A stretch of 63,981 bases of DNA, taken from positions 1-63,981 of IMG/VR virus record IMGVR_UViG_3300014933_000403. One strand, given 5' to 3'. Position 1 is the first letter of the stretch. Each line of letters opens with the position of its first letter. Under the pieces are notes generated by a model that worked only from the letters and a program-made list of their open reading frames with translations, searched no databases and was not told the origin of the DNA. Positions 1 through 63,981 of this stretch are shown piece after piece. The stretch is from a virus. The translations under genes were made by a program, and so were the position numbers.

Positions 1-31
1 CAAGATACCAGAACGGGTTTCCTACGACAAC

Positions 32-376
32 ATGAACGACACCGAGAGAATTCAGCATCTCAAAGACGAGAATGAGCATTTACGCACAATTGTAAGAGAT
101 ATTGAGGAAGACAGCCGGTTCAATCTGCTATTTGCATGCAACCGTAAGAACAACGAGATGGCCAGAGTGCTCAACCGATCAGTGATCTCTCTGGAAGATA
201 AATCTATAGAGAACTACCAGAAGATGGTGAAGGGTATGAAGGATACACTGAAGGTTACCCAAGAACTTTTTGATGAATACCTACACCTTGACGAAAACGG
301 AATCAGGGACACTGCTAAGGAAATAGAAGAGAAGGGCACCCCACTCATTGAGCAGAGGGCTACAAAAAGTAAATAG
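32..376 (+). CDS. Coiled-coil protein, unknown function
   Basis: A 114-residue hydrophilic, charged protein that looks largely helical, with coiled-coil-like heptads in residues 1-30 and 60-85. I do not recognise a family. The frame stays open from base 2 to the ATG at 32, so the true start may lie left of the window. It ends in TAG just inside a hairpin shared with the convergent gene on its right, which marks the end of a rightward transcription unit. Confidence 0.6.
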   Translation: MNDTERIQHLKDENEHLRTIVRDIEEDSRFNLLFACNRKNNEMARVLNRSVISLEDKSIENYQKMVKGMKDTLKVTQELFDEYLHLDENGIRDTAKEIEEKGTPLIEQRATKSK

Positions 377-398
377 CCCCGTAAAGAGGCTATTTACT
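368..398 (-). terminator. Intrinsic terminator between convergent genes
   Basis: An 11-bp perfect stem (368-378 with 388-398) with a 9-nt loop. On the minus strand it is followed by a TTTTTGTA tract, so it reads best as the terminator of the leftward gene at 417-629. The stem may also slow rightward transcripts from the first gene. Confidence 0.7.
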
Positions 399-416
399 AA
401 AAATTCACTGATCAAC

Positions 417-629
417 TTATGCATTCGCTAAAGTAACCAACTGGGCAACTGTTTCCACTACTGAGTACTGGAATTGGTTACCAATGGTCTGGATATTTGC
501 ATGCAATGCAGTGTTATTACCGTTGTAAGGTAAGAACTGACACTGAGCAACCGGGAAGCCTATCTTATAGATATTCTTTGCCGGGTAGCTGTTGATCTCA
601 TAGACGTTTACTGAAATGTTCTGTGCCAT
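417..629 (-). CDS. Small leftward protein, unknown function
   Basis: A 70-residue protein without a recognised family, mostly beta-forming residues with several Asn/Gln. It stands alone on the minus strand, with its own terminator downstream and a CAGCTTTATGG motif 18 nt before its ATG. That motif resembles those before the scaffold, an internal virion gene and the terminase operon, so it may be a late, virion-related gene (inference). Confidence 0.55.
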   Translation of the reverse strand: MAQNISVNVYEINSYPAKNIYKIGFPVAQCQFLPYNGNNTALHANIQTIGNQFQYSVVETVAQLVTLANA

Positions 630-647
630 GGTATCATGTTTAATGAA

Positions 648-658
648 CCATAAAGCTG
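648..658 (-). promoter_or_regulatory. Candidate late promoter -7 motif
   Basis: CAGCTTTATGG on the minus strand, 18 nt upstream of the ATG of the 417-629 gene. It fits the YAnnTTTATG pattern also seen at 27523, 40235 and 63839. No clear -33 TTTG is visible at the expected spacing. Confidence 0.35.
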
Positions 659-707
659 CCCCGTATCAGTGGTTTAAAAAAAATTCTGAAAAAAATTGTA
701 GAAAATA

Positions 708-739
708 TTTGGAAAGTAATGTAAGGTACATTACCTTAG
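708..739 (+). promoter_or_regulatory. Operator-promoter, copy 1
   Basis: A Bacteroidota-type promoter: TTTG at 708-711, 20-bp spacer, TACCTTAG at 732-739. The spacer contains an inverted repeat, GTAATGTA (716-723) and TACATTAC (727-734). The layout repeats almost exactly at 10343-10374. A dimeric repressor bound there would block both promoter boxes. The ribbon-helix-helix protein encoded directly downstream is the natural candidate. Confidence 0.75.
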
Positions 740-762
740 CGTCCATAATCAAATGAAAACAT

Positions 763-912
763 ATGGCACAGATTTCTGCATCATTCCCGCCCGAGGTTAT
801 TGAGGAAGTGAACAAAGAGAAAAGTAAAGAACCAAGGGAAACAACATTTTCATCCATGGTGCTTATCCTTGTTGAGGAAGCACTGGATGCCAGGAAGAAA
901 AAGAAAAAGTAA
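763..912 (+). CDS. Ribbon-helix-helix (CopG/Arc-like) DNA-binding protein
   Basis: A 49-residue protein. Residues 2-8 could form the DNA-contacting beta strand, followed by two helices (about 9-21 and 29-44) and a lysine-rich C terminus, which is the ribbon-helix-helix layout. It is the first gene after the palindrome-bearing promoter at 708-739, typical of an autoregulated phage repressor. Its likely targets are that operator and the copy at 10343-10374. Function is inferred from size, fold pattern and position. The opposite-strand ORF here is a shadow. Confidence 0.65.
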   Translation: MAQISASFPPEVIEEVNKEKSKEPRETTFSSMVLILVEEALDARKKKKK

Positions 913-999
913 AACCCATCCCCCGATAGCCGAGATCGAATAGAAACCCGATGATCCGTTCAAAGGTATTTCTCTTGGCACATTTTAAAACCTGATCCC

Positions 1000-1164
1000 A
1001 TGGAAGTAGAGTTTATTTATTTGGAAGGTTTTACCACTCCTATGCCTGTCGATGACAAACAGATAAGGGAAGGTTGGGAAGAATTTACTTATCCGTTCAA
1101 GGCTTTAATTGCTGTGGGTATATTGTGTTGTTTTTATGTTGCATATAAGGTATCAACATGGTAG
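1000..1164 (+). CDS. Small single-pass membrane protein
   Basis: A 54-residue protein with an acidic N-terminal half and a C-terminal transmembrane segment (about residues 34-50). The ATG at 1000 follows a short intergenic gap after the RHH gene. It ends at TAG 1162. No family recognised. Confidence 0.5.
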   Translation: MEVEFIYLEGFTTPMPVDDKQIREGWEEFTYPFKALIAVGILCCFYVAYKVSTW

Positions 1165-1249
1165 ATTACAGGGTCATAGAAGCTATTGAAATGCAGATGC
1201 GTGGGTTCGGGAAGAACCGAATTAAAAGGTCATTTAAAAACAAAAATAT

Positions 1250-1888
1250 ATGGGACTCAACAAGGATACAGGTTCAGCCACCTTTGTCAATATCAAGGAA
1301 GGCCAGTTGTACACAAAGAAAAAGGGCGGTGAACCCGAGTTCTTCAAATCTCTTACCGGTACCATTATTAAGGTCAACTTTAAGGAGGATGAATTCAATG
1401 GTAAGAAGTTTGAAGTGGCTCAGTTTACCATCGTAGATGGCGAAGAAACCTTTGTACTTCAGATGAGAACCGATAGCGGGTATTTCCGTGGTTTCTCTAA
1501 TTCCCTTCGTTCTGGATATCCTGATCAGGTGTTTACCGTATCTGCCTCTTCTGTTAAGGGGGAAGGCGATAAGCCAAAGACAACATGCTTTATTAACCAG
1601 GATGGGTTGGCATTGAAATGGTATTCTACCAGAACTGATCCAAAAGATGTTCCGGAATTAGAGTCCCGTGAGTGGAAGGGTAACACGGAGTGGGATGGCA
1701 GCAAGCAGATTAAATACTGGAAGGATTGGTGGCTGTCGATTAAGTTTAACCATCAGTTGATTGCTTCTGCTGTTTCGGAAGAACAATCAGCCGGAGGCCA
1801 GGCTGCTGATTTTTACAGTCAGAAAAACTCAACACATTCTGCAAATGCAAGTGATTTACAAGAACCGCTTGAAGATTTACCATTTTAG
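1250..1888 (+). CDS. Single-stranded DNA-binding-like protein (OB fold)
   Basis: A 212-residue protein with a beta-rich N-terminal region compatible with an OB fold (about residues 1-115), a linker, and an acidic C-terminal tail ending in DLPF. That tail resembles the DDIPF tail by which bacterial SSBs recruit replication partners. It heads the replication block, upstream of nuclease, clamp and helicase genes. It probably coats ssDNA during replication or recombination. The tail is seen directly; the fold is inferred. Confidence 0.65.
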   Translation: MGLNKDTGSATFVNIKEGQLYTKKKGGEPEFFKSLTGTIIKVNFKEDEFNGKKFEVAQFTIVDGEETFVLQMRTDSGYFRGFSNSLRSGYPDQVFTVSASSVKGEGDKPKTTCFINQDGLALKWYSTRTDPKDVPELESREWKGNTEWDGSKQIKYWKDWWLSIKFNHQLIASAVSEEQSAGGQAADFYSQKNSTHSANASDLQEPLEDLPF

Positions 1889-1919
1889 AATGGTAGTTTT
1901 TTAAAATAATTTTATAGTT

Positions 1920-2816
1920 ATGTCGGAATTTATAGAAGAACAACCTTCAACGCAGCCGGATAGCCAGCTTGTAAAGTTTAGCGAGTCTGCTGCTGCGGTA
2001 GCGGCCATGAAAGAAAAGTGTAAAGGGCTTACCGTTGATGGCGTGAAGGATCATAAAGGTCTTGCCAAAGTTCGTGAATCAAGACTTGAGGTGAAGAGAA
2101 CCAGGGTTGATCTGGAGAAGTATGCAGACTCAATCAAGGCACCGGCTTTGAAGTTCTTGCGTACTGTTAATGAACAACTGAATCCGTTGGTGTATGAGAT
2201 GGAGCAGATTGAGAAACCTCTATACCAGATTGAGAAGGATATCGAAAAAGAGAAGAAACGTCTGGAGGAAGAGCGTATCCAAAAACGTGTTGATCAGCTT
2301 GGTCAATATGCTGCACCGTTTGATTTCTCCATCGTTAAGAAGATGTCTGAGAAAGATTTCAAGAAGTTTTTAGCTGAGGCTAAATCTACTTTCGAAAGAG
2401 AGCAGTATGAAAAACAGGTAGCTGAACAGAAGCTTAAATTGGAACAGGAAGAACTCGCTAGACAACAGGAAGAGTTACTAGCGCAGCAACAGCAGAAAGA
2501 AGAGGTGACACCTATTATTACTGAGGTGGTAGAAGTTATGGAGTCGCAAACGTTTGCCCCGATTCCAGAAGATCAACTCCCGCCTAAATATTTTGTAGAG
2601 GTGGGTAGTGTAGAAACTGCTGTTTTTGACGCTACTAAAATTGATGAAAGGATTTCGTTACTCAAGCGTGATTATGCCAAAATAAATGACCTTACCAGAT
2701 GGCTTGATGCTATATTGTACCCTTCGTTAGAAGATGCTCACCATAATGAGGTTCTGTTCGAAGCTGTCAGACACATCACCCACATCAAACTTATTTTCCA
2801 GGATCTCATAAAATAA
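1920..2816 (+). CDS. Coiled-coil recombination-associated protein
   Basis: A 298-residue protein with long Glu/Lys/Gln-rich helices (about residues 70-125 and 145-200), including a Gln-rich stretch, and a more globular C-terminal third. Similar coiled-coil proteins (DUF1351-like) sit beside SSB or RecT genes in phages. That is the reason for the call; no catalytic motif is visible. Confidence 0.45.
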   Translation: MSEFIEEQPSTQPDSQLVKFSESAAAVAAMKEKCKGLTVDGVKDHKGLAKVRESRLEVKRTRVDLEKYADSIKAPALKFLRTVNEQLNPLVYEMEQIEKPLYQIEKDIEKEKKRLEEERIQKRVDQLGQYAAPFDFSIVKKMSEKDFKKFLAEAKSTFEREQYEKQVAEQKLKLEQEELARQQEELLAQQQQKEEVTPIITEVVEVMESQTFAPIPEDQLPPKYFVEVGSVETAVFDATKIDERISLLKRDYAKINDLTRWLDAILYPSLEDAHHNEVLFEAVRHITHIKLIFQDLIK

Positions 2817-2821
2817 TTATC

Positions 2822-3313
2822 ATGCCTTGTGCTTGGCCCGGATGTTCATTTCATAATGTGGACGGAGATTACTGTCCCCGTCATAGACCAAAGGGACAAC
2901 CTAAGGAGAAAAAAGTATACCATATACCTAAGGTGAGTCCTAAGACCCAAGCCAGGCAGGAACAGCATAAGCTTGAGAATGCCGAGATGGATTTATTCTG
3001 GATGCAAGCAGAACGCGAGATCGATAAGAATCCATACTGTATGGAATGCGGTGAGTTTATTGATAAAGAATATTACCGTGCTGCCACAGCCCATATTTTC
3101 CCAAAAGGGATATTTGATTCAATCAAGGCTCACCCAATGAACAAATTATTCCTAGGAGCAGGGTGTGGATGCCACGATCGGACCCATAGGCTTGATACTT
3201 TTTCAAAAATGAAGGTCTGGAAGATAGCAGTTCATCGATTCCAGATATTCCGTCCAATGATCACAGAGAAACATAAATACTTAACCGAATTCGAAAAATA
3301 CGCTAACATATGA
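2822..3313 (+). CDS. Zinc-binding HNH/NinG-like nuclease
   Basis: A 163-residue protein with a short N-terminal Cys/His cluster (C3, C8, C18, H21) and a second one around residues 72-125: CMECG, then AHIFPKG, then CGCHDRTHR. This matches the HNH/NinG style of phage recombination nucleases, with structural cysteines around a His-containing beta-beta-alpha metal site. Its stop overlaps the start of the clamp gene, so the two are co-translated. A role in processing recombination or replication intermediates is likely. Confidence 0.55.
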   Translation: MPCAWPGCSFHNVDGDYCPRHRPKGQPKEKKVYHIPKVSPKTQARQEQHKLENAEMDLFWMQAEREIDKNPYCMECGEFIDKEYYRAATAHIFPKGIFDSIKAHPMNKLFLGAGCGCHDRTHRLDTFSKMKVWKIAVHRFQIFRPMITEKHKYLTEFEKYANI

Positions 3314-4395
3314 AAGCAGTAGTAAACACTAAAATGTTGTGGTCGGCACTAACAAGCATGTCTGCAGCACAAGAAAATAAAAGCTTGATCCCAGTTCTTG
3401 AAAATGTAAAGCTTGTGTTTTCAGAAACCCAGGTTACGCTCACCTTATCCAACCTTAACCTGACCATCATAAGGTCTGTGCCAGCTAATGTTAAAGAACC
3501 GTTCACTACTCTTGTTCCGTACGGGGAGTTGAACAGGATCTGTGGCGTTCTTGCCGATGCTCCCATGGTTATTGAAACCAAGACAACTGGTGTAGTTATA
3601 TCATGCAACGAGGATGTGTTCAAGATTGGTAAGACCGATGATGCTAAAGACTACCCACCGGTACCATTGTTCGATGTAACAGATTCTGTTAAGGTAGATG
3701 GGACTGTTTTCTTTGCTTTGAATGCCGCAGCCGATTTCGCTCTGCCATCACATATGAATATGGAGAACGTGTGTTTGAATGTACATGATGGGATGATTGA
3801 TGTTGTTGGGTTGAACGGTCAAATCATGTATATCTCCACGACTCCTGTTGAATCAAAAATGTCGAAGAGGATAGCATTCCATTATTCATTCGTTGAAGCG
3901 ATAAAAAAATTCCAGGAGGCAGAGTTGTTCTTCTCTGACCGGTTCTTAAAAATAGTATCTGAAGATACAGAGGTGATCATCCGTGTGTCAGAGGCAGGGT
4001 TCCTGAATTACGAGCATGTGATCAAGAATATCCGCGAACCAAACTGCACTATGTCACCTATTGATCTGTATGCGTGTATGAATAAGATCATGATCTACAA
4101 ACCGGTTCTTGGGTTCTTCTTATACAAAATGAGCCTGGTCAAAGGGAAGGCAGTTATTGAGTTCGTTGATACCAACAAGGAATTGCGTTCTGAGATCGCT
4201 GCAACACATGACCTTAAACTTAGCATTACATTCAATGCGAAGTTTACGAAGACAGTGTTGTCTAATTTGCCGCCAGAGTGTGACTCAATAACGCTATCCA
4301 TCGCTGACGAAAAAACAGTTGTGTTTGTCAAGCCAGTTAATGACCCAACCACAACTATTATTATCACACCAGTTTATAACCAACCCACAAAGTAA
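3310..4395 (+). CDS. dnaN: DNA polymerase III sliding clamp (beta subunit-like)
   Basis: A 361-residue protein, close to the usual length of about 370 for bacterial beta clamps. The N-terminal stretch around residues 25-55 follows the clamp pattern (IPVLENVKLVF, then alternating beta strands), and the rest is three-domain-like without catalytic motifs. It would encircle DNA and tether a polymerase. The window shows no polymerase gene, so it probably serves the host replicase or acts as an adaptor for the phage helicase and nucleases. Confidence 0.7.
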   Translation: MKAVVNTKMLWSALTSMSAAQENKSLIPVLENVKLVFSETQVTLTLSNLNLTIIRSVPANVKEPFTTLVPYGELNRICGVLADAPMVIETKTTGVVISCNEDVFKIGKTDDAKDYPPVPLFDVTDSVKVDGTVFFALNAAADFALPSHMNMENVCLNVHDGMIDVVGLNGQIMYISTTPVESKMSKRIAFHYSFVEAIKKFQEAELFFSDRFLKIVSEDTEVIIRVSEAGFLNYEHVIKNIREPNCTMSPIDLYACMNKIMIYKPVLGFFLYKMSLVKGKAVIEFVDTNKELRSEIAATHDLKLSITFNAKFTKTVLSNLPPECDSITLSIADEKTVVFVKPVNDPTTTIIITPVYNQPTK

Positions 4396-4396
4396 G

Positions 4397-4615
4397 ATGC
4401 CAACCGAATTAAGCCAGGCATGCCTAGAACTGATTAAAGCTAAGGCTTCTCGTATATCCATAAACGAGCGTGAGCGGTTCTACTATGAAGCTGGCATGAA
4501 GGCTGCACTTACTACCGATGAGATACATCATGCTGCAGGCCTTATAAGCGGTATTCCTCCTAAGCCAAAACCAAAGTACAAATACCCATACAATCCCAAT
4601 TACAAGAAAAAATAA
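4397..4615 (+). CDS. Small basic protein, unknown function
   Basis: A 72-residue protein with a helical body and a C-terminal Pro/Lys/Tyr-rich tail (about residues 52-72) that could bind nucleic acid. The ATG at 4397 follows the clamp stop by one base. It belongs to the replication operon; function unknown. Confidence 0.55.
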   Translation: MPTELSQACLELIKAKASRISINERERFYYEAGMKAALTTDEIHHAAGLISGIPPKPKPKYKYPYNPNYKKK

Positions 4616-4621
4616 ACCGCC

Positions 4622-4792
4622 ATGGAAAAGATGATTCACATCCACGCTAAATGCGATCAGTTTGAAATATTTGAAATTGTACCAGAGAAAAAGTGTGTGC
4701 AGAGATTGAAGACCATTCGAGATATGTTTAAAAACAGGTATAGTGATAAGTTGGTAGTTAAAACGCAGATTCACAACCCAACACTATTCTAA
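4622..4792 (+). CDS. Small protein, unknown function
   Basis: A 56-residue basic protein. Its stop codon overlaps the ATG of the next gene (TAATG at 4790), which indicates translational coupling. No family recognised. Confidence 0.55.
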   Translation: MEKMIHIHAKCDQFEIFEIVPEKKCVQRLKTIRDMFKNRYSDKLVVKTQIHNPTLF

Positions 4793-5136
4793 TGACCTTA
4801 CTATCCATCATAGAAGAGGGCGAACGCAGGAAGAACATCGGTATGGAAGAAGCCGCTGATCACGCTGAGGAGGAATCTCCACAGTGGAAGCAGCGAGCAT
4901 TTAACCTTCTGGTGAGATACCTCAGCGAATATCCTAAGCCACATCAATTCCAGGCAGAAGACTTCCGGAACTGGTGTGAAATGGGTAAGTTTATTCAGGA
5001 GCCGCCTAGCAAGAGGGCTTATGGATCTATCGTGCTCAGAGCCGCCAAGCAGGGATTGATCAAAAAGATTGGCCACGCAACAGTAAAAAACGTGACAGCC
5101 CACCGCTGTTTCGCAACACTATGGGAAAGTATATAG
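4792..5136 (+). CDS. Winged-helix-like protein, unknown function
   Basis: A 114-residue protein. The C-terminal half (about residues 45-105) reads like a winged helix: helix, SKRAYGSIVLRAAKQGLI as a recognition-type helix, then a small hairpin. A role in replication control is inferred from location only. Confidence 0.45.
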   Translation: MTLLSIIEEGERRKNIGMEEAADHAEEESPQWKQRAFNLLVRYLSEYPKPHQFQAEDFRNWCEMGKFIQEPPSKRAYGSIVLRAAKQGLIKKIGHATVKNVTAHRCFATLWESI

Positions 5137-5420
5137 CTATTGGGAATATCAATAAAAAGCCGTTCCCGAAAGAACCTGCTTATCCAATTGCTAAGGAAAT
5201 CCCTGACGTTGATCCTGTGGCAAGAGATGTGGCATTTATAGGTATGCTGATCGGCAGACATAGGCACAGCCTCTCCAGAGGAGTGAATAATCATTTTGAG
5301 CAGGAATTGAGTAAATTTATACAACAGGTAAAATCTCAGGCATATAGCAAAGGATTAAAGGATATGGATAGAATGCATGGAAAAATAGACACCTTAAATC
5401 AAGAAGAAGATGGAAAGTAG
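5121..5420 (+). CDS. Small protein of the replication operon, unknown function
   Basis: A 99-residue hydrophilic protein that overlaps the preceding gene by 16 nt and the following one by 11 nt, so it is part of a tightly packed operon. The C-terminal half is helical. No family recognised. Confidence 0.5.
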   Translation: MGKYIAIGNINKKPFPKEPAYPIAKEIPDVDPVARDVAFIGMLIGRHRHSLSRGVNNHFEQELSKFIQQVKSQAYSKGLKDMDRMHGKIDTLNQEEDGK

Positions 5421-6120
5421 TTTCCCACACCCGGTAAACCCAAAATCAAACCCAAAGATCGTAGCACTCATCGGTCTACATGGTGCAATAGGTTATGGCC
5501 TTTACTGGTCAGTAATTGAAATGCTGCTCGCAGAGCCTGCAGGTAGGCTACAGTTGAAGCCCTGGCTTTACAGTGCCCTGACATCACTCATGAATCTTCC
5601 TAAGGAATACGATATGGAAGGATTCGTTTCAGATTGTATCAACACGGTGGAGTTATTCGCTACCGATGGTGATTACTTCTGGGATGAAACTATACAACCG
5701 GCAGCATTCAAAAAGAAACCTGCTGCTAGGGTAGCCACCATAAAATCCAACCCGGAAATACAGAAGAAATGGGCTGAACTAGAGAAAATACTCCCTGCCA
5801 ATATCACAGAGCGTTGGGTAATCATTAAAACGTTTATCACAGATGAAAAGCCTGACTTCATAGAACCATACGCCACCGCATGGAACATCTTCGCATCCTC
5901 CCAAAAGCTTGCCCAGATAGAAGCCATCAACGAGACCAGGAAGAAGAAATTCGCCACCAGGATCAAGGATGAATTATTCAGCTTTTATGCTATCTTGGAG
6001 GTGATCAAAAAGGATGAATTCTACCGAGGGTTGAAACAGGGGCAAGATTGGAAGGTGACATGGGATCACATATTCGAGAATGAAATGAATTACCTCAAAA
6101 TACTTGAAAAAAGAAAATGA
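5410..6120 (+). CDS. Replisome organiser-like protein (DUF4373/Lin1244-type N terminus)
   Basis: A 236-residue protein. Residues 1-50 match the pattern of the phage replisome-organiser N-terminal domain: F-H-P, DPKI-like NPKIVALIGLHGAIGYGLYW, then a hydrophobic helix and VIEMLL. These proteins bind the phage origin and load helicase. The DnaB gene lies two genes downstream, which fits. The last codon overlaps the methyltransferase start (ATGA). An origin inside or near this gene is possible but not identified. Confidence 0.6.
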   Translation: MESSFPHPVNPKSNPKIVALIGLHGAIGYGLYWSVIEMLLAEPAGRLQLKPWLYSALTSLMNLPKEYDMEGFVSDCINTVELFATDGDYFWDETIQPAAFKKKPAARVATIKSNPEIQKKWAELEKILPANITERWVIIKTFITDEKPDFIEPYATAWNIFASSQKLAQIEAINETRKKKFATRIKDELFSFYAILEVIKKDEFYRGLKQGQDWKVTWDHIFENEMNYLKILEKRK

Positions 6121-8243
6121 CCAAAGACATCGTACTAGTAGAGTTGTTCAGCGTCATTGGTGGCTTTCACTTAGGTCTCAAGAACGCAGGATTTAATATT
6201 ACCCATTGTCTCTTCTCAGAGATTGATGATCACGCTATTGCTAACTATAAATACAATTTCCCAGATGCAGAACACATTGGATCTGTTCTAGATGTAAGAG
6301 GAGAGGATATTAGAGAAATGTTTCCTGATTCAACCATCGTTGTTACCTTTGGTTTTCCTTGTCAGGATTTAAGTATAGCAGGTAAAAGGCTAGGTTTTAA
6401 AGGTGCTAGAAGTAGCCTTTTTTACCATGCTGCTAGGATTGTCAGACAAATTCAGGCAGATTTGTATATATGGGAAAACGTGCCAGGACTAATGTCTTCG
6501 AATGGCGGTGATGATATCAAGGCTGTTTTCGAGGAGATGTATTTAAGTGGGTATATTTTTGATTTTGAAGAATTAAATACTAACTGGGTTCTCCCTCAGA
6601 ACCGAAGTAGGATTTACTCGGTTGGATTCAACATAAAAAATCTACAAAAATGTTTAATAGAAACAGATGGTCACCCGAAGAACTTGAATCATTACGTCAA
6701 AATTATACAAGGCGTTCTTCTAACGAAGTGTCCAGACTACTTAACAGAAGTCCCAAGTCAGTTCGATCAAAAGCGGAAAGACTTGGCATTAGATTACTGG
6801 AAAACAAGGGAGCAGGGTCAGTACCTTGGACAGAATCTGAAAGACAAATTCTTAGGGATAATACAAACTCTCCCATTAGAGAAATTGCAAAGCTTATACC
6901 TGCACATACAATCATTGCAATTAAAGCACAACGATCAAAACTTAAATACTTCCCAGACCAAACCCCAAAACATAATAGTAACGGATACAATGTCAGATAC
7001 GGAACAGATGAGTCTGGGAAAAGAAAGTCGTTCATGGTACATAGAGATGTTATCGAACAATCTATCGGCAGAAAACTACTTAGTAGTGAGCAGGTTCATC
7101 ATATTGATTTCAATAAACGAAACAACGAAGAACCAAACCTTTTCTTATGCAGAGATGCAGAGGAACATAGAACTATTCATCATACACTTAACTATCTTGT
7201 TTCCGAACTGCTGGGAAGAGGCGTTATATGGTTTGATAGAGAAGAAAAAAAATATAAACTATGCCCAGAAAAATAGAGTAAGCAAAAGAAACCTTGCATC
7301 AACTGATGATAGTAATGCCGTTCGATTTCCCTCTCCCAATGAAACGACAAATGAACCTGTCGGATATTCTGGAGCCGGATGCTTCGGAGGATTACTTCCT
7401 ATCACCGAAGACGATTGCGGGTCTCTTGAAGGGTCAAGCGCCTCCACAACTGTTAGAACAATCACAGCAGGAGGGAACTCAGCCGGGATGCATTCCAACA
7501 TGACGCTGATCATTAATGACGAAGGTGAATTTAAAGATCGTGATATGGCAACTGCGATTGATTCCAATTACCATAAAGGAACAGACTCGCATCGGCAGAG
7601 GTCTATGGTTAAAATTGAAGCCACCACCTTATTCGACCAAGACACCATGCCTACCATGCCTACCATGCGTAAAGGCGGTGCGATGACGATGACCAAAAAG
7701 CACAACTGGGATGTTGTAAAAATAAAATCAGCAACAAAGGATGGTTATGAAGAAGCAACAGTAGGAGATTCTATAAATCTGTCCATCCCCAACTCTGCCA
7801 CCCGAAGGGGCAGAGTTGGGGATGGACAGGCGAACACATTGGATACTCAATCAAACCAGGCAGTGATTGTAGCAAGCAGAGGTCGCGGAGAAAATAATGA
7901 GCAGACGCTAGAACCGAACACCACGAACACCACGAACACCATTACAGGAGTGCAGAAAGACAATATGGTCATGCTTGACACCAGACAGAAAAGCCATGAT
8001 CAAAAATCTGGCAAATCGGGCATCAGAGAATACACAGATGAATCACCAACCATCAGTTCAACTATACAGAAGGATGTACCGAAAGTGATTTCTCAGGAAG
8101 ACAACATGATGCTGCGTGATGGCAGAGACAACAGGTCTTGTCTTAAATCTGGAAGACAGACTGAACTGGGAATGGAAGGCGTATCAATCAGAAGGCTGAC
8201 AGAGGTGGAGTGTGAAAGATTACAGGGATTCCCTGATAATTAG
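6117..8243 (+). CDS. C5 cytosine DNA methyltransferase, amber-interrupted
   Basis: Transfers methyl groups from SAM to cytosine C5 in phage DNA. Motif I is at residues 7-21, the catalytic PCQ at 81-83 (Cys82), ENV at 120-122, the NRSR motif near 165, and the end motif RRLTEVECERLQGFPD at the C terminus. The ORF ends at TAG 8241, where the family normally has Trp (GFPDNW). The same frame then continues for 60 conserved codons to 8426. Codons about 178-386 overlap an HNH nuclease gene in another frame, yet this frame stays open. A 21-bp perfect inverted repeat lies at 7779-7829. It may be inactive unless the amber is read through. Confidence 0.8.
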   Translation: MTKDIVLVELFSVIGGFHLGLKNAGFNITHCLFSEIDDHAIANYKYNFPDAEHIGSVLDVRGEDIREMFPDSTIVVTFGFPCQDLSIAGKRLGFKGARSSLFYHAARIVRQIQADLYIWENVPGLMSSNGGDDIKAVFEEMYLSGYIFDFEELNTNWVLPQNRSRIYSVGFNIKNLQKCLIETDGHPKNLNHYVKIIQGVLLTKCPDYLTEVPSQFDQKRKDLALDYWKTREQGQYLGQNLKDKFLGIIQTLPLEKLQSLYLHIQSLQLKHNDQNLNTSQTKPQNIIVTDTMSDTEQMSLGKESRSWYIEMLSNNLSAENYLVVSRFIILISINETTKNQTFSYAEMQRNIELFIIHLTILFPNCWEEALYGLIEKKKNINYAQKNRVSKRNLASTDDSNAVRFPSPNETTNEPVGYSGAGCFGGLLPITEDDCGSLEGSSASTTVRTITAGGNSAGMHSNMTLIINDEGEFKDRDMATAIDSNYHKGTDSHRQRSMVKIEATTLFDQDTMPTMPTMRKGGAMTMTKKHNWDVVKIKSATKDGYEEATVGDSINLSIPNSATRRGRVGDGQANTLDTQSNQAVIVASRGRGENNEQTLEPNTTNTTNTITGVQKDNMVMLDTRQKSHDQKSGKSGIREYTDESPTISSTIQKDVPKVISQEDNMMLRDGRDNRSCLKSGRQTELGMEGVSIRRLTEVECERLQGFPDN
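6650..7276 (+). CDS. HNH homing endonuclease nested in the methyltransferase gene
   Basis: A 208-residue protein read in the frame one base before (-1) the methyltransferase frame. Two Myb/SANT-like helix-turn-helix repeats (about residues 5-48 and 58-100, each starting with a W/P-S/T-E-E/S-E pattern) are followed by an HNH module (about 130-180) with VHHIDFNKRNNEEPNLFL and EEHRTIHH. This is a free-standing homing endonuclease layout. It is inserted after the NRSR motif and before the target-recognition part of the methyltransferase. No group I intron core was recognised around it, since the gene fills nearly the whole insert. Confidence 0.8.
   Translation: MFNRNRWSPEELESLRQNYTRRSSNEVSRLLNRSPKSVRSKAERLGIRLLENKGAGSVPWTESERQILRDNTNSPIREIAKLIPAHTIIAIKAQRSKLKYFPDQTPKHNSNGYNVRYGTDESGKRKSFMVHRDVIEQSIGRKLLSSEQVHHIDFNKRNNEEPNLFLCRDAEEHRTIHHTLNYLVSELLGRGVIWFDREEKKYKLCPEK
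7779..7829. repeat. 21-bp perfect inverted repeat inside the methyltransferase gene
   Basis: Arms at 7779-7799 and 7809-7829 are exact reverse complements, separated by 9 nt. The encoded residues (NLS-PNS and RRGRVG) still look like normal phage methyltransferase sequence, so the repeat is superimposed on coding sequence. Its purpose is unknown. Confidence 0.9.
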
Positions 8244-8426
8244 ACTAAGTATGGCATCTATGACAGGATGACTAAATTCAACAGAGTTAAGTTTGATTTT
8301 GACTCTATATCTGGGATGAAAGAAATATCACGATCAAGCAGGTATAAATTATGTGGCAATGCAGTAAGCGTATGTATGCCAGAACTAATTGGAAGAAAAA
8401 TACTACAGCAGAATGGAATTGACTAG
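8241..8426 (+). pseudogene. Methyltransferase C terminus beyond the in-frame amber
   Basis: After TAG at 8241-8243 the same frame encodes 60 residues that include RYKLCGNAVSV and an IGRKIL helix, the canonical motif IX/X end of C5 methyltransferases. It stops at TAG 8424 and overlaps the DnaB start at 8413. The protein was therefore originally about 769 residues. Either a TGG-to-TAG change inactivated it or the amber is read through. TAG is used as an ordinary stop elsewhere in the window. Confidence 0.8.
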
Positions 8427-9903
8427 CCTAAATAAAGACCGGAAGAGAAGAAGATCATCGGATGACTTGCCGATGTATGGTAAGGTACCCCCAAATGCAA
8501 GGGACTTGGAAGAAGCCGTTCTTGGGGCTATTCTTTTGGATGCGTCTGTATTCGATACGGTATGCGAAATCTTGAGGGCAGAATGCTTTTATGTAGAGGC
8601 AAATCAAAATATTTTCAGTTCAATGTTATCTCTCAGGCAAAAGCAAATGCCTATCGATTATTTAACCCTTATTGAAGAACTGAAAGCGAAAGAAGTGCTT
8701 GATGCTATAGGCGGCCCGATTGCTATAGTTAAGATCACCAATCGCGTCCCATCATCTGCACACGTAGAAGCCCATTCCAGGATCATACTGCAGAAGTTCA
8801 TACAAAGAGAATTAATCCGTGTGAGCGGGGAGATCATTGGCGATGCATATGAAGACAGCGCTGATGTGAAAGACCTGATCAGTGAAAGCGAAAGAAAGGT
8901 ATTGAATGTCGCAGGGTTCTTCCAGAAGAAATCATATTCCGACTCGGCATCAGTAATAGCACGTACATTAAACATCATCGATGCACAGAGAAACAGCACA
9001 GATGACTTTACTGGAGTACCAACAGGGTTCCCTTCCCTAGACAGAATAACATACGGGTGGCAGCCAACAGATTTAATCATCCTGGCAGCACGACCATCTG
9101 TAGGTAAAACCGCACTGGCTCTCAACCTAGCGATCAATGCAGCTAGGCATCACAGTAAGCCAACACCGGTAGGACTGTTCTCTTTGGAGATGAGTGAGAC
9201 ACAGTGCATGAACCGTATCCTATCAGCTGAATCAGGGATCATGTTCGAAAAAATTTCCAGAGGCAAGATGAGTGACTTTGAATATGATCACTTTATAAAA
9301 GAAGGCGTAAGGAAGGTAGAGATCGCCCCACTATACATAGATGACACCCCTGGTCTTAATATATTCGAATTCCGTTCAAAGGCAAGGAACATGGTCACCA
9401 AGCAGAAGGTTGGGTTGATCATCATTGATTACCTACAACTTATGACAGGTGATGCCGGCAAAGGAAACAGGGAGCAGGAAATCAGCAACATCTCCAGGAA
9501 CTTAAAGATAGTGGCCAAGGAACTCAACGTGCCGATCATAGCATTATCGCAGTTATCAAGGCAGGTAGAGAGCCGTAAAGAAAATAAGATGCCTCAGCTG
9601 AGTGATCTCCGCGAATCGGGAGCCATTGAACAGGATGCAGATTGTGTTATGTTCATATACCGCCCAGAATACCATGACATCCTTACCAATGAGAACGGGG
9701 AATCCACAGCTGGCGAGACTCATATCAAGACTGCTAAGAACAGAAATGGCAAGCTAGGCATCACCAGGCTCAGGGCAAGATTTGAGATACAGAAATTTGA
9801 GGAAGTTCCGGATGAGCCAAACCTCCCTAAATGGACACCGGTGCCAACAAACGTGAAATCATTCTCAGGATCTGCGGACAAAGAAGAAGACACCCCGTTC
9901 TAA
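8413..9903 (+). CDS. dnaB: Replicative DNA helicase, DnaB family
   Basis: A 496-residue protein that unwinds DNA 5'-3' at the replication fork. The N-terminal helical domain contains the typical LEEAVLGAILLD start. The RecA-like core has Walker A ARPSVGKTA at about 226-234, Walker B IIIDYLQL near 336, and the SQLSRQVE plus DLRESGAIEQDAD motifs. The ATG at 8413 is chosen over an in-frame TTG at 8389 because homologues begin close to PPNARDLEEAVLG. It overlaps the end of the methyltransferase frame by 14 nt. Confidence 0.95.
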   Translation: MELTSLNKDRKRRRSSDDLPMYGKVPPNARDLEEAVLGAILLDASVFDTVCEILRAECFYVEANQNIFSSMLSLRQKQMPIDYLTLIEELKAKEVLDAIGGPIAIVKITNRVPSSAHVEAHSRIILQKFIQRELIRVSGEIIGDAYEDSADVKDLISESERKVLNVAGFFQKKSYSDSASVIARTLNIIDAQRNSTDDFTGVPTGFPSLDRITYGWQPTDLIILAARPSVGKTALALNLAINAARHHSKPTPVGLFSLEMSETQCMNRILSAESGIMFEKISRGKMSDFEYDHFIKEGVRKVEIAPLYIDDTPGLNIFEFRSKARNMVTKQKVGLIIIDYLQLMTGDAGKGNREQEISNISRNLKIVAKELNVPIIALSQLSRQVESRKENKMPQLSDLRESGAIEQDADCVMFIYRPEYHDILTNENGESTAGETHIKTAKNRNGKLGITRLRARFEIQKFEEVPDEPNLPKWTPVPTNVKSFSGSADKEEDTPF

Positions 9904-9904
9904 T

Positions 9905-10354
9905 ATGAAAAAGGATTCAGGATTCACTATAGAGGCATTAAAAAAATCAGCGGTAGCTAATCTCAACCCTCACCTATTCGAAGAACAGCCAAAAATAGAA
10001 TCCAAACTACCAAGGAAGCCCAGAAAAGACAGTAAAGCTAAGAAGGATATAAACAGTTGGCTCTGGGCATGGTGCCGCGAAAAGGGCTTAGAATTGAAAT
10101 TAGAGCAAGAATTCCATCCTGCTAGGAAGTGGAGGTTCGATTGGCAGATACCAAAGCTTATGATTGGCATAGAGTACAATGGTATTATGTCGGATAAATC
10201 AAGGCACACGACCGTTGTCGGCTATACTGGTGACATGGAGAAAATAAACGCAGCCCAATCGCTCGGATGGACAGTTCTTCAATACACCCCACTCAACTAC
10301 AAAAGCTTAATTTCAGATGTAGAAAAAATATTTGATAAATTATTTGGAAAGTAA
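9905..10354 (+). CDS. PD-(D/E)XK (Vsr/DUF559-like) nuclease
   Basis: A 149-residue protein. Residues about 70-125 show the restriction-nuclease-like core seen in small phage endonucleases: WRFDWQIP (catalytic Asp), IGIEYNG (Glu), RH, then Asp-x-EK-x-NAA and GWTVLQYT. It probably resolves branched replication or recombination intermediates. It follows dnaB by one base. The promoter for the next block overlaps its stop codon. Confidence 0.65.
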   Translation: MKKDSGFTIEALKKSAVANLNPHLFEEQPKIESKLPRKPRKDSKAKKDINSWLWAWCREKGLELKLEQEFHPARKWRFDWQIPKLMIGIEYNGIMSDKSRHTTVVGYTGDMEKINAAQSLGWTVLQYTPLNYKSLISDVEKIFDKLFGK

Positions 10355-10374
10355 TGTACTGTACATTACCTTAG
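10343..10374 (+). promoter_or_regulatory. Operator-promoter, copy 2
   Basis: TTTG at 10343-10346, 20-bp spacer, TACCTTAG at 10367-10374. The spacer carries a perfect 9-bp inverted repeat, GTAATGTAC (10351-10359) and GTACATTAC (10361-10369), around a single T. Geometry and sequence match copy 1 at 708-739. It should drive the glycosylation block and be controlled by the same regulator. Confidence 0.8.
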
Positions 10375-10392
10375 CACTTCAAATCAACACCG

Positions 10393-10632
10393 ATGATAGA
10401 ACTTATTTGCAAACAACCGGCACTATTCATTATCGGAGATGAGATTCAGCCAAGTAGTCCTATCGTTGTCGGTCAAAAATATCACCTTCTTGATTACAAC
10501 GTTCTTTTTGAAAGGCTGTATTTCACACTTGTTGAATTCGGTAAAGACTTTGGTTTTGAAGCAGAGTTGTTTGAGATCGTTGATAAGACCCCTCACTATC
10601 GTCAATGGCAAAAAGAATTAAATCTTAATTAA
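10393..10632 (+). CDS. Small protein, unknown function
   Basis: A 79-residue acidic protein, first gene behind operator-promoter copy 2. The pattern (ICKQPALFIIGDEI, VGQKYHLL, LVEFG) suggests a small beta-barrel. Its stop overlaps the next ATG. No family recognised. Confidence 0.55.
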   Translation: MIELICKQPALFIIGDEIQPSSPIVVGQKYHLLDYNVLFERLYFTLVEFGKDFGFEAELFEIVDKTPHYRQWQKELNLN

Positions 10633-10721
10633 TGGGAACCTTTATTTTATCATACTTCGGTGGTGCTGTAGCGATATTCTGTATTGTATCGGTGTCCCGT
10701 TATTTAACCAAATCAAAATGA
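10632..10721 (+). CDS. Very small membrane protein
   Basis: A 29-residue peptide, nearly all one transmembrane helix (residues 3-22) with a basic C-terminal tail. It is coupled at both ends (TAATG before, ATGA after), which supports a real gene despite its size. Confidence 0.5.
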   Translation: MGTFILSYFGGAVAIFCIVSVSRYLTKSK

Positions 10722-10996
10722 GATTGATACTTTTTATTGTTAGTCTGTGCCTTATTTCTATTAGTGTCTGTTATTTACTTAAACCTGCAACCGTAGTTAC
10801 TACTGAGTCTCTCCCGGTAGATGCCGCTATTGCTATTTATAAAGCAGGGTATATGTCTGGACATTACAGAGGGGTGCTCCACCAGAATATTGACTCCACA
10901 TGGATAAAAGATTCTACCGAATTCTCAAACTATTTCCATTTACCCGCACCACCAAAGAAGGATACTATTAAACCAGGGTCTCTGAGAGCCATATGA
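10718..10996 (+). CDS. Signal-anchored small protein
   Basis: A 92-residue protein with an N-terminal hydrophobic segment (about residues 3-21) that is a signal anchor or signal peptide, then a soluble domain presumably in the periplasm, with a YKAGYMSGHYRG patch. It overlaps both neighbours by 4 nt. Function unknown. Confidence 0.55.
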   Translation: MRLILFIVSLCLISISVCYLLKPATVVTTESLPVDAAIAIYKAGYMSGHYRGVLHQNIDSTWIKDSTEFSNYFHLPAPPKKDTIKPGSLRAI

Positions 10997-12420
10997 AAGT
11001 AAACCTGCCAGATATAACCATCATCTGTGTTGACTGTGTAAACTACGGTCAGGCAGTACGAGCAATAAAGAAATGCCTACAGGAAGTTACACCTGCTAAG
11101 GCGATTCTTATTACTAACATCCACTACCCAAACCCAGATGGCTTTGAGGTAGTGAATATACCCACCATCCGGACTAAGGAAGAATACAGTTACTTTATGA
11201 TCAAGGAACTGTATAAGCATTTCAACACATCCCATTGTCTGGTAATTCAGCATGATGGGTATATCCTTGATGGTAACAACTGGAGAGAGGAATTTTTGCA
11301 ATACGACTATATCGGTGCTCCATGGATTTATGAGCACAACCGGAACATAGGCAATGGCGGTTTTTCTTTAAGGTCATTAAATATGCAATCGATCTTGGGT
11401 CAAGACCCTAATATTACCATTACGCACCCAGAAGATCAGGTTATCGGAATAAACTTCCGCACCTATCTTGAAGAAAACTATGGGCACTGTTTCCCATCAG
11501 AAGAACTAGCAGACACGTTCTCATACGAATTAAAAGAACCTGCCTGTCCCACATTCGGGTTTCATGGGAAGTTCCATAAACCATACCAGCCAACAATAGT
11601 GATCAAACGTTCTGGTGCATTAGGAGATATTGTAGCGATTGAGCCGGTACTTCAGTATTACCACAAGAAAGGATACCACGTAGCAATAGACTGCCCCCCC
11701 GCAGCCTATATGCTATTCCACAACCACGCATACCCTATTAAACACGTAAGCCATATTGATCACGGAAGAATCAAATGCGAATTCATTGATCTTGATATGA
11801 CCTATGAGAACAAACCTAAGCAGCTGCATCTGCAAAGCTACTTTGAAGCTTGCGAAATCACAGATTATAAACTCACCAACCCAAGACTATACTTCCCAAT
11901 CACCCCCCAGACAAAGCTGTTTAAGAAATACGCAGTGCTGCACATGGATAAAAGGGATCAGCCTGGCAGGAATGTTTATGGGGTAGCATGGCATACAATC
12001 GTTAAGGAATTGAATATCCTAGGCTATGATGTGATCCAGGTAGGCAACCGCGACTCAGAACTCACATCGGCACTCCATATGCAGACCCCATCCGTTAATA
12101 TGCTCATGTGGCTTATTGCCGGTGCCGATCTGTTCATAGGCATTGATTCCGGACCATCATGTATTGCGGTGGCTTTTAATATCCCATCGATCATATTCTT
12201 TGGGCAGGTGGCACCAGAGTATATCCATCCGGACATGGCCAATGTACACATTGTATCAAACGGTATCGTATGCGATAAACCAAGGTGTTGGCATGAGACA
12301 GTAACCACTACCGGTCAGGATTGCTATATCGACAAACAACTCCCACCCTGCGTACAGTTCACAACAGAACAGGTGATTGATGCTATTTATGATGTTTACG
12401 AAATAATTAATAACCAATGA
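10993..12420 (+). CDS. Fusion of DUF5672 and GT9-like glycosyltransferase
   Basis: A 475-residue two-domain protein. Residues 1-190 follow DUF5672: LVIQHDGYILDGNNWREEF, YDYIGAPW, IGNGGFSLRS, the last being a typical donor and acceptor pocket. Residues about 205-470 resemble GT9 heptosyltransferases: VIKRSGALGDIV at the start of the Rossmann domain and GIDSGPSCIAVAF near 390. It should transfer two sugars or one sugar in two steps. The substrate could be modified DNA, a capsid component or a host surface glycan; the sequence does not decide. Confidence 0.7.
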   Translation: MKVNLPDITIICVDCVNYGQAVRAIKKCLQEVTPAKAILITNIHYPNPDGFEVVNIPTIRTKEEYSYFMIKELYKHFNTSHCLVIQHDGYILDGNNWREEFLQYDYIGAPWIYEHNRNIGNGGFSLRSLNMQSILGQDPNITITHPEDQVIGINFRTYLEENYGHCFPSEELADTFSYELKEPACPTFGFHGKFHKPYQPTIVIKRSGALGDIVAIEPVLQYYHKKGYHVAIDCPPAAYMLFHNHAYPIKHVSHIDHGRIKCEFIDLDMTYENKPKQLHLQSYFEACEITDYKLTNPRLYFPITPQTKLFKKYAVLHMDKRDQPGRNVYGVAWHTIVKELNILGYDVIQVGNRDSELTSALHMQTPSVNMLMWLIAGADLFIGIDSGPSCIAVAFNIPSIIFFGQVAPEYIHPDMANVHIVSNGIVCDKPRCWHETVTTTGQDCYIDKQLPPCVQFTTEQVIDAIYDVYEIINNQ

Positions 12421-12575
12421 TAACACTACTAGTAATTTTCGCGGTAACCTATGTAAGATGCGTTTGGCTGTTTCTTAACAATAAAGAGACTGCTACATCT
12501 TGCGCTTTGTTACGTTTTATGTCAATTGTTCTTGCTTTTGTGGCCTGTGTGTTAATAGAAAAATATTTACCATAA
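12417..12575 (+). CDS. Small two-helix membrane protein
   Basis: A 52-residue protein with two hydrophobic segments (about 2-20 and 31-46). It overlaps the stop of the glycosyltransferase (ATGA) and its own stop overlaps the next ATG (TAATG), so it belongs to the operon. It might anchor glycosylation enzymes at the membrane, but this is inference. Confidence 0.5.
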   Translation: MITLLVIFAVTYVRCVWLFLNNKETATSCALLRFMSIVLAFVACVLIEKYLP

Positions 12576-13327
12576 TGATATACGACTGCTTTACTTACAA
12601 CGGAGAAAGAGACCTACTGAAGATCAGATGCGAGGAAATGAAAGGATTAGATGTGCAGCACATCCTAGTTGAATCAACACACACCTTTACTGGTATCCCA
12701 AAGGAGATCACTTTTAACGAGTTCGACCGTGAGTTCATCCACTTCCCAATCAGGCAGATAATCGTTGATGATATGCCCAACACCGGTAATCCATGGGATA
12801 ATGAGAAACACCAGAGGAACGCAATCATCCGTGGGCTAATCACCGTACCAGACGATGCAATATGCATTATCTCTGATGTGGATGAGATTCCAAGAGCATC
12901 TGCATTACTAGCCATCACAGAACTCGGAGAAGGTATCACAGCCCTCAGGATGGATAAGTTCGGCTATTACCTCAACTGTCTGGAGGGAGTGCAGAGTTGG
13001 GAACGAGCCAGGATGTGCGAAGTAGGCTATGTGAAATCATTCTCCCCAGACTATGTACGTAATTCAGGGTATGAGCATGAGATCCTGAATGCCGGTTGGC
13101 ATTTCTCATGGATGGGTGGTCCAGAAGTAATGAAGAGAAAGCTTGACTCATTTTCTCACCAGGAGTGCAACACGCAAAAACTCAGGGATGCATTGGAGCA
13201 TAAATACCAGACAGGAGAATCTCTCTGGGGTGATGACCATTGGCTTTTTGTTAAGGTAGATGAAGCGTTCCCAGAGTATGTATTCCGTCACCAAAATGTA
13301 TTATCCCACCTAATAAAACCAATATAA
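12575..13327 (+). CDS. Family 17 glycosyltransferase
   Basis: A 250-residue protein that begins MIYDCFTYNGERDLL and contains VESTHTFTGIPK, KHQRNAIIRGL and the metal-binding ISDVDEIPR (about residues 90-98), all hallmarks of GT17 (beta-1,4-GlcNAc transferase-like). A later NAGWHFSWMGG segment also fits. The start at 12575 is chosen over an upstream in-frame one because it overlaps the preceding stop and matches family N termini. Confidence 0.75.
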   Translation: MIYDCFTYNGERDLLKIRCEEMKGLDVQHILVESTHTFTGIPKEITFNEFDREFIHFPIRQIIVDDMPNTGNPWDNEKHQRNAIIRGLITVPDDAICIISDVDEIPRASALLAITELGEGITALRMDKFGYYLNCLEGVQSWERARMCEVGYVKSFSPDYVRNSGYEHEILNAGWHFSWMGGPEVMKRKLDSFSHQECNTQKLRDALEHKYQTGESLWGDDHWLFVKVDEAFPEYVFRHQNVLSHLIKPI

Positions 13328-13959
13328 TGCCATTATCACTTAATGAGATTGGACTTTCCCATGGAACAGACAAAGCATCCAATGGCCACAACTACCTGAA
13401 GTACTACGAGCAGCATTTTGCTTCAATGAGGTATAAACCGGTAAGCCTTCTGGAGATAGGAATCTGGGAAGGTGGCTCCTTAAAGATGTGGGAGGAGTAT
13501 TTCCCTGATGGGAAAATATTCGGTATTGATATCGATGAGAAGATTCAATATGATAGCACCAGAATCAAAACATTAGTTGCCGACCAGGGTGACTCAAACC
13601 AACTTCGTGCTATCCTAGGCGATGATACCGATCTGGATATTGTAATTGATGACGGTTCTCATGAGGGCCTACACCAACTGATATCTTTCAATACAATCTT
13701 CCCTATACTGAAGCCGGGCGCATTGTACTGCATTGAAGACCTCCTGTGTACTTACGATAGCAGATGGAATGATCCGATTAACTTCCGCGATCGGCTCAAG
13801 CAGATGATTGAGGAGGTGAATATGTCTGGCAACATATCCAACGACCATATCTGTGCCAACAAAGAAGAAGCCGTTACAAAATACGGTGGCAGTTACTGGG
13901 ATAAACACATCGAATGGATATTCGTTTCATGTGGATTGGTGATCATTAAAAAAATGTAA
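13327..13959 (+). CDS. SAM-dependent methyltransferase (class I)
   Basis: A 210-residue protein with a Rossmann-type SAM site: LLEIGIWEGGSLKMW (about residues 40-54), FGIDIDEK as the acidic end of strand 2, and IVIDDGSHEG (about 104-113). The family resembles sugar O-methyltransferases and cephalosporin-hydroxylase-like enzymes found in glycan clusters. It probably methylates the sugar installed by neighbouring transferases. Confidence 0.7.
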   Translation: MPLSLNEIGLSHGTDKASNGHNYLKYYEQHFASMRYKPVSLLEIGIWEGGSLKMWEEYFPDGKIFGIDIDEKIQYDSTRIKTLVADQGDSNQLRAILGDDTDLDIVIDDGSHEGLHQLISFNTIFPILKPGALYCIEDLLCTYDSRWNDPINFRDRLKQMIEEVNMSGNISNDHICANKEEAVTKYGGSYWDKHIEWIFVSCGLVIIKKM

Positions 13960-14693
13960 TGGAATACATAACGCTAGCGACCGTAAACTGGAATCAAAGA
14001 CCAGCTCTGGAACTCATGCTGAAAAGCTATGTGAAATATCACTATGCCGGGGAGCCACTCAAGATCCTGGTATACGATAACGACTCCTCCGATGATTCGG
14101 TTAAGTGGATGCTTGATAACAACATCCCATTCACCAAGTCCCCCACCAATATAGGTCATGAGAATGCGTTAAACGTGATATATAAGCAGACCAGAACCAA
14201 ATATCTCCTTGTAGTGGACACAGATATCGAATTTAAGGTGGATACACATGAGCATTATCTTCCCCAGCTTGACCCGTTCGTGAACATAGCAGCGGGTGAA
14301 TACATCGATTGGGACCGCATGGGCGATAGTAAAATAAAACCCAGACTCAGCCCATGGTTCTTTTTATTCGACATCAAGAAGATGAAAGAACTAGGCGTGA
14401 CCTGTTTCCGTGATCCGAACTGTACAGATTGGAGTTATGACGTAGGGTCATGGCTCACCGAGAAGATCATCGCATCCGGCTACACCTTCGTGAACATCCC
14501 CAGGCTGCCATCCGATCAGGACAGAGACCCTGTAGGTATGAAGTACAAAACCCATGATCACTTCACCAGGGTATCCTGGAATCTGGAGAACCATATGGAC
14601 AGACATGACGAGGTAATGATGAGAAGGGAGCATATCCTGTCCCGCTTGGAAGAATACAAAGACATTGTTTTACGCGATAAATTCATGTTATGA
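13959..14693 (+). CDS. Family 2 glycosyltransferase
   Basis: A 244-residue GT-A protein: LATVNWNQRPALELMLKSY at the N terminus, VYDNDSSDDSVKWM (nucleotide-sugar site) and LLVVDTDIEF with a DxD-type metal motif near residues 85-92. It is directly coupled to the methyltransferase before it and overlaps the next gene by 4 nt. Confidence 0.75.
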   Translation: MEYITLATVNWNQRPALELMLKSYVKYHYAGEPLKILVYDNDSSDDSVKWMLDNNIPFTKSPTNIGHENALNVIYKQTRTKYLLVVDTDIEFKVDTHEHYLPQLDPFVNIAAGEYIDWDRMGDSKIKPRLSPWFFLFDIKKMKELGVTCFRDPNCTDWSYDVGSWLTEKIIASGYTFVNIPRLPSDQDRDPVGMKYKTHDHFTRVSWNLENHMDRHDEVMMRREHILSRLEEYKDIVLRDKFML

Positions 14694-15448
14694 ACAAACA
14701 AACACTAGGAGGAACACTATTCGTCCGTGATGGTTTGAAATACGATTACTGCTTTATGGAAGCCATTAAGTGTTTACTGTCTCTGTGCGATCAGGTTGTT
14801 GTTTTGGATGCTGGTAGTGAAGATGGTACCAGAGAGCATCTCATTATAATGGCTGAAAAGAATCCTAAGATAAAGCTTATTTTTACCGAATATGAAGAAT
14901 GGGATGAACAGAAGGGTCCAGAGAAGCTTTCCTATTTCACCAACAAAGCCATCCAACATAATGAATGCGATTGGAACTTCAACCTACAGGCAGATGAGAT
15001 CATCCACGAGAAATCGTTTGGCACCATCAGGAAAGCAATAGAAGACCCGCTAGCCGATGCTTTTCTGTGCAGGCGTATAAACCTGTGGAAAGACCCTTAC
15101 CACTATTTAAACGTCCCACAGGAGCGATTACCATGCAGCGACTATGTGATTCGTCTAGCCAGGGCAGATAAGAAATCTGTGGGTGATGGGGAAAGCCTTG
15201 ACTCTCTGGCTGACATGAGGTTTATGGAAGACATCCGAATATACCATATGGGGTTCGTCAGGAAGAAGGAAGTGCATCCGGATAAGATTCGTCATATGCA
15301 GGCAGGAGTGTTTGGTATCAACCCAGACCCGAAGCTGGAAGGCATGACCACCTTTGATCCATACAAATGGTTCTCAGATGAAGACCTTCTCTCAATCACA
15401 GAGGAGTTGCCAATATTTATTCAGAAATGGGCTAGCACAAGGCCGTAA
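14690..15448 (+). CDS. Family 2 glycosyltransferase
   Basis: A 252-residue protein with the GT2 core: VVVLDAGSEDGTREHL near residue 40, NFNLQADEIIHE (the acidic metal motif) near 98-106, and a following hydrophobic-aromatic acceptor region. It is a second, distinct GT2 of the cassette and is not a simple duplicate of its neighbour. Confidence 0.72.
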   Translation: MNKQTLGGTLFVRDGLKYDYCFMEAIKCLLSLCDQVVVLDAGSEDGTREHLIIMAEKNPKIKLIFTEYEEWDEQKGPEKLSYFTNKAIQHNECDWNFNLQADEIIHEKSFGTIRKAIEDPLADAFLCRRINLWKDPYHYLNVPQERLPCSDYVIRLARADKKSVGDGESLDSLADMRFMEDIRIYHMGFVRKKEVHPDKIRHMQAGVFGINPDPKLEGMTTFDPYKWFSDEDLLSITEELPIFIQKWASTRP

Positions 15449-15457
15449 ATAATTACC

Positions 15458-16390
15458 ATGGAAGCAAAAAATAAGATCATAACCATCAAACACACGGTCA
15501 ATTCGGGCGATTTAATTGCAAATCTAGCATCTATCAAACACGTTTGCGAATCTATGGGAAGGAAGGCTTTGATATATCAACAGTTGGATATGGAAGCTAT
15601 CTATTATCCTGGGGCTACTCATCCAGTAACAGATGACAAAGGGAAGATGGTCACCATGAACAAAAAGCAGTTCGATCTTCTCCAACCATTGGTCTTGGTG
15701 CAACCGTATGTAGCAGGATTCGCTCCGTTTGAAGGTCAGGAGGTAATGGTGGATCTTGGGAAGATGCGTGGTGAGATGAATATCAATATGCCATACATGG
15801 ACATCAGGCTCTGGCCTTCCCTCATCTGGCCAGATATGTGTCCAGACATCTCTCAGCCATGGTTGGAAGGTGCAAATGTGATACTTGGTATTGGGAGGGG
15901 TATAAAGATAAATTACGACAAAACAGTTACAGAAGAAACTCCTACGGGACCACATACTATTCTTGCAGGGTCTTCAGTAACTAAATACGGGATACCTATT
16001 GAAGACAAGGTGATCATCAACTTCACCGATCGCTATCGGAACAGCAACATCCATTACTACTGGCTGAAGGAATACCAGGATCATATCGTTTTTGCCGGAA
16101 CAGCAGGCGAGCATAAATCCTTCTGCGATAAATGGAAGCTGGACATACCGTATCTAGTAGTAGATAATTTCCTTCACCTAGCTGAAGCCATCAGACATTG
16201 CCGTTTTTTCATGGGCAACCAAAGTATGTGCTGGGGAATAGCAGATGCTATGAAGGTTACCCCAAGAATATTAGAGTACTGCACATGGGTACCAAACTGC
16301 ACATGGGGCATCGGTCCAGATAGCTATGCTTACCTGTATCAGCACAATGCGGAGTTTTATTTTAAGAAACTTTTTAACCAAACGAAATGA
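15458..16390 (+). CDS. GT9/GT-B-like glycosyltransferase
   Basis: A 310-residue protein that starts with a Rossmann-like strand (TVNSGDLIANLASIKHV) and ends with FMGNQSMCWGIADAMKVTPRILEYC, the donor-binding pattern of heptosyltransferase-like GT-B enzymes in phages. It is the last recognisable sugar enzyme of the cassette. Confidence 0.6.
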   Translation: MEAKNKIITIKHTVNSGDLIANLASIKHVCESMGRKALIYQQLDMEAIYYPGATHPVTDDKGKMVTMNKKQFDLLQPLVLVQPYVAGFAPFEGQEVMVDLGKMRGEMNINMPYMDIRLWPSLIWPDMCPDISQPWLEGANVILGIGRGIKINYDKTVTEETPTGPHTILAGSSVTKYGIPIEDKVIINFTDRYRNSNIHYYWLKEYQDHIVFAGTAGEHKSFCDKWKLDIPYLVVDNFLHLAEAIRHCRFFMGNQSMCWGIADAMKVTPRILEYCTWVPNCTWGIGPDSYAYLYQHNAEFYFKKLFNQTK

Positions 16391-16394
16391 TCAT

Positions 16395-16715
16395 ATGGAA
16401 CTCCAAGACTACCTCCACTTCTACCTAGGCTGCCAGGTTGTAACCAATCTAGGCACCGGCACACTACTACAGGTATCAGACCTATCTCTAAATGAACCAC
16501 CATATAAGGTAGGATTCGATTTTGATATACCAGAAGGAGCGGAGGTAGAATGGTGTTCTCCAATCCTAAAGCCTGCTACTTTGTTACGTAACACTCCTGA
16601 TGGGGAAATATGCCTCAACCAAAAAGGTGTTGGTGGCAGGGTGAAATGGATGTGCGATAATGGCTATGATGCATTTGGATTAATAGAAGCAGAACTAGCT
16701 GTCCCTAATGAGTAA
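16395..16715 (+). CDS. Protein of unknown function
   Basis: A 106-residue, probably beta-rich protein. The ATG at 16395 is chosen because it directly follows the previous stop; the longer reading frame overlaps it. The segment GTGTLLQVSDLSLNEPPYKVGF looks SH3-like, but this is weak. Confidence 0.5.
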   Translation: MELQDYLHFYLGCQVVTNLGTGTLLQVSDLSLNEPPYKVGFDFDIPEGAEVEWCSPILKPATLLRNTPDGEICLNQKGVGGRVKWMCDNGYDAFGLIEAELAVPNE

Positions 16716-17190
16716 GAAATTAGTCGATAAAAGAAACAAGCAGATACATAAGATCGTTCTCTGCATGAGAGACCCGACTATAATGCTGTGCCTAGGTGCT
16801 AACCTCATGAAGGTATGGGATGTTTATGTTGGTATCACCAAGGATCGGGTAAAGCACCCAGTTGATATGATGATGCTTGCATGGGCTGCCAGACACCCAT
16901 ATTTCAAAAAGAAAGCCTTCCAGGAGGCGTTAAAAGAAATCGACCCGTACTTTATACCGAATACCGAACACTACGCAAGCATAAACGCCATGTTGGGTAG
17001 GATGAAGAAGAGAAAGTGGGTCGATCGTGCTGTCTATAAGGGATCACAGACATGGTTTATAACAACAGAGGGTAAGCTATTTCTGATAGATGTGACGAAC
17101 GCTATCAGAAAGCTTACCCTCGAACTGTTGGTTAAGGCCAAAACACCCGAAGGGATGAGATGGCGAAAGTTTAAATCAATGGGCGGTTAG
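16708..17190 (+). CDS. Basic winged-helix-like protein, unknown function
   Basis: A 160-residue, very basic protein with predicted helices and a winged-helix-like C-terminal half (about 88-135, RMKKRKWVDRAVYKGSQTWFITTEGKLFL). It ends the rightward cassette and overlaps a leftward small gene tail to tail by 15 nt. A role as DNA-binding regulator is inferred. Confidence 0.5.
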   Translation: MSKKLVDKRNKQIHKIVLCMRDPTIMLCLGANLMKVWDVYVGITKDRVKHPVDMMMLAWAARHPYFKKKAFQEALKEIDPYFIPNTEHYASINAMLGRMKKRKWVDRAVYKGSQTWFITTEGKLFLIDVTNAIRKLTLELLVKAKTPEGMRWRKFKSMGG

Positions 17191-17280
17191 TGACCGGTAC
17201 ACAACATAACACAAAACCGCGAATGAGAATATCTGGCAGGCGATCTCCCAAAGCTGCCTTTTTTCCTGTTCTTTTTGCAT
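17176..17280 (-). CDS. Very small membrane protein
   Basis: A 34-residue peptide with a charged N terminus (MQKEQEKRQ) and one transmembrane helix (about residues 11-29). It is too small for most gene finders, but the amphipathic start followed by a clean hydrophobic helix suggests a real gene. It is the last gene of the leftward operon. Confidence 0.4.
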   Translation of the reverse strand: MQKEQEKRQLWEIACQIFSFAVLCYVVYRSLTAH

Positions 17281-17309
17281 GACATTAGATTTAAGGTTGG
17301 TTAATAATG

Positions 17310-17630
17310 TTATTCGTAAACGACATCCATCTCAGCTTTCATCTGTTGGATGATCCTCACCACTCCCCACCTGGTCTTACCCAAATGTTCAGCGATAAGC
17401 CTGGCAGAAAGCTTGCCTTCGGTCCGGAAATAATTCTCCCGAACAAATTGACGGTCTTCCTCACTCCACTCACGGGAGTATTCCTTCCTCCAGCCTTCCT
17501 TACGAGCCATGTTCCAAATCTGATCCTTAGTGATCCCGAACTGGGATACTAAATGTTTGATGTCGGTGTCAGGGAAGAGCAGAGACAACTCGGTCTTCTG
17601 CTCTGGTGATAAAATAGGTGTGTTTGCCAT
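17310..17630 (-). CDS. DNA-binding protein with HTH and SANT-like motifs
   Basis: A 106-residue protein with a helix-turn-helix around residues 21-48 (DIKHLVSQFGITKDQIWNMA) and a SANT/Myb-like segment around 55-100 (WSEEDRQFVRENY, then AEHLGKTRWGVVRII). The second part resembles the DNA-binding repeats of the HNH nuclease at 6650. Probably a transcriptional regulator of the leftward block. Confidence 0.6.
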   Translation of the reverse strand: MANTPILSPEQKTELSLLFPDTDIKHLVSQFGITKDQIWNMARKEGWRKEYSREWSEEDRQFVRENYFRTEGKLSARLIAEHLGKTRWGVVRIIQQMKAEMDVVYE

Positions 17631-17658
17631 AGATTAAATTTAATGAGGTTTGTTAATA

Positions 17659-17811
17659 TTACCACCACTTGGTTTTGCAAGAGGAGGCAATGCAGGCTCT
17701 CTGACCTTTGTTGATTTTGGAATAATTCCTCTCAGTAGCACAGGAAGAAAGGAAAGCAATCACGATGATGAGTCCAATCACTAGGATTGTGAAGTCTGGT
17801 GTTTTTTTCAT
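17659..17811 (-). CDS. Small lipoprotein
   Basis: A 50-residue protein with a basic N terminus, a hydrophobic core and a clean lipobox LSSC at about residues 21-24. The mature part is about 27 residues and contains two more cysteines. Phages often use such early small lipoproteins to block receptors or superinfecting phages (for example T5 Llp), but that role is inferred from size, signal and position. Confidence 0.6.
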   Translation of the reverse strand: MKKTPDFTILVIGLIIVIAFLSSCATERNYSKINKGQRACIASSCKTKWW

Positions 17812-17828
17812 GTTGGTTGTTTGTTTGG

Positions 17829-18098
17829 TTAATAATAAACGATGCGTAAGTAGCTGCAATCTTTCCGGTTCATAGCTTTCTGAATCTGTTCTAACTCAGC
17901 CACAACCTCTTCGCCAGGATGCTTGCAGTTAGCCATGGAAATGTTCTCGAGCATTCTAGCTACTGAATAGATATGCTCATGGGTGTCTTCATCATTATCA
18001 GTCCACACTTCTTTCTGTGTTCCGATAAGACATACTGTCTCTGCGGTAATTTGGCTAACATGGATGTCAGCGATTCTCAGGATGTTGTCTAGTTTCAT
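17829..18098 (-). CDS. Small protein downstream of hammerhead ribozyme A
   Basis: An 89-residue protein with helical, acidic character and Cys/His residues (KHPGEEVVAELEQIQKAM). Its ATG lies 19 nt after the predicted cleavage site of the ribozyme at 18112-18163, so its mRNA should carry a 5'-OH end starting UUAACCA. No family recognised. Confidence 0.55.
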   Translation of the reverse strand: MKLDNILRIADIHVSQITAETVCLIGTQKEVWTDNDEDTHEHIYSVARMLENISMANCKHPGEEVVAELEQIQKAMNRKDCSYLRIVYY

Positions 18099-18111
18099 TT
18101 TAAATAATATT

Positions 18112-18163
18112 GGTTAAGACCCTCCGAAGAGGGTTTCGCATATTCAATGCTCGTCAGTTAACC
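18112..18163 (-). ncRNA. Type I hammerhead ribozyme A
   Basis: On the minus strand: stem I GGTTAA (18163-18158), core CTGACGA (18157-18151), stem II GCAT/ATGC with loop TGAAT (18150-18138), core GAAA (18137-18134), stem III CCCTC/GAGGG with a TTCG tetraloop (18133-18120), then TC (18119-18118) and stem I partner TTAACC (18117-18112). All invariant hammerhead residues are present. Cleavage is predicted between 18118 and 18117. It lies between two genes and begins at the stop codon of the upstream one. Confidence 0.93.
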
Positions 18164-18367
18164 TAATTCAGCAACGGTTTCGTTTATTAATTCAATGACA
18201 ATATTGCATGTCCTATAGTCATTATGAATAAAGAACACCTTCTTAGTATCCCTGCATACAATAGCAACTGTTTTACCTTCTGCATCGTCATCATCTGACT
18301 CCCATAAATCTATATGGGTGTAATTTTGGTCATCGGTGTAATCGTTTCTTACTTCGAAAGTTTCCAT
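18158..18367 (-). CDS. Small acidic protein, unknown function
   Basis: A 69-residue acidic beta/alpha protein (IDLWESDDDDAEGKTVAIV). Its stop codon is part of stem I of ribozyme A. Translation to the end of the gene could therefore unfold the ribozyme, which would link translation and self-cleavage. Confidence 0.55.
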   Translation of the reverse strand: METFEVRNDYTDDQNYTHIDLWESDDDDAEGKTVAIVCRDTKKVFFIHNDYRTCNIVIELINETVAELG

Positions 18368-18378
18368 GGTTCGTAGTG

Positions 18379-18684
18379 TTATTGGTTAATAATTGGTTGT
18401 GAGGTTTGTTTATCCCGTGTGTAGGCTGAGATGGTTTCGTATACGCGATTCTCGCAGCCTTGGGGGAGGGTAATTGTGGCAATCCCATTAGAAAAAGAAG
18501 GTTTTACCTTTTCCAGGATCGTATCACCCAATTCTTTTTTAAGGTGGGTGATGAAAATTGCCTGAGCGAATGCCGGATATTTTCCATGATCATTGAGAAC
18601 AATGTGCATGAGAGTCGGTCGGGTGGGGACAACAACCAATGGCTGCTGATCCCAGAATGCGTTGGTGTGGGTGGATGGTTTCAT
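18379..18684 (-). CDS. Small protein, unknown function
   Basis: A 101-residue protein with a likely alpha/beta fold (VVVPTRPTLMHIVLNDHGK, AQAIFITHLKKEL). Its start overlaps the stop of the gene before it (4 nt), so the two are co-translated. No family recognised. Confidence 0.5.
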   Translation of the reverse strand: MKPSTHTNAFWDQQPLVVVPTRPTLMHIVLNDHGKYPAFAQAIFITHLKKELGDTILEKVKPSFSNGIATITLPQGCENRVYETISAYTRDKQTSQPIINQ

Positions 18685-18929
18685 TTGCTAAAGGATTGTG
18701 CAGCGTTAGATAATAAGAGTCCTAAAGCCTCTGCCTGTTCTTTGGTATCACAGTCAGCAACACACAGAACATATTCAGATGACTTACGCAAGTAAACACT
18801 CCAATAAGAATGCTGACCTTCGGCACACATTTCAACGTTGCCTTTGCCGTCATCAAATACAGGGCAGATTTCAACATTATCCCATTGGCGATTAGCGGGT
18901 TGGGGATAGAAATTAAGGTTTGTTTTCAT
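18681..18929 (-). CDS. Small protein, unknown function
   Basis: An 82-residue protein with a beta-hairpin-rich middle (HSYWSVYLRKSSEYVLCVADCD) and a C-terminal helix (TKEQAEALGLLLSNAA). That is an arrangement common in small phage early proteins. The leader CCAACC-ATG follows the previous stop directly. Confidence 0.5.
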   Translation of the reverse strand: MKTNLNFYPQPANRQWDNVEICPVFDDGKGNVEMCAEGQHSYWSVYLRKSSEYVLCVADCDTKEQAEALGLLLSNAAQSFSK

Positions 18930-18935
18930 GGTTGG

Positions 18936-19121
18936 TTATGGGTTTATAGTTCCGTTAGCAATAAGGTCTTGGGCAGTTCTTCCAAACCAACCTTGCAGTT
19001 GGTAGGCAAGACCCGTGTCATGTAAATACTGCCATGCCTCTGTCTGTAATTCCTCAGATGCATCTTCTCCCGGGCCGAATCCTTCGGCAATGGAGGTAGC
19101 TAAGTAGGGTGTCATTATCAT
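18936..19121 (-). CDS. Small protein, unknown function
   Basis: A 61-residue protein. The ATG at 19121 is preferred to an upstream in-frame ATG because it follows the TTAACCAAC leader, and the longer version would translate a structured intergenic segment. The C-terminal half contains an AWQYLHDTG-type helix and a QDLIANGTI turn. Confidence 0.5.
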   Translation of the reverse strand: MIMTPYLATSIAEGFGPGEDASEELQTEAWQYLHDTGLAYQLQGWFGRTAQDLIANGTINP

Positions 19122-19124
19122 GTT

Positions 19125-19195
19125 GGTTAATTTTTTTACCGACAATGCCCCGAACCATTTACGATTCGAGGCTGCCAGGCTACAAGGTGTTAACC
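19125..19195 (-). other. Third GGTTAA/TTAACC-bounded intergenic element
   Basis: A 71-nt gap placed like the two ribozymes. It begins with GGTTAA right after the upstream stop (TGA), ends with TTAACC just before the next ATG, and holds an 8-bp stem (GCCTCGAA with TTCGGGGC, two G-T wobbles). The hammerhead core (CUGANGA and GAAA) is absent, so it is either a decayed copy or another kind of element. Confidence 0.4.
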
Positions 19196-19906
19196 TCACC
19201 TTATCACAAATCCGGTCATATCTTTCTTAGCATCTCCCTTGGCTTTTAAGCCTACCACAACACCTGATGGGTCATAATACCTCAAATCGGTCTCATCGCC
19301 ATTAATTACAGGGAATCCGTTCCAACTAGCAGGAAGTTCATTAAAGACAGCAGCAACATTCCCGCCTACCTTCAATATCTCCAGTGCATCAGCCTCATTA
19401 ACCTCAGAACGGGAGAAGGTAAGCTTGTATGGGGTGTTAAGGTATCTGCGGATATGGTTGGGGTTCTTGGTGTAATCGTAGAACAGGATGTTACGAACAT
19501 ATGGCTGACTCAAGAAATCGTTCCCTGTCTTCCTTTTAAGGATGGCAAGATGGTCAATATCAGATGTGCCATTAAGCCTGATGGCAACCATGGTGTTGGT
19601 CTTCTGTGCATGACGGTGAATAGCTTGTATTTCGATAGCCAACTGAAAGTAGAATTGCTCAATATCTTCAATCCAAAAAAGAGATTTGTTGATCCTGGAC
19701 AACTGCACATTGGAGAAACGACCTCTGCCTGCCGTATACAGACATGACTTGCGGCAGCCTTCAGAAGAGTATGGGCAGAGGTTAAAGCCTCTCAGAGCGG
19801 TCTCTGCCGGTGCCATGTACAGGATAAACGTTTCTAGAGCATTCTTAGCGGTCTTAACATTGGTAGAACCTTTGGAAAGAAGGTTTTTTACAGGTTTGTG
19901 TTGCAT
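19196..19906 (-). CDS. GP88-like protein (Cys-rich phage family)
   Basis: A 236-residue protein downstream of ribozyme B. Residues 41-60 hold a cysteine cluster (CPYSSEGCRKSCLYTAGRG) like that of the phage 'gene product 88' family, followed by a mixed alpha/beta domain. Biochemical role unknown. The ATG at 19906 is chosen because it lies 21 nt after the predicted cleavage site and the longer ORF would run through the ribozyme. Confidence 0.6.
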   Translation of the reverse strand: MQHKPVKNLLSKGSTNVKTAKNALETFILYMAPAETALRGFNLCPYSSEGCRKSCLYTAGRGRFSNVQLSRINKSLFWIEDIEQFYFQLAIEIQAIHRHAQKTNTMVAIRLNGTSDIDHLAILKRKTGNDFLSQPYVRNILFYDYTKNPNHIRRYLNTPYKLTFSRSEVNEADALEILKVGGNVAAVFNELPASWNGFPVINGDETDLRYYDPSGVVVGLKAKGDAKKDMTGFVIR

Positions 19907-19921
19907 GGTAGTAGTTTTTAT

Positions 19922-19993
19922 GGTTAAGACGGGACAGAATCCTAGGGGGAGGATGTCTGCCCGTTTCGCGGATTCACCGCTCATCAGTTAACC
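19922..19993 (-). ncRNA. Type I hammerhead ribozyme B
   Basis: On the minus strand: stem I GGTTAA (19993-19988), core CTGATGA (19987-19981), stem II GCGG/CCGC with loop TGAAT (19980-19968), core GAAA (19967-19964), a long stem III of about 13 bp with two bulges (19963-19930), then TC (19929-19928) and stem I partner TTAACC (19927-19922). Stem II and stem III differ from ribozyme A by compensatory changes, while core, stem I and loop II are identical. Cleavage is predicted between 19928 and 19927. Confidence 0.95.
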
Positions 19994-20592
19994 TAGAGCA
20001 TATTCATTGCTAGTTCATAGATATCAAGGTCATTCTCTTCACAGTAATCGAATGCAGCAGCCATACGCTTATTGTAGATGGCAGCCTGTTCAGCAGAATA
20101 CAAGGTTTCATTGTTTCTCACATCTATGTACTGAGTGAAATCGGTATCAGGATGGAAGCCCAAGCCTATGTAGTCAATACACTCTCTGAGGAAAGCAACA
20201 ACCTCAGCCTGTAGTGTATACTTGGCAAGCATATCAGCCTCCTCAGTATCATAAGCCTCTACAGAGTCATAAGACACCCAACAGAAACAATAACCTTGCA
20301 GAGAGTAGAAGGTCTCACCATTGAATTCTACAGAGTAGCATTCCTCATCTGTGGCAATACCATTGGCGTATGACCTGTTATAAAATTTGTTGGTGTCTGC
20401 ATTGTACACGATGGTGTCCGCATCATAGTCAGCTACCTCTTCATTCGATAGCATCTCAGTCACTACCTTCAGACTGTTCTCATGGTTGAAGTAGGGGACA
20501 TCCCAACCATTCCATAGGTCACCAAATGTGATACCTGCAATAGGTTGTCTGAAATGGTCTAGTGCGAAGAATTTAAGTGTGGGTGTGTTCAT
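19993..20592 (-). CDS. Acidic protein upstream of ribozyme B
   Basis: A 199-residue, Asp/Glu/Tyr-rich protein, with repeated acidic stretches (about residues 50-70 and 185-199). Many small acidic phage proteins inhibit host DNA-binding enzymes, but no specific match is seen. Its last stop base is the first base of ribozyme B. Confidence 0.55.
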   Translation of the reverse strand: MNTPTLKFFALDHFRQPIAGITFGDLWNGWDVPYFNHENSLKVVTEMLSNEEVADYDADTIVYNADTNKFYNRSYANGIATDEECYSVEFNGETFYSLQGYCFCWVSYDSVEAYDTEEADMLAKYTLQAEVVAFLRECIDYIGLGFHPDTDFTQYIDVRNNETLYSAEQAAIYNKRMAAAFDYCEENDLDIYELAMNML

Positions 20593-20627
20593 GATGTGTT
20601 TGGTTTATTGTTAGTAAATAAATGTGA

Positions 20628-20807
20628 TTAATACCCAAGCCAATGGGCAACCTTTGTGAGTGACCAATCTGTAACGTCAACCCAATTGCTAGCGTCTGTG
20701 CTGCTGCCATCAGGATAGAACTGAGTAGCTACCTCGAATGCTAATATTCTGCCGCAGCATTCTTTGGTGTCGATTCCGTGTTGGTGTAATGCGGTAAGTA
20801 AATCCAT
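20628..20807 (-). CDS. Small protein, unknown function
   Basis: A 59-residue protein with a plausible compact fold and a Trp-rich C terminus (NWVDVTDWSLTKVAHWLGY). It has an AACC leader directly before ATG, like its neighbours, and no overlap with the next gene. It was found by reading the gap. Confidence 0.5.
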   Translation of the reverse strand: MDLLTALHQHGIDTKECCGRILAFEVATQFYPDGSSTDASNWVDVTDWSLTKVAHWLGY

Positions 20808-21092
20808 GGTTAAAAGTTTTAATGTGATGCCCTACATCGGGCGATTGTGAGTGCAATATACACAAGAAAACAATAAACACAACAAAACAACAAAGAAATA
20901 TTTTCAGACATGACACAAGTGATTGAAACACATCCAATTGCGGTGTGAAATATTTTTTTCTTTAATGAGTGGTGAATTGTGGCAAATTATAAGCTTTACC
21001 AGTCAGCATAAATTGGCTGTAATGCAGGATCACCGGGCATTTCAGCGGTTTAAAGCCTCTGAGAATCGCACGGATGAGAATGAGTTGGGAGA
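20808..21092. other. Intergenic region, probable leftward leader
   Basis: About 285 nt without a convincing gene. On the minus strand it ends in an A/C-rich leader and contains a small hairpin (GCCC-loop-GGGC, near 20828-20841). No clear TTTG/TAnnTTTG pair was found. A 63-codon plus-strand ORF here starts with TTG and lacks support. Confidence 0.35.
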
Positions 21093-21563
21093 TTATGCAG
21101 CAGTCTTGTTCTGAAGTGCTAGCTGATAGGCATTGATAGCAGCCTCAACCCTATTCCATTTCCATATGGAAGAATCGAATGAGTTGGCATCTGAATAGCC
21201 AAGGAATCGGGCTAATGATTTGCCTTTGAGACCTGTTGCAGCCTTGAATAATGGCAGCCTTGGGCGAGTGTTTAACCTGTGGTGGCAAGTGTATTTGAAG
21301 TATGACTCTAGGGCAGCATTCCTAGCATATGCAACCCTATCCTTCATCACACACCAATCTCTGAAGTCTGCGACCATAGAACGAACATTGGATGGGTAAT
21401 TTGCCCTTATGTACATCTCACCTTTGGAGTTGAGGAATGTCTCAATCCACTTGTATGAGTTGAACTTACTGTACTGTGAGTTGTCCATGTCTATATCTTC
21501 GGGTGATACGACAAAGGTAAATGCATAGCCATATACAGACCAAATTAGCCCTGATGTCAGCAT
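21093..21563 (-). CDS. HTH-like protein, unknown function
   Basis: A 156-residue basic protein. The C-terminal part (SLARFLGYSDANSFDSSIWKWNRV) resembles a helix-turn-helix. A shorter start at 21488 (130 residues) is possible, because the first 25 residues are hydrophobic and atypical. It lies downstream of a 390-nt structured leader. Confidence 0.5.
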   Translation of the reverse strand: MLTSGLIWSVYGYAFTFVVSPEDIDMDNSQYSKFNSYKWIETFLNSKGEMYIRANYPSNVRSMVADFRDWCVMKDRVAYARNAALESYFKYTCHHRLNTRPRLPLFKAATGLKGKSLARFLGYSDANSFDSSIWKWNRVEAAINAYQLALQNKTAA

Positions 21564-21907
21564 CCTGCACCTGATAGCTATCTCTCACACAGAGCGACCG
21601 CAGCAGCCTGTTGCCACATCAGCTTTGCCTCGTTCGATGGTGGGGTAGGGGAGGGGCTGCGACCTCATGACACGATGTCTACTTAACATAATTATAGTTA
21701 TTAGGCTGATTTAGAGCGAGCGATTCCATGCGTCTGAAGTCAGTCTGGGCGATGGTTTCCGATAGCTGAAAAGCGACCCACCCCATGCGGCAGGAGTGCG
21801 TTTGCCCCTGTACCCTGGCGGCCGGTGGATCAGGTATGAACCCCTACTCACAGATTACAGGGTACCCGGGTCGTAATAGAAGGTACCCTCCCACTGACCA
21901 CTGGGCA
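21564..21907. other. GC-rich structured non-coding region
   Basis: About 340 nt without a gene, more GC-rich than its surroundings. Three mutually complementary segments are visible near 21818-21890: GTACCCTG, CAGGGTACC and GGTACCCTC. The middle one can pair with either neighbour (8 bp or 7 bp), which is an attenuator-like layout. It precedes the leftward gene at 21563. No known RNA family was recognised. Confidence 0.45.
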
Positions 21908-21945
21908 TAAAAAAGCCCCCGTAAAGGAGGTCTTTCTGCTCACAG
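21908..21945 (-). terminator. Intrinsic terminator of the leftward gene at 21954
   Basis: On the minus strand AAAGACCTCC pairs with GGGGGCTTTT across a short loop (one mismatch and one bulge) and is followed by a T-run. It lies right after the stop of the 21954-22220 gene. Confidence 0.65.
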
Positions 21946-21953
21946 AAGAAAGC

Positions 21954-22220
21954 TTAATCATCATAATCCCATGGCGATCTATACCCATACTCCCTCACCA
22001 GATCAGCTACAGTCTCCACATACTCAGCCGGTATTTCTCCTTCCTTCAGGTACTTATCGAACCTGGATCTTATTATTCCGGACCCTCTACAGATGCCAGA
22101 TCGGTTTAAAAGCGGCCTTTCTCTTAGCCAGGATGCCAATATCTGACCTTCAGGCTGCTGAATCGGTGGCTCCCATCCTTCTGGAGAACCGTATACCATG
22201 ATCACATGTTGAGTTGCCAT
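21954..22220 (-). CDS. Small HTH-like protein
   Basis: An 88-residue protein. Residues 28-75 (SWLRERPLLNRSGICRGSGI, then FDKYLKEGEIPAEYVETVADLV) resemble a Cro-like fold with a short HTH. It ends a transcription unit with its own terminator. Confidence 0.5.
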   Translation of the reverse strand: MATQHVIMVYGSPEGWEPPIQQPEGQILASWLRERPLLNRSGICRGSGIIRSRFDKYLKEGEIPAEYVETVADLVREYGYRSPWDYDD

Positions 22221-22274
22221 AATCGTTCTTTAATCTTTTTTTTAAGGGTCTAAACCCCGTGTTTTGGAGCATTT

Positions 22275-22793
22275 TTAGCCTTTTCTGCCTCTAAACTTAG
22301 CAGAAATCAGCTTCATCGATAAGTTCAATGCCAGATGTTGGTACATCCTGGTAGTACATAACGCATCCTTCGAAAGCTGTTTAGCCACTTTTACTATCCG
22401 AAAAGTGTATCTGATGTACGGTTTACCATACCTAGGCGTGTATTCATACGGTGTTGCGTATATCAATCCGCATTGCCCAGGCACTTCCGCATGATCAATA
22501 AGCCCTTCTGGGACCACATAGTAAAACCGGTTCACCCTCTTTCCCTGCAGCAGTATATCGTGCTTACTGGTTAGTGTGCCGTATCTGACCGAACCCATCG
22601 TCTTATTGAAATCAGCCTTAAAGTCTGCCCTAGACACCTTTACCTCGTATTCATACAGGTGTCCAGATGTAGAAACTTTCAATACATCACACTCCCATGT
22701 GCCTATGTAGTAGTTGGGCACAACAATCTCAGCCCTGGCTCTTGCTACCCATGACATCAGTGATACGGTTATATCGCATGCTCTTATCTTCAT
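22275..22793 (-). CDS. MmcB-like PD-(D/E)XK nuclease fold protein
   Basis: A 172-residue protein. Residues about 34-58 show the nuclease-fold signature: WECDVLKVS, then YEYEVKVSRADFKADF (Asp, then Glu-x-Lys). This resembles MmcB-like DNA repair proteins. It overlaps the upstream gene by 4 nt. It may act on damaged or branched DNA. Confidence 0.6.
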   Translation of the reverse strand: MKIRACDITVSLMSWVARARAEIVVPNYYIGTWECDVLKVSTSGHLYEYEVKVSRADFKADFNKTMGSVRYGTLTSKHDILLQGKRVNRFYYVVPEGLIDHAEVPGQCGLIYATPYEYTPRYGKPYIRYTFRIVKVAKQLSKDALCTTRMYQHLALNLSMKLISAKFRGRKG

Positions 22794-23284
22794 CTTCTTT
22801 TAAAGTCCTTATCATCATAGGTTAATGCACCAAACTTGAGGAAAAAGCTTCCTGTACCCTCTTTTGGGTCACCAGGCATCCATTTAACGCTAGCGGAAGG
22901 TGTGAATACTGGTCTGTCATTCTTATCTACCTTATACAAAGGCATTGCCTTGATCATATCTTCCTTAGTAGCCTCTTCCTCGGTAATACTATTCCCCTTC
23001 GTCACTGTTATTACCGGTGCCTTATCTGCCTTGATACCATATCTGAAGTGGCAGAAGCCATGCTGTGGGTGTCTGGGCAACCCGTTTAACCTGATCAGAA
23101 GTATATCCATATCTTCCTTGGTGAAGCCCGTAGCATCAAACTTAACTACGAATGTTTCTGATCCTGGTAGCTTGTCCTGTGCTTTCTTCCAGTATACGGA
23201 CCTGCAGGTACTATTGCAGAACCTCTTTTCCTTTTTGCCTGGCGTGGCAATTATTGGTTTATTACAGTTTAAACATTCGCTCAT
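22790..23284 (-). CDS. Zinc-finger protein, unknown function
   Basis: A 164-residue protein with an N-terminal Cys4 zinc site (CLNC at 4-7 and FCNSTC at 22-27) of the type found in phage HNH and DNA-binding proteins, followed by a domain of unknown fold. A perfect 24-bp palindrome lies 13 bp upstream of its ATG. Confidence 0.55.
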   Translation of the reverse strand: MSECLNCNKPIIATPGKKEKRFCNSTCRSVYWKKAQDKLPGSETFVVKFDATGFTKEDMDILLIRLNGLPRHPQHGFCHFRYGIKADKAPVITVTKGNSITEEEATKEDMIKAMPLYKVDKNDRPVFTPSASVKWMPGDPKEGTGSFFLKFGALTYDDKDFKRR

Positions 23285-23296
23285 AATGTAAAGTTA

Positions 23297-23320
23297 AACG
23301 ATTTAAACGTTTAAATCGTT
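23297..23320. promoter_or_regulatory. 24-bp perfect palindrome
   Basis: The 24 bases from 23297 to 23320 are self-complementary (half-site AACGATTTAAAC). It sits 13 bp before the ATG of the leftward gene at 23284, partly in its leader or promoter. A dimeric regulator site is the simplest reading; a stem in the leader RNA is possible. Confidence 0.7.
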
Positions 23321-23366
23321 GCAGGTGTGAACTCTTTACCGCATTTGGTGTATTGGCAGATCATGG

Positions 23367-23597
23367 TTACGGCTTTACTAGTTCTAACTGGTCTTCATTA
23401 AACCAAGATCCTTTCTCCGGTATGCCTGATACGGAATAAGACGGTTTATTCTGTACTGTGCTCACCTTGGTTACCATACCTTCCTTACCTACGATGCCAG
23501 GCAGTGCATCATACTCTGATCTCACACCATTTGATGTGGTGAATACTTGGTGTCCGTAGTTAACCACCTTTACTTTGTCTCCTAGATTGAATTTCAT
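23367..23597 (-). CDS. KOW/SH3-like small protein
   Basis: A 76-residue protein beginning MKFNLGDKVKVVNYG, with a later GKEGMVTKVSTVQNKPSYSV. This resembles the KOW/SH3 barrels of transcription and translation factors. It might bind RNA polymerase or nucleic acid, but this is inference. Confidence 0.5.
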   Translation of the reverse strand: MKFNLGDKVKVVNYGHQVFTTSNGVRSEYDALPGIVGKEGMVTKVSTVQNKPSYSVSGIPEKGSWFNEDQLELVKP

Positions 23598-23645
23598 ATT
23601 TGTTATTTTAATCCGTACACCCGCCAGATAAGCTGTTGACTGTCC

Positions 23646-23915
23646 TCATAAATCCTTCAATTTAAACTCTATGCAATTCCCTGCTCCATTACCCGCATCC
23701 TCACTCATTAATATCGGGAAAGCCACGAATGTGTCCAGGAATACCATACATACCCTGCATGGGATTTTGTTTACGGTAACACATGACCCTACCTTTAACT
23801 GGCCAATAGGTACGATCGCCTTATCTACCGGCACATTTACTCCACTCAGGTCTTTAATGATGGACGGAGCAACGATTATGGTCGCTATTGATTTTAAGAA
23901 GTCGCTTCTTTTCAT
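23646..23915 (-). CDS. Small protein with Tat-like N terminus
   Basis: An 89-residue protein starting MKRSDFLKSIATIIVAPSI, reminiscent of Bacteroidota Tat signals but with KR instead of RR, followed by a short soluble domain with two cysteines. It overlaps the HTH gene by 4 nt. Export is uncertain. Confidence 0.45.
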   Translation of the reverse strand: MKRSDFLKSIATIIVAPSIIKDLSGVNVPVDKAIVPIGQLKVGSCVTVNKIPCRVCMVFLDTFVAFPILMSEDAGNGAGNCIEFKLKDL

Positions 23916-24178
23916 TTCTTATACCCATATTTACTGATCACCTTTATGATCTTCCCCAGGTTCTCCTCGCTGATCTGTCCCTTACTGATGCCGGTAGATA
24001 GATTCCCTTGGTTCACTCCTGCCTCTTGGCAAATAGCGGATATCTTTATCTGTTGGTTATCTCTGAACCATTTTAGCACAGATGTGTTGGTATCTGCCCA
24101 GTTTTTCACATGGCTCATATCCACGGTAGCTTTACCGTCTGTTAACCTTACTGATAGTATTTTAGTTCCTTTGCCCAT
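23912..24178 (-). CDS. HTH transcriptional regulator (Cro/CI-like)
   Basis: An 88-residue protein whose C-terminal half has a helix-turn-helix (about residues 48-78: ISAICQEAGVNQGNLSTGIS and GKIIKVISKYGYK). Its promoter overlaps the divergent rightward promoter at 24196-24243. Such a layout, with a regulator next to overlapping divergent promoters, is that of a lambda-type switch. No integrase was seen, so the switch may control early/late timing rather than lysogeny. Confidence 0.65.
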   Translation of the reverse strand: MGKGTKILSVRLTDGKATVDMSHVKNWADTNTSVLKWFRDNQQIKISAICQEAGVNQGNLSTGISKGQISEENLGKIIKVISKYGYKK

Positions 24179-24195
24179 GGTTGTTGTTTATTTGT

Positions 24196-24226
24196 CAAAA
24201 GTAAAATAATTATTTGGGAATACAAA
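24196..24226 (-). promoter_or_regulatory. Leftward promoter of the switch region
   Basis: On the minus strand TTTG (24226-24223), 19-bp spacer, TACTTTTG (24203-24196): a perfect Bacteroidota consensus. It transcribes the HTH regulator and the leftward block. Confidence 0.75.
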
Positions 24227-24230
24227 TAAT
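24209..24230. promoter_or_regulatory. Inverted repeat spanning both -33 boxes
   Basis: ATTATTTG (24209-24216) and CAAATAAT (24223-24230) form a perfect 8-bp inverted repeat around 6 bp. Each arm contains the -33 TTTG of one of the two divergent promoters, so one bound dimer would block both. Confidence 0.7.
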
Positions 24231-24243
24231 ATTTATAGCTTTG
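24213..24243 (+). promoter_or_regulatory. Rightward promoter of the switch region
   Basis: TTTG at 24213-24216, 19-bp spacer, TAGCTTTG at 24236-24243: a perfect Bacteroidota consensus. It drives the gene at 24262 and probably the tRNA and small-gene block. Confidence 0.78.
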
Positions 24244-24261
24244 AGTTCTAAATAAAAAAAT

Positions 24262-24612
24262 ATGCATAACTACAAAAACGTACAAACAGGGCAGGTGATC
24301 TCTGCCACAGACTTTATGTCTTTAACTAAAAGCCGTAATGAATGGGCTGTATCTGATGAGCCGGTTAACGCAAAGGTCGAAACTATTGTTTCCCCCGCCA
24401 CACCTGCGGCAGAATTTCCTGAGTTCCCAGTTAATGAAGACCTGAACCATGATCAACCTACTATTGATCATGTTGTAACAGAAGATGATTTGAAAGATAA
24501 CCCATCACTGGTTGAAGAAGGTGTGCAGGAAGGAGAAACGATTCAGGTACCGGCTCCGGTTATTGAGGATGGTATTCCTGGTACCGAGCCAGAAGTGGAT
24601 CCCGCAGCATAA
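24262..24612 (+). CDS. Acidic protein, unknown function
   Basis: A 116-residue protein with a short basic N terminus and a long acidic, Pro/Val-rich C-terminal half (about residues 45-116), probably disordered. It is the first gene of the rightward unit behind the switch promoter. Function unknown. Confidence 0.55.
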   Translation: MHNYKNVQTGQVISATDFMSLTKSRNEWAVSDEPVNAKVETIVSPATPAAEFPEFPVNEDLNHDQPTIDHVVTEDDLKDNPSLVEEGVQEGETIQVPAPVIEDGIPGTEPEVDPAA

Positions 24613-24746
24613 AGATAATCCGCTATTGTACGTTGGGGGTATATAAGTGAGCGTACTAACACCTGCCTGAGTAGGGTTTATTTGATCTCGGTGGTTAAAT
24701 ATGTCCTGGGTTATGAGTAAAATCAGAAGGCTCAGGCGGGTGAAAC

Positions 24747-24816
24747 GGGGAGGTAACTCAGGGGCAGAGTAGCAGCTTAGGCTTGTTAGTCGGTGGTTCG
24801 AATCCACCCCTCTCCA
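24747..24816 (+). tRNA. tRNA-like gene, probable anticodon UAG (Leu?)
   Basis: A cloverleaf can be drawn: acceptor GGGGAGG (24747-24753) with CCTCTCC (24809-24815), D arm ACTC/GAGT, anticodon arm AGCAG/TTGTT with loop CTTAGGC, T arm GGTGG/CCACC with loop TTCGAAT, discriminator A at 24816. The loop gives anticodon UAG (codon CUA). It lacks position 26, has two G-T pairs in the anticodon stem and lacks the long variable arm of leucine tRNAs, so isotype and function are uncertain. Confidence 0.65.
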
Positions 24817-24817
24817 C

Positions 24818-25054
24818 ATGACAGAAGAACAGCAGGCTAACTGGGATGTAATCCTGTAGTACTTAAAGGAGGAAAGATTTAAGATTGTTCCTAAGATATA
24901 TGATTCTCTGGAAGGTATTGGATGGATAGGTGCTCATCCGGACCGGATTACTATTGATCATACTACCAGGGCATCATATGTTCTTGGATTGCTTTCTAGA
25001 TTAGCAGACGATCTTACAGAGCGTAGGCATCGTGTTCAGTCTAGAATCAGGTAG
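24818..25054 (+). pseudogene. Amber-interrupted small gene after the tRNA
   Basis: ATG at 24818 opens a frame with an in-frame TAG at 24857 after 13 codons, then 64 further codons of protein-like sequence (for example GWIGAHPDRITIDHTTRASY) to TAG at 25052. No good internal start follows the amber. It is either a decayed gene or one read through; the neighbouring tRNA does not have the complementary CUA anticodon. Confidence 0.55.
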
Positions 25055-25319
25055 TTCTGTTTTGAGATGGGTGACTAAGTTGGATAACATTGTAAAGTCA
25101 GTGCTGCCAACAGTTATTAAAGAGATGAATTAACAATACCCACTCTATCAAAACAGGATAATGATTATGTATCCTTTATAGGATGTAAAATTAATGTATG
25201 CTGACGGTACTAAGTATTGGCATCTTGTGATACTAAAAGTGAACTTGGTATTGAATCCAAGAGTATCGTAACAGGTTTTAAACATTAATTTTGACTTTAA
25301 ACATAATTAAACAGGATAA
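25055..25319 (+). other. Decayed coding remnants
   Basis: Short interrupted frames: a 33-codon frame from GTG 25032 to 25133, and pieces near 25140-25275 that read like protein only if frameshifts and a TAG are bridged (for example YADGTKYWHLVI). No intact gene. The stretch looks like the remains of one or two small genes. Confidence 0.4.
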
Positions 25320-25383
25320 TAACGGTTGTGGTATGTTGAGTTGTGGGATAAAAACCTGTTAAACAATCTTTACCACACCGTTA
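25320..25383 (+). promoter_or_regulatory. Long leader hairpin before the zinc-ribbon gene
   Basis: TAACGGTTGTGGTA (25320-25333) pairs with TACCACACCGTTA (25371-25383) with one bulged base, followed by TTTATTT. The 37-nt loop contains a second short arm. It could be a terminator or attenuator upstream of the gene at 25413. Confidence 0.5.
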
Positions 25384-25412
25384 TTTATTTAACAAATTAA
25401 AAATGAAAAAGT

Positions 25413-25631
25413 ATGAGTGCTGAAAAAGGTAAATGTATGGCGTGTGGTACTCAAATAGGGTACAATTCTATTGGATATTGTCATAAGTGTGCTTCTGATT
25501 ATTGGGCAAAACATGATGAAGAATACCCGTTTATAGTAAGATTTGGCGATGACCAACAAGAATTTAAAACAGAACAAGAAGCAGAAGATTTTGTTCGTGA
25601 ATTAAGAAGAGTATTTGTTGAAAGAAAATAA
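25413..25631 (+). CDS. Small zinc-ribbon protein
   Basis: A 72-residue protein with CMACG (residues 8-12) and CHKC (23-26) forming a Cys4 zinc ribbon, then an acidic region and a short helix. AT-rich codons, unlike the replication block, suggest recent acquisition of this small-gene group. Confidence 0.5.
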   Translation: MSAEKGKCMACGTQIGYNSIGYCHKCASDYWAKHDEEYPFIVRFGDDQQEFKTEQEAEDFVRELRRVFVERK

Positions 25632-25664
25632 CCCCTTAACCCTCTTCCCTTAAATAAAAAAGTT

Positions 25665-25952
25665 ATGATAAATATTTGCGATAGCTGCGGTGGAGTAATT
25701 GGTAGAGATTGTTTTAATCCTATTGAGTGCGCTCAAATTACCGCTAATCTAAATAATTATCAGGAACAACCCGTATTTGATAATAAGTTTAAAGAAGCGG
25801 TTGAATTATTGAGAAGTTTGGCTGATATACAAAACGGTGCGCCACTTGTTCGGGATGAGAAAGAATGGAATAATATTATGGAAGATGTTTACTCTTTCCT
25901 AAATGAATATGAGCCGTTAATAAAAACCCAATCTGAACAAAATATATTCTAA
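25665..25952 (+). CDS. Small Cys-rich protein, unknown function
   Basis: A 95-residue protein with an N-terminal CDSCGG, then C16 and C22, which may bind zinc, and a helical rest of about 60 residues. AT-rich like its neighbours. No family recognised. Confidence 0.5.
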   Translation: MINICDSCGGVIGRDCFNPIECAQITANLNNYQEQPVFDNKFKEAVELLRSLADIQNGAPLVRDEKEWNNIMEDVYSFLNEYEPLIKTQSEQNIF

Positions 25953-25991
25953 CCCTCTCCCCTTAATGGGGGGGAATAATATTTAATAAGT

Positions 25992-26303
25992 ATGAGTAAG
26001 ATGATGGATGAAATGACAATTAATGAAATTGCAGAAATATTAAACATTGCAATGGATGATGGCGAATATCACACCCCTTATGCATCAGATATAAACTTAC
26101 ATGAGTTGTCAAATTCAAAAGCTGCCTATGGTTGGTGTAATATATCTAAGCATAATACTTACCATGATAAAGAAGTGTGGTTCAATATAAATTCAAACAC
26201 GGTTAAAATTTGGGAAAATAAGTATGTAAAAGGTAAAGCAGATTTAAACCTATACCGACCTATATACAATATTAAAAAATTATCTAACCTACTTAACCCC
26301 TAA
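25992..26303 (+). CDS. Protein of unknown function
   Basis: A 103-residue protein with an acidic helical N terminus and a beta-rich middle (GWCNISKHNTYHDKEVWFNINSN). It ends two bases before the next ATG. No family recognised. Confidence 0.5.
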   Translation: MSKMMDEMTINEIAEILNIAMDDGEYHTPYASDINLHELSNSKAAYGWCNISKHNTYHDKEVWFNINSNTVKIWENKYVKGKADLNLYRPIYNIKKLSNLLNP

Positions 26304-26305
26304 CC

Positions 26306-26617
26306 ATGAAAGAGAACACAAAAGAACAAATGAATCTATCTAAGCATACATTGGAATTGATTGAAAGATTAGCAAATGATTTTGTATTACAGAATCACAC
26401 TGGATACCCACATTATAAAAAACTTGAAATTGCATCAGATATAAAACAAGGTGCAATTATAGCGTTAACCAGCCCCGACATTCTTGCATCAGCAGGATTA
26501 GTAAGGAAGGAGGAAGTAAAAGAAGACTTGCAAAATATGTCAAATAATTACGTAGTTCTTAACGGTCAATATGTAATTCCAAAAAGTGTTCTTGATATAT
26601 ATATTGAAAATCTATAA
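26306..26617 (+). CDS. Helical protein, unknown function
   Basis: A 103-residue protein, largely helical, of the kind seen in runs of small AT-rich genes of Bacteroidota phages. Residues 8-25 could form an amphipathic helix. No family recognised. Confidence 0.5.
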   Translation: MKENTKEQMNLSKHTLELIERLANDFVLQNHTGYPHYKKLEIASDIKQGAIIALTSPDILASAGLVRKEEVKEDLQNMSNNYVVLNGQYVIPKSVLDIYIENL

Positions 26618-26635
26618 CCTCCAAAACAATAACAC

Positions 26636-26890
26636 ATGAAAACAGCAGAAGAAATACTTTCTTACCATGATTTCGATGTTCATTATTATGGTAGTGGTAA
26701 ACTGGAAGTATTATCCGCAATGGAAGAATACGCCTTCCAATTCAAACAACAACCCCTACATGGGGAAGATGTTAGTAAGATCAGATTAGCAGTAAGTGAA
26801 GCATGGGAAGAATGTAGTAAATGGGAAATGCACGATGGAACGGCTTTAACTCTTGCAGAATATTTGGATAAAAACCACCCAATAAAATAA
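26636..26890 (+). CDS. Small helical protein, unknown function
   Basis: An 84-residue protein with an N-terminal AEEILSYHDFD motif and a helix at KIRLAVSEAWEECSKW. No family recognised. Confidence 0.5.
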   Translation: MKTAEEILSYHDFDVHYYGSGKLEVLSAMEEYAFQFKQQPLHGEDVSKIRLAVSEAWEECSKWEMHDGTALTLAEYLDKNHPIK

Positions 26891-26894
26891 AACA

Positions 26895-27443
26895 ATGAAC
26901 AAAACACAAGAAATATTAAATAAGAAAGTAGCAATAGACTTCCCTGATGGTAATGGGAATATATTGAAAGTGTATAAAGAAGATGCAGTATTGTCTATGC
27001 TAGACGAGATGGTGTCTTCCTACACAACCGCAAAATCTACTGTACTCCAGATGATCCCATTCGAACTCAAAGGAGATCTTGACCGTTTTCAGGACGCTTA
27101 CCTACCGACATTGGTTGAAGCTGGCGTTAAGTATGAGACGGCTGTTACGATCATATCATCTGTATGGTTGTTCGTCAATAATGTATATTCCGGCTCTGAC
27201 GGTATGCCAACCGATATTGCCTTTGAAAAAAGACTTTCCTCACTGATCAATATGCATTCAAAGGAGAACGACAGTAACACCCCTGATTTCATCCTGGCTA
27301 AGTTTATATCTGATTGCCTGGAGAACTTTAATAAGGCTACGGTGGCTAGAGATAACTGGCAAGGCCGAGGCACCAAGCAAGACATAGAACCGATAGCGAT
27401 ACCAGGTTTTGAAGAAGCCTTATCCAAACTACCGATAGGCTAG
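26895..27443 (+). CDS. Helical protein, unknown function
   Basis: A 182-residue helical protein. Base composition changes within the gene: the first 100 bases are AT-rich like the genes before it, while the rest matches the structural genes. That suggests a recombination joint. It ends the small-gene block in front of a strong terminator. Confidence 0.5.
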   Translation: MNKTQEILNKKVAIDFPDGNGNILKVYKEDAVLSMLDEMVSSYTTAKSTVLQMIPFELKGDLDRFQDAYLPTLVEAGVKYETAVTIISSVWLFVNNVYSGSDGMPTDIAFEKRLSSLINMHSKENDSNTPDFILAKFISDCLENFNKATVARDNWQGRGTKQDIEPIAIPGFEEALSKLPIG

Positions 27444-27474
27444 TAGCGCCCGTTTTACCTTCCATACACCTATG

Positions 27475-27503
27475 AACTTGGTCTAAAAAGCCAAGTTTTT
27501 TTT
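27475..27503 (+). terminator. Intrinsic terminator
   Basis: AACTTGG (27475-27481), a 9-nt loop and CCAAGTT (27491-27497), followed by six T. It separates the small-gene block from the capsid operon. Confidence 0.9.
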
Positions 27504-27522
27504 GTTTGTAAACATTTTTCCG

Positions 27523-27533
27523 CAACTTTATGG
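27523..27533 (+). promoter_or_regulatory. Candidate late promoter -7 motif
   Basis: CAACTTTATGG, 14 nt before the ATG of the scaffold gene and right after a terminator, where a promoter is needed. Two TTTG at 27501-27508 could be the -33 element. Confidence 0.5.
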
Positions 27534-27547
27534 TCTAAATCTATTTT

Positions 27548-28816
27548 ATGACCAACTCATACGAAGCAGCACTTCTTACCGCAACAGGCGGTGGTAGCCC
27601 TGCTCCTGACGCTGGCGCAGCCCCTGCCCCAGATACAAATGCTGCCCCTGCAGCACCACAACAACCTGCCCCATCTTTAGAATTACCTGAGCAACAACCT
27701 GCAGTAGAAGGTTGGGCACAGCTTTCTGAAGAACAGAAGTTTGATCTTGCTGAAGCAGCCAAACAGAATGCTGCCGCCAATGGCGGTGCTGCCCCTGCAG
27801 GAGATCAACCTACCGCCCCTACCGCCCCAAACACCGGTGCATTTGATGAAGCCACTTTCTTTGGCGAAAAAACTGGTGGTAAATTTAAAAGCTGGGATGA
27901 GATTGTTCCTCAGTTAGAGAAAGCACCTGTGACCGTTGAGGTGGTTAAAGCACCTGAGTTCATTAATGAAGAATCTAAGAAAGTATACGAACTGATTGCT
28001 GCCGGTAAAATAGATGAGGTGACTCCTATCTTACAGCAAAGAGCATTCATTTCTAATTTAGCTAACCAGGAGCCTAGAACTATCCTGGCAGCACATATCA
28101 AAGAAGAATACCCATCCCTCACCGCTGAACAAATCAATTACGAGATCGACCGCAGATACAGCGTGAAGGAATCCGATTACGATGAAGATCCTTTAGGATT
28201 AAGCACTGCGAAAGCCATGGCGGCCGACCGCATGAAGCTTGATTCAGAAAAGGCTAAAACATATTTTACCAGTAAGCTGGGTGAATTGAAATTCCCTGAT
28301 CACTCCCCTGTCGGCCAACAGCCGCGTGCAGCTGCAGAACCGGACCTATCGACTCCAGAAGCTAAAAAAGCATTGGATTTTGTAACCGGACTCCCTGAGT
28401 TGACAAAATCAGAGAAACTTTCTTTTTCCTACAAGTCTGATAGTCCTGTAAATCCTATTACTGTTGGAGGAGATATCCTTTTCCCTCAGGAAAAGATCAC
28501 AGCGATTAAGGATGCTATTGGTGATCACCCTGAACTTTATATTTTAAATCGATTCTTCTCGAAAGACGGGACGTTCGATGGCGATAAATTTGCTCAGGCG
28601 ATATACAAAATAGAAAACACTGACGAGATCATTGCCCAGGCAGCTAGTCAATCTCTGACCCAGACTCAAAAAGAGATGCTGATTCGGAGTAAAAACTACA
28701 ACCCTAGTCTCAATGCACCCGGAGGTGACTTCGACAAAACCGCTGATCAATCTAACCGTGAAGCCATGGAAAGATTTTTCAACATTCCCGCAGCAACTGC
28801 AGGATCGCCTGTATAG
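27548..28816 (+). CDS. Capsid scaffolding protein (probable)
   Basis: A 422-residue protein with an Ala/Pro/Gly-rich first third (about 15-100) and a helical rest rich in Lys, Glu and Asp. Such low-complexity helical proteins directly upstream of a capsid gene are usually scaffolds that shape the procapsid. No protease motif seen. It is the first gene of the structural operon. Confidence 0.55.
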   Translation: MTNSYEAALLTATGGGSPAPDAGAAPAPDTNAAPAAPQQPAPSLELPEQQPAVEGWAQLSEEQKFDLAEAAKQNAAANGGAAPAGDQPTAPTAPNTGAFDEATFFGEKTGGKFKSWDEIVPQLEKAPVTVEVVKAPEFINEESKKVYELIAAGKIDEVTPILQQRAFISNLANQEPRTILAAHIKEEYPSLTAEQINYEIDRRYSVKESDYDEDPLGLSTAKAMAADRMKLDSEKAKTYFTSKLGELKFPDHSPVGQQPRAAAEPDLSTPEAKKALDFVTGLPELTKSEKLSFSYKSDSPVNPITVGGDILFPQEKITAIKDAIGDHPELYILNRFFSKDGTFDGDKFAQAIYKIENTDEIIAQAASQSLTQTQKEMLIRSKNYNPSLNAPGGDFDKTADQSNREAMERFFNIPAATAGSPV

Positions 28817-28841
28817 GTGACTAATCGTTGCTAGGGAGACC

Positions 28842-28864
28842 TCAGGTGGCAGAAAACCGCCTGA
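28842..28864 (+). promoter_or_regulatory. Hairpin before the capsid gene
   Basis: TCAGGTGG and CCGCCTGA form an 8-bp stem (one G-T pair) with a 7-nt loop, 34 nt upstream of the capsid ATG and without a T-run. It could stabilise or process the capsid mRNA. Confidence 0.5.
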
Positions 28865-28898
28865 TCAATTATTGTATTAACCCTAACACGAAAATAAA

Positions 28899-30308
28899 AT
28901 GACTACTCTTCCCGGTTTTTCACAGTCCGGCTTTGCGACCTCGCAGTTTAGCTATCCGGTGCTGTTGAATGACCTCAACTCAAACGACAGGTCTTTCTTA
29001 AAGACCCTTATCCGCAAGTATGGCGTAGAAAACTACGGCTTGTGGCAGTTACTCATGGGCAAAACTGCTACCTATGAGCGCTCAGATAATAAGCAGTTCT
29101 ACCATTATGAGAAGCGTCAGCTGCACCCTTCTGTATCCGTACAGACAACAGTAGCATCTACCGGTGCCGGTAATGCCGTGACCTTCCAGGTAGGAACGGA
29201 TTCTTACTACCAGAACGGAACCCTGTGTCCTGTTCGTGTAGGTGAGACCATGATCCTGGATTCATCAGGTATTCAGGTGAAGGTAACAGCCATCCCTTCT
29301 ACGGCTACTAATGCGTGGACTGTGACCGTTGTTCCAAACCTGACCACAGATAATATCGCTTCCGCAAATTCTTCATCCATTCTTGCAGGTGATGCCTTCC
29401 TTTTCCGTGGTAACATGGACGCAGGTGAGGGATCAAACAAAACCGCTGGTCTCGCTCCGGTGTATGACAAGATATTCAACTACACCACAGAACATCGTGA
29501 TGATTTTGATATCTCTGACTTCGCCTTGATTGAGAAGCAGGAGGTTATCCTCGCTGATGGCCAGCAGTACTACTACAACCTGGCTCAGGATGATATGAAT
29601 AAGAGGTACATGAACAACATGTTCTTCAAAGTAATGGAAGGTAATACCGTAAACAACCTGAACAACGGTACCTATGGTACTATCGGTGTTCAGCAAAGGG
29701 TTGCTGCCAACGGTTCTCAGGTTCAGTATACTGCCGGTAACCCAATGCGCTACGATTTCCAGACTCTGACAAGAGCCTTGAACTTCTTCGGTGCGCCTGG
29801 TGAATACCATATGCTGAATGAGTTCTACGCAAAACAGGCCATCGACAACATGTTGTTTGATCTGTTCAAAGGAACTTTCAATGCATGCACCTACGAATCA
29901 GTGGGTGGTAGCAAAGAAAGCGCTGCAGCTTACGGTTTCGATACCTTCAAGATGGACAACATCACCTTCCATATGTATTGCAATGCAATGTATAACACGG
30001 AGATGGTGTACAAGAGAGTGCCTCAGGCCTCTACCGGTTCTATCTACCGTGGGTATGCGATCTGTATTCCTCAGCGTATCAACCAAGATCCTAAGATGAG
30101 AGACGGAAGCGGTAACGCGATGTCTTACCCATCTTTCCAGATCGTTTGGCAGAAAAGCCCCGACGGAACACGTATCCAAACATGGGAAACTGGCGGTGCC
30201 GCCCCTGCGAACAAAACAACCGTTATGGAGCGTAATATCTCTATGATGAGTTATTTCGGGGTGCGTACTATTGCCCCTGTGCAGTATGCGTTATTCCTTG
30301 GTTCTTAG
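28899..30308 (+). CDS. Major capsid protein
   Basis: A 469-residue protein. Call based on length, position (scaffold upstream, connector-like genes downstream, portal and terminase later) and similarity in character to HK97-fold capsid proteins of crAss-like and other Bacteroidota phages: N-terminal arm, beta-rich middle (residues 80-160), long helix region (200-300), and RINQDP-type loop near the C terminus. No cleavage site recognised. Confidence 0.7.
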   Translation: MTTLPGFSQSGFATSQFSYPVLLNDLNSNDRSFLKTLIRKYGVENYGLWQLLMGKTATYERSDNKQFYHYEKRQLHPSVSVQTTVASTGAGNAVTFQVGTDSYYQNGTLCPVRVGETMILDSSGIQVKVTAIPSTATNAWTVTVVPNLTTDNIASANSSSILAGDAFLFRGNMDAGEGSNKTAGLAPVYDKIFNYTTEHRDDFDISDFALIEKQEVILADGQQYYYNLAQDDMNKRYMNNMFFKVMEGNTVNNLNNGTYGTIGVQQRVAANGSQVQYTAGNPMRYDFQTLTRALNFFGAPGEYHMLNEFYAKQAIDNMLFDLFKGTFNACTYESVGGSKESAAAYGFDTFKMDNITFHMYCNAMYNTEMVYKRVPQASTGSIYRGYAICIPQRINQDPKMRDGSGNAMSYPSFQIVWQKSPDGTRIQTWETGGAAPANKTTVMERNISMMSYFGVRTIAPVQYALFLGS

Positions 30309-30333
30309 TGAGTTAGGAATATTAATTTAAACA

Positions 30334-30357
30334 ATACGCCCCTTTATTGGGGCGTAT
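30334..30357. terminator. Terminator between capsid gene and HNH gene
   Basis: ATACGCCCC (30334-30342) and GGGGCGTAT (30349-30357), a 9-bp perfect stem with a 6-nt loop. It lies between the capsid stop and the convergent HNH gene and overlaps the end of the latter. There is no long T-run on either strand. Confidence 0.6.
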
Positions 30358-30781
30358 CTGTTTTCTTCCATGTCTTCCCGTTTTTTACTCTATTGATTGC
30401 AGACTTGCACATGCCGAACTGAACCATCAGTTCTTTTGTTGACTTACCGCAAGTCCGTATGTATTCAGCAGACTCTTCCGTTAGCTTTGCAACAGTGCTA
30501 TTTCTTGTATTCTGTAAATGGGTGGCCCATCTAAAATTATCTGGGCCGTAGTTGCCGTCATTATCTACCCGATCTAGTTCTAATCCTTCCTTGTATCCTT
30601 CTATAACATCATCATAGAAATTTTTGAAATCGTCCAACCATCTTTGGCAAACGGTTATTCCGCGACCACCATATCTATGGTACCTGACTCTGGTAGTATT
30701 GTAGCACCGATCTTTCATGTCAGACCAAATTCCGTATAGTTTATGGCTTCTTAGTTTGTGCTGTTTTTTACGTTCTTTCAT
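30344..30781 (-). CDS. HNH homing endonuclease (AP2-associated type)
   Basis: A 145-residue protein. LYGIWSDMKDRCYN, then YHRYGGRGITVCQRW, then LDRVDNDGNYGPDNFRWA is the classic phage/mobile HNH signature, with a C-terminal HTH-like segment (KSTKELMVQFGMCKSAINRVKNG). The ATG at 30781 is preferred because the family starts about there; a longer frame opens at 30904. It is inserted in opposite orientation between capsid and connector genes. Confidence 0.75.
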   Translation of the reverse strand: MKERKKQHKLRSHKLYGIWSDMKDRCYNTTRVRYHRYGGRGITVCQRWLDDFKNFYDDVIEGYKEGLELDRVDNDGNYGPDNFRWATHLQNTRNSTVAKLTEESAEYIRTCGKSTKELMVQFGMCKSAINRVKNGKTWKKTDTPQ

Positions 30782-30783
30782 AA

Positions 30784-30816
30784 AATAAAAATACCCCAGA
30801 GGATGATTGGGGTAGA
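30784..30816 (-). terminator. Terminator-like hairpin upstream of the HNH gene
   Basis: On the minus strand TACCCCA and TGGGGTA (7 bp, 9-nt loop) precede TTTTTATTTT. It lies just before the chosen HNH start and may attenuate its transcription. A TAGATTTG -7 element further upstream (30911-30904) could start the transcript. Confidence 0.6.
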
Positions 30817-30945
30817 ACCGAATTGAGACTTTCTCTCTCTTCGCCCAACCGCCCTCTGGGGCAGTTTCTGTGATAATTAATCTGGGTTCTACTTCAGACA
30901 TCACAAATCTAAAAACTTTTTCTCAAATCAACCCAACCAATTCAT

Positions 30946-30953
30946 TAATTTTG
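30946..30953 (+). promoter_or_regulatory. Promoter -7 element
   Basis: TAATTTTG, a perfect TAnnTTTG, 16 nt upstream of the connector gene ATG at 30970 and just after the inserted HNH gene. No clear TTTG at the -33 position. Confidence 0.5.
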
Positions 30954-30969
30954 GGAAGACACTACCATC

Positions 30970-31641
30970 ATGACAGCCAATTACGCATATCAATTCATAA
31001 ACTTTATGGCCCGTAAGAACCAAATCGCTCAGATCACTCCTGATGAATTTGGATACGCCATGACCGCTGGACAGAAAGGGTATCAAGAATATTTACTAGG
31101 ATTTGTTCAGCAGTTCCAACCAGGTAGACCTGTGCCGGTAGTTGGTTTAGGTATGAACAACAAAATATCTACCGATTTGTCCCCATTTAAAGTAGAGGAG
31201 AAGACGATAAATATAGCATCAAACATTGCCCCATACCCAGATAAATTCAGGTATTTAGCCCTTATGACTGACCCGTCAGGAAAAAAAGTGGACTGGATAA
31301 GTGATAACAAGCTTCCTGGAAGGATGAATTCAGTGATCGATCCTCCTACTGATACCGGCAAGTGCTGGTACAACGAAGCGGCAACCGGTTGGCATGTGTA
31401 CCCAAATGGTCAAATAAGTTCAGTTATTGTTAACTATTATGTAAAGCCTGATGATGTTGTTTGGGGTTACGATATTGTAGGCGGCAGACCTGTTTACAAT
31501 CAGGCGAAAAGTGTAAACCCGCAGTTCAATGATTCAGCTATGACAGAAGTGCTCGGAAGGGCGTGTAAGATACTTGGCCTCTCTTTCCAATCAGAAAATC
31601 TCGTACAGTTTGGTATGGAGGTTATAAACAAAGGAGAATAA
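30970..31641 (+). CDS. Connector/ring protein (probable)
   Basis: A 223-residue protein in the first slot after the capsid gene. Beta-rich middle and a C-terminal helix (DSAMTEVLGRACKILGL). In crAss-like phages several ring proteins of this size follow the capsid gene. The call is from order and size. Confidence 0.5.
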   Translation: MTANYAYQFINFMARKNQIAQITPDEFGYAMTAGQKGYQEYLLGFVQQFQPGRPVPVVGLGMNNKISTDLSPFKVEEKTINIASNIAPYPDKFRYLALMTDPSGKKVDWISDNKLPGRMNSVIDPPTDTGKCWYNEAATGWHVYPNGQISSVIVNYYVKPDDVVWGYDIVGGRPVYNQAKSVNPQFNDSAMTEVLGRACKILGLSFQSENLVQFGMEVINKGE

Positions 31642-31642
31642 T

Positions 31643-32308
31643 ATGATCACTCAAGTAACTTTTGGTGTTTTTGTAGAGCGAATCAAGCGTTATCTTTCTA
31701 ACGGATGGCCAGATATTGCCGACAACTATACCAGCAACGAGATCCTCCTTTACGTATATGAGGCTTTAGCAACCGCTATTACTACGAGTGCAAAGGAATC
31801 TTACAAGGTTGATGGGATATATTCTACGTACGAAGGATTTATTACAACATTTTCATTTGCTGCAAGTGCATTTACCCGGGACGCTAAGACCGGTTACTTC
31901 AAGGTTACACTTCCTGCACCACCTGTCGGGTTGCCACTAGGTTATTCCATAAAGGCACCCACTTTTGTTGGCGATGGAGCAGAGAGTTACCCTTTGATCT
32001 TCCTGCAATCGTTTAACCGTGCTAATGCACTGAAGATGCCAACGCCAAACTTTGGTATTTACTGTTGGCCAGAGAATAGAACATTGTTTTTATATGCTAA
32101 TGGTCAAAATTTAATGGCTCTTCCCCAGACACTTAATGTGCCTATGTTGACAGCTAGAGGCGCTACAGGATCAGATACCGATGTAATCAATGCACCGGAT
32201 GATGATATTGAGATGGCATTTAAAATAGTTATTGATAATATTACAGGACGAGTTGACAGACCAAAAACTCTCACCAATGCCGGTAATACAGTCCCAACAG
32301 CAAAATAA
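31643..32308 (+). CDS. Head-tail adaptor/ring protein (probable)
   Basis: A 221-residue protein. Helical N terminus (FVERIKRYLSNGWPDIADNYTSNEIL) and beta-rich remainder. Such a layout is seen in head-to-tail adaptors. It follows the previous gene by one base. Confidence 0.5.
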   Translation: MITQVTFGVFVERIKRYLSNGWPDIADNYTSNEILLYVYEALATAITTSAKESYKVDGIYSTYEGFITTFSFAASAFTRDAKTGYFKVTLPAPPVGLPLGYSIKAPTFVGDGAESYPLIFLQSFNRANALKMPTPNFGIYCWPENRTLFLYANGQNLMALPQTLNVPMLTARGATGSDTDVINAPDDDIEMAFKIVIDNITGRVDRPKTLTNAGNTVPTAK

Positions 32309-32314
32309 TAACCC

Positions 32315-33100
32315 ATGTCAGCACCTATACAGACAAATATTAAACTCAGAGATGCTGTTTACTCTTATCAGGAGCAGGCAAAGGGTAATGAAGCAGAGTT
32401 TCTGAGGCTGTGGAGACTTGCGTTCCGTGGGTTTAAATTCATGGGATTGAATGGATTCTGGGAGCCACAGACAGTTGAATTGGTTGTCAATGCAAACAAA
32501 ACAGCCACATTCCCCGCAGATTACATCAAATGGTGCAAGGTTGGGCAGTTAAATGCAGCTGGGGAATTCCAGACGCTTGCCGTCAATAACAACCTGACTA
32601 CTTACCGCGATAACGGGCCTAACCGATTAGCTGATATCACACCAGAGATTCAGCAGGCATTGCTAGGACCTTACTGGATGACCGGTACCGGTTTCTATGG
32701 ACCGACCGATGGCGAGTGGGCAGGCAACCAACAGAACTTCGGTTTGGGCAGCCACTTGATTCAGCCTGGGGAGTTTAAGATTGATGAGACAAATCGTGTA
32801 ATTATACTGAATACCAACTACCCGTATCCAAACGTGTGGCTGATGTATCTGTCTGCACCGATTCAGAATATGGACTACGAGATTCCTATGCAGTTTGAGG
32901 AAGCTATGATCGCCTGGCTAGCTTGGAAGGATACGCAGTTTATGCCTGCAAACAGTCATATGGCAGGTAATGATAAGCAGATGAGGGCAAGAGATTTTGC
33001 TCGCGCAGTGAGTCTTTCTAAGAAGATGTACAAACCATTTAATCTGGCTGAGGCAGAGCAGTATTACAGAGAATCATTCCTATGGGGGGTTAAAGGATGA
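32315..33100 (+). CDS. Tail ring/tubular protein (probable)
   Basis: A 261-residue protein with a helical N terminus, a beta domain (VELVVNANKTATFPADYIKW) and a C-terminal helical segment (FARAVSLSKKMYK). This is consistent with podovirus tail ring proteins. It overlaps the next gene by 4 nt. Confidence 0.5.
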   Translation: MSAPIQTNIKLRDAVYSYQEQAKGNEAEFLRLWRLAFRGFKFMGLNGFWEPQTVELVVNANKTATFPADYIKWCKVGQLNAAGEFQTLAVNNNLTTYRDNGPNRLADITPEIQQALLGPYWMTGTGFYGPTDGEWAGNQQNFGLGSHLIQPGEFKIDETNRVIILNTNYPYPNVWLMYLSAPIQNMDYEIPMQFEEAMIAWLAWKDTQFMPANSHMAGNDKQMRARDFARAVSLSKKMYKPFNLAEAEQYYRESFLWGVKG

Positions 33101-33402
33101 CGGGACAACAAAACATAACGCTTATTGTCGGATATCCTGGTCCGGACCAACAAAGGATGATCACATTTACTTTGGGTACATCTTATTTCGATGCCGCCCA
33201 GACAAATGTTATCTACAATTGTACTGGTGTTGATCCTTCAGGGAATAACTACACGGCCAAGGGTATGTTTGATAGGTTGTATAAGTTCAAGGTGACAGAC
33301 ATAGTACTCGTGGTACCTACACCTGTACGGACGGTTCGATATTTATTAACAAGCGGTAGCGGTCGTTTATTAACGAGCGGTTCCGGCAAATTTATACTGT
33401 AA
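33097..33402 (+). CDS. Small structural protein
   Basis: A 101-residue protein with a beta-rich body and a C-terminal tandem RYLLTSGSG/RLLTSGSG repeat. It overlaps both neighbours. Probably a minor tail component. Confidence 0.5.
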   Translation: MTGQQNITLIVGYPGPDQQRMITFTLGTSYFDAAQTNVIYNCTGVDPSGNNYTAKGMFDRLYKFKVTDIVLVVPTPVRTVRYLLTSGSGRLLTSGSGKFIL

Positions 33403-33863
33403 TGGCAGGAGAAGACGCTCGTATAAACCAGTTAATAGTTGCAGCTATTGACCTTAGCTACAAGTTTCCATTTGAGGCACCATCTGGCGATGTTGACCCT
33501 GTATGTAATACTTTATTAGCGTTAAAAGAAAATTTTAGACCTTATAAAACTTATGCAGCCCTAATAAGCCTTAGTACATTGAACGCACCTAAAGTATTAA
33601 ATTCTGATTTCGGGGCTACTACTTTTGCTTTTACTAATCCATCAAACGGAACTATCAATATAGTCCCGTCAACGGCTATTTTTACAGCTAACAAAACAGC
33701 ATTAGTTTGTGGTTCATATAATAATAGTGGACAACCATATTTTGTAACAGGAGTTCCCGTAGGAGATTCTTTATTTATATTAAAATTCACTCTTTACGAT
33801 GGAACAAGTACAGGCACACCTAATTTTAGCGATACATTCATTGAAATAAGAGTATATAATTAA
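33402..33863 (+). CDS. Small structural protein
   Basis: A 153-residue protein. The first 50 residues match the composition of neighbours, the remainder is encoded by more AT-rich DNA and looks like a beta-sandwich (FAFTNPSNGTINIVPS). A domain swap by recombination is likely. Confidence 0.5.
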   Translation: MAGEDARINQLIVAAIDLSYKFPFEAPSGDVDPVCNTLLALKENFRPYKTYAALISLSTLNAPKVLNSDFGATTFAFTNPSNGTINIVPSTAIFTANKTALVCGSYNNSGQPYFVTGVPVGDSLFILKFTLYDGTSTGTPNFSDTFIEIRVYN

Positions 33864-33864
33864 T

Positions 33865-36800
33865 ATGGGACCACAGACTCAATCTTTACGGCTACTAGGA
33901 ATGATGGATTACGACACCCCAAACGAGGTGTGGGTACCTGGCCGCCATAAGGTTGCGAGAAATATTATATTCAAGGGTGAGCCAGGCAACCTTCGAGGAG
34001 AAAAAATACCCGGGAATCGCAAGCTTAACTTTACTCCACCTGCAGGTAATAATGTGAACATCGGAAGATTTTGGGACCCCGTTCAGAAGAGGGTCTTTTT
34101 CTTTAACTATAATAGCAATGGTAATTCTGGAGTATACATCATCAATGATGACGAGAGTATTGTCACGCTGATACAAGACGGTACAAATACTACCGGTATC
34201 CCACTTTCTTTTACAGCAGACGGGGTAATTACTAGCGTAGATATTTTTTATGGCGATGATAACACTGGTGATATTTTATATTTCCTTGATAGCTTGAAAC
34301 GTCCGACTAAGATCAATATCAAAAGTTTCTTGGCTGGAACGTACAATCCTATTATCCGATCTTATATTGATGTAGCTAAAGCACCTCCACAGATGCCTAT
34401 CAAACCTGTGTATGAGAATGATGCTGATGTTACATCCAATCAATTGAGGAATATTTTATTCCAATTCAGCTACCGTTTTGTCTATGATGACAACGAGAAG
34501 TCTGTATGGAGTCAATATTCCATCGTGCCATTACCTTTTCAGCCGTATACCACACTTACGCAGGATGATTATCACTTAAACTCCAGGATCTCATTGTTTA
34601 TGAGCACTGGACCGTCTAACGTGAAAAAGATTGAGGTATCGTTCCGGTATGTGAAAGATGGAATTTTAAGCCCATGGTATCTGATATCAAGCTTTGATAA
34701 GGCAGCCTTGGGTCTTACTAGTAACGATGTATTCTGGTATAAGTTCTATAATAGCGACAATTACATACCTGTAGATCCTTTGGAGCAAAGAGAATTGCAG
34801 TCAATGGTTCCTCAGGAAGCTGCTGCTCAGTCCCTGATCAACGGGAATGTCTTAGCTTACACCAACATAAAAGAAGGCTACAACATTGTAAATGCCAATA
34901 CATCTGTTAACTCGCCTACTGAAAGTGGGAATACTTACTTCTTTGATTACAATGGATTACTGTTCTTTGCAACAATATCAGGTGTCGATAGCGGTGTAGC
35001 AGGCACAAGGATTAAAATTTACGTAGCAGGCACCGGTACGAATGTTAGTGGTACCGTAAGTGTATTCAATAATAGTGCAGCCTACTATAAAATAAATATG
35101 GTTGATGGGGCAGGTGCTGATAAAAGTATCAGCTACCTAGAGTCGGCATCGGTTCAAACAGTGAATGCCGTTCTTGCTGCTGTGTCTGGGTTGTTAGTAG
35201 CAGAAGGGTTTACTCAGGTATCTTTAGTGGATAATGTATTGATCGTAAGCTATCCAACAGCGATTACACTTTATTCTTCTGGAACTAGCACAACCGGTAC
35301 AGGGTTCGCATCACCTGTTAATGCCGCCACAACCAAATTTTCATACGCATTCCAATCTGCCTACACATTTGGTCAGATGTATTTTGACGAAGCGGGTAGG
35401 ACAAACGGTGCTGTAATAGCTGCAGGCGGTACATTCCAGACTGCTTTAGATAACGGGTCACAGAATATGTCACCTCAGTTAGTGATCAATCAACGTCCAC
35501 CTAAATGGGCTAGATCATGGGTGCCCGTAAGAACTCCGAACCTTACTTATTCCAAACGCCTGAACTGGGTGACCAATGGTGCTTACTCTGATGCTCAGGC
35601 TAATATTCTTGGGGTTAGATACGCTTATCTAGAGATTGATAATATCCGTCAGTATAATGAATTGATTCATGCTACCGAAGGGGTTGTTTCATACGGGTTC
35701 ACTCCTGGAGATCGTGTACGCATATCAGGTAGGTTTGCAGCTACCGGTGCTCCTGCTACATTGAATGCTACTTACGACTATGAAGTGTTGGGTGTTGTGA
35801 ATAGTTTCGTGGTAGATGGTATCACTAAGATTGGGACGTTTGTCCAAATATATTACCCTACTGCCGATATAGATGCCAACTTTAAGTTTGACGGCGCTGG
35901 TAATTTCCAGAACTACCAGATTCTTTTATATTCTTTGGCTAAACACCAAAATGCCACCAACCAGATATACTTTGAGTGTGGTAAGGCATTTGGTATAGGT
36001 AACCCAGGCACTGACCAGGCATATCATATTGGGTTGGAACAAACGCAGAGCGCTGATCTTGTCACACCGGCTAAGGTTACTCTTGCCAATGGAGATATGT
36101 TCGCTCGCCAGAGGGTCGTTTTTATAGGTCGTTCCGCAGTACTTAGTGCTGTTCCGATCGGGAATGGATTTTACTATGTGCGTCCTGAACTTACTATACC
36201 TACGACAATCACTAACGCAGTGTACACTCTGCAAGCTGCTACCGGTGCACAGGCAAACCCCCCACTGGTGCCTAGCTATGACCCTGCTGCTAATTTCTTC
36301 CTTAATAATTCAGTCAACCCTATAACTGTAAGGTTGAGGGCTAGCATTCCAATAACAGTTGACCTTGCTTTAAATGCATCTGTTCTGGCTACCATCAGTA
36401 CGCCTGGCCCTGTTGAGAAAGTGATCACACTTGTGAATCCGATCGCTATGAGTCCATCTGTTGGCTATACGGTAGAGGTTGATTCATATGTTACCGTTCC
36501 TCCAAGCGGTTATCTTAACATGCTTTTGGTAAACAGTGCCAATGTCGTGAACATGAACATAGGATCGTACAGTCTGACTGTTGATGTGATATTGAATGTT
36601 ACTATACCAATCATAGAAACCAGCTTCAGTGACGTATACAATATGATGATCAATAGCAATGGCCGTCCATCTGTATATGACCCTAACGCAAAGCAGGTTA
36701 CTGATGGTGTTTTGTTCCGGTACAGTCGACCGTATGATTTCGGAACAAATTTTAACGGGATGAGTATGTTTTACCCGCTCAACTATGATCGCTTTGATGA

Positions 36801-37830
36801 TTCATTTGGCCCTGTTATCCGTACCAGGATCAATCAAAATGAATTGAGGGTATTCCAGAAGGTTCGGGTTGGAAGAGTTGGTATATATGCTAGGTTCATC
36901 AAGAACAACGCAGGTGATACAACATTGATCACTTCTGATACTATCATCACGCCAAATAATATTGAGTACTATATTGGGGACTTCGGTTTATCGATACCTA
37001 GTTCTTTGGTTAGCAATGGCAATGTAGACTACTTCCCAGCAATTAATAAAGGAGTGTGGGTTAGGTTAAGCCAAGACGGTATGACACCTATCTCTGAGAT
37101 ATATCATATGCAGACATGGGCAGGGAATGTTTTACCTGCTTATAATACAGATACGGCTTACCAGTACGGTGGCATTGCTCGCATATGGGGTACGTTTAAT
37201 TACTTGAAAGATCGCCATGGGGAGGTTATATTCTCTCTTCAGGGTGGCGGCAGTAAAGTTCCGTACGCATTATCATTTGATGAAAAAGAGAATGCGTTTA
37301 GTTCTTTTTATGATTTCCAATCAGAAGCAATTCAGTCGGATAACATCGTTTGTGCCGGAAACAAGTTGATCACCTGGCAGGCAGGTATCCCGTATGTGCA
37401 TGATGATGTCGGAACAAACAGAAGATTCTATGGTTCTGGGTTCTTCCCATCCATTGATCTTGTGTTCAATGATAACCCAAATGTTAAAAAAGAATTCACT
37501 ACTGTCGGGTATGCTTCACCAATACAAAGCCAGGACTTATCTGAGCCTAGTGTGCCGCTGTGGGATGCACCGGTTATCGGTGATATATACACTGCATTGA
37601 ACCAACAAAGCAATTTGATATATGGTGACTTTGAGGCGAGGGAAAATATGTATTACGCAGCGTTCTGGAGAGCGGCCGTGTACAGCAATGTGTACAATGT
37701 TTATGATGTCTGGTCTGGAGATTACCTGAAAGGATTGTGGTTGCAAATGCACCTGAGATGTGGAACATATGGAGCAACTCATATCTTCTCACCGTTCGTC
37801 AATTACCTGGTATCACCAAAAGTCCTTTAA
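33865..37830 (+). CDS. Tail nozzle/stabilisation-like protein
   Basis: A 1321-residue beta-rich protein. The segment LRNILFQFSYRFVYDDNEKSVWS (about residues 195-215, shown here in part) recurs in large tail proteins of crAss-like and other Bacteroidota podoviruses (nozzle or stabilisation proteins). It probably forms the tail knob and may carry host-binding insertions (about 350-480 and 800-930). Confidence 0.6.
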   Translation: MGPQTQSLRLLGMMDYDTPNEVWVPGRHKVARNIIFKGEPGNLRGEKIPGNRKLNFTPPAGNNVNIGRFWDPVQKRVFFFNYNSNGNSGVYIINDDESIVTLIQDGTNTTGIPLSFTADGVITSVDIFYGDDNTGDILYFLDSLKRPTKINIKSFLAGTYNPIIRSYIDVAKAPPQMPIKPVYENDADVTSNQLRNILFQFSYRFVYDDNEKSVWSQYSIVPLPFQPYTTLTQDDYHLNSRISLFMSTGPSNVKKIEVSFRYVKDGILSPWYLISSFDKAALGLTSNDVFWYKFYNSDNYIPVDPLEQRELQSMVPQEAAAQSLINGNVLAYTNIKEGYNIVNANTSVNSPTESGNTYFFDYNGLLFFATISGVDSGVAGTRIKIYVAGTGTNVSGTVSVFNNSAAYYKINMVDGAGADKSISYLESASVQTVNAVLAAVSGLLVAEGFTQVSLVDNVLIVSYPTAITLYSSGTSTTGTGFASPVNAATTKFSYAFQSAYTFGQMYFDEAGRTNGAVIAAGGTFQTALDNGSQNMSPQLVINQRPPKWARSWVPVRTPNLTYSKRLNWVTNGAYSDAQANILGVRYAYLEIDNIRQYNELIHATEGVVSYGFTPGDRVRISGRFAATGAPATLNATYDYEVLGVVNSFVVDGITKIGTFVQIYYPTADIDANFKFDGAGNFQNYQILLYSLAKHQNATNQIYFECGKAFGIGNPGTDQAYHIGLEQTQSADLVTPAKVTLANGDMFARQRVVFIGRSAVLSAVPIGNGFYYVRPELTIPTTITNAVYTLQAATGAQANPPLVPSYDPAANFFLNNSVNPITVRLRASIPITVDLALNASVLATISTPGPVEKVITLVNPIAMSPSVGYTVEVDSYVTVPPSGYLNMLLVNSANVVNMNIGSYSLTVDVILNVTIPIIETSFSDVYNMMINSNGRPSVYDPNAKQVTDGVLFRYSRPYDFGTNFNGMSMFYPLNYDRFDDSFGPVIRTRINQNELRVFQKVRVGRVGIYARFIKNNAGDTTLITSDTIITPNNIEYYIGDFGLSIPSSLVSNGNVDYFPAINKGVWVRLSQDGMTPISEIYHMQTWAGNVLPAYNTDTAYQYGGIARIWGTFNYLKDRHGEVIFSLQGGGSKVPYALSFDEKENAFSSFYDFQSEAIQSDNIVCAGNKLITWQAGIPYVHDDVGTNRRFYGSGFFPSIDLVFNDNPNVKKEFTTVGYASPIQSQDLSEPSVPLWDAPVIGDIYTALNQQSNLIYGDFEARENMYYAAFWRAAVYSNVYNVYDVWSGDYLKGLWLQMHLRCGTYGATHIFSPFVNYLVSPKVL

Positions 37831-37873
37831 CAATGAGAGAGATTTCGTTACTTTACTATATAAATCATTCATT

Positions 37874-38560
37874 ATGCCACTCCCATTATTAATCCCAGCT
37901 GCAATGGCAGCTTACAACCTGATCTCTGGGGCTGTAAAGAAAGGGAAGGCTAATAAGCTTGCAAAAGAAAATAAACGCCCTACAGCTGTTATACCTGATG
38001 AGGTAAAAATAAATCAGCAGATATCAAGAGATATGGCTCAGGAAGGTCTTCCTGCAGCCCAATACGCAAAGGCTCAACAAGAGATTGAAAAAAGTGCTGC
38101 AGCAGCTACCGGTGCTGCTACCGAAAGGAAGGGCGGTCTAGCTACTGTAAGTACTATCCAAGCTAATACTGACGCAGCTAAGAGTAATCTAGTGGCTCAG
38201 GACGCTGCTGCTAGGGTGGGGAATATAAAGAACATGATGTCACGTAACGATGTCACCGCCCAATGGAAAGATAAAGTGTGGGATTACAACGAACGTCAAA
38301 AATACGAAGAGAATGCTGCTGCAATACGTGGTTTAAGGGGTGCTGCTGCTGCTGATACTAATACTGGCTTAGAGATGGGCGCTAGCACTGCTGCTATGGC
38401 ACTGGAGTCTTTTGGAGGGAAAGGAAGTTCAGATGGGGCTATGAGTATACTTGGTGGTAAAAAATCAGCATCGGGTGGTGGTGGCGGCAGTTCACAAGAT
38501 ATCTTATCAAAATTAGACCCTGCTACGATAGCTAAACTACTACCTCTTTTAGGGTTATAA
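37874..38560 (+). CDS. Internal virion protein with N-terminal hydrophobic helix
   Basis: A 228-residue protein. An N-terminal hydrophobic stretch (PLPLLIPAAMAAYNLISGA), then Ala-rich helices and a Gly/Ser-rich C terminus. The layout resembles small core/pore proteins of podoviruses. The ATG at 37874 is chosen; the longer frame overlaps the previous gene. Confidence 0.5.
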   Translation: MPLPLLIPAAMAAYNLISGAVKKGKANKLAKENKRPTAVIPDEVKINQQISRDMAQEGLPAAQYAKAQQEIEKSAAAATGAATERKGGLATVSTIQANTDAAKSNLVAQDAAARVGNIKNMMSRNDVTAQWKDKVWDYNERQKYEENAAAIRGLRGAAAADTNTGLEMGASTAAMALESFGGKGSSDGAMSILGGKKSASGGGGGSSQDILSKLDPATIAKLLPLLGL

Positions 38561-38572
38561 AAAACAATAACA

Positions 38573-40228
38573 ATGGCTGATAATTTCTCAGGATTAAACG
38601 TTTCAACAGGGCAGGGCGAAGGTGCTGCTCATATCAACCATTGGGAGAACTTCTACAACACTATTGGCCAAATACAACAACGTGATCTAGCTCACCAAAA
38701 AGCTATTGTTGATGCAGCTAATAAGGGTAATCTTGAGATGGGCGAATTAGCTAAAGGATTACGCCCAAAAGATATACCTAAGTTTAAACAATATACTGAT
38801 AAGTTTACTGAAGCTGCTTTAATGGCGGCAAGTAAGGATGTCCAGAAAGACCCACACCAACTTGCCGAGTGGACAAAGAAAAAGAACGATGCCTACACCG
38901 GTGCTATGGCATGGGCGAGTACATCAAAACAGATTGGCGAATTCCGTAGCAAAACAATACCTAGTGCCGTCTTAAAAGATAAGGGTGTTGGCTGGAGGTC
39001 ACCAGAAGAACTGGATGAAATGTATAAGCAGTACGATGATATGGATTCTGATCAAATCACAAAGGCTCAATTAAATACTCCAACAAAATGGGTAATCCCT
39101 GCAGATACATTCCCTAAACAAGATTATGATAAGCATATTTTCGGTGACGTAGTTACTAAACCGGATATGCAGGAAGTAAAAGACCCTTCTGGCCGCACTA
39201 TCGCTAGGGAAACAAAGCAGATACAATCGTACGCACACAATACCCCGACTATCGCAAGTAAGACGGCGCAGGTTATTAATGGTGTAAGGGATGTTCGTCA
39301 AGCAGCTAAGGCTGAATTTGAAAAAGCAGACCCTGCTGTCATTAAACAAACTATGGATGATGCACAGAAGATTGTTGAGGCTGATCCTGACTCGAAGGGA
39401 ATGAAGTTACCTGTAGATTATGTTGGGTACGCCACCGCAAAAAATATTATCCAAGGAAAGCCAAAGGTGGTTGGCACCTCAGCATACGCAGAAGATCCTG
39501 GTTATAAACGTGAGCAGGATGAAGCATTTAAGATGAAGATGGCTGACAAAAATGCAGCAAAGGCTAAGAGCCTTGTTTATTTACATGCGTCACTGGCTAA
39601 AAAAACAGATGCTCCTCAGTCTGTCAACACTCAATTCATGTACGATGCGGCTAGGAATCCAACCAAAGATATTGTGGTGGGTAAAACAGCTAGCGGTAAC
39701 CCAATCTACATGAAGGGGACTCAGATCATTAATAATGCTATCCAAGCCATAGCCGGGGATAATCCTAAGAATGTTGACGGAGTTCAGCTGGACAGGTGGA
39801 CACTGGTTACCGAGGATGGCAGGAGGAGAATTCTGGAGAAGTTACTTCCAGAACTTGATGACACTAAAGGAGTAACAATTGATCAGCTTGCGAAAGGGAA
39901 TCCAAACAACCACAACGAGACAATCCAGGCTATTTTAGATCAGGTAAACTCCAAGTACAAACAGAATATTAAGATGGATGATATCAACAAGTATGCGATA
40001 CCTGTTTTTATCACCAAGAAGTATGTTCCAGACCCGATTAATAGCGGTCAAAAAATGTTAGTACTTACCCCTACATTTATCAACCCGGCTACCAATGATT
40101 TTGGTCAATTCCATAGTGCTATTTCAAATCAGGTTAACACCAAAAAGAAGAATCAGATGAGTACTGAGAACCCGAATTTTATCAGTTTCCTGCAACAGAA
40201 TGCAGGAAATGATGATGACGAGCAATAA
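38573..40228 (+). CDS. Internal virion/cargo protein
   Basis: A 551-residue, hydrophilic, helical protein with no enzymatic motif seen. Its place between two other cargo-like proteins suggests it is packaged in the capsid or ejected with the DNA. Confidence 0.45.
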   Translation: MADNFSGLNVSTGQGEGAAHINHWENFYNTIGQIQQRDLAHQKAIVDAANKGNLEMGELAKGLRPKDIPKFKQYTDKFTEAALMAASKDVQKDPHQLAEWTKKKNDAYTGAMAWASTSKQIGEFRSKTIPSAVLKDKGVGWRSPEELDEMYKQYDDMDSDQITKAQLNTPTKWVIPADTFPKQDYDKHIFGDVVTKPDMQEVKDPSGRTIARETKQIQSYAHNTPTIASKTAQVINGVRDVRQAAKAEFEKADPAVIKQTMDDAQKIVEADPDSKGMKLPVDYVGYATAKNIIQGKPKVVGTSAYAEDPGYKREQDEAFKMKMADKNAAKAKSLVYLHASLAKKTDAPQSVNTQFMYDAARNPTKDIVVGKTASGNPIYMKGTQIINNAIQAIAGDNPKNVDGVQLDRWTLVTEDGRRRILEKLLPELDDTKGVTIDQLAKGNPNNHNETIQAILDQVNSKYKQNIKMDDINKYAIPVFITKKYVPDPINSGQKMLVLTPTFINPATNDFGQFHSAISNQVNTKKKNQMSTENPNFISFLQQNAGNDDDEQ

Positions 40229-40234
40229 TAATCT

Positions 40235-40245
40235 TATTTTTATGG
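40235..40245 (+). promoter_or_regulatory. Candidate late promoter -7 motif
   Basis: TATTTTTATGG, 16 nt before the ATG at 40262, a member of the YAnnTTTATG set. The -33 box is unclear. Confidence 0.4.
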
Positions 40246-40261
40246 GAGATTCATTCTACCC

Positions 40262-43200
40262 ATGACCGATCCACAAACACAAATAGACGAGGTTACACTA
40301 GATAAACCTATCGCAGGTACTAAGTTTAAGCCTGTGGGCGATGTGCCTGAAGGTATGTTTGATAACAAAATGTCCGATCAGGACTTCGCAGAACTTTTAA
40401 AGAAGCAAAAACCAAAGACTGTTGGCGAGGCTGCCGTCATTGGCATGTCACAATACATGCTTGATCAGAAGAAAAACTACCAAGGAATTAAGAATAATGA
40501 GCAGGTTTCTAATAGGATGATTGCTCAGTCGGCCGACAAACTAAACAAAGTAAATACTCAACAGGTACCCATCGAAGATGATAAGGCAGCAAAGGATTTA
40601 GCTAAACGCCAGGCTGAATTCGAGAGAGACCTGTATGCAGATTATAGTATCCCAGAAGATCAGCGTCATGAAGGATCTATCGTTAAGATGCCAAAAGGCA
40701 TGCGTAGTGATTACGTTGATCACCTAGGCATGAAGAATCCTGCTTGGACTAGAGAATATGTTCAATTGCGTAAAGACCCAGATACCGGTAAATTATCCTG
40801 GCAGGGGTACAACAAGCCTTCTGTAATCAGAGGAGAGAGTGATATTACTATGTTCAGTACCAGGTTTAAGGACGAAGGATTTACTGAGCAGGTTGATGAT
40901 AAGACAGGGCTTAAAAGCAAAGTGCCCACCAAAGAAGTGCAGGCGTTTTGGGATAAGCAGGCTACCGATAAAGATTACAGTGAAGAAGCTACCAGAGCAA
41001 CGAATTTATTGCGTAACATGGAGGCATCAGGCAACTACCGTGTGAGTAAAATGATGGCATCCAACCCTGAGTTATGGAAGAACTTCAAGGCAGAGACAGG
41101 TTTTTTAACTGGGCAGGATCTAAATGAAGGTGGTGCTATGCAGGCTGCCGACAATGCTATCATGAAGACATTTGAGATGGATACGCCATTATCCAAGGTA
41201 GCACCTCATTATGCTCCATGGGCAATCATGGATGCTATTGATAAGCATAACCAGTTCGCAGAATACACCGATAAATATAATCAGGATCAGGATAATATAT
41301 CAGCAAAACTTCGGTTAGCAGGAGAGCCTTCGCTTTACCAAAAAATGCCGGAGGCTTTCGACAGGTTGCACGAGATCGAAGCACAGATGATGCGTGATCC
41401 TAAAAGTGTATCCCCGGCAGACCAGAAACAGTACAACGCCATCAAGCTTGAGCTGACCAAACACACTCTGGAAACCATGAAGGATTCTCCTCTGTCTGCT
41501 GCGTTTAAAATGAAGGCTGCTGAATACAAGGTGAAGAATGATCAGCATTTAAAAGATATTGAATTACTCGGCACACCCGATGGCCAGGCTGCACTCTCCC
41601 TGTTATCCAAACAGGCAAAAGGATATGAGATGTCGCAAAGGCTGCCAGATTACTTCCCGGGTATGAAACAGGCAGAAAAAGAGCAGAAAGCTATCGATGA
41701 GAAAGGGGATTACTTTTCTTCTATAAAAACATTCCTGAGAGGAGTGCGTAATTCTACCGAGTCAATCAGGTCAGGAATCATGCGTGATATCGGGTTTACT
41801 GAAGACCAGATTGGGAAAGAAATTTCTGGTGAAAAAAAGTCAGAACTTGATTTAAGAACTCCTATACGTGCAGGTAATACCGCATGGGAGAAGTTAGCAA
41901 ATTTCTCAGACGGCTTGGGTGAAATGGCTGGTGGGTTAGCCCCGGTGATGGCTATGACCATGGCTGTCGGAGGCGGTTCTATTAGCGGCACCATACCTTT
42001 TATTCTACGGGAAGGTGTCCCATTCTTTCTACAAGGGCAGAACGATTATTACCGTGAGGCTAGAGCCAACGGGTTGGATAATGTAACCGCCCACTTAAAA
42101 GGAATTCTTGGCGGTTCTGCGTTAGTACTCAGCCAAAGTATTCTTCCAAAAGGAAAACTACTTGACCATGGCGTTATCAATAAGGAAATTGAAGAGGTGA
42201 TCAAGAAGGGTGTGGTTGATAAATCAGCACTTGAAAGTTTTTATTCAAAGTTCATATCTTCTGGTATCCACGCAACTGGTGCCGGCGCTGCCATCACTAC
42301 CGCTAACGGCATGGCTGATTGGGCTATGAATAGCTACATCAATATGCAGAAAGGGACGAAGCTTCCTGCCGACCAGCTTGAGCCAGGCAAGATTTCTGAG
42401 TCTGCACTGATGTTTGGTGTGATGGGATCGATTATGAATGGGGTCTCCTCATTTGGAGACAAGTCTGCAGCACGATCTATGGTGCTAAAGATGGCAGAAG
42501 ATCATCCGCTTACCACTCTCCGGGCCATAGATGACGCAATTACCATTTCAAAAACAGATGCATCTTATAACGAGACCGCACTGCAGCGAATGAAAAAGGA
42601 TGTGTCTGAGGCTATACAGATGAGTTACCCGGAAAGCTTTACCAAGGAACAAAGAATAGCAACGTTCGACCTGATCAAGAAAAAAGAAGAACTACAACAG
42701 GAGCAATCAACGGTAGGCTCTGAATTTAAAGGATCATTTGAGCAGAAGATTAAGGCAATTGATGATAAAATAAAAGAGGTAGCCGACAAACCAGAATCGG
42801 CACAAAAACATTTGGATGAGGTATCCGACCCATTATATAAAAAACTTGAATCAGAAGGCTACTTTGATGTTCCATCTAAGAAGGAAGAGAAGAAAGCTGA
42901 AGACCAATCAAAAAAAGAAGCAGCTGTGGCCAAGTCGGAGTCGGCCCCTGTATTGATTCGCCATGGCGAAACTGATTCAAACAAGCTAGGCCTTACCGGT
43001 GCAGCTGATGATCCATTGAATGAGAAGGGCAAAGTGCAGGCTGAAAAGCTTGGCGAAGAATTGGCGGCAAGTGGGATTAAGAACGTTGTTACGTCACCAA
43101 TGACCCGGGCACAGGAAACAGCTGAAGCGATTGTTGGGAAGACAGGTGGCGAGGTGGTTACTAATGATAAGCTTGCCGAGTGGAATACTGGTGCAGATAA

Positions 43201-43654
43201 AACACCAATCTCTGAATTCGATACCAAATATTGGGTTAACCATCCAGATGAAGCACCTCCCGGTGGTGAAAGTTTTAACCAGTTCAAAGGAAGGGTGCAG
43301 TCGGCCAGAGATGAGATATCGGGTTTGAATAAAGAAACTGCTGTGGTTACCCACGGTAAGGTTCTTAAAATGATGGACGCTCTTGATCATAACAATGGGG
43401 AGTGGAATGAGAAAGCAAAGGCTGAGTTTTTGAAGGATAAAGATTTTGAGAATGCCACCCCGTACAAGGATGGGAAGAAATTCTCGCCAGAAAAAGTTGA
43501 GGTAGAGAAAACCATCGATGATAAGATTCAGGAGAAGCATGGCCGCACACCAGAAGAAATTATTAAACAAATGAAGGAAGAAGGTTCTCTTAAAATCAAA
43601 TGCCCTCCAGGATCAAAAAGAAAAATGCCACTCAGAGAAATCGTTAAATCATGA
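40262..43654 (+). CDS. Large internal virion protein with histidine phosphatase domain
   Basis: An 1130-residue protein. Residues about 550-720 contain hydrophobic stretches typical of ejected core proteins. Residues about 893-1085 are a histidine phosphatase (phosphoglycerate mutase-like): LIRHGETDSN (catalytic His901), TSPMTRAQETA, PPGGES and VVTHGKV (second His1031). All key residues are present, so it may be active. It overlaps the next gene by 4 nt. The substrate is unknown. Confidence 0.75.
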   Translation: MTDPQTQIDEVTLDKPIAGTKFKPVGDVPEGMFDNKMSDQDFAELLKKQKPKTVGEAAVIGMSQYMLDQKKNYQGIKNNEQVSNRMIAQSADKLNKVNTQQVPIEDDKAAKDLAKRQAEFERDLYADYSIPEDQRHEGSIVKMPKGMRSDYVDHLGMKNPAWTREYVQLRKDPDTGKLSWQGYNKPSVIRGESDITMFSTRFKDEGFTEQVDDKTGLKSKVPTKEVQAFWDKQATDKDYSEEATRATNLLRNMEASGNYRVSKMMASNPELWKNFKAETGFLTGQDLNEGGAMQAADNAIMKTFEMDTPLSKVAPHYAPWAIMDAIDKHNQFAEYTDKYNQDQDNISAKLRLAGEPSLYQKMPEAFDRLHEIEAQMMRDPKSVSPADQKQYNAIKLELTKHTLETMKDSPLSAAFKMKAAEYKVKNDQHLKDIELLGTPDGQAALSLLSKQAKGYEMSQRLPDYFPGMKQAEKEQKAIDEKGDYFSSIKTFLRGVRNSTESIRSGIMRDIGFTEDQIGKEISGEKKSELDLRTPIRAGNTAWEKLANFSDGLGEMAGGLAPVMAMTMAVGGGSISGTIPFILREGVPFFLQGQNDYYREARANGLDNVTAHLKGILGGSALVLSQSILPKGKLLDHGVINKEIEEVIKKGVVDKSALESFYSKFISSGIHATGAGAAITTANGMADWAMNSYINMQKGTKLPADQLEPGKISESALMFGVMGSIMNGVSSFGDKSAARSMVLKMAEDHPLTTLRAIDDAITISKTDASYNETALQRMKKDVSEAIQMSYPESFTKEQRIATFDLIKKKEELQQEQSTVGSEFKGSFEQKIKAIDDKIKEVADKPESAQKHLDEVSDPLYKKLESEGYFDVPSKKEEKKAEDQSKKEAAVAKSESAPVLIRHGETDSNKLGLTGAADDPLNEKGKVQAEKLGEELAASGIKNVVTSPMTRAQETAEAIVGKTGGEVVTNDKLAEWNTGADKTPISEFDTKYWVNHPDEAPPGGESFNQFKGRVQSARDEISGLNKETAVVTHGKVLKMMDALDHNNGEWNEKAKAEFLKDKDFENATPYKDGKKFSPEKVEVEKTIDDKIQEKHGRTPEEIIKQMKEEGSLKIKCPPGSKRKMPLREIVKS

Positions 43655-44040
43655 TAGAAATACACATCAAGTCAATACCTAAAAGCCAGCACAGATATGA
43701 AACATGTGGTGACTATTTTTATGATGCTGATGGTGTATTACAAATCAGAGTTACAGAGATGGGTAACTCATTCTACGAGACCGCAGTAGCAATCCACGAA
43801 ATGTTTGAAGAGGTATTAACAAAATTTCGTGGACTATCTGAACAAGAGATCATGGATTTCGATCTGTATTATGAGAAGAGAAGGGAATTGGGATTAGTCC
43901 CAGAAAACTCTGAACCAGGCTTTTCTAATGAGGCCCCGTATATGAAAGAGCATATTGCAGCACAAGCAGTTGAAATGCAGATGTTCGCTATGGCTGGTCT
44001 GTCTTGGGCTGATTATGAACAAAAAATAGACTCGTTATGA
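43651..44040 (+). CDS. Possible zincin-like small protein (HExxE)
   Basis: A 129-residue protein with AIHEMFEEVL (His49, Glu50, Glu53) in a helix, and later PYMKEHIAAQAVEMQMF with another His and Glu. That suggests a metal site of zincin type; the third ligand is not certain. It overlaps both neighbours by 4 nt, tying it to the ATP-grasp gene. Confidence 0.5.
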   Translation: MIEIHIKSIPKSQHRYETCGDYFYDADGVLQIRVTEMGNSFYETAVAIHEMFEEVLTKFRGLSEQEIMDFDLYYEKRRELGLVPENSEPGFSNEAPYMKEHIAAQAVEMQMFAMAGLSWADYEQKIDSL

Positions 44041-45305
44041 AGTCAGTAAAAAATACAACGGTGTGCGTAGTGGATTATGGATACTTTTTCCCCATTGCGG
44101 AGAGGCTAGCCAGGGACTGCGATAAAGTATACGTTACTACTATGTGGCAGGATTCAATGCCCAAATGGAATAAGTATGCCATCGGAATGGGGATGGATAA
44201 TGTTGAACGTGTGGATAGCATTTGGGATGTGATTGACGAGTGTGATTGGTTTGTGTTCCCCGATCTGTATCAGGCAGGGCTGCAGGAATATCTGGTATCC
44301 ATAGGTAAGGTTGTATTCGGTGCTCGTTATGGTGAGGATATGGAAATTTACCGAGATGATCTCAAAGAACTGATGGAGAAAGTAGGATTACCAGTAAACG
44401 ATTACAACGTTATCGAAGGGTTCTCAGCACTTAAAAAATACCTTAAAAACAAAGAAGACCTGTATATAAAGACCAACCTTATCCGTGGGTCTGGAGAAAC
44501 ATTCCATTATATCAGCCATAGGCTATCTGAAAGCCGCCTTGACCGCATGCAGGAGATCCTTGGAGCGTTTAAGGAAGAAGCTGTGTTTGTGGTGGAGAAA
44601 CCAATACCTGATGCCGTTGAGGTAGGATATGATGGATTTTCTATAGAAGGACAGTTCCCTGAGATCGCGATGTGCGGTATTGAGGTGAAAGATTGCGGAT
44701 ATGTTGGCGGTCTGGTACCGTATGAATCGTTGCCGGAATGCGTTACCGAGGTGAATGAAAAACTATCCAAGGCGTTTAAAAAAACCAATTACCGGTGTTT
44801 CTTCTCTTCTGAGATCAGATGGGATAAGAAGACAGGATACCTTATTGATTCCACCAACCGTGCTCCAAATCCTCCCGGGTTTCTGATGTGTGAGATCATA
44901 GATAATTTCTCTCAGGTTTTGTGGGAGATCGCTAATGGGGAAGTACCGGTTATTAAGCCTGCTGCCAAGTTTGGTGCTCAGGTGATCATTAAATCCTCAA
45001 TGGCGGCACATTCCCCACAGGCTGTGTATTTCCCTTCCAAGGTGAAAGATCGGGTTAAAATCCAGTGCCCAATGATCAAGGATGGCGTTTTGTATTACAT
45101 ACCGCTTACTGAAGATCATGAAGAGGTGGGTATTGGAAGTGTGATCGGGCTTGGTGATACCATGGAAGAAGCTATCGAAGATGCGAAAAGGATAGCCGAG
45201 ATGGTGGAAGGTGACAGTATTTCCATAAATTGCGATGACTTGGTGAAGGCTAAAGGCCAAATCGAGAAAGCTGCTGAATACGGAATAGAACTCTTTAAAA
45301 AATAA
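44037..45305 (+). CDS. ATP-grasp enzyme (PurD-like)
   Basis: A 422-residue ATP-grasp protein. The lid-lysine strand is LYIKTNLIRGSGET (near 143-156). The Mg-binding motif is EIRW (near 259) followed by IDSTNRAPNPPG (near 270-281). The C-terminal region (TMEEAIEDAKRIAEMVEG) resembles PurD. ATP-grasp enzymes make acyl-phosphate intermediates and ligate an amine, so a peptide or amide ligase role is likely. The location between two virion proteins is unusual. Confidence 0.7.
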   Translation: MKSVKNTTVCVVDYGYFFPIAERLARDCDKVYVTTMWQDSMPKWNKYAIGMGMDNVERVDSIWDVIDECDWFVFPDLYQAGLQEYLVSIGKVVFGARYGEDMEIYRDDLKELMEKVGLPVNDYNVIEGFSALKKYLKNKEDLYIKTNLIRGSGETFHYISHRLSESRLDRMQEILGAFKEEAVFVVEKPIPDAVEVGYDGFSIEGQFPEIAMCGIEVKDCGYVGGLVPYESLPECVTEVNEKLSKAFKKTNYRCFFSSEIRWDKKTGYLIDSTNRAPNPPGFLMCEIIDNFSQVLWEIANGEVPVIKPAAKFGAQVIIKSSMAAHSPQAVYFPSKVKDRVKIQCPMIKDGVLYYIPLTEDHEEVGIGSVIGLGDTMEEAIEDAKRIAEMVEGDSISINCDDLVKAKGQIEKAAEYGIELFKK

Positions 45306-45308
45306 CCA

Positions 45309-48300
45309 ATGCCATCATACTCTCCAGACTGCATATTCACTCTTACGCTACCGGATGGATCAAAAAAAGAATTCAAAGGGGAAGAAGCGTTTAAGCAGCA
45401 TTTGGCTGAGAATGATTTAAAACCCCCTAAACCAATAGAAGAAGGTAGTGGTAGTGTAGGGGATGCAAAAGGAGTAACCCCATCTGATTTTTCAAAACAA
45501 ATGGAAGAAAAGCATGGTATTACTTTGGACTTAATGGGTGATTTGAATAAAAAAGGTGCATTAGGTGATTTAACGCTATCGAGAATAGAAGTGCCAAAAG
45601 ATAAACAAGGAAGTGGTATCGGTAGTAAAGCAATGGAAGATATTGTAAAGTATGCAGACGAAAATGGTAAGCGTATTGTATTAACACCATCAACCGATTT
45701 TGGTGCAACCTCCGTTAATAGACTTAAAGACTTTTATAAACAATTCGGGTTCGTTGAAAATAAGGGAAGTAATAAAGACTTTACTACCAAAGAAACAATG
45801 TACCGAGAACCAATTAAAAATGAAACAACCCCAACAGAAGTAAAACAATCACCAAAGCAATTAGCCGATCGTATCCGCAGCCTAAAAAGCGATAAAGGAA
45901 CATTGAACGTATTACCAGACCTAGGTCTTACCAAAGCTATTTATGATGGAGCACTTGAATTCTTAGCTAGCCAGGTAGAAAAAAATACAGAATTCGGTAA
46001 AGCTATTGAAGCTACCGTTAACTGGGTAAATGAAAATATGTCCGGAAAGAAGTGGGGCGAAGCGATGTTTAGAAAGCATATGGAAGATCAGGATCAATCA
46101 TTATCCAAGCCTGCAAAATTTGATATAGCCAAAGAAGATGCGAAACACGTTGCTGAGTTAAAAAAGGACGATGTAGAAAATAAAGTCATCTCTGGTAAAA
46201 CAGTTTCCACCAGAGTCCCAACATCTGCCGGCACTGATCAGTCTGCGGTACATAAAACAGGTGACAACGTAGCTAATCTGAAAGAAGCACGTAAATCTCC
46301 TAGTAATTACATGACCATCGCCCAGACGATTGCCAGCTACGACCTTATGAGAAGATTTACTGATCCTAAAGATGTAAAAGCGATAGAGAAGGGTCTCCTT
46401 CCAAAATCAAAAGGTGGTAGCCCAGAACTGCAGGCAAAAGGAATGGAAGCTGCCGATCGTGTGTATAAGGATTTTGTGCGTAAAGTAGCAGATAACCTAT
46501 TGTGGCTGCACGATAGCGTTCCGGATGATGTTCGCAAGGTTTCCGAGAGGTGGTATGACGGGGCTAATGTATTGGCTCAGAATCTTGCCAAAAAATATAA
46601 GATGTCAAATGAACAGGCATCAGCAGTACTAGCATCTTTAAGCCCACAGATGGATTGGTATAAAAATATCAGTCTAGCTGAACGTGTTATTGATATTGTT
46701 AAAACAAAATCAGATTTCATTATTGATCAAAAGATCATTGATAAATACGTAGAACTTTCTGGCAGAGGTCAGGTAATGAAAGGTGAATCAAAAGAAGCAT
46801 TCGATGCCAGGATGCAGAAACAAACAGAAGATGCAAAGAAGAGTGCAGCCGGGTTACTTGGCAAAAAACTATCCGAAGACCGCGACTATTTCCCTCAAAT
46901 GTTACGATCTTATGATGAGGCATACAATTCAAAATCATACAACGTATACTCTCCAAATGGTGACATTATAGGCGTTGCAAAAAACAAACCAGATAAAAAA
47001 GGAGTTGCTGCCTATTCAAAGGTGGGGTGGCAAGGGTATAGTACTATTGATAAAGCAATATCGTTAGCACAGGACGGCTCCCCTGAAAATATATCAAAAC
47101 AGTTGGGAGAAGAACATAAGGTTCGAAGCTTTAATAACAACATCTCTGATCCTAATTCAAAAACACCGCATGTTACTATTGACACACATGCAGTAGCTGC
47201 TGCATTTCTGGAGCCATTGGCAGGCAGTGATCAAAAAGTGAAGGATAACTTATCCGGCAAAGGATCTGCTGAAACGGGTATATCCGGTACGTATGCTGCA
47301 TTATCTGAGGCTTACGATATGGCTGCAAAAGAAAGAGGAATACTTGCTCGCCAGATGCAGTCGATAACCTGGGAAGCTGTAAGGGGGTTATTTAAAGACA
47401 CGTTTAAAAGTGATGCAAAAAACAAAGAAGCTGTATCTCAAATATGGAAAGATTACGCTAACCATAAAATAAATATCCATGAAGCAAGACAACGGGTTAA
47501 TGATGCTGCCGGAGGAATTGAGACCCCAAGCTGGTCAAGATCAAGTAATAAAAATGCTGTTGAGGGAAAAGACTCCAATAAATCAGGAGACGTATCTGAA
47601 CCAGGCTCTGTGGGGAGCGACCGAGGAACCGGACGAGGAAATGATAAACTCGGTAAAGCCGAAGTGGTTCGACCAGCTGCCAAAAAATTAGCAGACCAGG
47701 TTCGTGAACTTAAATCCAAGAAAGGTAAGCTGTATGACGCAGGCTTAGGTGTTCCTGTCGCTATCTGGGATGGTGCAATAGAAACTATCGCCACAGCTAT
47801 TGAACTCGGAGAATCGATCGTAGATGCCGTTAAACAAGGAGTGCAGCATATTAAGGATAATCATACTGGTGACCCGGTAACAGATAAAGATATCGTTGCT
47901 GCTCTGCATAAAGAGTTGGTTGATTCTGGTCATCTTGATGATCAGCAGAAAAAAGAACTTACCCAGTACAGAGTTGCAACTGCTATCGGTAACCTAGACA
48001 AGGGCAAATCTGTATGGCAGAAAATAAAAGATTTCGTATCCAAGCCGAAAGATATGATCAAAGCCGGTGTTAAAATGTTCCATGCGGCATCGTTTGAAGG
48101 AAGAGAAATGGCTAGAGATACCATGGCTGCTATCAGGGGTATTAAAGGAGAAGAGAACAGAAAGAATGAGCAGGCAGATGCAGAGCACCATAAATTAATG
48201 AATGATTGGAATAGCATCCCTCATCAAGATAAAGTAAACTTCATCCTTAGCATTGAGAACCCGAAGATGTATGGAGATGCTACTCCTGAATATAAAGCCA

Positions 48301-50486
48301 TGGCTGATATGTACCGCCAGCGTATGGATGATGTATTCGATATTTTAAGCAAGATCAAGGATGTTCCATACACCGAAGATTACTTCCCTCACTTCTGGGA
48401 GAAACCAGATAAAGCAGGTGCTCACTTTGCAGCAGTGCATGCGAAAGCACCATTAGAGGGTAATAAATCATTCTTGAAGCAGAGGTTCTTTGCTGATATC
48501 CTTTCCGGATTAGAAGCTGGTTATAAGTTGGCAACTGACAACCCAGAAGAAATGGTACGTTTGGCTGAGACCAACGCCTGGAAGTTCGAGGCTGCTCATA
48601 AGGTGTTTAAGGAAATGAAGAGGGACGGCCTGTTGAAATTTTTCAAGACCGGTGGTCAGCCGGAAGGATGGCAGTTGGTGGAAGATCCTTTGTTTAAACG
48701 TATGAGCAGCTTTGTTACGGAAGAAGGCACCGCTAAATCAAGTTCTGGTGGGTACTATATGCCAGAGCCTGTAGCTTATGTGGTTAATAACTACCTGAGT
48801 CGTGGATTCGCAGGTAAAGGCGTGATCATGAAGAATGCCTTCCAATCAGCAAGAGCATACAACAACGTTAAGAACTTGTTCCAGTTAGGGTTTGGGATGT
48901 TCCACTTAACTACCACAACCATGGATGCTACCGTAACCGGTGCCGCTGAGGGGGTTAGGTTACTTACTGCAGGCAAGCCAAGCGGATTTGGACAGTTACT
49001 GAGTTCGTTGGCTGTTCTTCCTAACATAGGCAAAACTCTGTATGTTGGCGATAAAGGCATCAAATCGTACAGGCAAAAGGGGATAATGGATGAATCTGTG
49101 CGTGGGATGATCGATGCGAACGCAAGAACCGGTTTAAGCAAAATATACACTCTTGATTCATATTACAACCTGAAGAAAGGGATTGGTAAACTCAGAGCAG
49201 ATAAAGATTTTTCACAACTGCCGGGAGTCGTTAAGAACCTTGTGCTCACCATCCCTGAGATTGCCGCCAAACCATTGATGGAATGGTATGTTCCCCGTCT
49301 TAAAGTGGGAGGTATGATCCGTACCGCAGAGAACGAAATTATCATGAAAGGTGGTCGCGGTGAACTTTCTCCAAAAGAGATTGCCAGAATATACCAGAAA
49401 GCCGGTGATTCCATGGACGATCGTTTAGGACAGATGGTTTATGATAACCTGTTCTGGGATAAAACTATGAAGGACATGGCATTTCTTACCATCCGTTCGT
49501 TCGGTTGGACAGGCGGTACTATCCGGGCCTTCGGTAAAGGAACACTAGAAGCCCCTGAGTCAGCTAAACGATTACTGAAAGGGCAAGGACTTACTTCAAA
49601 CACAGCCTGGTTACTTACCCTACCTGCCATGGTAGGAACTTACGGGGCAATGTACCAATACATAATGACTGGGAAGAAGCCAGAAGAATGGCGTGATTAC
49701 TTCTTTCCTAAGGACGGTACAAAGAATGCTGACGGAACTGATCACAGGGTTTCTCTTCCCTCCTACATGAAAGATGCATTCTCATATGCCAAAGATCCTG
49801 GTAAGACATTGGCTGATAAAACATCACCAATTATCAACGAAGTGATCAGCCTGTTTGAGAATAAAGATTTTTATGGCACTGAGATATACTCTGGGAATTT
49901 GATTGAAAAAGGAGTTGATATTTTAAAATACGAGGGGGAATCATTTATTCCATTCTCCTTCAAACCACAGAGTTCTTCCGAAAAGGAGCCATCACTCAGA
50001 CAGAAGGTTGAACAGAAGTTCGGTATTATGCCGGCTAAAAAGGAATTCCAACAAACCCCAATACAAAATAAAATATCCGTGGCGGCACAGAAATCATTTA
50101 AGGATGAGGTTAAAACAAAAGCTGATGCCGAACGTATATCTGCTCGTAGAGAACTCAGGAATGACTTATTTGCCGGAACAAAGTGGAATGACATACCTAA
50201 GGAGGTTAGAGATAAAGCCAGGCTTACGAGCAATGGGCAGCAGGCATACATCAGGGATGCCAAGCTGAACCCTTACCATAGAATCTTCCGCGATCTTCCT
50301 TCCGAGCAACAGCTGAAGGTGTGGACAGAGATGAAGCCTGAGGATAAAAAAGAATATAAACAATACATCAACAGGGTATCATCGTTCATAAACCTGGCTA
50401 GGACAAAGCCGGAGTTCTTTGATACCCCAGAACTCAAGGATGCTTATAAGGAAATCACTCATCATGACCTTCCTAAGGAGAAATAA
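45309..50486 (+). CDS. Giant internal virion protein with GNAT domain
   Basis: A 1725-residue protein. Residues about 60-165 are a GNAT acetyltransferase: LSRIEVPKDKQGSGIGSKAM (the acetyl-CoA loop near 88-107) and DFYKQFGFVENKG near the end. Two related segments near 180-250 and 790-860 (KxLADxxRxLKSxKGxL) are an internal duplication. The rest resembles large cargo proteins (SPQMDWYKN, HVTIDTHAVAAAFLE). The GNAT coding region is more AT-rich than its surroundings. Confidence 0.65.
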   Translation: MPSYSPDCIFTLTLPDGSKKEFKGEEAFKQHLAENDLKPPKPIEEGSGSVGDAKGVTPSDFSKQMEEKHGITLDLMGDLNKKGALGDLTLSRIEVPKDKQGSGIGSKAMEDIVKYADENGKRIVLTPSTDFGATSVNRLKDFYKQFGFVENKGSNKDFTTKETMYREPIKNETTPTEVKQSPKQLADRIRSLKSDKGTLNVLPDLGLTKAIYDGALEFLASQVEKNTEFGKAIEATVNWVNENMSGKKWGEAMFRKHMEDQDQSLSKPAKFDIAKEDAKHVAELKKDDVENKVISGKTVSTRVPTSAGTDQSAVHKTGDNVANLKEARKSPSNYMTIAQTIASYDLMRRFTDPKDVKAIEKGLLPKSKGGSPELQAKGMEAADRVYKDFVRKVADNLLWLHDSVPDDVRKVSERWYDGANVLAQNLAKKYKMSNEQASAVLASLSPQMDWYKNISLAERVIDIVKTKSDFIIDQKIIDKYVELSGRGQVMKGESKEAFDARMQKQTEDAKKSAAGLLGKKLSEDRDYFPQMLRSYDEAYNSKSYNVYSPNGDIIGVAKNKPDKKGVAAYSKVGWQGYSTIDKAISLAQDGSPENISKQLGEEHKVRSFNNNISDPNSKTPHVTIDTHAVAAAFLEPLAGSDQKVKDNLSGKGSAETGISGTYAALSEAYDMAAKERGILARQMQSITWEAVRGLFKDTFKSDAKNKEAVSQIWKDYANHKINIHEARQRVNDAAGGIETPSWSRSSNKNAVEGKDSNKSGDVSEPGSVGSDRGTGRGNDKLGKAEVVRPAAKKLADQVRELKSKKGKLYDAGLGVPVAIWDGAIETIATAIELGESIVDAVKQGVQHIKDNHTGDPVTDKDIVAALHKELVDSGHLDDQQKKELTQYRVATAIGNLDKGKSVWQKIKDFVSKPKDMIKAGVKMFHAASFEGREMARDTMAAIRGIKGEENRKNEQADAEHHKLMNDWNSIPHQDKVNFILSIENPKMYGDATPEYKAMADMYRQRMDDVFDILSKIKDVPYTEDYFPHFWEKPDKAGAHFAAVHAKAPLEGNKSFLKQRFFADILSGLEAGYKLATDNPEEMVRLAETNAWKFEAAHKVFKEMKRDGLLKFFKTGGQPEGWQLVEDPLFKRMSSFVTEEGTAKSSSGGYYMPEPVAYVVNNYLSRGFAGKGVIMKNAFQSARAYNNVKNLFQLGFGMFHLTTTTMDATVTGAAEGVRLLTAGKPSGFGQLLSSLAVLPNIGKTLYVGDKGIKSYRQKGIMDESVRGMIDANARTGLSKIYTLDSYYNLKKGIGKLRADKDFSQLPGVVKNLVLTIPEIAAKPLMEWYVPRLKVGGMIRTAENEIIMKGGRGELSPKEIARIYQKAGDSMDDRLGQMVYDNLFWDKTMKDMAFLTIRSFGWTGGTIRAFGKGTLEAPESAKRLLKGQGLTSNTAWLLTLPAMVGTYGAMYQYIMTGKKPEEWRDYFFPKDGTKNADGTDHRVSLPSYMKDAFSYAKDPGKTLADKTSPIINEVISLFENKDFYGTEIYSGNLIEKGVDILKYEGESFIPFSFKPQSSSEKEPSLRQKVEQKFGIMPAKKEFQQTPIQNKISVAAQKSFKDEVKTKADAERISARRELRNDLFAGTKWNDIPKEVRDKARLTSNGQQAYIRDAKLNPYHRIFRDLPSEQQLKVWTEMKPEDKKEYKQYINRVSSFINLARTKPEFFDTPELKDAYKEITHHDLPKEK

Positions 50487-50506
50487 ACATTTTCCGATAA
50501 AATAGG

Positions 50507-50514
50507 TATTTTTG
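50507..50514 (+). promoter_or_regulatory. Promoter -7 element
   Basis: TATTTTTG, a perfect TAnnTTTG, 15 nt upstream of the ATG at 50530. It explains why the in-frame TTG at 50512 is not the start. The -33 box is unclear. Confidence 0.5.
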
Positions 50515-50529
50515 GTAAACTCTACTAAA

Positions 50530-51039
50530 ATGTTCACTGCAAACTACTCTGTATCTCAATCAGCAACCGGCACAACTGGTTATGTTACCGATACAAGCGA
50601 TTATACTTCTGAGCCGCACAATACATTTGTTTCCAGAACATTGAATATTTACGATGTTTATGGGAACAACCTAGGGCCAGGGTTGTGGCCATTTACTGAT
50701 GGAGATACATACCCATTTGCAGTTACCCCATGGGATTTATCACTTAGAATAGAATTAAAACTAGTTTCCAGCGCTCCTGTTACTGGTAGTGTATACACGA
50801 AGACAGGCATAGCAGTGCTCACTGTTTTATCATACTTGTTTGGCGTGGCAATCGCACAGAATATTGCAGCCAACCCATCTATCGTTAACCAAGTTGGATA
50901 TCAGGACGCTATGTCTAGATTCTGGACTGACCTGAAGAATGCGGTTAATATGGGTAGCTACTCCCAACAACAGCTTGCCCAAACCTTTCTGGATGATATT
51001 TACTACCTGTACCAAAATAAAACAACCTTTTTCGGATGA
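50530..51039 (+). CDS. Virion/tail protein, unknown
   Basis: A 169-residue protein with a likely beta-sandwich N-terminal half and a helical C terminus (YSQQQLAQTFLDDIYYLYQ). It overlaps the following gene by 4 nt. Probably a tail or fibre-attachment component. Confidence 0.5.
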   Translation: MFTANYSVSQSATGTTGYVTDTSDYTSEPHNTFVSRTLNIYDVYGNNLGPGLWPFTDGDTYPFAVTPWDLSLRIELKLVSSAPVTGSVYTKTGIAVLTVLSYLFGVAIAQNIAANPSIVNQVGYQDAMSRFWTDLKNAVNMGSYSQQQLAQTFLDDIYYLYQNKTTFFG

Positions 51040-51635
51040 TACCATCAACTACCATAACTCTGTCGGGCGAACTAGCCAAGATCAGCGGAGGTTTATCCGG
51101 TGCCGATAATAAGGTGAAGGCTATGCTTTCTGATGGCCCGGGTGAGGCTGATATTCGCACTGTGTTCCTGCTTAATTTTTACTCAGACATGATTGACTTT
51201 GCTGCTGCTGTTCTTCCAGGATCTGCAGCACTTAGCCAGATTGCGTTATATGCATATTCTCTTTGTGGCGAATATATCCCGAGAGCAGTTGAGATTGTAA
51301 GTGGCCAGACAGGCGTTATTGTGGTGAACCCCGGTACGAACGTATCGTCCTTTGTCAACTATCAAAGCGATTTCGTTGTTGGGGATGTCGGTGCTCCTAT
51401 AGCCGCAGGAGACACATCGTTCACCATTAACATTGGTAAGAACAGGGTATGGAGTAACCAGAGTGTTACCGTTAGCCGAGATCAGGCTATTCTTCCTCAG
51501 GATAAGCCTGGGTACGTAAGCTATAGTGCCATATACGATACCGTATCTGGTTTAGTCACCATTACATTCACCGAGGCTGTGCAAAATTCACAACTTTACA
51601 TCATAGCATTTAATTACCTAGTCATTTTATCATGA
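51036..51635 (+). CDS. Tail-associated protein, unknown
   Basis: A 199-residue protein with a helical N-terminal half and a beta-rich C terminus (FTINIGKNRVWSNQSVTVSRDQ). Directly upstream of the fibre gene and overlapping it by 4 nt, so it may attach the fibre. Confidence 0.5.
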   Translation: MIPSTTITLSGELAKISGGLSGADNKVKAMLSDGPGEADIRTVFLLNFYSDMIDFAAAVLPGSAALSQIALYAYSLCGEYIPRAVEIVSGQTGVIVVNPGTNVSSFVNYQSDFVVGDVGAPIAAGDTSFTINIGKNRVWSNQSVTVSRDQAILPQDKPGYVSYSAIYDTVSGLVTITFTEAVQNSQLYIIAFNYLVILS

Positions 51636-54600
51636 AAAAGTTTTTACTGATCCTTACGTGCATCTGCATTTCCTTTTTGGCAAAATCTCAGGTGCCGGCA
51701 GGAGCGGCATCTCCTAAATCACCGTCTGGCTTTGCTGAGTATGGGTACCTACTTACCGATAGTGCTGGAATCGCTGCTAAAAGAGATACATCTTGGAGTC
51801 CAAAGTATACAGGATCTTGGGTTTACTGGCAGAATCCAGGCGTTGACTCTGCCTTCTGGGTATTTAACGGGAAGGCTACCGGGAAGAGATGGGATAAGGT
51901 TGTGATCGTAAGCGGAAGTTATTCCCCAGGCACAGGTACGGTTACAGCTGTTATAGCAGGAACTGGCATGAACTTCTCAACCATAACATCGTCTGGTCAG
52001 GTAAAAGCTGATACGCTTGTATTATCAACAAGACTTCATGTTGATAGCGTTGCTATGCGTAAGGTTAATTACACAGACACGGCAGCAATGCTAAGTGGTT
52101 ATGCAAAGACAGGTAATGTACCTGCACAATTTAATTTATCAGTAAATGCACCAATAGTTAAGTCAGGTACTTACCCTAATATTACTGTATCAGCAGATAC
52201 AGGTAGGGCAGTAGCAGAATTAGTTACGGGTGGTTCTTTAAATAAAGTAAGGGATAGTTTGCAAGCCAATATAACCGCAGCGACAAGCGGAGTAAGTTCA
52301 TTTGGATTTACTAATGCAAACGGTATTTCAGGTATAGTAACTAACCCAACATCAACCCCAAATCTTACATTAAGTTTAGGGGCTATTACACCAACATCAG
52401 TATCAGCAAGCGGTGGAATATCATCTGCTACTTTATATTCAAGTGGGACTATATTAGCAGGTAATACTATGGCTTTAGGTGGTGCTACTATTATTCCAAC
52501 TACTGGGTTAAATATGAATAGTGTTAGTGGTACATTAGGTAGAGGTGTAGATGTGCAAATATCAGGCACAAGTTCAGACGCTAATTATGCTTATATAGGG
52601 GCATCAGTTGGTGCTGCAACAGGGGTAAATTATGGTGCTTATTTACGTGCAGAAAATTCTTCTGCAAATAACTATGCTTTATGGACTGAAACGGGTAATG
52701 TTTATTTCGGTTCATTACCTTTTGGGTCGGCAGGAACAGACTCCTTATTGGTAACAAGTGGTGGTGTAGTGAAAAAGATAGCTGCTTCTTCTTATCCTTT
52801 ATCATCATCAGTAGTTAAATATACTGATACTTCATCAATGTTATTACCTTATTTAAGGAAAAGTGATACTGCATTTATGATGAGTAATCACTTGCTTATT
52901 TCAGATACAGCTAATATGCTTGCAAGGGGATGGTTGGCTAACCGTTCAAAAGATAGTATATCTGTTTTAAGAGCATTAATAAATACTAAGGGTGCAGGTA
53001 CAGTAACATCCGTAGGGCTTTCTTTACCATCCTTTATAACAGTATCAAGTTCTCCTATTACAAGTTCAGGAACAATAGTAGGTACACTTGCAACCCAAAC
53101 CGCTAATAGAGTATTTGCATCAGCTACAAGCGGTTCACCTGAACAGCCTACTTTTAGGTCATTGGTAGCAGCAGATTTACCCGACCTTTCGGGTTCTTAT
53201 ATAGTAAATGGTAATTCTCAACAAACAGCAGACTTCAACATTAGCGGCAACGGTGTAATAGGTGGTAAACTTGCTTTTGCTTCAGCTTCTTTATCAGATG
53301 CAACTTTAATAAACGCAAGCGGTGGAAGTACGGGATATTCAAGGGGATTTGATTTGAATATAAACCCAACTACTTCTGAAAATAGAGGTATATCATTAGG
53401 GGTGGGAGGTACTACTACGGGAACAAATTATGGTATTTATTCTTCGGTATATGGCGGTAGATATAATTATTCTTTCTATTCATACAGAGGAAACCAAAGA
53501 TTTACAGATACTACGTTCATGCCCGATAGTGGCAGAATATATATCGGTTCATCGGGTTATTATTCAACCAATACAGCCGTTCAGGTTTCAAGGTTACTAA
53601 ACGTATCAAATTTTCCGTCAAATTCGGCACACGCATTTAGTGATGCATCGCAATTTGATGTACCAAATGCGCCTTACGCAAGCTATGACGCTGCATTGAG
53701 ATTTTACTATCATGGCGGTTCGGGTTCGCCTCACGAACACTATAACGGGTTTCAGTTTGCCCCGTCAACACTTGGTACACCTGTTTATATAGGAAGATTA
53801 ACAGGTTTATATTCGGGAACGCATAATATGACTGATGCCGTAATTACTAATTTCTTCGCTACTGTTTATGAGGACACAACACACTTCGCATCCGTTCCTA
53901 CTGATAGAAACTTTCTGTTATATAGTACAAATCCGAATGGGGGAAGAATACAGACACTTGGTGCATTGGATATATCTGGTAAATCTTATTTGAGAAATAT
54001 GTCAAATGGCAGTAGTTCAGATAGTGTTGTTACTGTGGTTAATGGAGAATTAAAAAAGATTGCACAAACATTTGGAAGTGGTACTGTAACAAGTGTTGCA
54101 GCAGGAATAGGAATGAGTTTTACTACTATTACGGGAAGTGGTTCTGTTAATGCAGATACAACTGTATTATCTACAAAAGCAAATGTTACAGCATCTTTAT
54201 TGCCTAAATTAAATCTATCCGATACGGCTTCGATGCTAAGTAACAGACTTAAAATAAGCGACACACTAACAATGCTATCTCCTTATTTAAACGATGCTTA
54301 CAATGGTCTAACCAAATCAAGTAAAAAGGTAAAATTAGGAGGGTTGCTTACTGAAAACACAACCATAACGGATAGCACATTCTCAATGTTATTTACTAAC
54401 ACCAAAAAAATAAACAATTCAAGCAAATTTGGGCAGAATGGTGAATTGAATTTATGGGGGGTAACAGCAGATGATAATACCCAACTTTTGTATGCAGGTA
54501 ACTACGGTTCACTATCGGTTAATTCAGCAGCTACATACAACCCATATTACAACGGTATTTACACAGCTAACGCAGGTATTACTTACTATAATAACGCAGG

Positions 54601-55594
54601 GAATATAGGTGGTTCGGTTCCAGTTAGTTCAGCAACAGCATGGGGCTTATTTGCTAATACAGGTAACATAGCAAACGCAGCAGGAGTTCATGTAAAAACA
54701 CCAAACCAAACAGTAGGCGGTACGACAGTAACAGGTAAGACAACAACATACGGAGGTATAGTAATAGATAATTTTAGAGATAGTTCAAGTATCCAAAGTA
54801 AGTTTCAAAACCTATACGCTATAAATCAAAAGGGAGCGCATGACACATCATTATTCAATGGTATAATCACAGGTAATATAATCAACGCTACTACATTAGG
54901 CGGTACTTTATCAACAGCAGCACAACCAAACATTACAAGTGTGGGGATATTGAGTAGTATTAATTCATCAGGGGCATTATCAGCAAATACAGGAACATTC
55001 ACCACATCAACTAATGGACAGCTAGTAATTAATCATACAAATACTTCTGGAACAAGGGAGGGAGATATATTATTTACAGAGAATGGGACTAATAAAGCAT
55101 TAATTAGAAGTACCACAGGCGGTAATTCATTTGCTTTTTATGATTATGCTTTAGGGGCTTACCCCCTTATATTATCATCAACAGGTACTGCAACATTTTC
55201 TAGTTTAGCGGGTAGCGGAAGTAGGGCTGTATTAGCCGATGCTAGTGGGGTATTATCTGCCCCTGTATCAGATAGAAGTGTAAAAGAAAATATTAAACCA
55301 CTTTCATTTAGCACTAACGATTTTATGAAGTTGCGACCTGTATCATTCACTTATAAAAAAGGGTGGCAGAATTACGGGACAGGGAATCAGATAGGATTTA
55401 TTGCACAAGAAGTAAAAGAGGTATTACCTAACAGTACATTCACTACACCATCCACAGGTAAAATGGGTTACAATGAAATTGACATGATACCCGTATTAGT
55501 TGACATAGTTCAGAAACAACAAAAAAAAATGGATGAATTGAAAGCCATGAATAAAGCATTATTACAAAGAATTATTAAATTAGAAAATAAGTGA
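51632..55594 (+). CDS. Tail fibre with signal peptide and S74 chaperone domain
   Basis: A 1320-residue fibre. The N terminus (KKFLLILTCICISFLAKSQ) is a typical Sec signal peptide, rare for a tail fibre. A long repetitive Ser/Thr/Gly/Asn-rich shaft follows. The C terminus is an intramolecular chaperone (peptidase S74) with the Ser1213/Lys1218 dyad in SDRSVK and IGFIAQEVKEVLP; it cleaves itself off after fibre folding. DNA from about 52.1 kb on is more AT-rich than the start. Confidence 0.8.
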   Translation: MKKFLLILTCICISFLAKSQVPAGAASPKSPSGFAEYGYLLTDSAGIAAKRDTSWSPKYTGSWVYWQNPGVDSAFWVFNGKATGKRWDKVVIVSGSYSPGTGTVTAVIAGTGMNFSTITSSGQVKADTLVLSTRLHVDSVAMRKVNYTDTAAMLSGYAKTGNVPAQFNLSVNAPIVKSGTYPNITVSADTGRAVAELVTGGSLNKVRDSLQANITAATSGVSSFGFTNANGISGIVTNPTSTPNLTLSLGAITPTSVSASGGISSATLYSSGTILAGNTMALGGATIIPTTGLNMNSVSGTLGRGVDVQISGTSSDANYAYIGASVGAATGVNYGAYLRAENSSANNYALWTETGNVYFGSLPFGSAGTDSLLVTSGGVVKKIAASSYPLSSSVVKYTDTSSMLLPYLRKSDTAFMMSNHLLISDTANMLARGWLANRSKDSISVLRALINTKGAGTVTSVGLSLPSFITVSSSPITSSGTIVGTLATQTANRVFASATSGSPEQPTFRSLVAADLPDLSGSYIVNGNSQQTADFNISGNGVIGGKLAFASASLSDATLINASGGSTGYSRGFDLNINPTTSENRGISLGVGGTTTGTNYGIYSSVYGGRYNYSFYSYRGNQRFTDTTFMPDSGRIYIGSSGYYSTNTAVQVSRLLNVSNFPSNSAHAFSDASQFDVPNAPYASYDAALRFYYHGGSGSPHEHYNGFQFAPSTLGTPVYIGRLTGLYSGTHNMTDAVITNFFATVYEDTTHFASVPTDRNFLLYSTNPNGGRIQTLGALDISGKSYLRNMSNGSSSDSVVTVVNGELKKIAQTFGSGTVTSVAAGIGMSFTTITGSGSVNADTTVLSTKANVTASLLPKLNLSDTASMLSNRLKISDTLTMLSPYLNDAYNGLTKSSKKVKLGGLLTENTTITDSTFSMLFTNTKKINNSSKFGQNGELNLWGVTADDNTQLLYAGNYGSLSVNSAATYNPYYNGIYTANAGITYYNNAGNIGGSVPVSSATAWGLFANTGNIANAAGVHVKTPNQTVGGTTVTGKTTTYGGIVIDNFRDSSSIQSKFQNLYAINQKGAHDTSLFNGIITGNIINATTLGGTLSTAAQPNITSVGILSSINSSGALSANTGTFTTSTNGQLVINHTNTSGTREGDILFTENGTNKALIRSTTGGNSFAFYDYALGAYPLILSSTGTATFSSLAGSGSRAVLADASGVLSAPVSDRSVKENIKPLSFSTNDFMKLRPVSFTYKKGWQNYGTGNQIGFIAQEVKEVLPNSTFTTPSTGKMGYNEIDMIPVLVDIVQKQQKKMDELKAMNKALLQRIIKLENK

Positions 55595-55695
55595 CCAGGT
55601 ATCAAAAGGTAATGATCATTGTGGTAGCTTTTATTATAGTAACTGCCTTCTTATATGTGATAGCTTCTCTTATTAAGATTTATGCAGATAAATAG
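55591..55695 (+). CDS. Very small membrane protein, lysis region
   Basis: A 34-residue peptide starting with GTG that overlaps the fibre stop (GTGA), or 27 residues from ATG 55612. A basic start (TRYQK) and one transmembrane helix. It may help the lysis cassette, but no family is recognised. Confidence 0.5.
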   Translation: MTRYQKVMIIVVAFIIVTAFLYVIASLIKIYADK

Positions 55696-55727
55696 GTAAT
55701 AAAATCAAATTAACAAAATGTAAAATC

Positions 55728-55755
55728 ACCGAAATTTTCAGTAATTTTTCGGTGT
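55728..55755 (+). terminator. Possible terminator hairpin
   Basis: CACCGAAA and TTTCGGTG form an 8-bp stem with a 12-nt loop between the fibre operon and the lysis cassette. There is no T-run after it, so function is uncertain. Confidence 0.45.
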
Positions 55756-55775
55756 ATAACCCAAACCAAGCACTA

Positions 55776-55783
55776 TTACCTTC
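55776..55783 (+). promoter_or_regulatory. Promoter -7-like element of the lysis cassette
   Basis: TACCTTCG, similar to the TACCTTAG boxes of the two early operator-promoters, 17 nt upstream of the ATG at 55801. No TTTG at the expected distance. Confidence 0.35.
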
Positions 55784-55800
55784 GTAAAATTTAATAAGCA

Positions 55801-56070
55801 ATGGAATTCAACATGGAACAGGTGGTTAAAAATCTTCAAGATGATTTCTCTCAGATGAGGCAGGACTTAACTATGATAAAAGATGCATTGATAGGAACGG
55901 AGTATAACGAAGATGGATTTGTTCATAGGGTTAAGAAGCTAGAGGGGAAAGCAGAAGAAACTGATAAATATATCAGAAGCGAAAAAGACCGCCTTATTGC
56001 CAGAGACCAGCGTGAAAAAAGATCGGCACTATATCACGGGATCGTAGGCGTTTTGATCACAGTAATCTGA
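55801..56070 (+). CDS. XhlA-like coiled-coil membrane protein
   Basis: An 89-residue protein. The first 70 residues are a coiled coil, the last part (ALYHGIVGVLITVI) a membrane helix. It resembles XhlA/hemolysin-type partners of phage holins. Confidence 0.55.
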   Translation: MEFNMEQVVKNLQDDFSQMRQDLTMIKDALIGTEYNEDGFVHRVKKLEGKAEETDKYIRSEKDRLIARDQREKRSALYHGIVGVLITVI

Positions 56071-56111
56071 ATTCTTTGGTCATATAATTCACACAAATAA
56101 AACACATATAA

Positions 56112-56345
56112 ATGGATACTTCAAACATTAAAGACACGCTCACGACCATATTTGGTGTGGCGGCAGCGGTATCAGGCAGCATTTTAACAGCGGCATCTAG
56201 CGGTTTACATATACCAGCATCGGTGCAAGCCATCTGCGGTGTATTGGCCGCTGTATCTGTTGGAGTGATTGGGTACCTTACTGGGAAGGCACCTAACGCT
56301 ACTAAAAAAACAGATTCCCAGGCTGCTGACGGTAACACAAAATAA
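56112..56345 (+). CDS. Holin-like protein, two membrane helices
   Basis: A 77-residue protein with two hydrophobic segments (about 11-28 and 37-57) and a charged C-terminal tail. This is the layout of class II holins that form holes for endolysin release. It is followed directly by the spanin and endolysin genes. Confidence 0.65.
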   Translation: MDTSNIKDTLTTIFGVAAAVSGSILTAASSGLHIPASVQAICGVLAAVSVGVIGYLTGKAPNATKKTDSQAADGNTK

Positions 56346-56350
56346 TACCT

Positions 56351-57037
56351 ATGAAAACATGGAAGGACGTGTCTCCACCATGGCAAAAGATCATACTTTT
56401 TACATTGCTATCAGCGTTAGTAATCGCATTACTTTGTGCATGCAATACGGAAAAGAAAATAGCCAGGGATGACCAGAAATCTGTGGATAGGGTAAATGCA
56501 AAAGCCCCCCTTCAAATACCAGTTGTTAATGCTTATCTGCAAGGTCATCCTATAGATACCGCTACCAAGATCATACTGTCCCCTGGAAAGGAAATTATAG
56601 TCCACCAGACCAAGATTGTTAAGGATACATCTGGACGGCAACAACTGATCGATTCTGTAAAGAAAGCACACGAGAACGAGTTAAACTGTGGGCAGGCCGC
56701 TGCAGATGCGTACGACCTAGGTTGGGACGAATGCGAGAAACAATACCTGGCTAATAAAATAAAAGCTAAGTGCCCTCCGGATACCACTAAGTTGTCATTC
56801 ATGACCAGTGAGACAAGGCGATGGCAGGATAGCTTTCATTTAAAAGATAAAGAAGGTGCAACAAAGGATGGCGTTATCCAAACATTACATACAAACGTAG
56901 CAGACGGTAAGAAAGAGATAAACCGGCTGATGTGGTTTCTTATCGCAAGTGTCGCTATTCTTATTTTGTCCCACGTAGCTAGAAGTTATATGTGGAGTGC
57001 AATCTTATCAGTTAAAAATTTATTTAAAAAGGCTTAA
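56351..57037 (+). CDS. Candidate single-gene (U-)spanin
   Basis: A 228-residue lipoprotein: hydrophobic N terminus with lipobox LCAC (Cys31), a periplasmic domain with a coiled-coil-like part, and a C-terminal transmembrane helix (about 192-212). A lipid anchor at one end and an inner-membrane helix at the other is the layout of unimolecular spanins such as T1 gp11. The position beside the endolysin supports it. The Cys at -2 of the lipobox is unusual. Confidence 0.6.
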   Translation: MKTWKDVSPPWQKIILFTLLSALVIALLCACNTEKKIARDDQKSVDRVNAKAPLQIPVVNAYLQGHPIDTATKIILSPGKEIIVHQTKIVKDTSGRQQLIDSVKKAHENELNCGQAAADAYDLGWDECEKQYLANKIKAKCPPDTTKLSFMTSETRRWQDSFHLKDKEGATKDGVIQTLHTNVADGKKEINRLMWFLIASVAILILSHVARSYMWSAILSVKNLFKKA

Positions 57038-57038
57038 T

Positions 57039-57485
57039 ATGAAATACTCTCCAGTTGATATAGCAAGGCAATATTTATTCGTTAGGGAAGCTAGCCCGAA
57101 TTCTGGAAACAGGGTAGAGGCTATCCAAAAGTGGTGTGGCGGGTTGAAAGGAGAGTCATGGTGCTGCTATTTTGTTACAATGGTACTTGATATATGCTTT
57201 GAAGGGAAGTCTATAATACCAAGACTTGGCGCATGTCAGGATGTATATGATTTGGCAAAGAAAAATAACTGGATCACCGCCAAGCCAGTTAAAAATGACC
57301 TGTTCGTTTATGTGGATGCTAATGACCATGCTCACCACATAGGGATAGTGACAGAAGATGGCGGTAAAATTGGTATAGCCGGTAACACAAGCGAGGACGG
57401 GAATAGTTCGAACGGGACCGGCACATTTGAGCATTCAATATCCACAAACCCAAAGTCTGTTAAGTATATACGTTACCCAAGATGA
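57039..57485 (+). CDS. CHAP-domain endolysin
   Basis: A 148-residue protein with a CHAP fold: GESWCCYFV holds the catalytic Cys (Cys42 or Cys43), and DHAHHIGIV the His (99/100), followed by AGNTSEDG. It should cut peptidoglycan peptide bonds or act as amidase. No signal peptide, so it needs the holin. Start at 57039, as the longer frame overlaps the spanin gene. Confidence 0.75.
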   Translation: MKYSPVDIARQYLFVREASPNSGNRVEAIQKWCGGLKGESWCCYFVTMVLDICFEGKSIIPRLGACQDVYDLAKKNNWITAKPVKNDLFVYVDANDHAHHIGIVTEDGGKIGIAGNTSEDGNSSNGTGTFEHSISTNPKSVKYIRYPR

Positions 57486-57539
57486 TTGTTACAAATGAAA
57501 AGTATACTTTTATCCAGCAGTTATACAGCTATGGTTTTA

Positions 57540-57577
57540 AAGAAGACCCCTTTGTTGGTTAAGGGGTCTTCTTTTAT
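57540..57577 (+). terminator. Strong intrinsic terminator
   Basis: AAGAAGACCCCTT (57540-57552) and AAGGGGTCTTCTT (57561-57573) form a 13-bp perfect stem with an 8-nt loop and a T-rich end. It ends the lysis operon before the portal gene. Confidence 0.95.
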
Positions 57578-57628
57578 TAAAGTCCTAATCCGTAAAGTTT
57601 CGTTATTTTGTATGAAAATAATATCAAA

Positions 57629-59986
57629 GTGAGCAACAGACCATTTACCACACCGGATTTTGACGCTTTACTGAGCATGCAGTTTGATGTTCCTAGCGAA
57701 AAAAGAAAACCCGAATACGGGTTGAGGGTGTCAGAACAGATGTGGAATTTTGTTTCTTTTGGCAACAATGGGTATTATCAACAACGATACGAGCAGTGGA
57801 ACTTAAATGAACAATACGCCAAGGGTACCACCAGTAACAAGGAATTTAAGCCGCTGATGGGTGTAGAAGGTAACCAATCGTTAATTAATATCGATTGGCA
57901 GTTGATCAAAGTAATACCAAGATATGTTCAAAATATATTAGGAAGCTTTCTTTCCCGCGATGAAATACCTTCAGTAAAAGCTACCGATGCCCTAGCCCAA
58001 AAAACAAAGAAAAGAGAGAAAGCCATCTCCCAGATGTACATGGAGGAGCAAGAGAAGATCAGAGCACTGGAACAAGCAGGCGGTATCAAGATTGCTACAG
58101 GGTTTGTTCCGGAAGACGAAGATGAGCTGGATATCTACTACAAAATTGAATACCGGTTGCCTGATGAGTCCTTCTTTGAAGAAACTACCGCTCAGATCAT
58201 AGAGAACAGCGGCAAGGATTATTTAAAAAGAAGACTGTGCCGCGATGGTATCATTACCAACCTGATGGCCACCAAGCTGATCAAGCTTCCAAAACAGCCA
58301 GGCAAAACATTATCCAACAGATTACGCATCAGAAGGTGCAAGCCAAAGAACTCTGTTTACAATATTTTTGAGAATGAGAACGGTAGTGACGTATCAATTT
58401 TTGGTGAAGCCTATCCATTAAAGATTTCTGAAGGCAGAAGGTTATATCCTAATGTCGATGAGAAAACATGGTTTGAATTAGCCCAGGTTGCCCAGACAGG
58501 TCTTAACCAAACGGATAGCCTTACTTGGTACGAATCCTATATTTCTTCTTTCAACCGCCCGTATGACGATTATTCGATCCTCGTGTATGATTACGAGGTA
58601 AAAGTATTTGATCAGGAATATCACGTTGAATTTAAGCGTGAGGATGGTTCTATGGGTCTCCATCAGAAGAAAGGTAAACCTGGACCATCTGCGACCACCA
58701 CACCGGTTAAATCAGACATGGTTAATATTTACTGTGGCGTATGGGCAGTTAATACCAAGGTGATGCTTAAATGGGGTATTGCCGAAAACATCCTTCGTCC
58801 ATACCAAAACGGGGTGGATGCGTTTTTAAACTACTCTGTCGTTTACCCGGATGCAGATGGATTTTATGTTCCTTCCTTACTAGAGCGTGGCATTCCTTGC
58901 GTTCGTGCTATGATCATGACCGTTCTCAACATTGAGAAGATGGTGTCTCAGATGAAGTCAGATGGTCTTGAAGTGGATATCGCACACCTACATGATCTTG
59001 ATATCGGCACGGGGCCACTGAACCCACTCCAGCTTCTGAAAGTTTATGATCAGACAGGTCGTGCATATTATGATTCTACCGATACTACCGGTACCGGCTT
59101 TGGTGACCAAGGCAAGTCTCCTTTCCGCGAGATAAAGACAGGCGGGAATGCTGCTCAGATAAATATGCTTATCGCTCTCTATAATTTTTGGCTGCAGAGG
59201 CTGAATGATGAGTGGGGGGTGAATCAAGATAGTTTGGGAGGTATAGTTCCGGCTAAACGAGGTAAGAGTGTAAATGAAAGCCAGGTTAACGCAGCTAATA
59301 ACAACACTGAGTATATCTACGATGCATATACCGAACTGATGGAGCAGAACGCCACCAAGATTGCATACGCTTTGTGGGATATGATCGTTCTGGAAGGTGA
59401 GGAATATAAAGAAATGGCAGGCATCTCCAGAGAGATGATGGATGCCACATACGATGTGAACATCAACATGGTATCTAAGGCTGCCGATGCTGAGATGGTT
59501 AAGATGATCGTAGAAGAATCGATCGCTGCAAAAACACTTTCTCCTGCACAGGGTGCGAAGATTTACAAGATGCCGCTTAAACATGCTATCCTGTATCTGG
59601 AACAGAAAGAGAAACAAGCTGCTAAGAAAGCTAAACAACAGCAGCAGATGTCAATGGAGATGAACCAGAAGATTCAGGAGATGTCTACTCAGACTAAGAC
59701 CAAGGGTAAGATTGATGAGATTGCTGCTCAGGCTCAAGCTAAGGTTCTTATTGAGAAGGCTCGCGGCAATACTGAATCATACAAAGAGGTGGTTAAATTA
59801 GTAGCTAAGGTGTACGAAGATGCGATTGCTTCTGGCGATCGGGCTAGTTTGGATAAACTTACCCCACTGATGGATTATATCATACAGGCTACCGTTGGGC
59901 AGCATGAGCAGGATAATCAACCTCAACAGCCTCAGGGTCCGCAGCAAGGCCAGGAGCAGCCACAACAACAAAATCAAGCAGCGTAA
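57629..59986 (+). CDS. Portal protein
   Basis: A 785-residue protein, probable dodecameric DNA gate. Call based on size, position next to terminase genes, the NNNTEYIYDAYTELMEQN segment and long C-terminal helices ending in a Gln-rich tail, as in crAss-like portal proteins. The GTG at 57629 is chosen because an upstream TTG (57608) lies within a promoter-like TTATTTTG. Confidence 0.7.
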   Translation: MSNRPFTTPDFDALLSMQFDVPSEKRKPEYGLRVSEQMWNFVSFGNNGYYQQRYEQWNLNEQYAKGTTSNKEFKPLMGVEGNQSLINIDWQLIKVIPRYVQNILGSFLSRDEIPSVKATDALAQKTKKREKAISQMYMEEQEKIRALEQAGGIKIATGFVPEDEDELDIYYKIEYRLPDESFFEETTAQIIENSGKDYLKRRLCRDGIITNLMATKLIKLPKQPGKTLSNRLRIRRCKPKNSVYNIFENENGSDVSIFGEAYPLKISEGRRLYPNVDEKTWFELAQVAQTGLNQTDSLTWYESYISSFNRPYDDYSILVYDYEVKVFDQEYHVEFKREDGSMGLHQKKGKPGPSATTTPVKSDMVNIYCGVWAVNTKVMLKWGIAENILRPYQNGVDAFLNYSVVYPDADGFYVPSLLERGIPCVRAMIMTVLNIEKMVSQMKSDGLEVDIAHLHDLDIGTGPLNPLQLLKVYDQTGRAYYDSTDTTGTGFGDQGKSPFREIKTGGNAAQINMLIALYNFWLQRLNDEWGVNQDSLGGIVPAKRGKSVNESQVNAANNNTEYIYDAYTELMEQNATKIAYALWDMIVLEGEEYKEMAGISREMMDATYDVNINMVSKAADAEMVKMIVEESIAAKTLSPAQGAKIYKMPLKHAILYLEQKEKQAAKKAKQQQQMSMEMNQKIQEMSTQTKTKGKIDEIAAQAQAKVLIEKARGNTESYKEVVKLVAKVYEDAIASGDRASLDKLTPLMDYIIQATVGQHEQDNQPQQPQGPQQGQEQPQQQNQAA

Positions 59987-60678
59987 TGGCACCCATCAAC
60001 CCAACCGATAGTACAAAAATATCTGACAAAATACGTCAGACTATGGCTGTTAAGCCGGATAAGGCAAAGACTGCTGATAAACCATTGACTAAGGCCGAGT
60101 TCATGGCCAACACGGCCGCTAGTAAGCCTGCTCCTAAGAAATTAAAAATATCCGATCTGAGAGAGGTGGATGCCGCTACCGGCTTAAAGGTTGGCGAGCA
60201 AAACAAGATGGGCACTTCCGTTGACCCTATAGTAGTAAAGAAAATAGTTGCCGCAGCCAAAAAGCATGGTGTTGACCCAGCAACTGCTTTAAGTATAGCA
60301 CTTAATGAGACAAGCTTGAACCCAAAGAATGGGTACATGGGCAAGGATAACTACTTTATGCTTAACACGACTGATGAGTTGCCTAACAAAGAGAATGTGA
60401 TGCACTCCATAAAGGATGTTGGAAGTATAGAGACCTTCATGAAAGTGTTTAAGCATAAGATGGAATACTCGGCCAAACTTGGAAAGACAACCGAAGAGGA
60501 CCTCATCCAAGGATACAATGGTTACGGTAAATTAAAGAATACCGGTAACCTATATGGCATGAAAGACCCTGTGATTGATTTCGCTAAGAACCCTGTTTAT
60601 GGTAAGAAAATAGTAGACCTCAGGGAAAATATTATTAAAAAGTCACCAGAGATCATGGCGATGCTTAATGACGAATAG
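59986..60678 (+). CDS. Lytic transglycosylase/lysozyme-like protein
   Basis: A 230-residue protein. Residues 80-115 look like a goose-type/SLT core: ILKK-like VVKKIVAAAKKHGVDPATAL, then ALNETSLNP with Glu108 as the presumed catalytic acid. A disordered Lys/Ala-rich N terminus suggests a virion-associated enzyme that opens peptidoglycan during entry. It overlaps the portal stop. Confidence 0.65.
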   Translation: MAPINPTDSTKISDKIRQTMAVKPDKAKTADKPLTKAEFMANTAASKPAPKKLKISDLREVDAATGLKVGEQNKMGTSVDPIVVKKIVAAAKKHGVDPATALSIALNETSLNPKNGYMGKDNYFMLNTTDELPNKENVMHSIKDVGSIETFMKVFKHKMEYSAKLGKTTEEDLIQGYNGYGKLKNTGNLYGMKDPVIDFAKNPVYGKKIVDLRENIIKKSPEIMAMLNDE

Positions 60679-62772
60679 TTACGCATTCATTGAGTACAGG
60701 TTGATCACCTTCCTAGCTTTAGGTTTTTCTTTTTTCCTCTGTTGAAAATCACCCATGATATTTAAGAGCATCATCATGAACCCGATAACCTGGTCATATT
60801 TTGTCCGGTTGGAAGGATCAAATTCTTTAAGTTCTGCGAGCAGGCCCGGATACCAAATTTTATGGCAGTATTTTTCTATGTATAAAACAGCCAATTCAAT
60901 TTGCTTGGCAAACACGAATGGATCGGCAGAACTTGCACCGTATCCCATGTCTTTATCTGAGTTCTTCCTTGTTTGATCAATAGCCACATCCGGTTTTTTA
61001 CCTAGCATCGGTAGACAGTTGGCATCCATGAAATTCGGCATAGTGTTCCCGAAGTATTTAATGAATTCCTGGGTGGCATCCTTTTCCACGGTGATCGTAC
61101 AGCCAAAGTACATGGAAGAAAGCAATAATTCCCGCCAAAATAATTCAGTCAGCTTAGGTCTCCCAATATAAAACGCCACAGGGTCTCCACCCTCCTCATC
61201 CTCATCTTTACTAATATCCAGCTTCCTTCCTATCCAGATCGTTCCCTTTGACCCCAATTCGACCGTTTTATCGAATCTGTATGTATCTGACCCGCCACCG
61301 TAGTTGTGCCCGTTTAGCGGCCTTACAATGCCATAGCCATCCATGGTGAATTTATTGGATTCCCCATCGTTAAGGGTCTTCCTCATGTACCATTGCCCAG
61401 CTTTGTCATCATGGAATTCAACTTTCTTTGAGATCAGGTTGTAAACGAACTTACCCCTTCTCAAAGGTTGGGGGTTTTCTTTCATGACTTTCTCCTGTGC
61501 CTCTATGTTCGCCAGGTTGAACGGGGACACGATATCACCGAAGTCGAACATGTGGCTTTCCTGAGTGGGATACATCCTCTTTTCCTCAGAAATATCATCA
61601 TCGTCCTCCAGAAGGCTCAACCGGTGCTCCAGGTACTTCTTGGCACCCATTATCAAATATTCTTCAGGCACACGCTCAGATGCCTCTACTTCTAGATTTT
61701 TTTGCTTCAGATATTCTAGCGTCTCCTCATCTGGTGGTTCAATAACACTTTCGCCATACTGGTCGATAAACCCACCCAAGCCATCGTATGCCGGCTTGAA
61801 GTATTTAACCATCTGCTTAGGAAGCTTATTGATGGCGTATTTGAATTGATCAGCGAGTTCGTAAAGTTTTTTGAAGTTATTACCACCTTGGTTTGGTGGG
61901 TTGACAGTAGATGGGAAATAAGCAAAACCTACCCTAGCGGCACCACGAACCAACACCTGCTTTAAGATTGACCAGTACTTACTGATATCCATTTTGAGCA
62001 TCTTACCACCTTCGTCCACCAATACGAATGACCAACGACCAGAGTCATAGGCATTAAGGGTGGTATCCCTTTTGGTAATGATACCATTCAAACCCTTCCT
62101 TGACGTATCAGCAACGCCTTTTTTTGTCTTGCTTTTAGATGGTCTTCTCAGCACAATCTTTTCCTGAGGATCTTCCGGACCATCGGTAACAGGTCTCAGG
62201 AAAATTGGTAATCCCTTGAATCCTGGCACGATCATGTTGGTAAACATATCCGATACGTCAGCACCGGTCTTTGATATGTTACCAATCCTTTTGTTTGCAG
62301 AAAATGTAGCTATATGTGTCTCAATACAGGTACCGTGTGAGGTAGCGCCTTCCCTTCTAGCCTTGCCTCTGATAATTGCCGCGATGAATGGGATATTATA
62401 ACAGAACTGAAAGAACAAGAAAAACAACCTGTCACACTCACGGTAATCTGGTCTTCTTCCATCCTCCAAAGTCCAGTAGGTAAGCCAATAATAGTACCAC
62501 ATGTTTAAAAACTTGGGCACCCCCTTGACCATGATCCAATGTCCTTTCTCACATTTATCTAGTTCTTCATTGGCGTATGCAAGTTGTTCTTTTGTGTAGA
62601 TAGGATCACCATCAGAATCAAACCTGATGTTCTCGGCTTCCATGAACTCTGGTAATTCCCGCCTGCGGAAGTACTGCTTCTTCTTAGGTAGATCATGACC
62701 TTCGATGGTGCTCAGTTCTGGCACATCTGGTATCTCACCTTCGATTCCGTATATGGTTATTTTTTGCGGCAT
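60679..62772 (-). CDS. Terminase large subunit
   Basis: A 697-residue packaging motor. The ATPase has a deviant Walker A (RGKARREGATSH, near 133-144) and Walker B FVLVDEGG (near 249-256). The nuclease half has GGGSDTYRFD (near 490) and KYDQVIGF (near 657), with Asp residues of the RNase H-like site. Leftward, converging tail to tail with the lysozyme gene; no terminator between them. Confidence 0.85.
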   Translation of the reverse strand: MPQKITIYGIEGEIPDVPELSTIEGHDLPKKKQYFRRRELPEFMEAENIRFDSDGDPIYTKEQLAYANEELDKCEKGHWIMVKGVPKFLNMWYYYWLTYWTLEDGRRPDYRECDRLFFLFFQFCYNIPFIAAIIRGKARREGATSHGTCIETHIATFSANKRIGNISKTGADVSDMFTNMIVPGFKGLPIFLRPVTDGPEDPQEKIVLRRPSKSKTKKGVADTSRKGLNGIITKRDTTLNAYDSGRWSFVLVDEGGKMLKMDISKYWSILKQVLVRGAARVGFAYFPSTVNPPNQGGNNFKKLYELADQFKYAINKLPKQMVKYFKPAYDGLGGFIDQYGESVIEPPDEETLEYLKQKNLEVEASERVPEEYLIMGAKKYLEHRLSLLEDDDDISEEKRMYPTQESHMFDFGDIVSPFNLANIEAQEKVMKENPQPLRRGKFVYNLISKKVEFHDDKAGQWYMRKTLNDGESNKFTMDGYGIVRPLNGHNYGGGSDTYRFDKTVELGSKGTIWIGRKLDISKDEDEEGGDPVAFYIGRPKLTELFWRELLLSSMYFGCTITVEKDATQEFIKYFGNTMPNFMDANCLPMLGKKPDVAIDQTRKNSDKDMGYGASSADPFVFAKQIELAVLYIEKYCHKIWYPGLLAELKEFDPSNRTKYDQVIGFMMMLLNIMGDFQQRKKEKPKARKVINLYSMNA

Positions 62773-62775
62773 AAT

Positions 62776-62819
62776 AAAAAAGCCCCGCTCGGAAAGATGC
62801 GGGGCCGACCGTATCGGTC
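62776..62819 (-). terminator. Intrinsic terminator upstream of the terminase gene
   Basis: On the minus strand GCCCCGC pairs with GCGGGGC (62782-62788 and 62799-62805), followed by six T. A second small hairpin (GACCG/CGGTC, 62807-62819) precedes it. It lies between two leftward genes, so readthrough or a promoter within the first gene must serve the terminase. Confidence 0.85.
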
Positions 62820-62833
62820 CTTATATTTTGTGA

Positions 62834-63790
62834 TTAATCTTCTTCAAATCCGGTAACCTTAAAAGCATTAAGCTGCTTACCAAATGTTTCGCCATCAGAT
62901 GTCATAGCAAATTCGCTCAGAGCATCTACCGGTGTTTTATCTGGTGGTATGTCGGTGATAGGTGCCTTGGTCTTATTCCAGATAGCTGACCCGTTTGATA
63001 CCAGGATCTCCTGCTTATCCAATAAGTCCTGTACCCAGTAAGCAATCTTAACGCGAGGGTCAGAGAATGTTCTGAGGAAGAATTCAGGATTAGTGTAAGC
63101 AATATCCTTGTAATCTTCCCTGATTGAATCGATCTCTCTGTCTTCGCTGGTCTCTGGGATGATGAATGGAATATTCAGATACTTGGCATGTGGCAACATT
63201 TCGCTGTTACGTGCATCCTGAGCGAGTTTAAATGCTTTCTCTCTTTGTGCTCCTTTCTCTGCTTTAGCACGATCGATAGCACCGAAATCAAGCATTTTAT
63301 ACATAGGCTTGGCGTTGTTATAACGCTGTGCTAATGGGTGTTGATTTTCGCATTGGTTCATGCACCAAAGGAAATTCATCCTTACCTGATCATAGGAAGG
63401 AATACGTAATTCGCCATCAACCATAACCAATGCATCTCGGTTGGTGTGATTCTCCAGAACTTTAGGAGATACTTCTTTCCCGCCTGGCTCCTGCTCATCT
63501 TTAAAGAAGGTCTGCAGACCATGGATGTATCTGATTGTTCTTGGCAGCCACTGGATCATCCTTCCCTTTTTCTGAAGTTCTACCAGCTGCTCTACCGATG
63601 TGGTATGCGGGATAGGCTTTGTATCTTCTGTCACATCGTATGGCCAGAGGATAATGTCTTCAATCTTTAAATACGTTGGAGGTCTCGTGTTTCCAATTCT
63701 GTGTGCGGGGTCGATTGTTTGAATCTTCCGGAAGTAAGTCAGCGTTGCTGTCTTCTTCAGTGATGGGGCCTTGGTAGGTTTAGGTGCCAT
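62834..63790 (-). CDS. Probable small terminase or packaging partner
   Basis: A 318-residue, basic, mostly helical protein upstream of the large terminase. No HTH is obvious. The position suggests DNA recognition for packaging, but small terminases are usually shorter, so it may be another packaging protein. Confidence 0.4.
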   Translation of the reverse strand: MAPKPTKAPSLKKTATLTYFRKIQTIDPAHRIGNTRPPTYLKIEDIILWPYDVTEDTKPIPHTTSVEQLVELQKKGRMIQWLPRTIRYIHGLQTFFKDEQEPGGKEVSPKVLENHTNRDALVMVDGELRIPSYDQVRMNFLWCMNQCENQHPLAQRYNNAKPMYKMLDFGAIDRAKAEKGAQREKAFKLAQDARNSEMLPHAKYLNIPFIIPETSEDREIDSIREDYKDIAYTNPEFFLRTFSDPRVKIAYWVQDLLDKQEILVSNGSAIWNKTKAPITDIPPDKTPVDALSEFAMTSDGETFGKQLNAFKVTGFEED

Positions 63791-63838
63791 TTTTAACGTT
63801 TTGAGGAGGGCTGAGTTTACAGTGCTCCGGTTAATGAT

Positions 63839-63850
63839 GGCATAAAATTA
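63839..63850 (-). promoter_or_regulatory. Candidate late promoter -7 motif
   Basis: TAATTTTATGCC on the minus strand, upstream of the packaging gene at 63790, similar to the YAnnTTTATG motifs at 648, 27523 and 40235. No -33 TTTG at the expected distance. Confidence 0.35.
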
Positions 63851-63919
63851 GGGGATATGGTAAAATAAAAATTAAAAATATTTTTGGGATATCAAATGAA
63901 GATGTATTTTCACATCGTC

Positions 63920-63953
63920 AATCCGAATTAAGTAGGCGTGTTTAATTCGGGTT
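63920..63953. repeat. Hairpin near the right window end
   Basis: A 9-bp perfect stem (CCGAATTAA at 63923-63931 and TTAATTCGG at 63942-63950), extendable to 12 bp with one G-T pair. It lies in a gene-free stretch between the leftward packaging operon and the first rightward ORF if the map is circular. It could be a packaging, terminator or origin signal. Confidence 0.45.
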
Positions 63954-63981
63954 GGATGGAGAAGGATTCACATCCCTACAC

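Follow-up and report, generated by a model that had tools for sequence, protein, structure and literature searches.

A putative type I hammerhead ribozyme at a phage gene junction and its relatives at stop/start junctions in other phage sequences

Introduction

Does a phage operon carry a self-cleaving RNA at the junction of two of its genes, and what would such a cut do to the messages on either side? The question is raised by a short stretch, here termed copy B, on the minus strand of the IMG/VR virus record IMGVR_UViG_3300014933_000403. This 63,981-base record, analysed in full and referred to as the window, comes from a tailed phage whose genes encode terminase, portal, DnaB helicase, and methyltransferase proteins. 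An initial annotation made from the letters of the DNA described copy B as a type I hammerhead ribozyme in a leftward operon, reported a second copy in the same operon, and regarded self-cleaving elements between phage genes as uncommon. Here we examined the two copies, searched for their relatives, and weighed explanations for their position.

Results

Read from 19993 to 19922 on the minus strand, copy B runs GGTTAA CTGATGA GCGG TGAAT CCGC GAAA CGGGCAGACATCCTCCCCCTAGGATTCTGTCCCG TC^TTAACC, in which the predicted cut (^) lies at the U-C cleavage site, between 19928 and 19927. Stem I (6 bp) and stem II (4 bp) are fully paired and stem III contains two single-base bulges (U and C). Stem I is open and stems II and III are closed, which gives the type I topology in both the sequence and the model structure. 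The CUGANGA ... GAAA core and the UH cleavage site are present in copies A and B alike. The upstream TAG stop codon (19995–19993) ends on the first G of copy B, and 21 nt, TTAACCATAAAAACTACTACC, separate the predicted cut from the next ATG at 19906. The complete core with three stems, the cleavage site, the overlap with the stop codon, and the distance to the ATG were all as first described. The coordinates of the features are collected in Table 1.

Table 1 Features at the two ribozyme-bearing junctions of the leftward operon.
Feature	Position	Strand	Basis
Copy B, putative type I hammerhead ribozyme, stem I to stem I	19922..19993	-	Sequence; covariance model R1; fold
Copy B stem I, 5' strand GGTTAA	19988..19993	-	Sequence; pairs with 19927-19922
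Copy B catalytic core CUGAUGA	19981..19987	-	Sequence; CUGANGA invariant in 244 family members among the matches listed
Copy B stem II GCGG/CCGC, loop UGAAU	19968..19980	-	Sequence; stem II covaries; loop fits UNANU
Copy B core GAAA	19964..19967	-	Sequence
Copy B stem III hairpin, 34 nt; predicted 3' end of upstream cleavage product	19930..19963	-	Sequence and fold
Copy B stem I, 3' strand UUAACC; downstream mRNA predicted to start here with a 5'-OH	19922..19927	-	Sequence
199-aa gene immediately upstream of copy B, weak match to phrog_9945	19993..20592	-	ORF list; PHROG 9.2e-9; TAG stop overlaps ribozyme
Gene directly downstream of copy B, 236 aa, GP88 family (PF17338, phrog_1617), ATG at 19906	19196..19906	-	Pfam 5.6e-34, PHROG 8.2e-66
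Copy A, putative type I hammerhead ribozyme; predicted cut 18118/18117	18113..18162	-	R1 75.9 bits (copy A in training set); sequence
Gene upstream of copy A, 69 aa; TAA stop (18160-18158) inside copy A stem I	18158..18367	-	ORF list; sequence
Gene downstream of copy A, 89 aa, without family match (PHROG, Pfam)	17829..18098	-	ORF list

The fold of copy B had a z-score of −3.84, and none of 200 shuffled sequences was equally stable. The hammerhead register was at −28.3 kcal/mol, compared to −28.9 kcal/mol for the minimum free energy structure, which shifts stem III by one base. A competing fold pairs the core GAUG with CGUC and is better by 0.6 kcal/mol under a nested nearest-neighbour model that includes no tertiary contacts. 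The copy B hairpin is followed by TCTTAACC and by no T-run, unlike an intrinsic terminator, which combines a G+C-rich hairpin with a T-run. On the minus strand, no terminator-like or promoter-like site was detected at either the copy A or the copy B junction.

Copy A lies ~1.8 kb beyond copy B in the same operon, confirming the reported second copy. Its TTAACC begins at 18117, and its predicted cut is 19 nt from the ATG of the downstream gene. The two copies have the same stem I and loop II, while stems II and III differ in sequence yet stay paired. No third hammerhead copy was found when the 64-kb window was scanned with R1 (a covariance model introduced below), and a pattern match at 24353 (+) was dropped for want of an R1 match. 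A third GGTTAA...TTAACC pair at 19195–19125 (−) is very stable (z −4.1, 0 of 200 shuffles); a TGA stop immediately precedes it and the next ATG closely follows. It contains no hammerhead core and matched no Rfam family nor R1; it could be another structured junction element. TTAACC also stands just before the ATG in several ribozyme-less leaders between 17300 and 20830 on this strand (20813, 19130, 18389, 17832, and 17304). Elsewhere in the window, a single tRNA-Leu gene (24747–24817, +) marks the border of the leftward and rightward gene blocks. A 708-aa methyltransferase-like ORF (6117–8243, +) has a long unmatched middle, possibly an insertion, because its best PHROG match covers only 252 profile positions and spans the whole protein.

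The initial annotation had proposed the Rfam type I model as a check and the lack of a covariance-model hit as evidence against a ribozyme. In Rfam, copy B (86 nt searched) had no match at the gathering cut-off nor at E<10. RF00163 (Hammerhead_1; gathering cut-off 34 bits) matched neither copy. RF03152 (RAGATH-1-hammerhead; cut-off 56.3 bits) gave copy A 19.7 bits (E 0.12) over model positions 26–77 only, and did not match copy B. We attribute the Rfam miss of copy B to poor model coverage of such elements, since Rfam reported only one of about 55, as counted by structural scan, in ten other ribozyme-rich loci. One family member, in locus L113, passed the RF00163 cut-off at 35.7 bits. We built a dedicated covariance model, R1, from 42 equal-length phage sequences, with copy A included and copy B excluded. 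R1 found copy B at 42.3 bits (E 2.6e-7, 64 kb searched). The anticipated adverse outcome was thus literally obtained with Rfam, and the dedicated model does recognize the element. Annotation by Rfam models overlooks nearly all such phage elements. A BLASTN search of positions 17000–22000 against phage records returned no match.

The first search pattern, derived from copies A and B, matched at least 118 stretches in viral contigs. In total, at least 281 distinct elements were collected from viral contigs, compared to none in reversed sequence. Across 2.4 Mb, a strict structural scan yielded 312 matches and none in reversed sequence; the 312 matches are not a frequency, because most scanned loci had been fetched by ribozyme patterns. 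Among the 95 distinct pattern matches listed, in which the bases of stem II were left unspecified, stem II was fully paired in 93, with about 5 expected, and an exact stem I partner was at the right place in 75, compared to 0 with shuffled flanks. In the 42-sequence alignment, 99.9% of cells pair, double-sided changes occur in 12 of 16 pairs, and 165 compensatory cells were counted against 38.5 after shuffling, with covariation in all three stems. Since the alignment members had been selected for pairing, it is the unconditioned stem II test that carries weight. At the level of sequence, the covariation across all three stems is decisive support for a putative hammerhead family.

In the structural scan, stem I was 6 bp long in 266 of the 275 matches listed and stem II was 4 bp long in 256 of them. 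Loop II was mostly UNANU among the matches listed, most often UGAAU; this loop belonged to the first search pattern, and two further scans left loop II unspecified. The base 5' of stem I, which was not specified by any search pattern, was A in all 244 canonical members among the matches listed, and the two bases 3' of stem I were A in 97% and 81% of those members. The invariant 5' A, the 3' AA, and the UNANU loop are suggestive of a tertiary contact between stem I and loop II. Stem III varied in length; of the 163 listed with 4-nt loops, 103 had GNRA (66) or UNCG (37) loops, and the median hairpin energy was −8.7 kcal/mol.

The position of the elements relative to genes was strongly constrained. 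In 224 of the 270 matches listed, an ORF of 40 codons or more began with an ATG 15–35 nt after the cut, compared to 10% at random positions, and the median distance from cut to ATG was 22 nt for those with an ATG within 120 nt. Upstream ORFs ended between −12 and +20 of the ribozyme start in 221 of 267 (matches listed), compared to 11% in controls. Among the matches listed, the favoured stop positions were +3 (the stem I TAA, 68 cases), +7 (the core UGA, 37), −2 (32), and +17 (the loop II UGA, 14), and 177 of 281 elements had stops in all three frames within their first 24 nt. Full records showed up to ten copies per operon, on one strand and within 4–5 kb. Loci L088, L095, and L066 (records G015, G017, and G011) contained eight to ten hammerheads per 3–5 kb block, nearly one per gene. 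The downstream proteins of the matches listed comprised 204 non-redundant sequences with a median length of 82 aa and were mostly orphans; the few recognized ones included anti-restriction proteins, DUF932, GP88, and methyltransferases. Examination of the downstream protein families revealed no encoded mobility protein accompanying the ribozyme.

When 84,980 species genomes of bacteria and archaea were scanned, the core pattern turned up at four places, of which two were full elements, and a model search of 395 genomes of one phylum matched only the starting genome itself. Since these species-genome scans were nearly empty, we conclude that the family resides mainly in phages and not in sequenced chromosomes. 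Cultured carriers span four different phage groups and include Agrobacterium phage OLIVR1, Flavobacterium phage elemoB, Cellulophaga phage phi19:3, and the Pelagibacter phages HTVC019P, HTVC131P, and Jormungand; the pelagiphages among these have an integrase gene. In Pelagibacter phage loci L347–L349 and L352, family hammerheads lie near MarR regulator and integrase genes, and in three of these four loci stem I is GCAAAA/TTTTGC and is immediately followed by an ATG. Streptomyces phage Paedore and the faecal record MT836360 were rejected as carriers, as their matches on inspection contained no hammerhead core. An RtcB ligase was also rejected as a partner of the ribozyme, being present in 1 of 21 ribozyme-bearing records; the lone RtcB RNA ligase gene (record G026, locus L185, 32961–34061, −) could in principle rejoin hammerhead ends.

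A search by the terminase found only one other contig. None of 80 loci with GP88 homologues, which were fetched by protein and of which about two dozen were 60–70% identical, held the ribozyme by model. Copy B is therefore not a conserved control element of the GP88 gene, and we rejected such control. Only this protein-fetched set was used as evidence on orthologous junctions, because most loci had been fetched by their own ribozymes, which biases a comparison by identity bins.

Discussion

Similar elements at stop/start junctions in hundreds of phage sequences make this a real, widespread, and largely uncatalogued candidate RNA-processing element, and not a rarity. Judged by its sequence, copy B is a real hammerhead candidate, ordinary in kind and unusual in organization, and of a kind commoner than first claimed. 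We put the probability at about 0.7 that copy B functions as a type I hammerhead and splits a polycistronic mRNA co-transcriptionally into single-gene mRNAs; cleavage itself, its efficiency in the host, and any effect on stability or translation we infer. Copy B would cut the leftward transcript at the gene junction as it is being made, and copy A would do likewise. The upstream mRNA would carry the stable stem III hairpin and a 2',3'-cyclic phosphate at its 3' end, and the GP88-family mRNA would begin with a 5'-OH and a 21-nt leader ahead of its ATG. One polycistronic RNA would then become messages that decay and are translated separately. In bacterial mRNA decay, a 3' hairpin should slow 3' exonucleases and a 5'-OH should avoid the decay that depends on a 5'-monophosphate. 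The precise spacing from cut to ATG, together with the stable stem III loops, indicates selection on the ends of the products.

Stop codons within or beside the ribozyme suggest that ribosomes may gate the cut. A terminating ribosome would cover stem I and the core, and cleavage would occur only when the upstream gene is untranslated. A ribosome paused at the upstream stop would, from its known footprint size, cover the core, and the stop overlaps or abuts the ribozyme at most junctions; such overlap may merely reflect the compactness of phage genomes. Gating would refine the processing explanation and is not exclusive with it, and we regard it as a doubtful addition. Equally doubtful is the broader proposal of a phage-wide device, in which stop/start-embedded hammerheads with a leader of set length and ribosome-gated cuts would yield monocistronic 5'-OH mRNAs according to translation.

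An unlikely explanation, which has several observations on its side, is a selfish or neutral self-cleaving element. It would arise at or spread among the junctions of phage genes and would be tolerated owing to its place at gene ends, its stop codons, and the functional leader that remains after the cut. The family is not bound to one gene, as the diversity of its listed, mostly orphan downstream proteins shows, and it was absent from all 80 GP88-homologue loci. Most of the elements listed carry the three-frame stops noted above, and stops within the ribozyme itself (+3, +7, and +17) terminate many of the upstream genes. However, copies within a phage differ in stems II and III with pairing kept, so they are not recent transpositions, and the downstream families revealed no accompanying mobility protein. 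The exact cut-to-ATG spacing and the stable stem III loops also argue for selection on the product ends.

A hairpin that merely resembles a hammerhead, acting as a terminator, an RNase III site, or a translational spacer, would fit the strength of stem III and the missing Rfam match of copy B. It is very improbable given a core invariant in the 244 members among the matches listed while the stems covary, a hairpin with neither a T-run nor a terminator call, and the contrast of 312 matches with 0 in the reversed-sequence control. Least credible is RNA-level recombination, in which type I products sharing stem I would rejoin in trans and shuffle phage messages: many copies in a phage share the UUAACC stem I, and the geometry of type I would permit ligation (a point raised in PMC3088659), but stem I similarity is only marginally higher within loci than between them (mean distance 0.18 vs. 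0.24), ribozyme-less leaders are not enriched in the local stem I variant, and the authors of PMC3088659 sought spliced or circular products and found none. We rejected trans-ligation, and with it a shared leader motif, on the stem I comparison and the lack of enrichment in the leaders; TTAACC itself was modestly commoner in ribozyme-less leaders (4.0% vs. 2.5%).

The processing reading has precedents. Clustered prophage hammerheads cleave in vitro, and the Agrobacterium ones also in E. coli (Perreault 2011, PMC3088659); for the clusters of Agrobacterium, Azorhizobium, and Clostridium scindens, the suggested role is to divide long phage RNA into mRNAs of gene length (PMC3088659). These reports and the many matches in viral contigs do not bear out the initial view of such elements as uncommon between phage genes. 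The role of phage and bacterial hammerheads is still called an open question (PMC6155905). The present family offers a sharp handle on it, with set codon spacing and up to ten ribozymes per operon, and its cultured carriers would allow cleavage, mRNA ends, and fitness to be measured.

The hammerhead kind is already known; the Rfam-invisible, stop/start-embedded subfamily looks new among open-access papers, although an earlier description is possible. It shares with the type I hammerheads of RF00163 the core, the junction of three stems, the open stem I, and the stem lengths (6 bp for stem I, 4 bp for stem II), and differs in its sequence profile, UNANU loop II, invariant A 5' of stem I, and stop/start placement. 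RAGATH-1-hammerhead (RF03152) is the best weak Rfam match of copy A, far below the cut-off. The theta ribozymes of gut phages are likewise phage-encoded self-cleaving RNAs (self-cleavage is predicted for the present family); they have an HDV-like fold and are linked to suppressor tRNAs rather than to gene junctions (PMC10879173). HHphage of the haloviruses HF1 and HF2 also sits before a start codon in a virus, in this case a lytic one, at a distance of 13 nt, and the 5' end of a transcript maps to its cut site; it is a structural variant in archaeal viruses for which no array of copies was described (PMC3088659). The prophage clusters likewise place several hammerheads on either side of individual genes or small groups of genes, among them an anti-restriction gene (PMC3088659). 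Those clusters are prophage-borne and comprise types I to III, whereas the present family, as searched, is all type I, is found in full in only two places among the 84,980 species genomes, and keeps a set spacing to stop and start codons.
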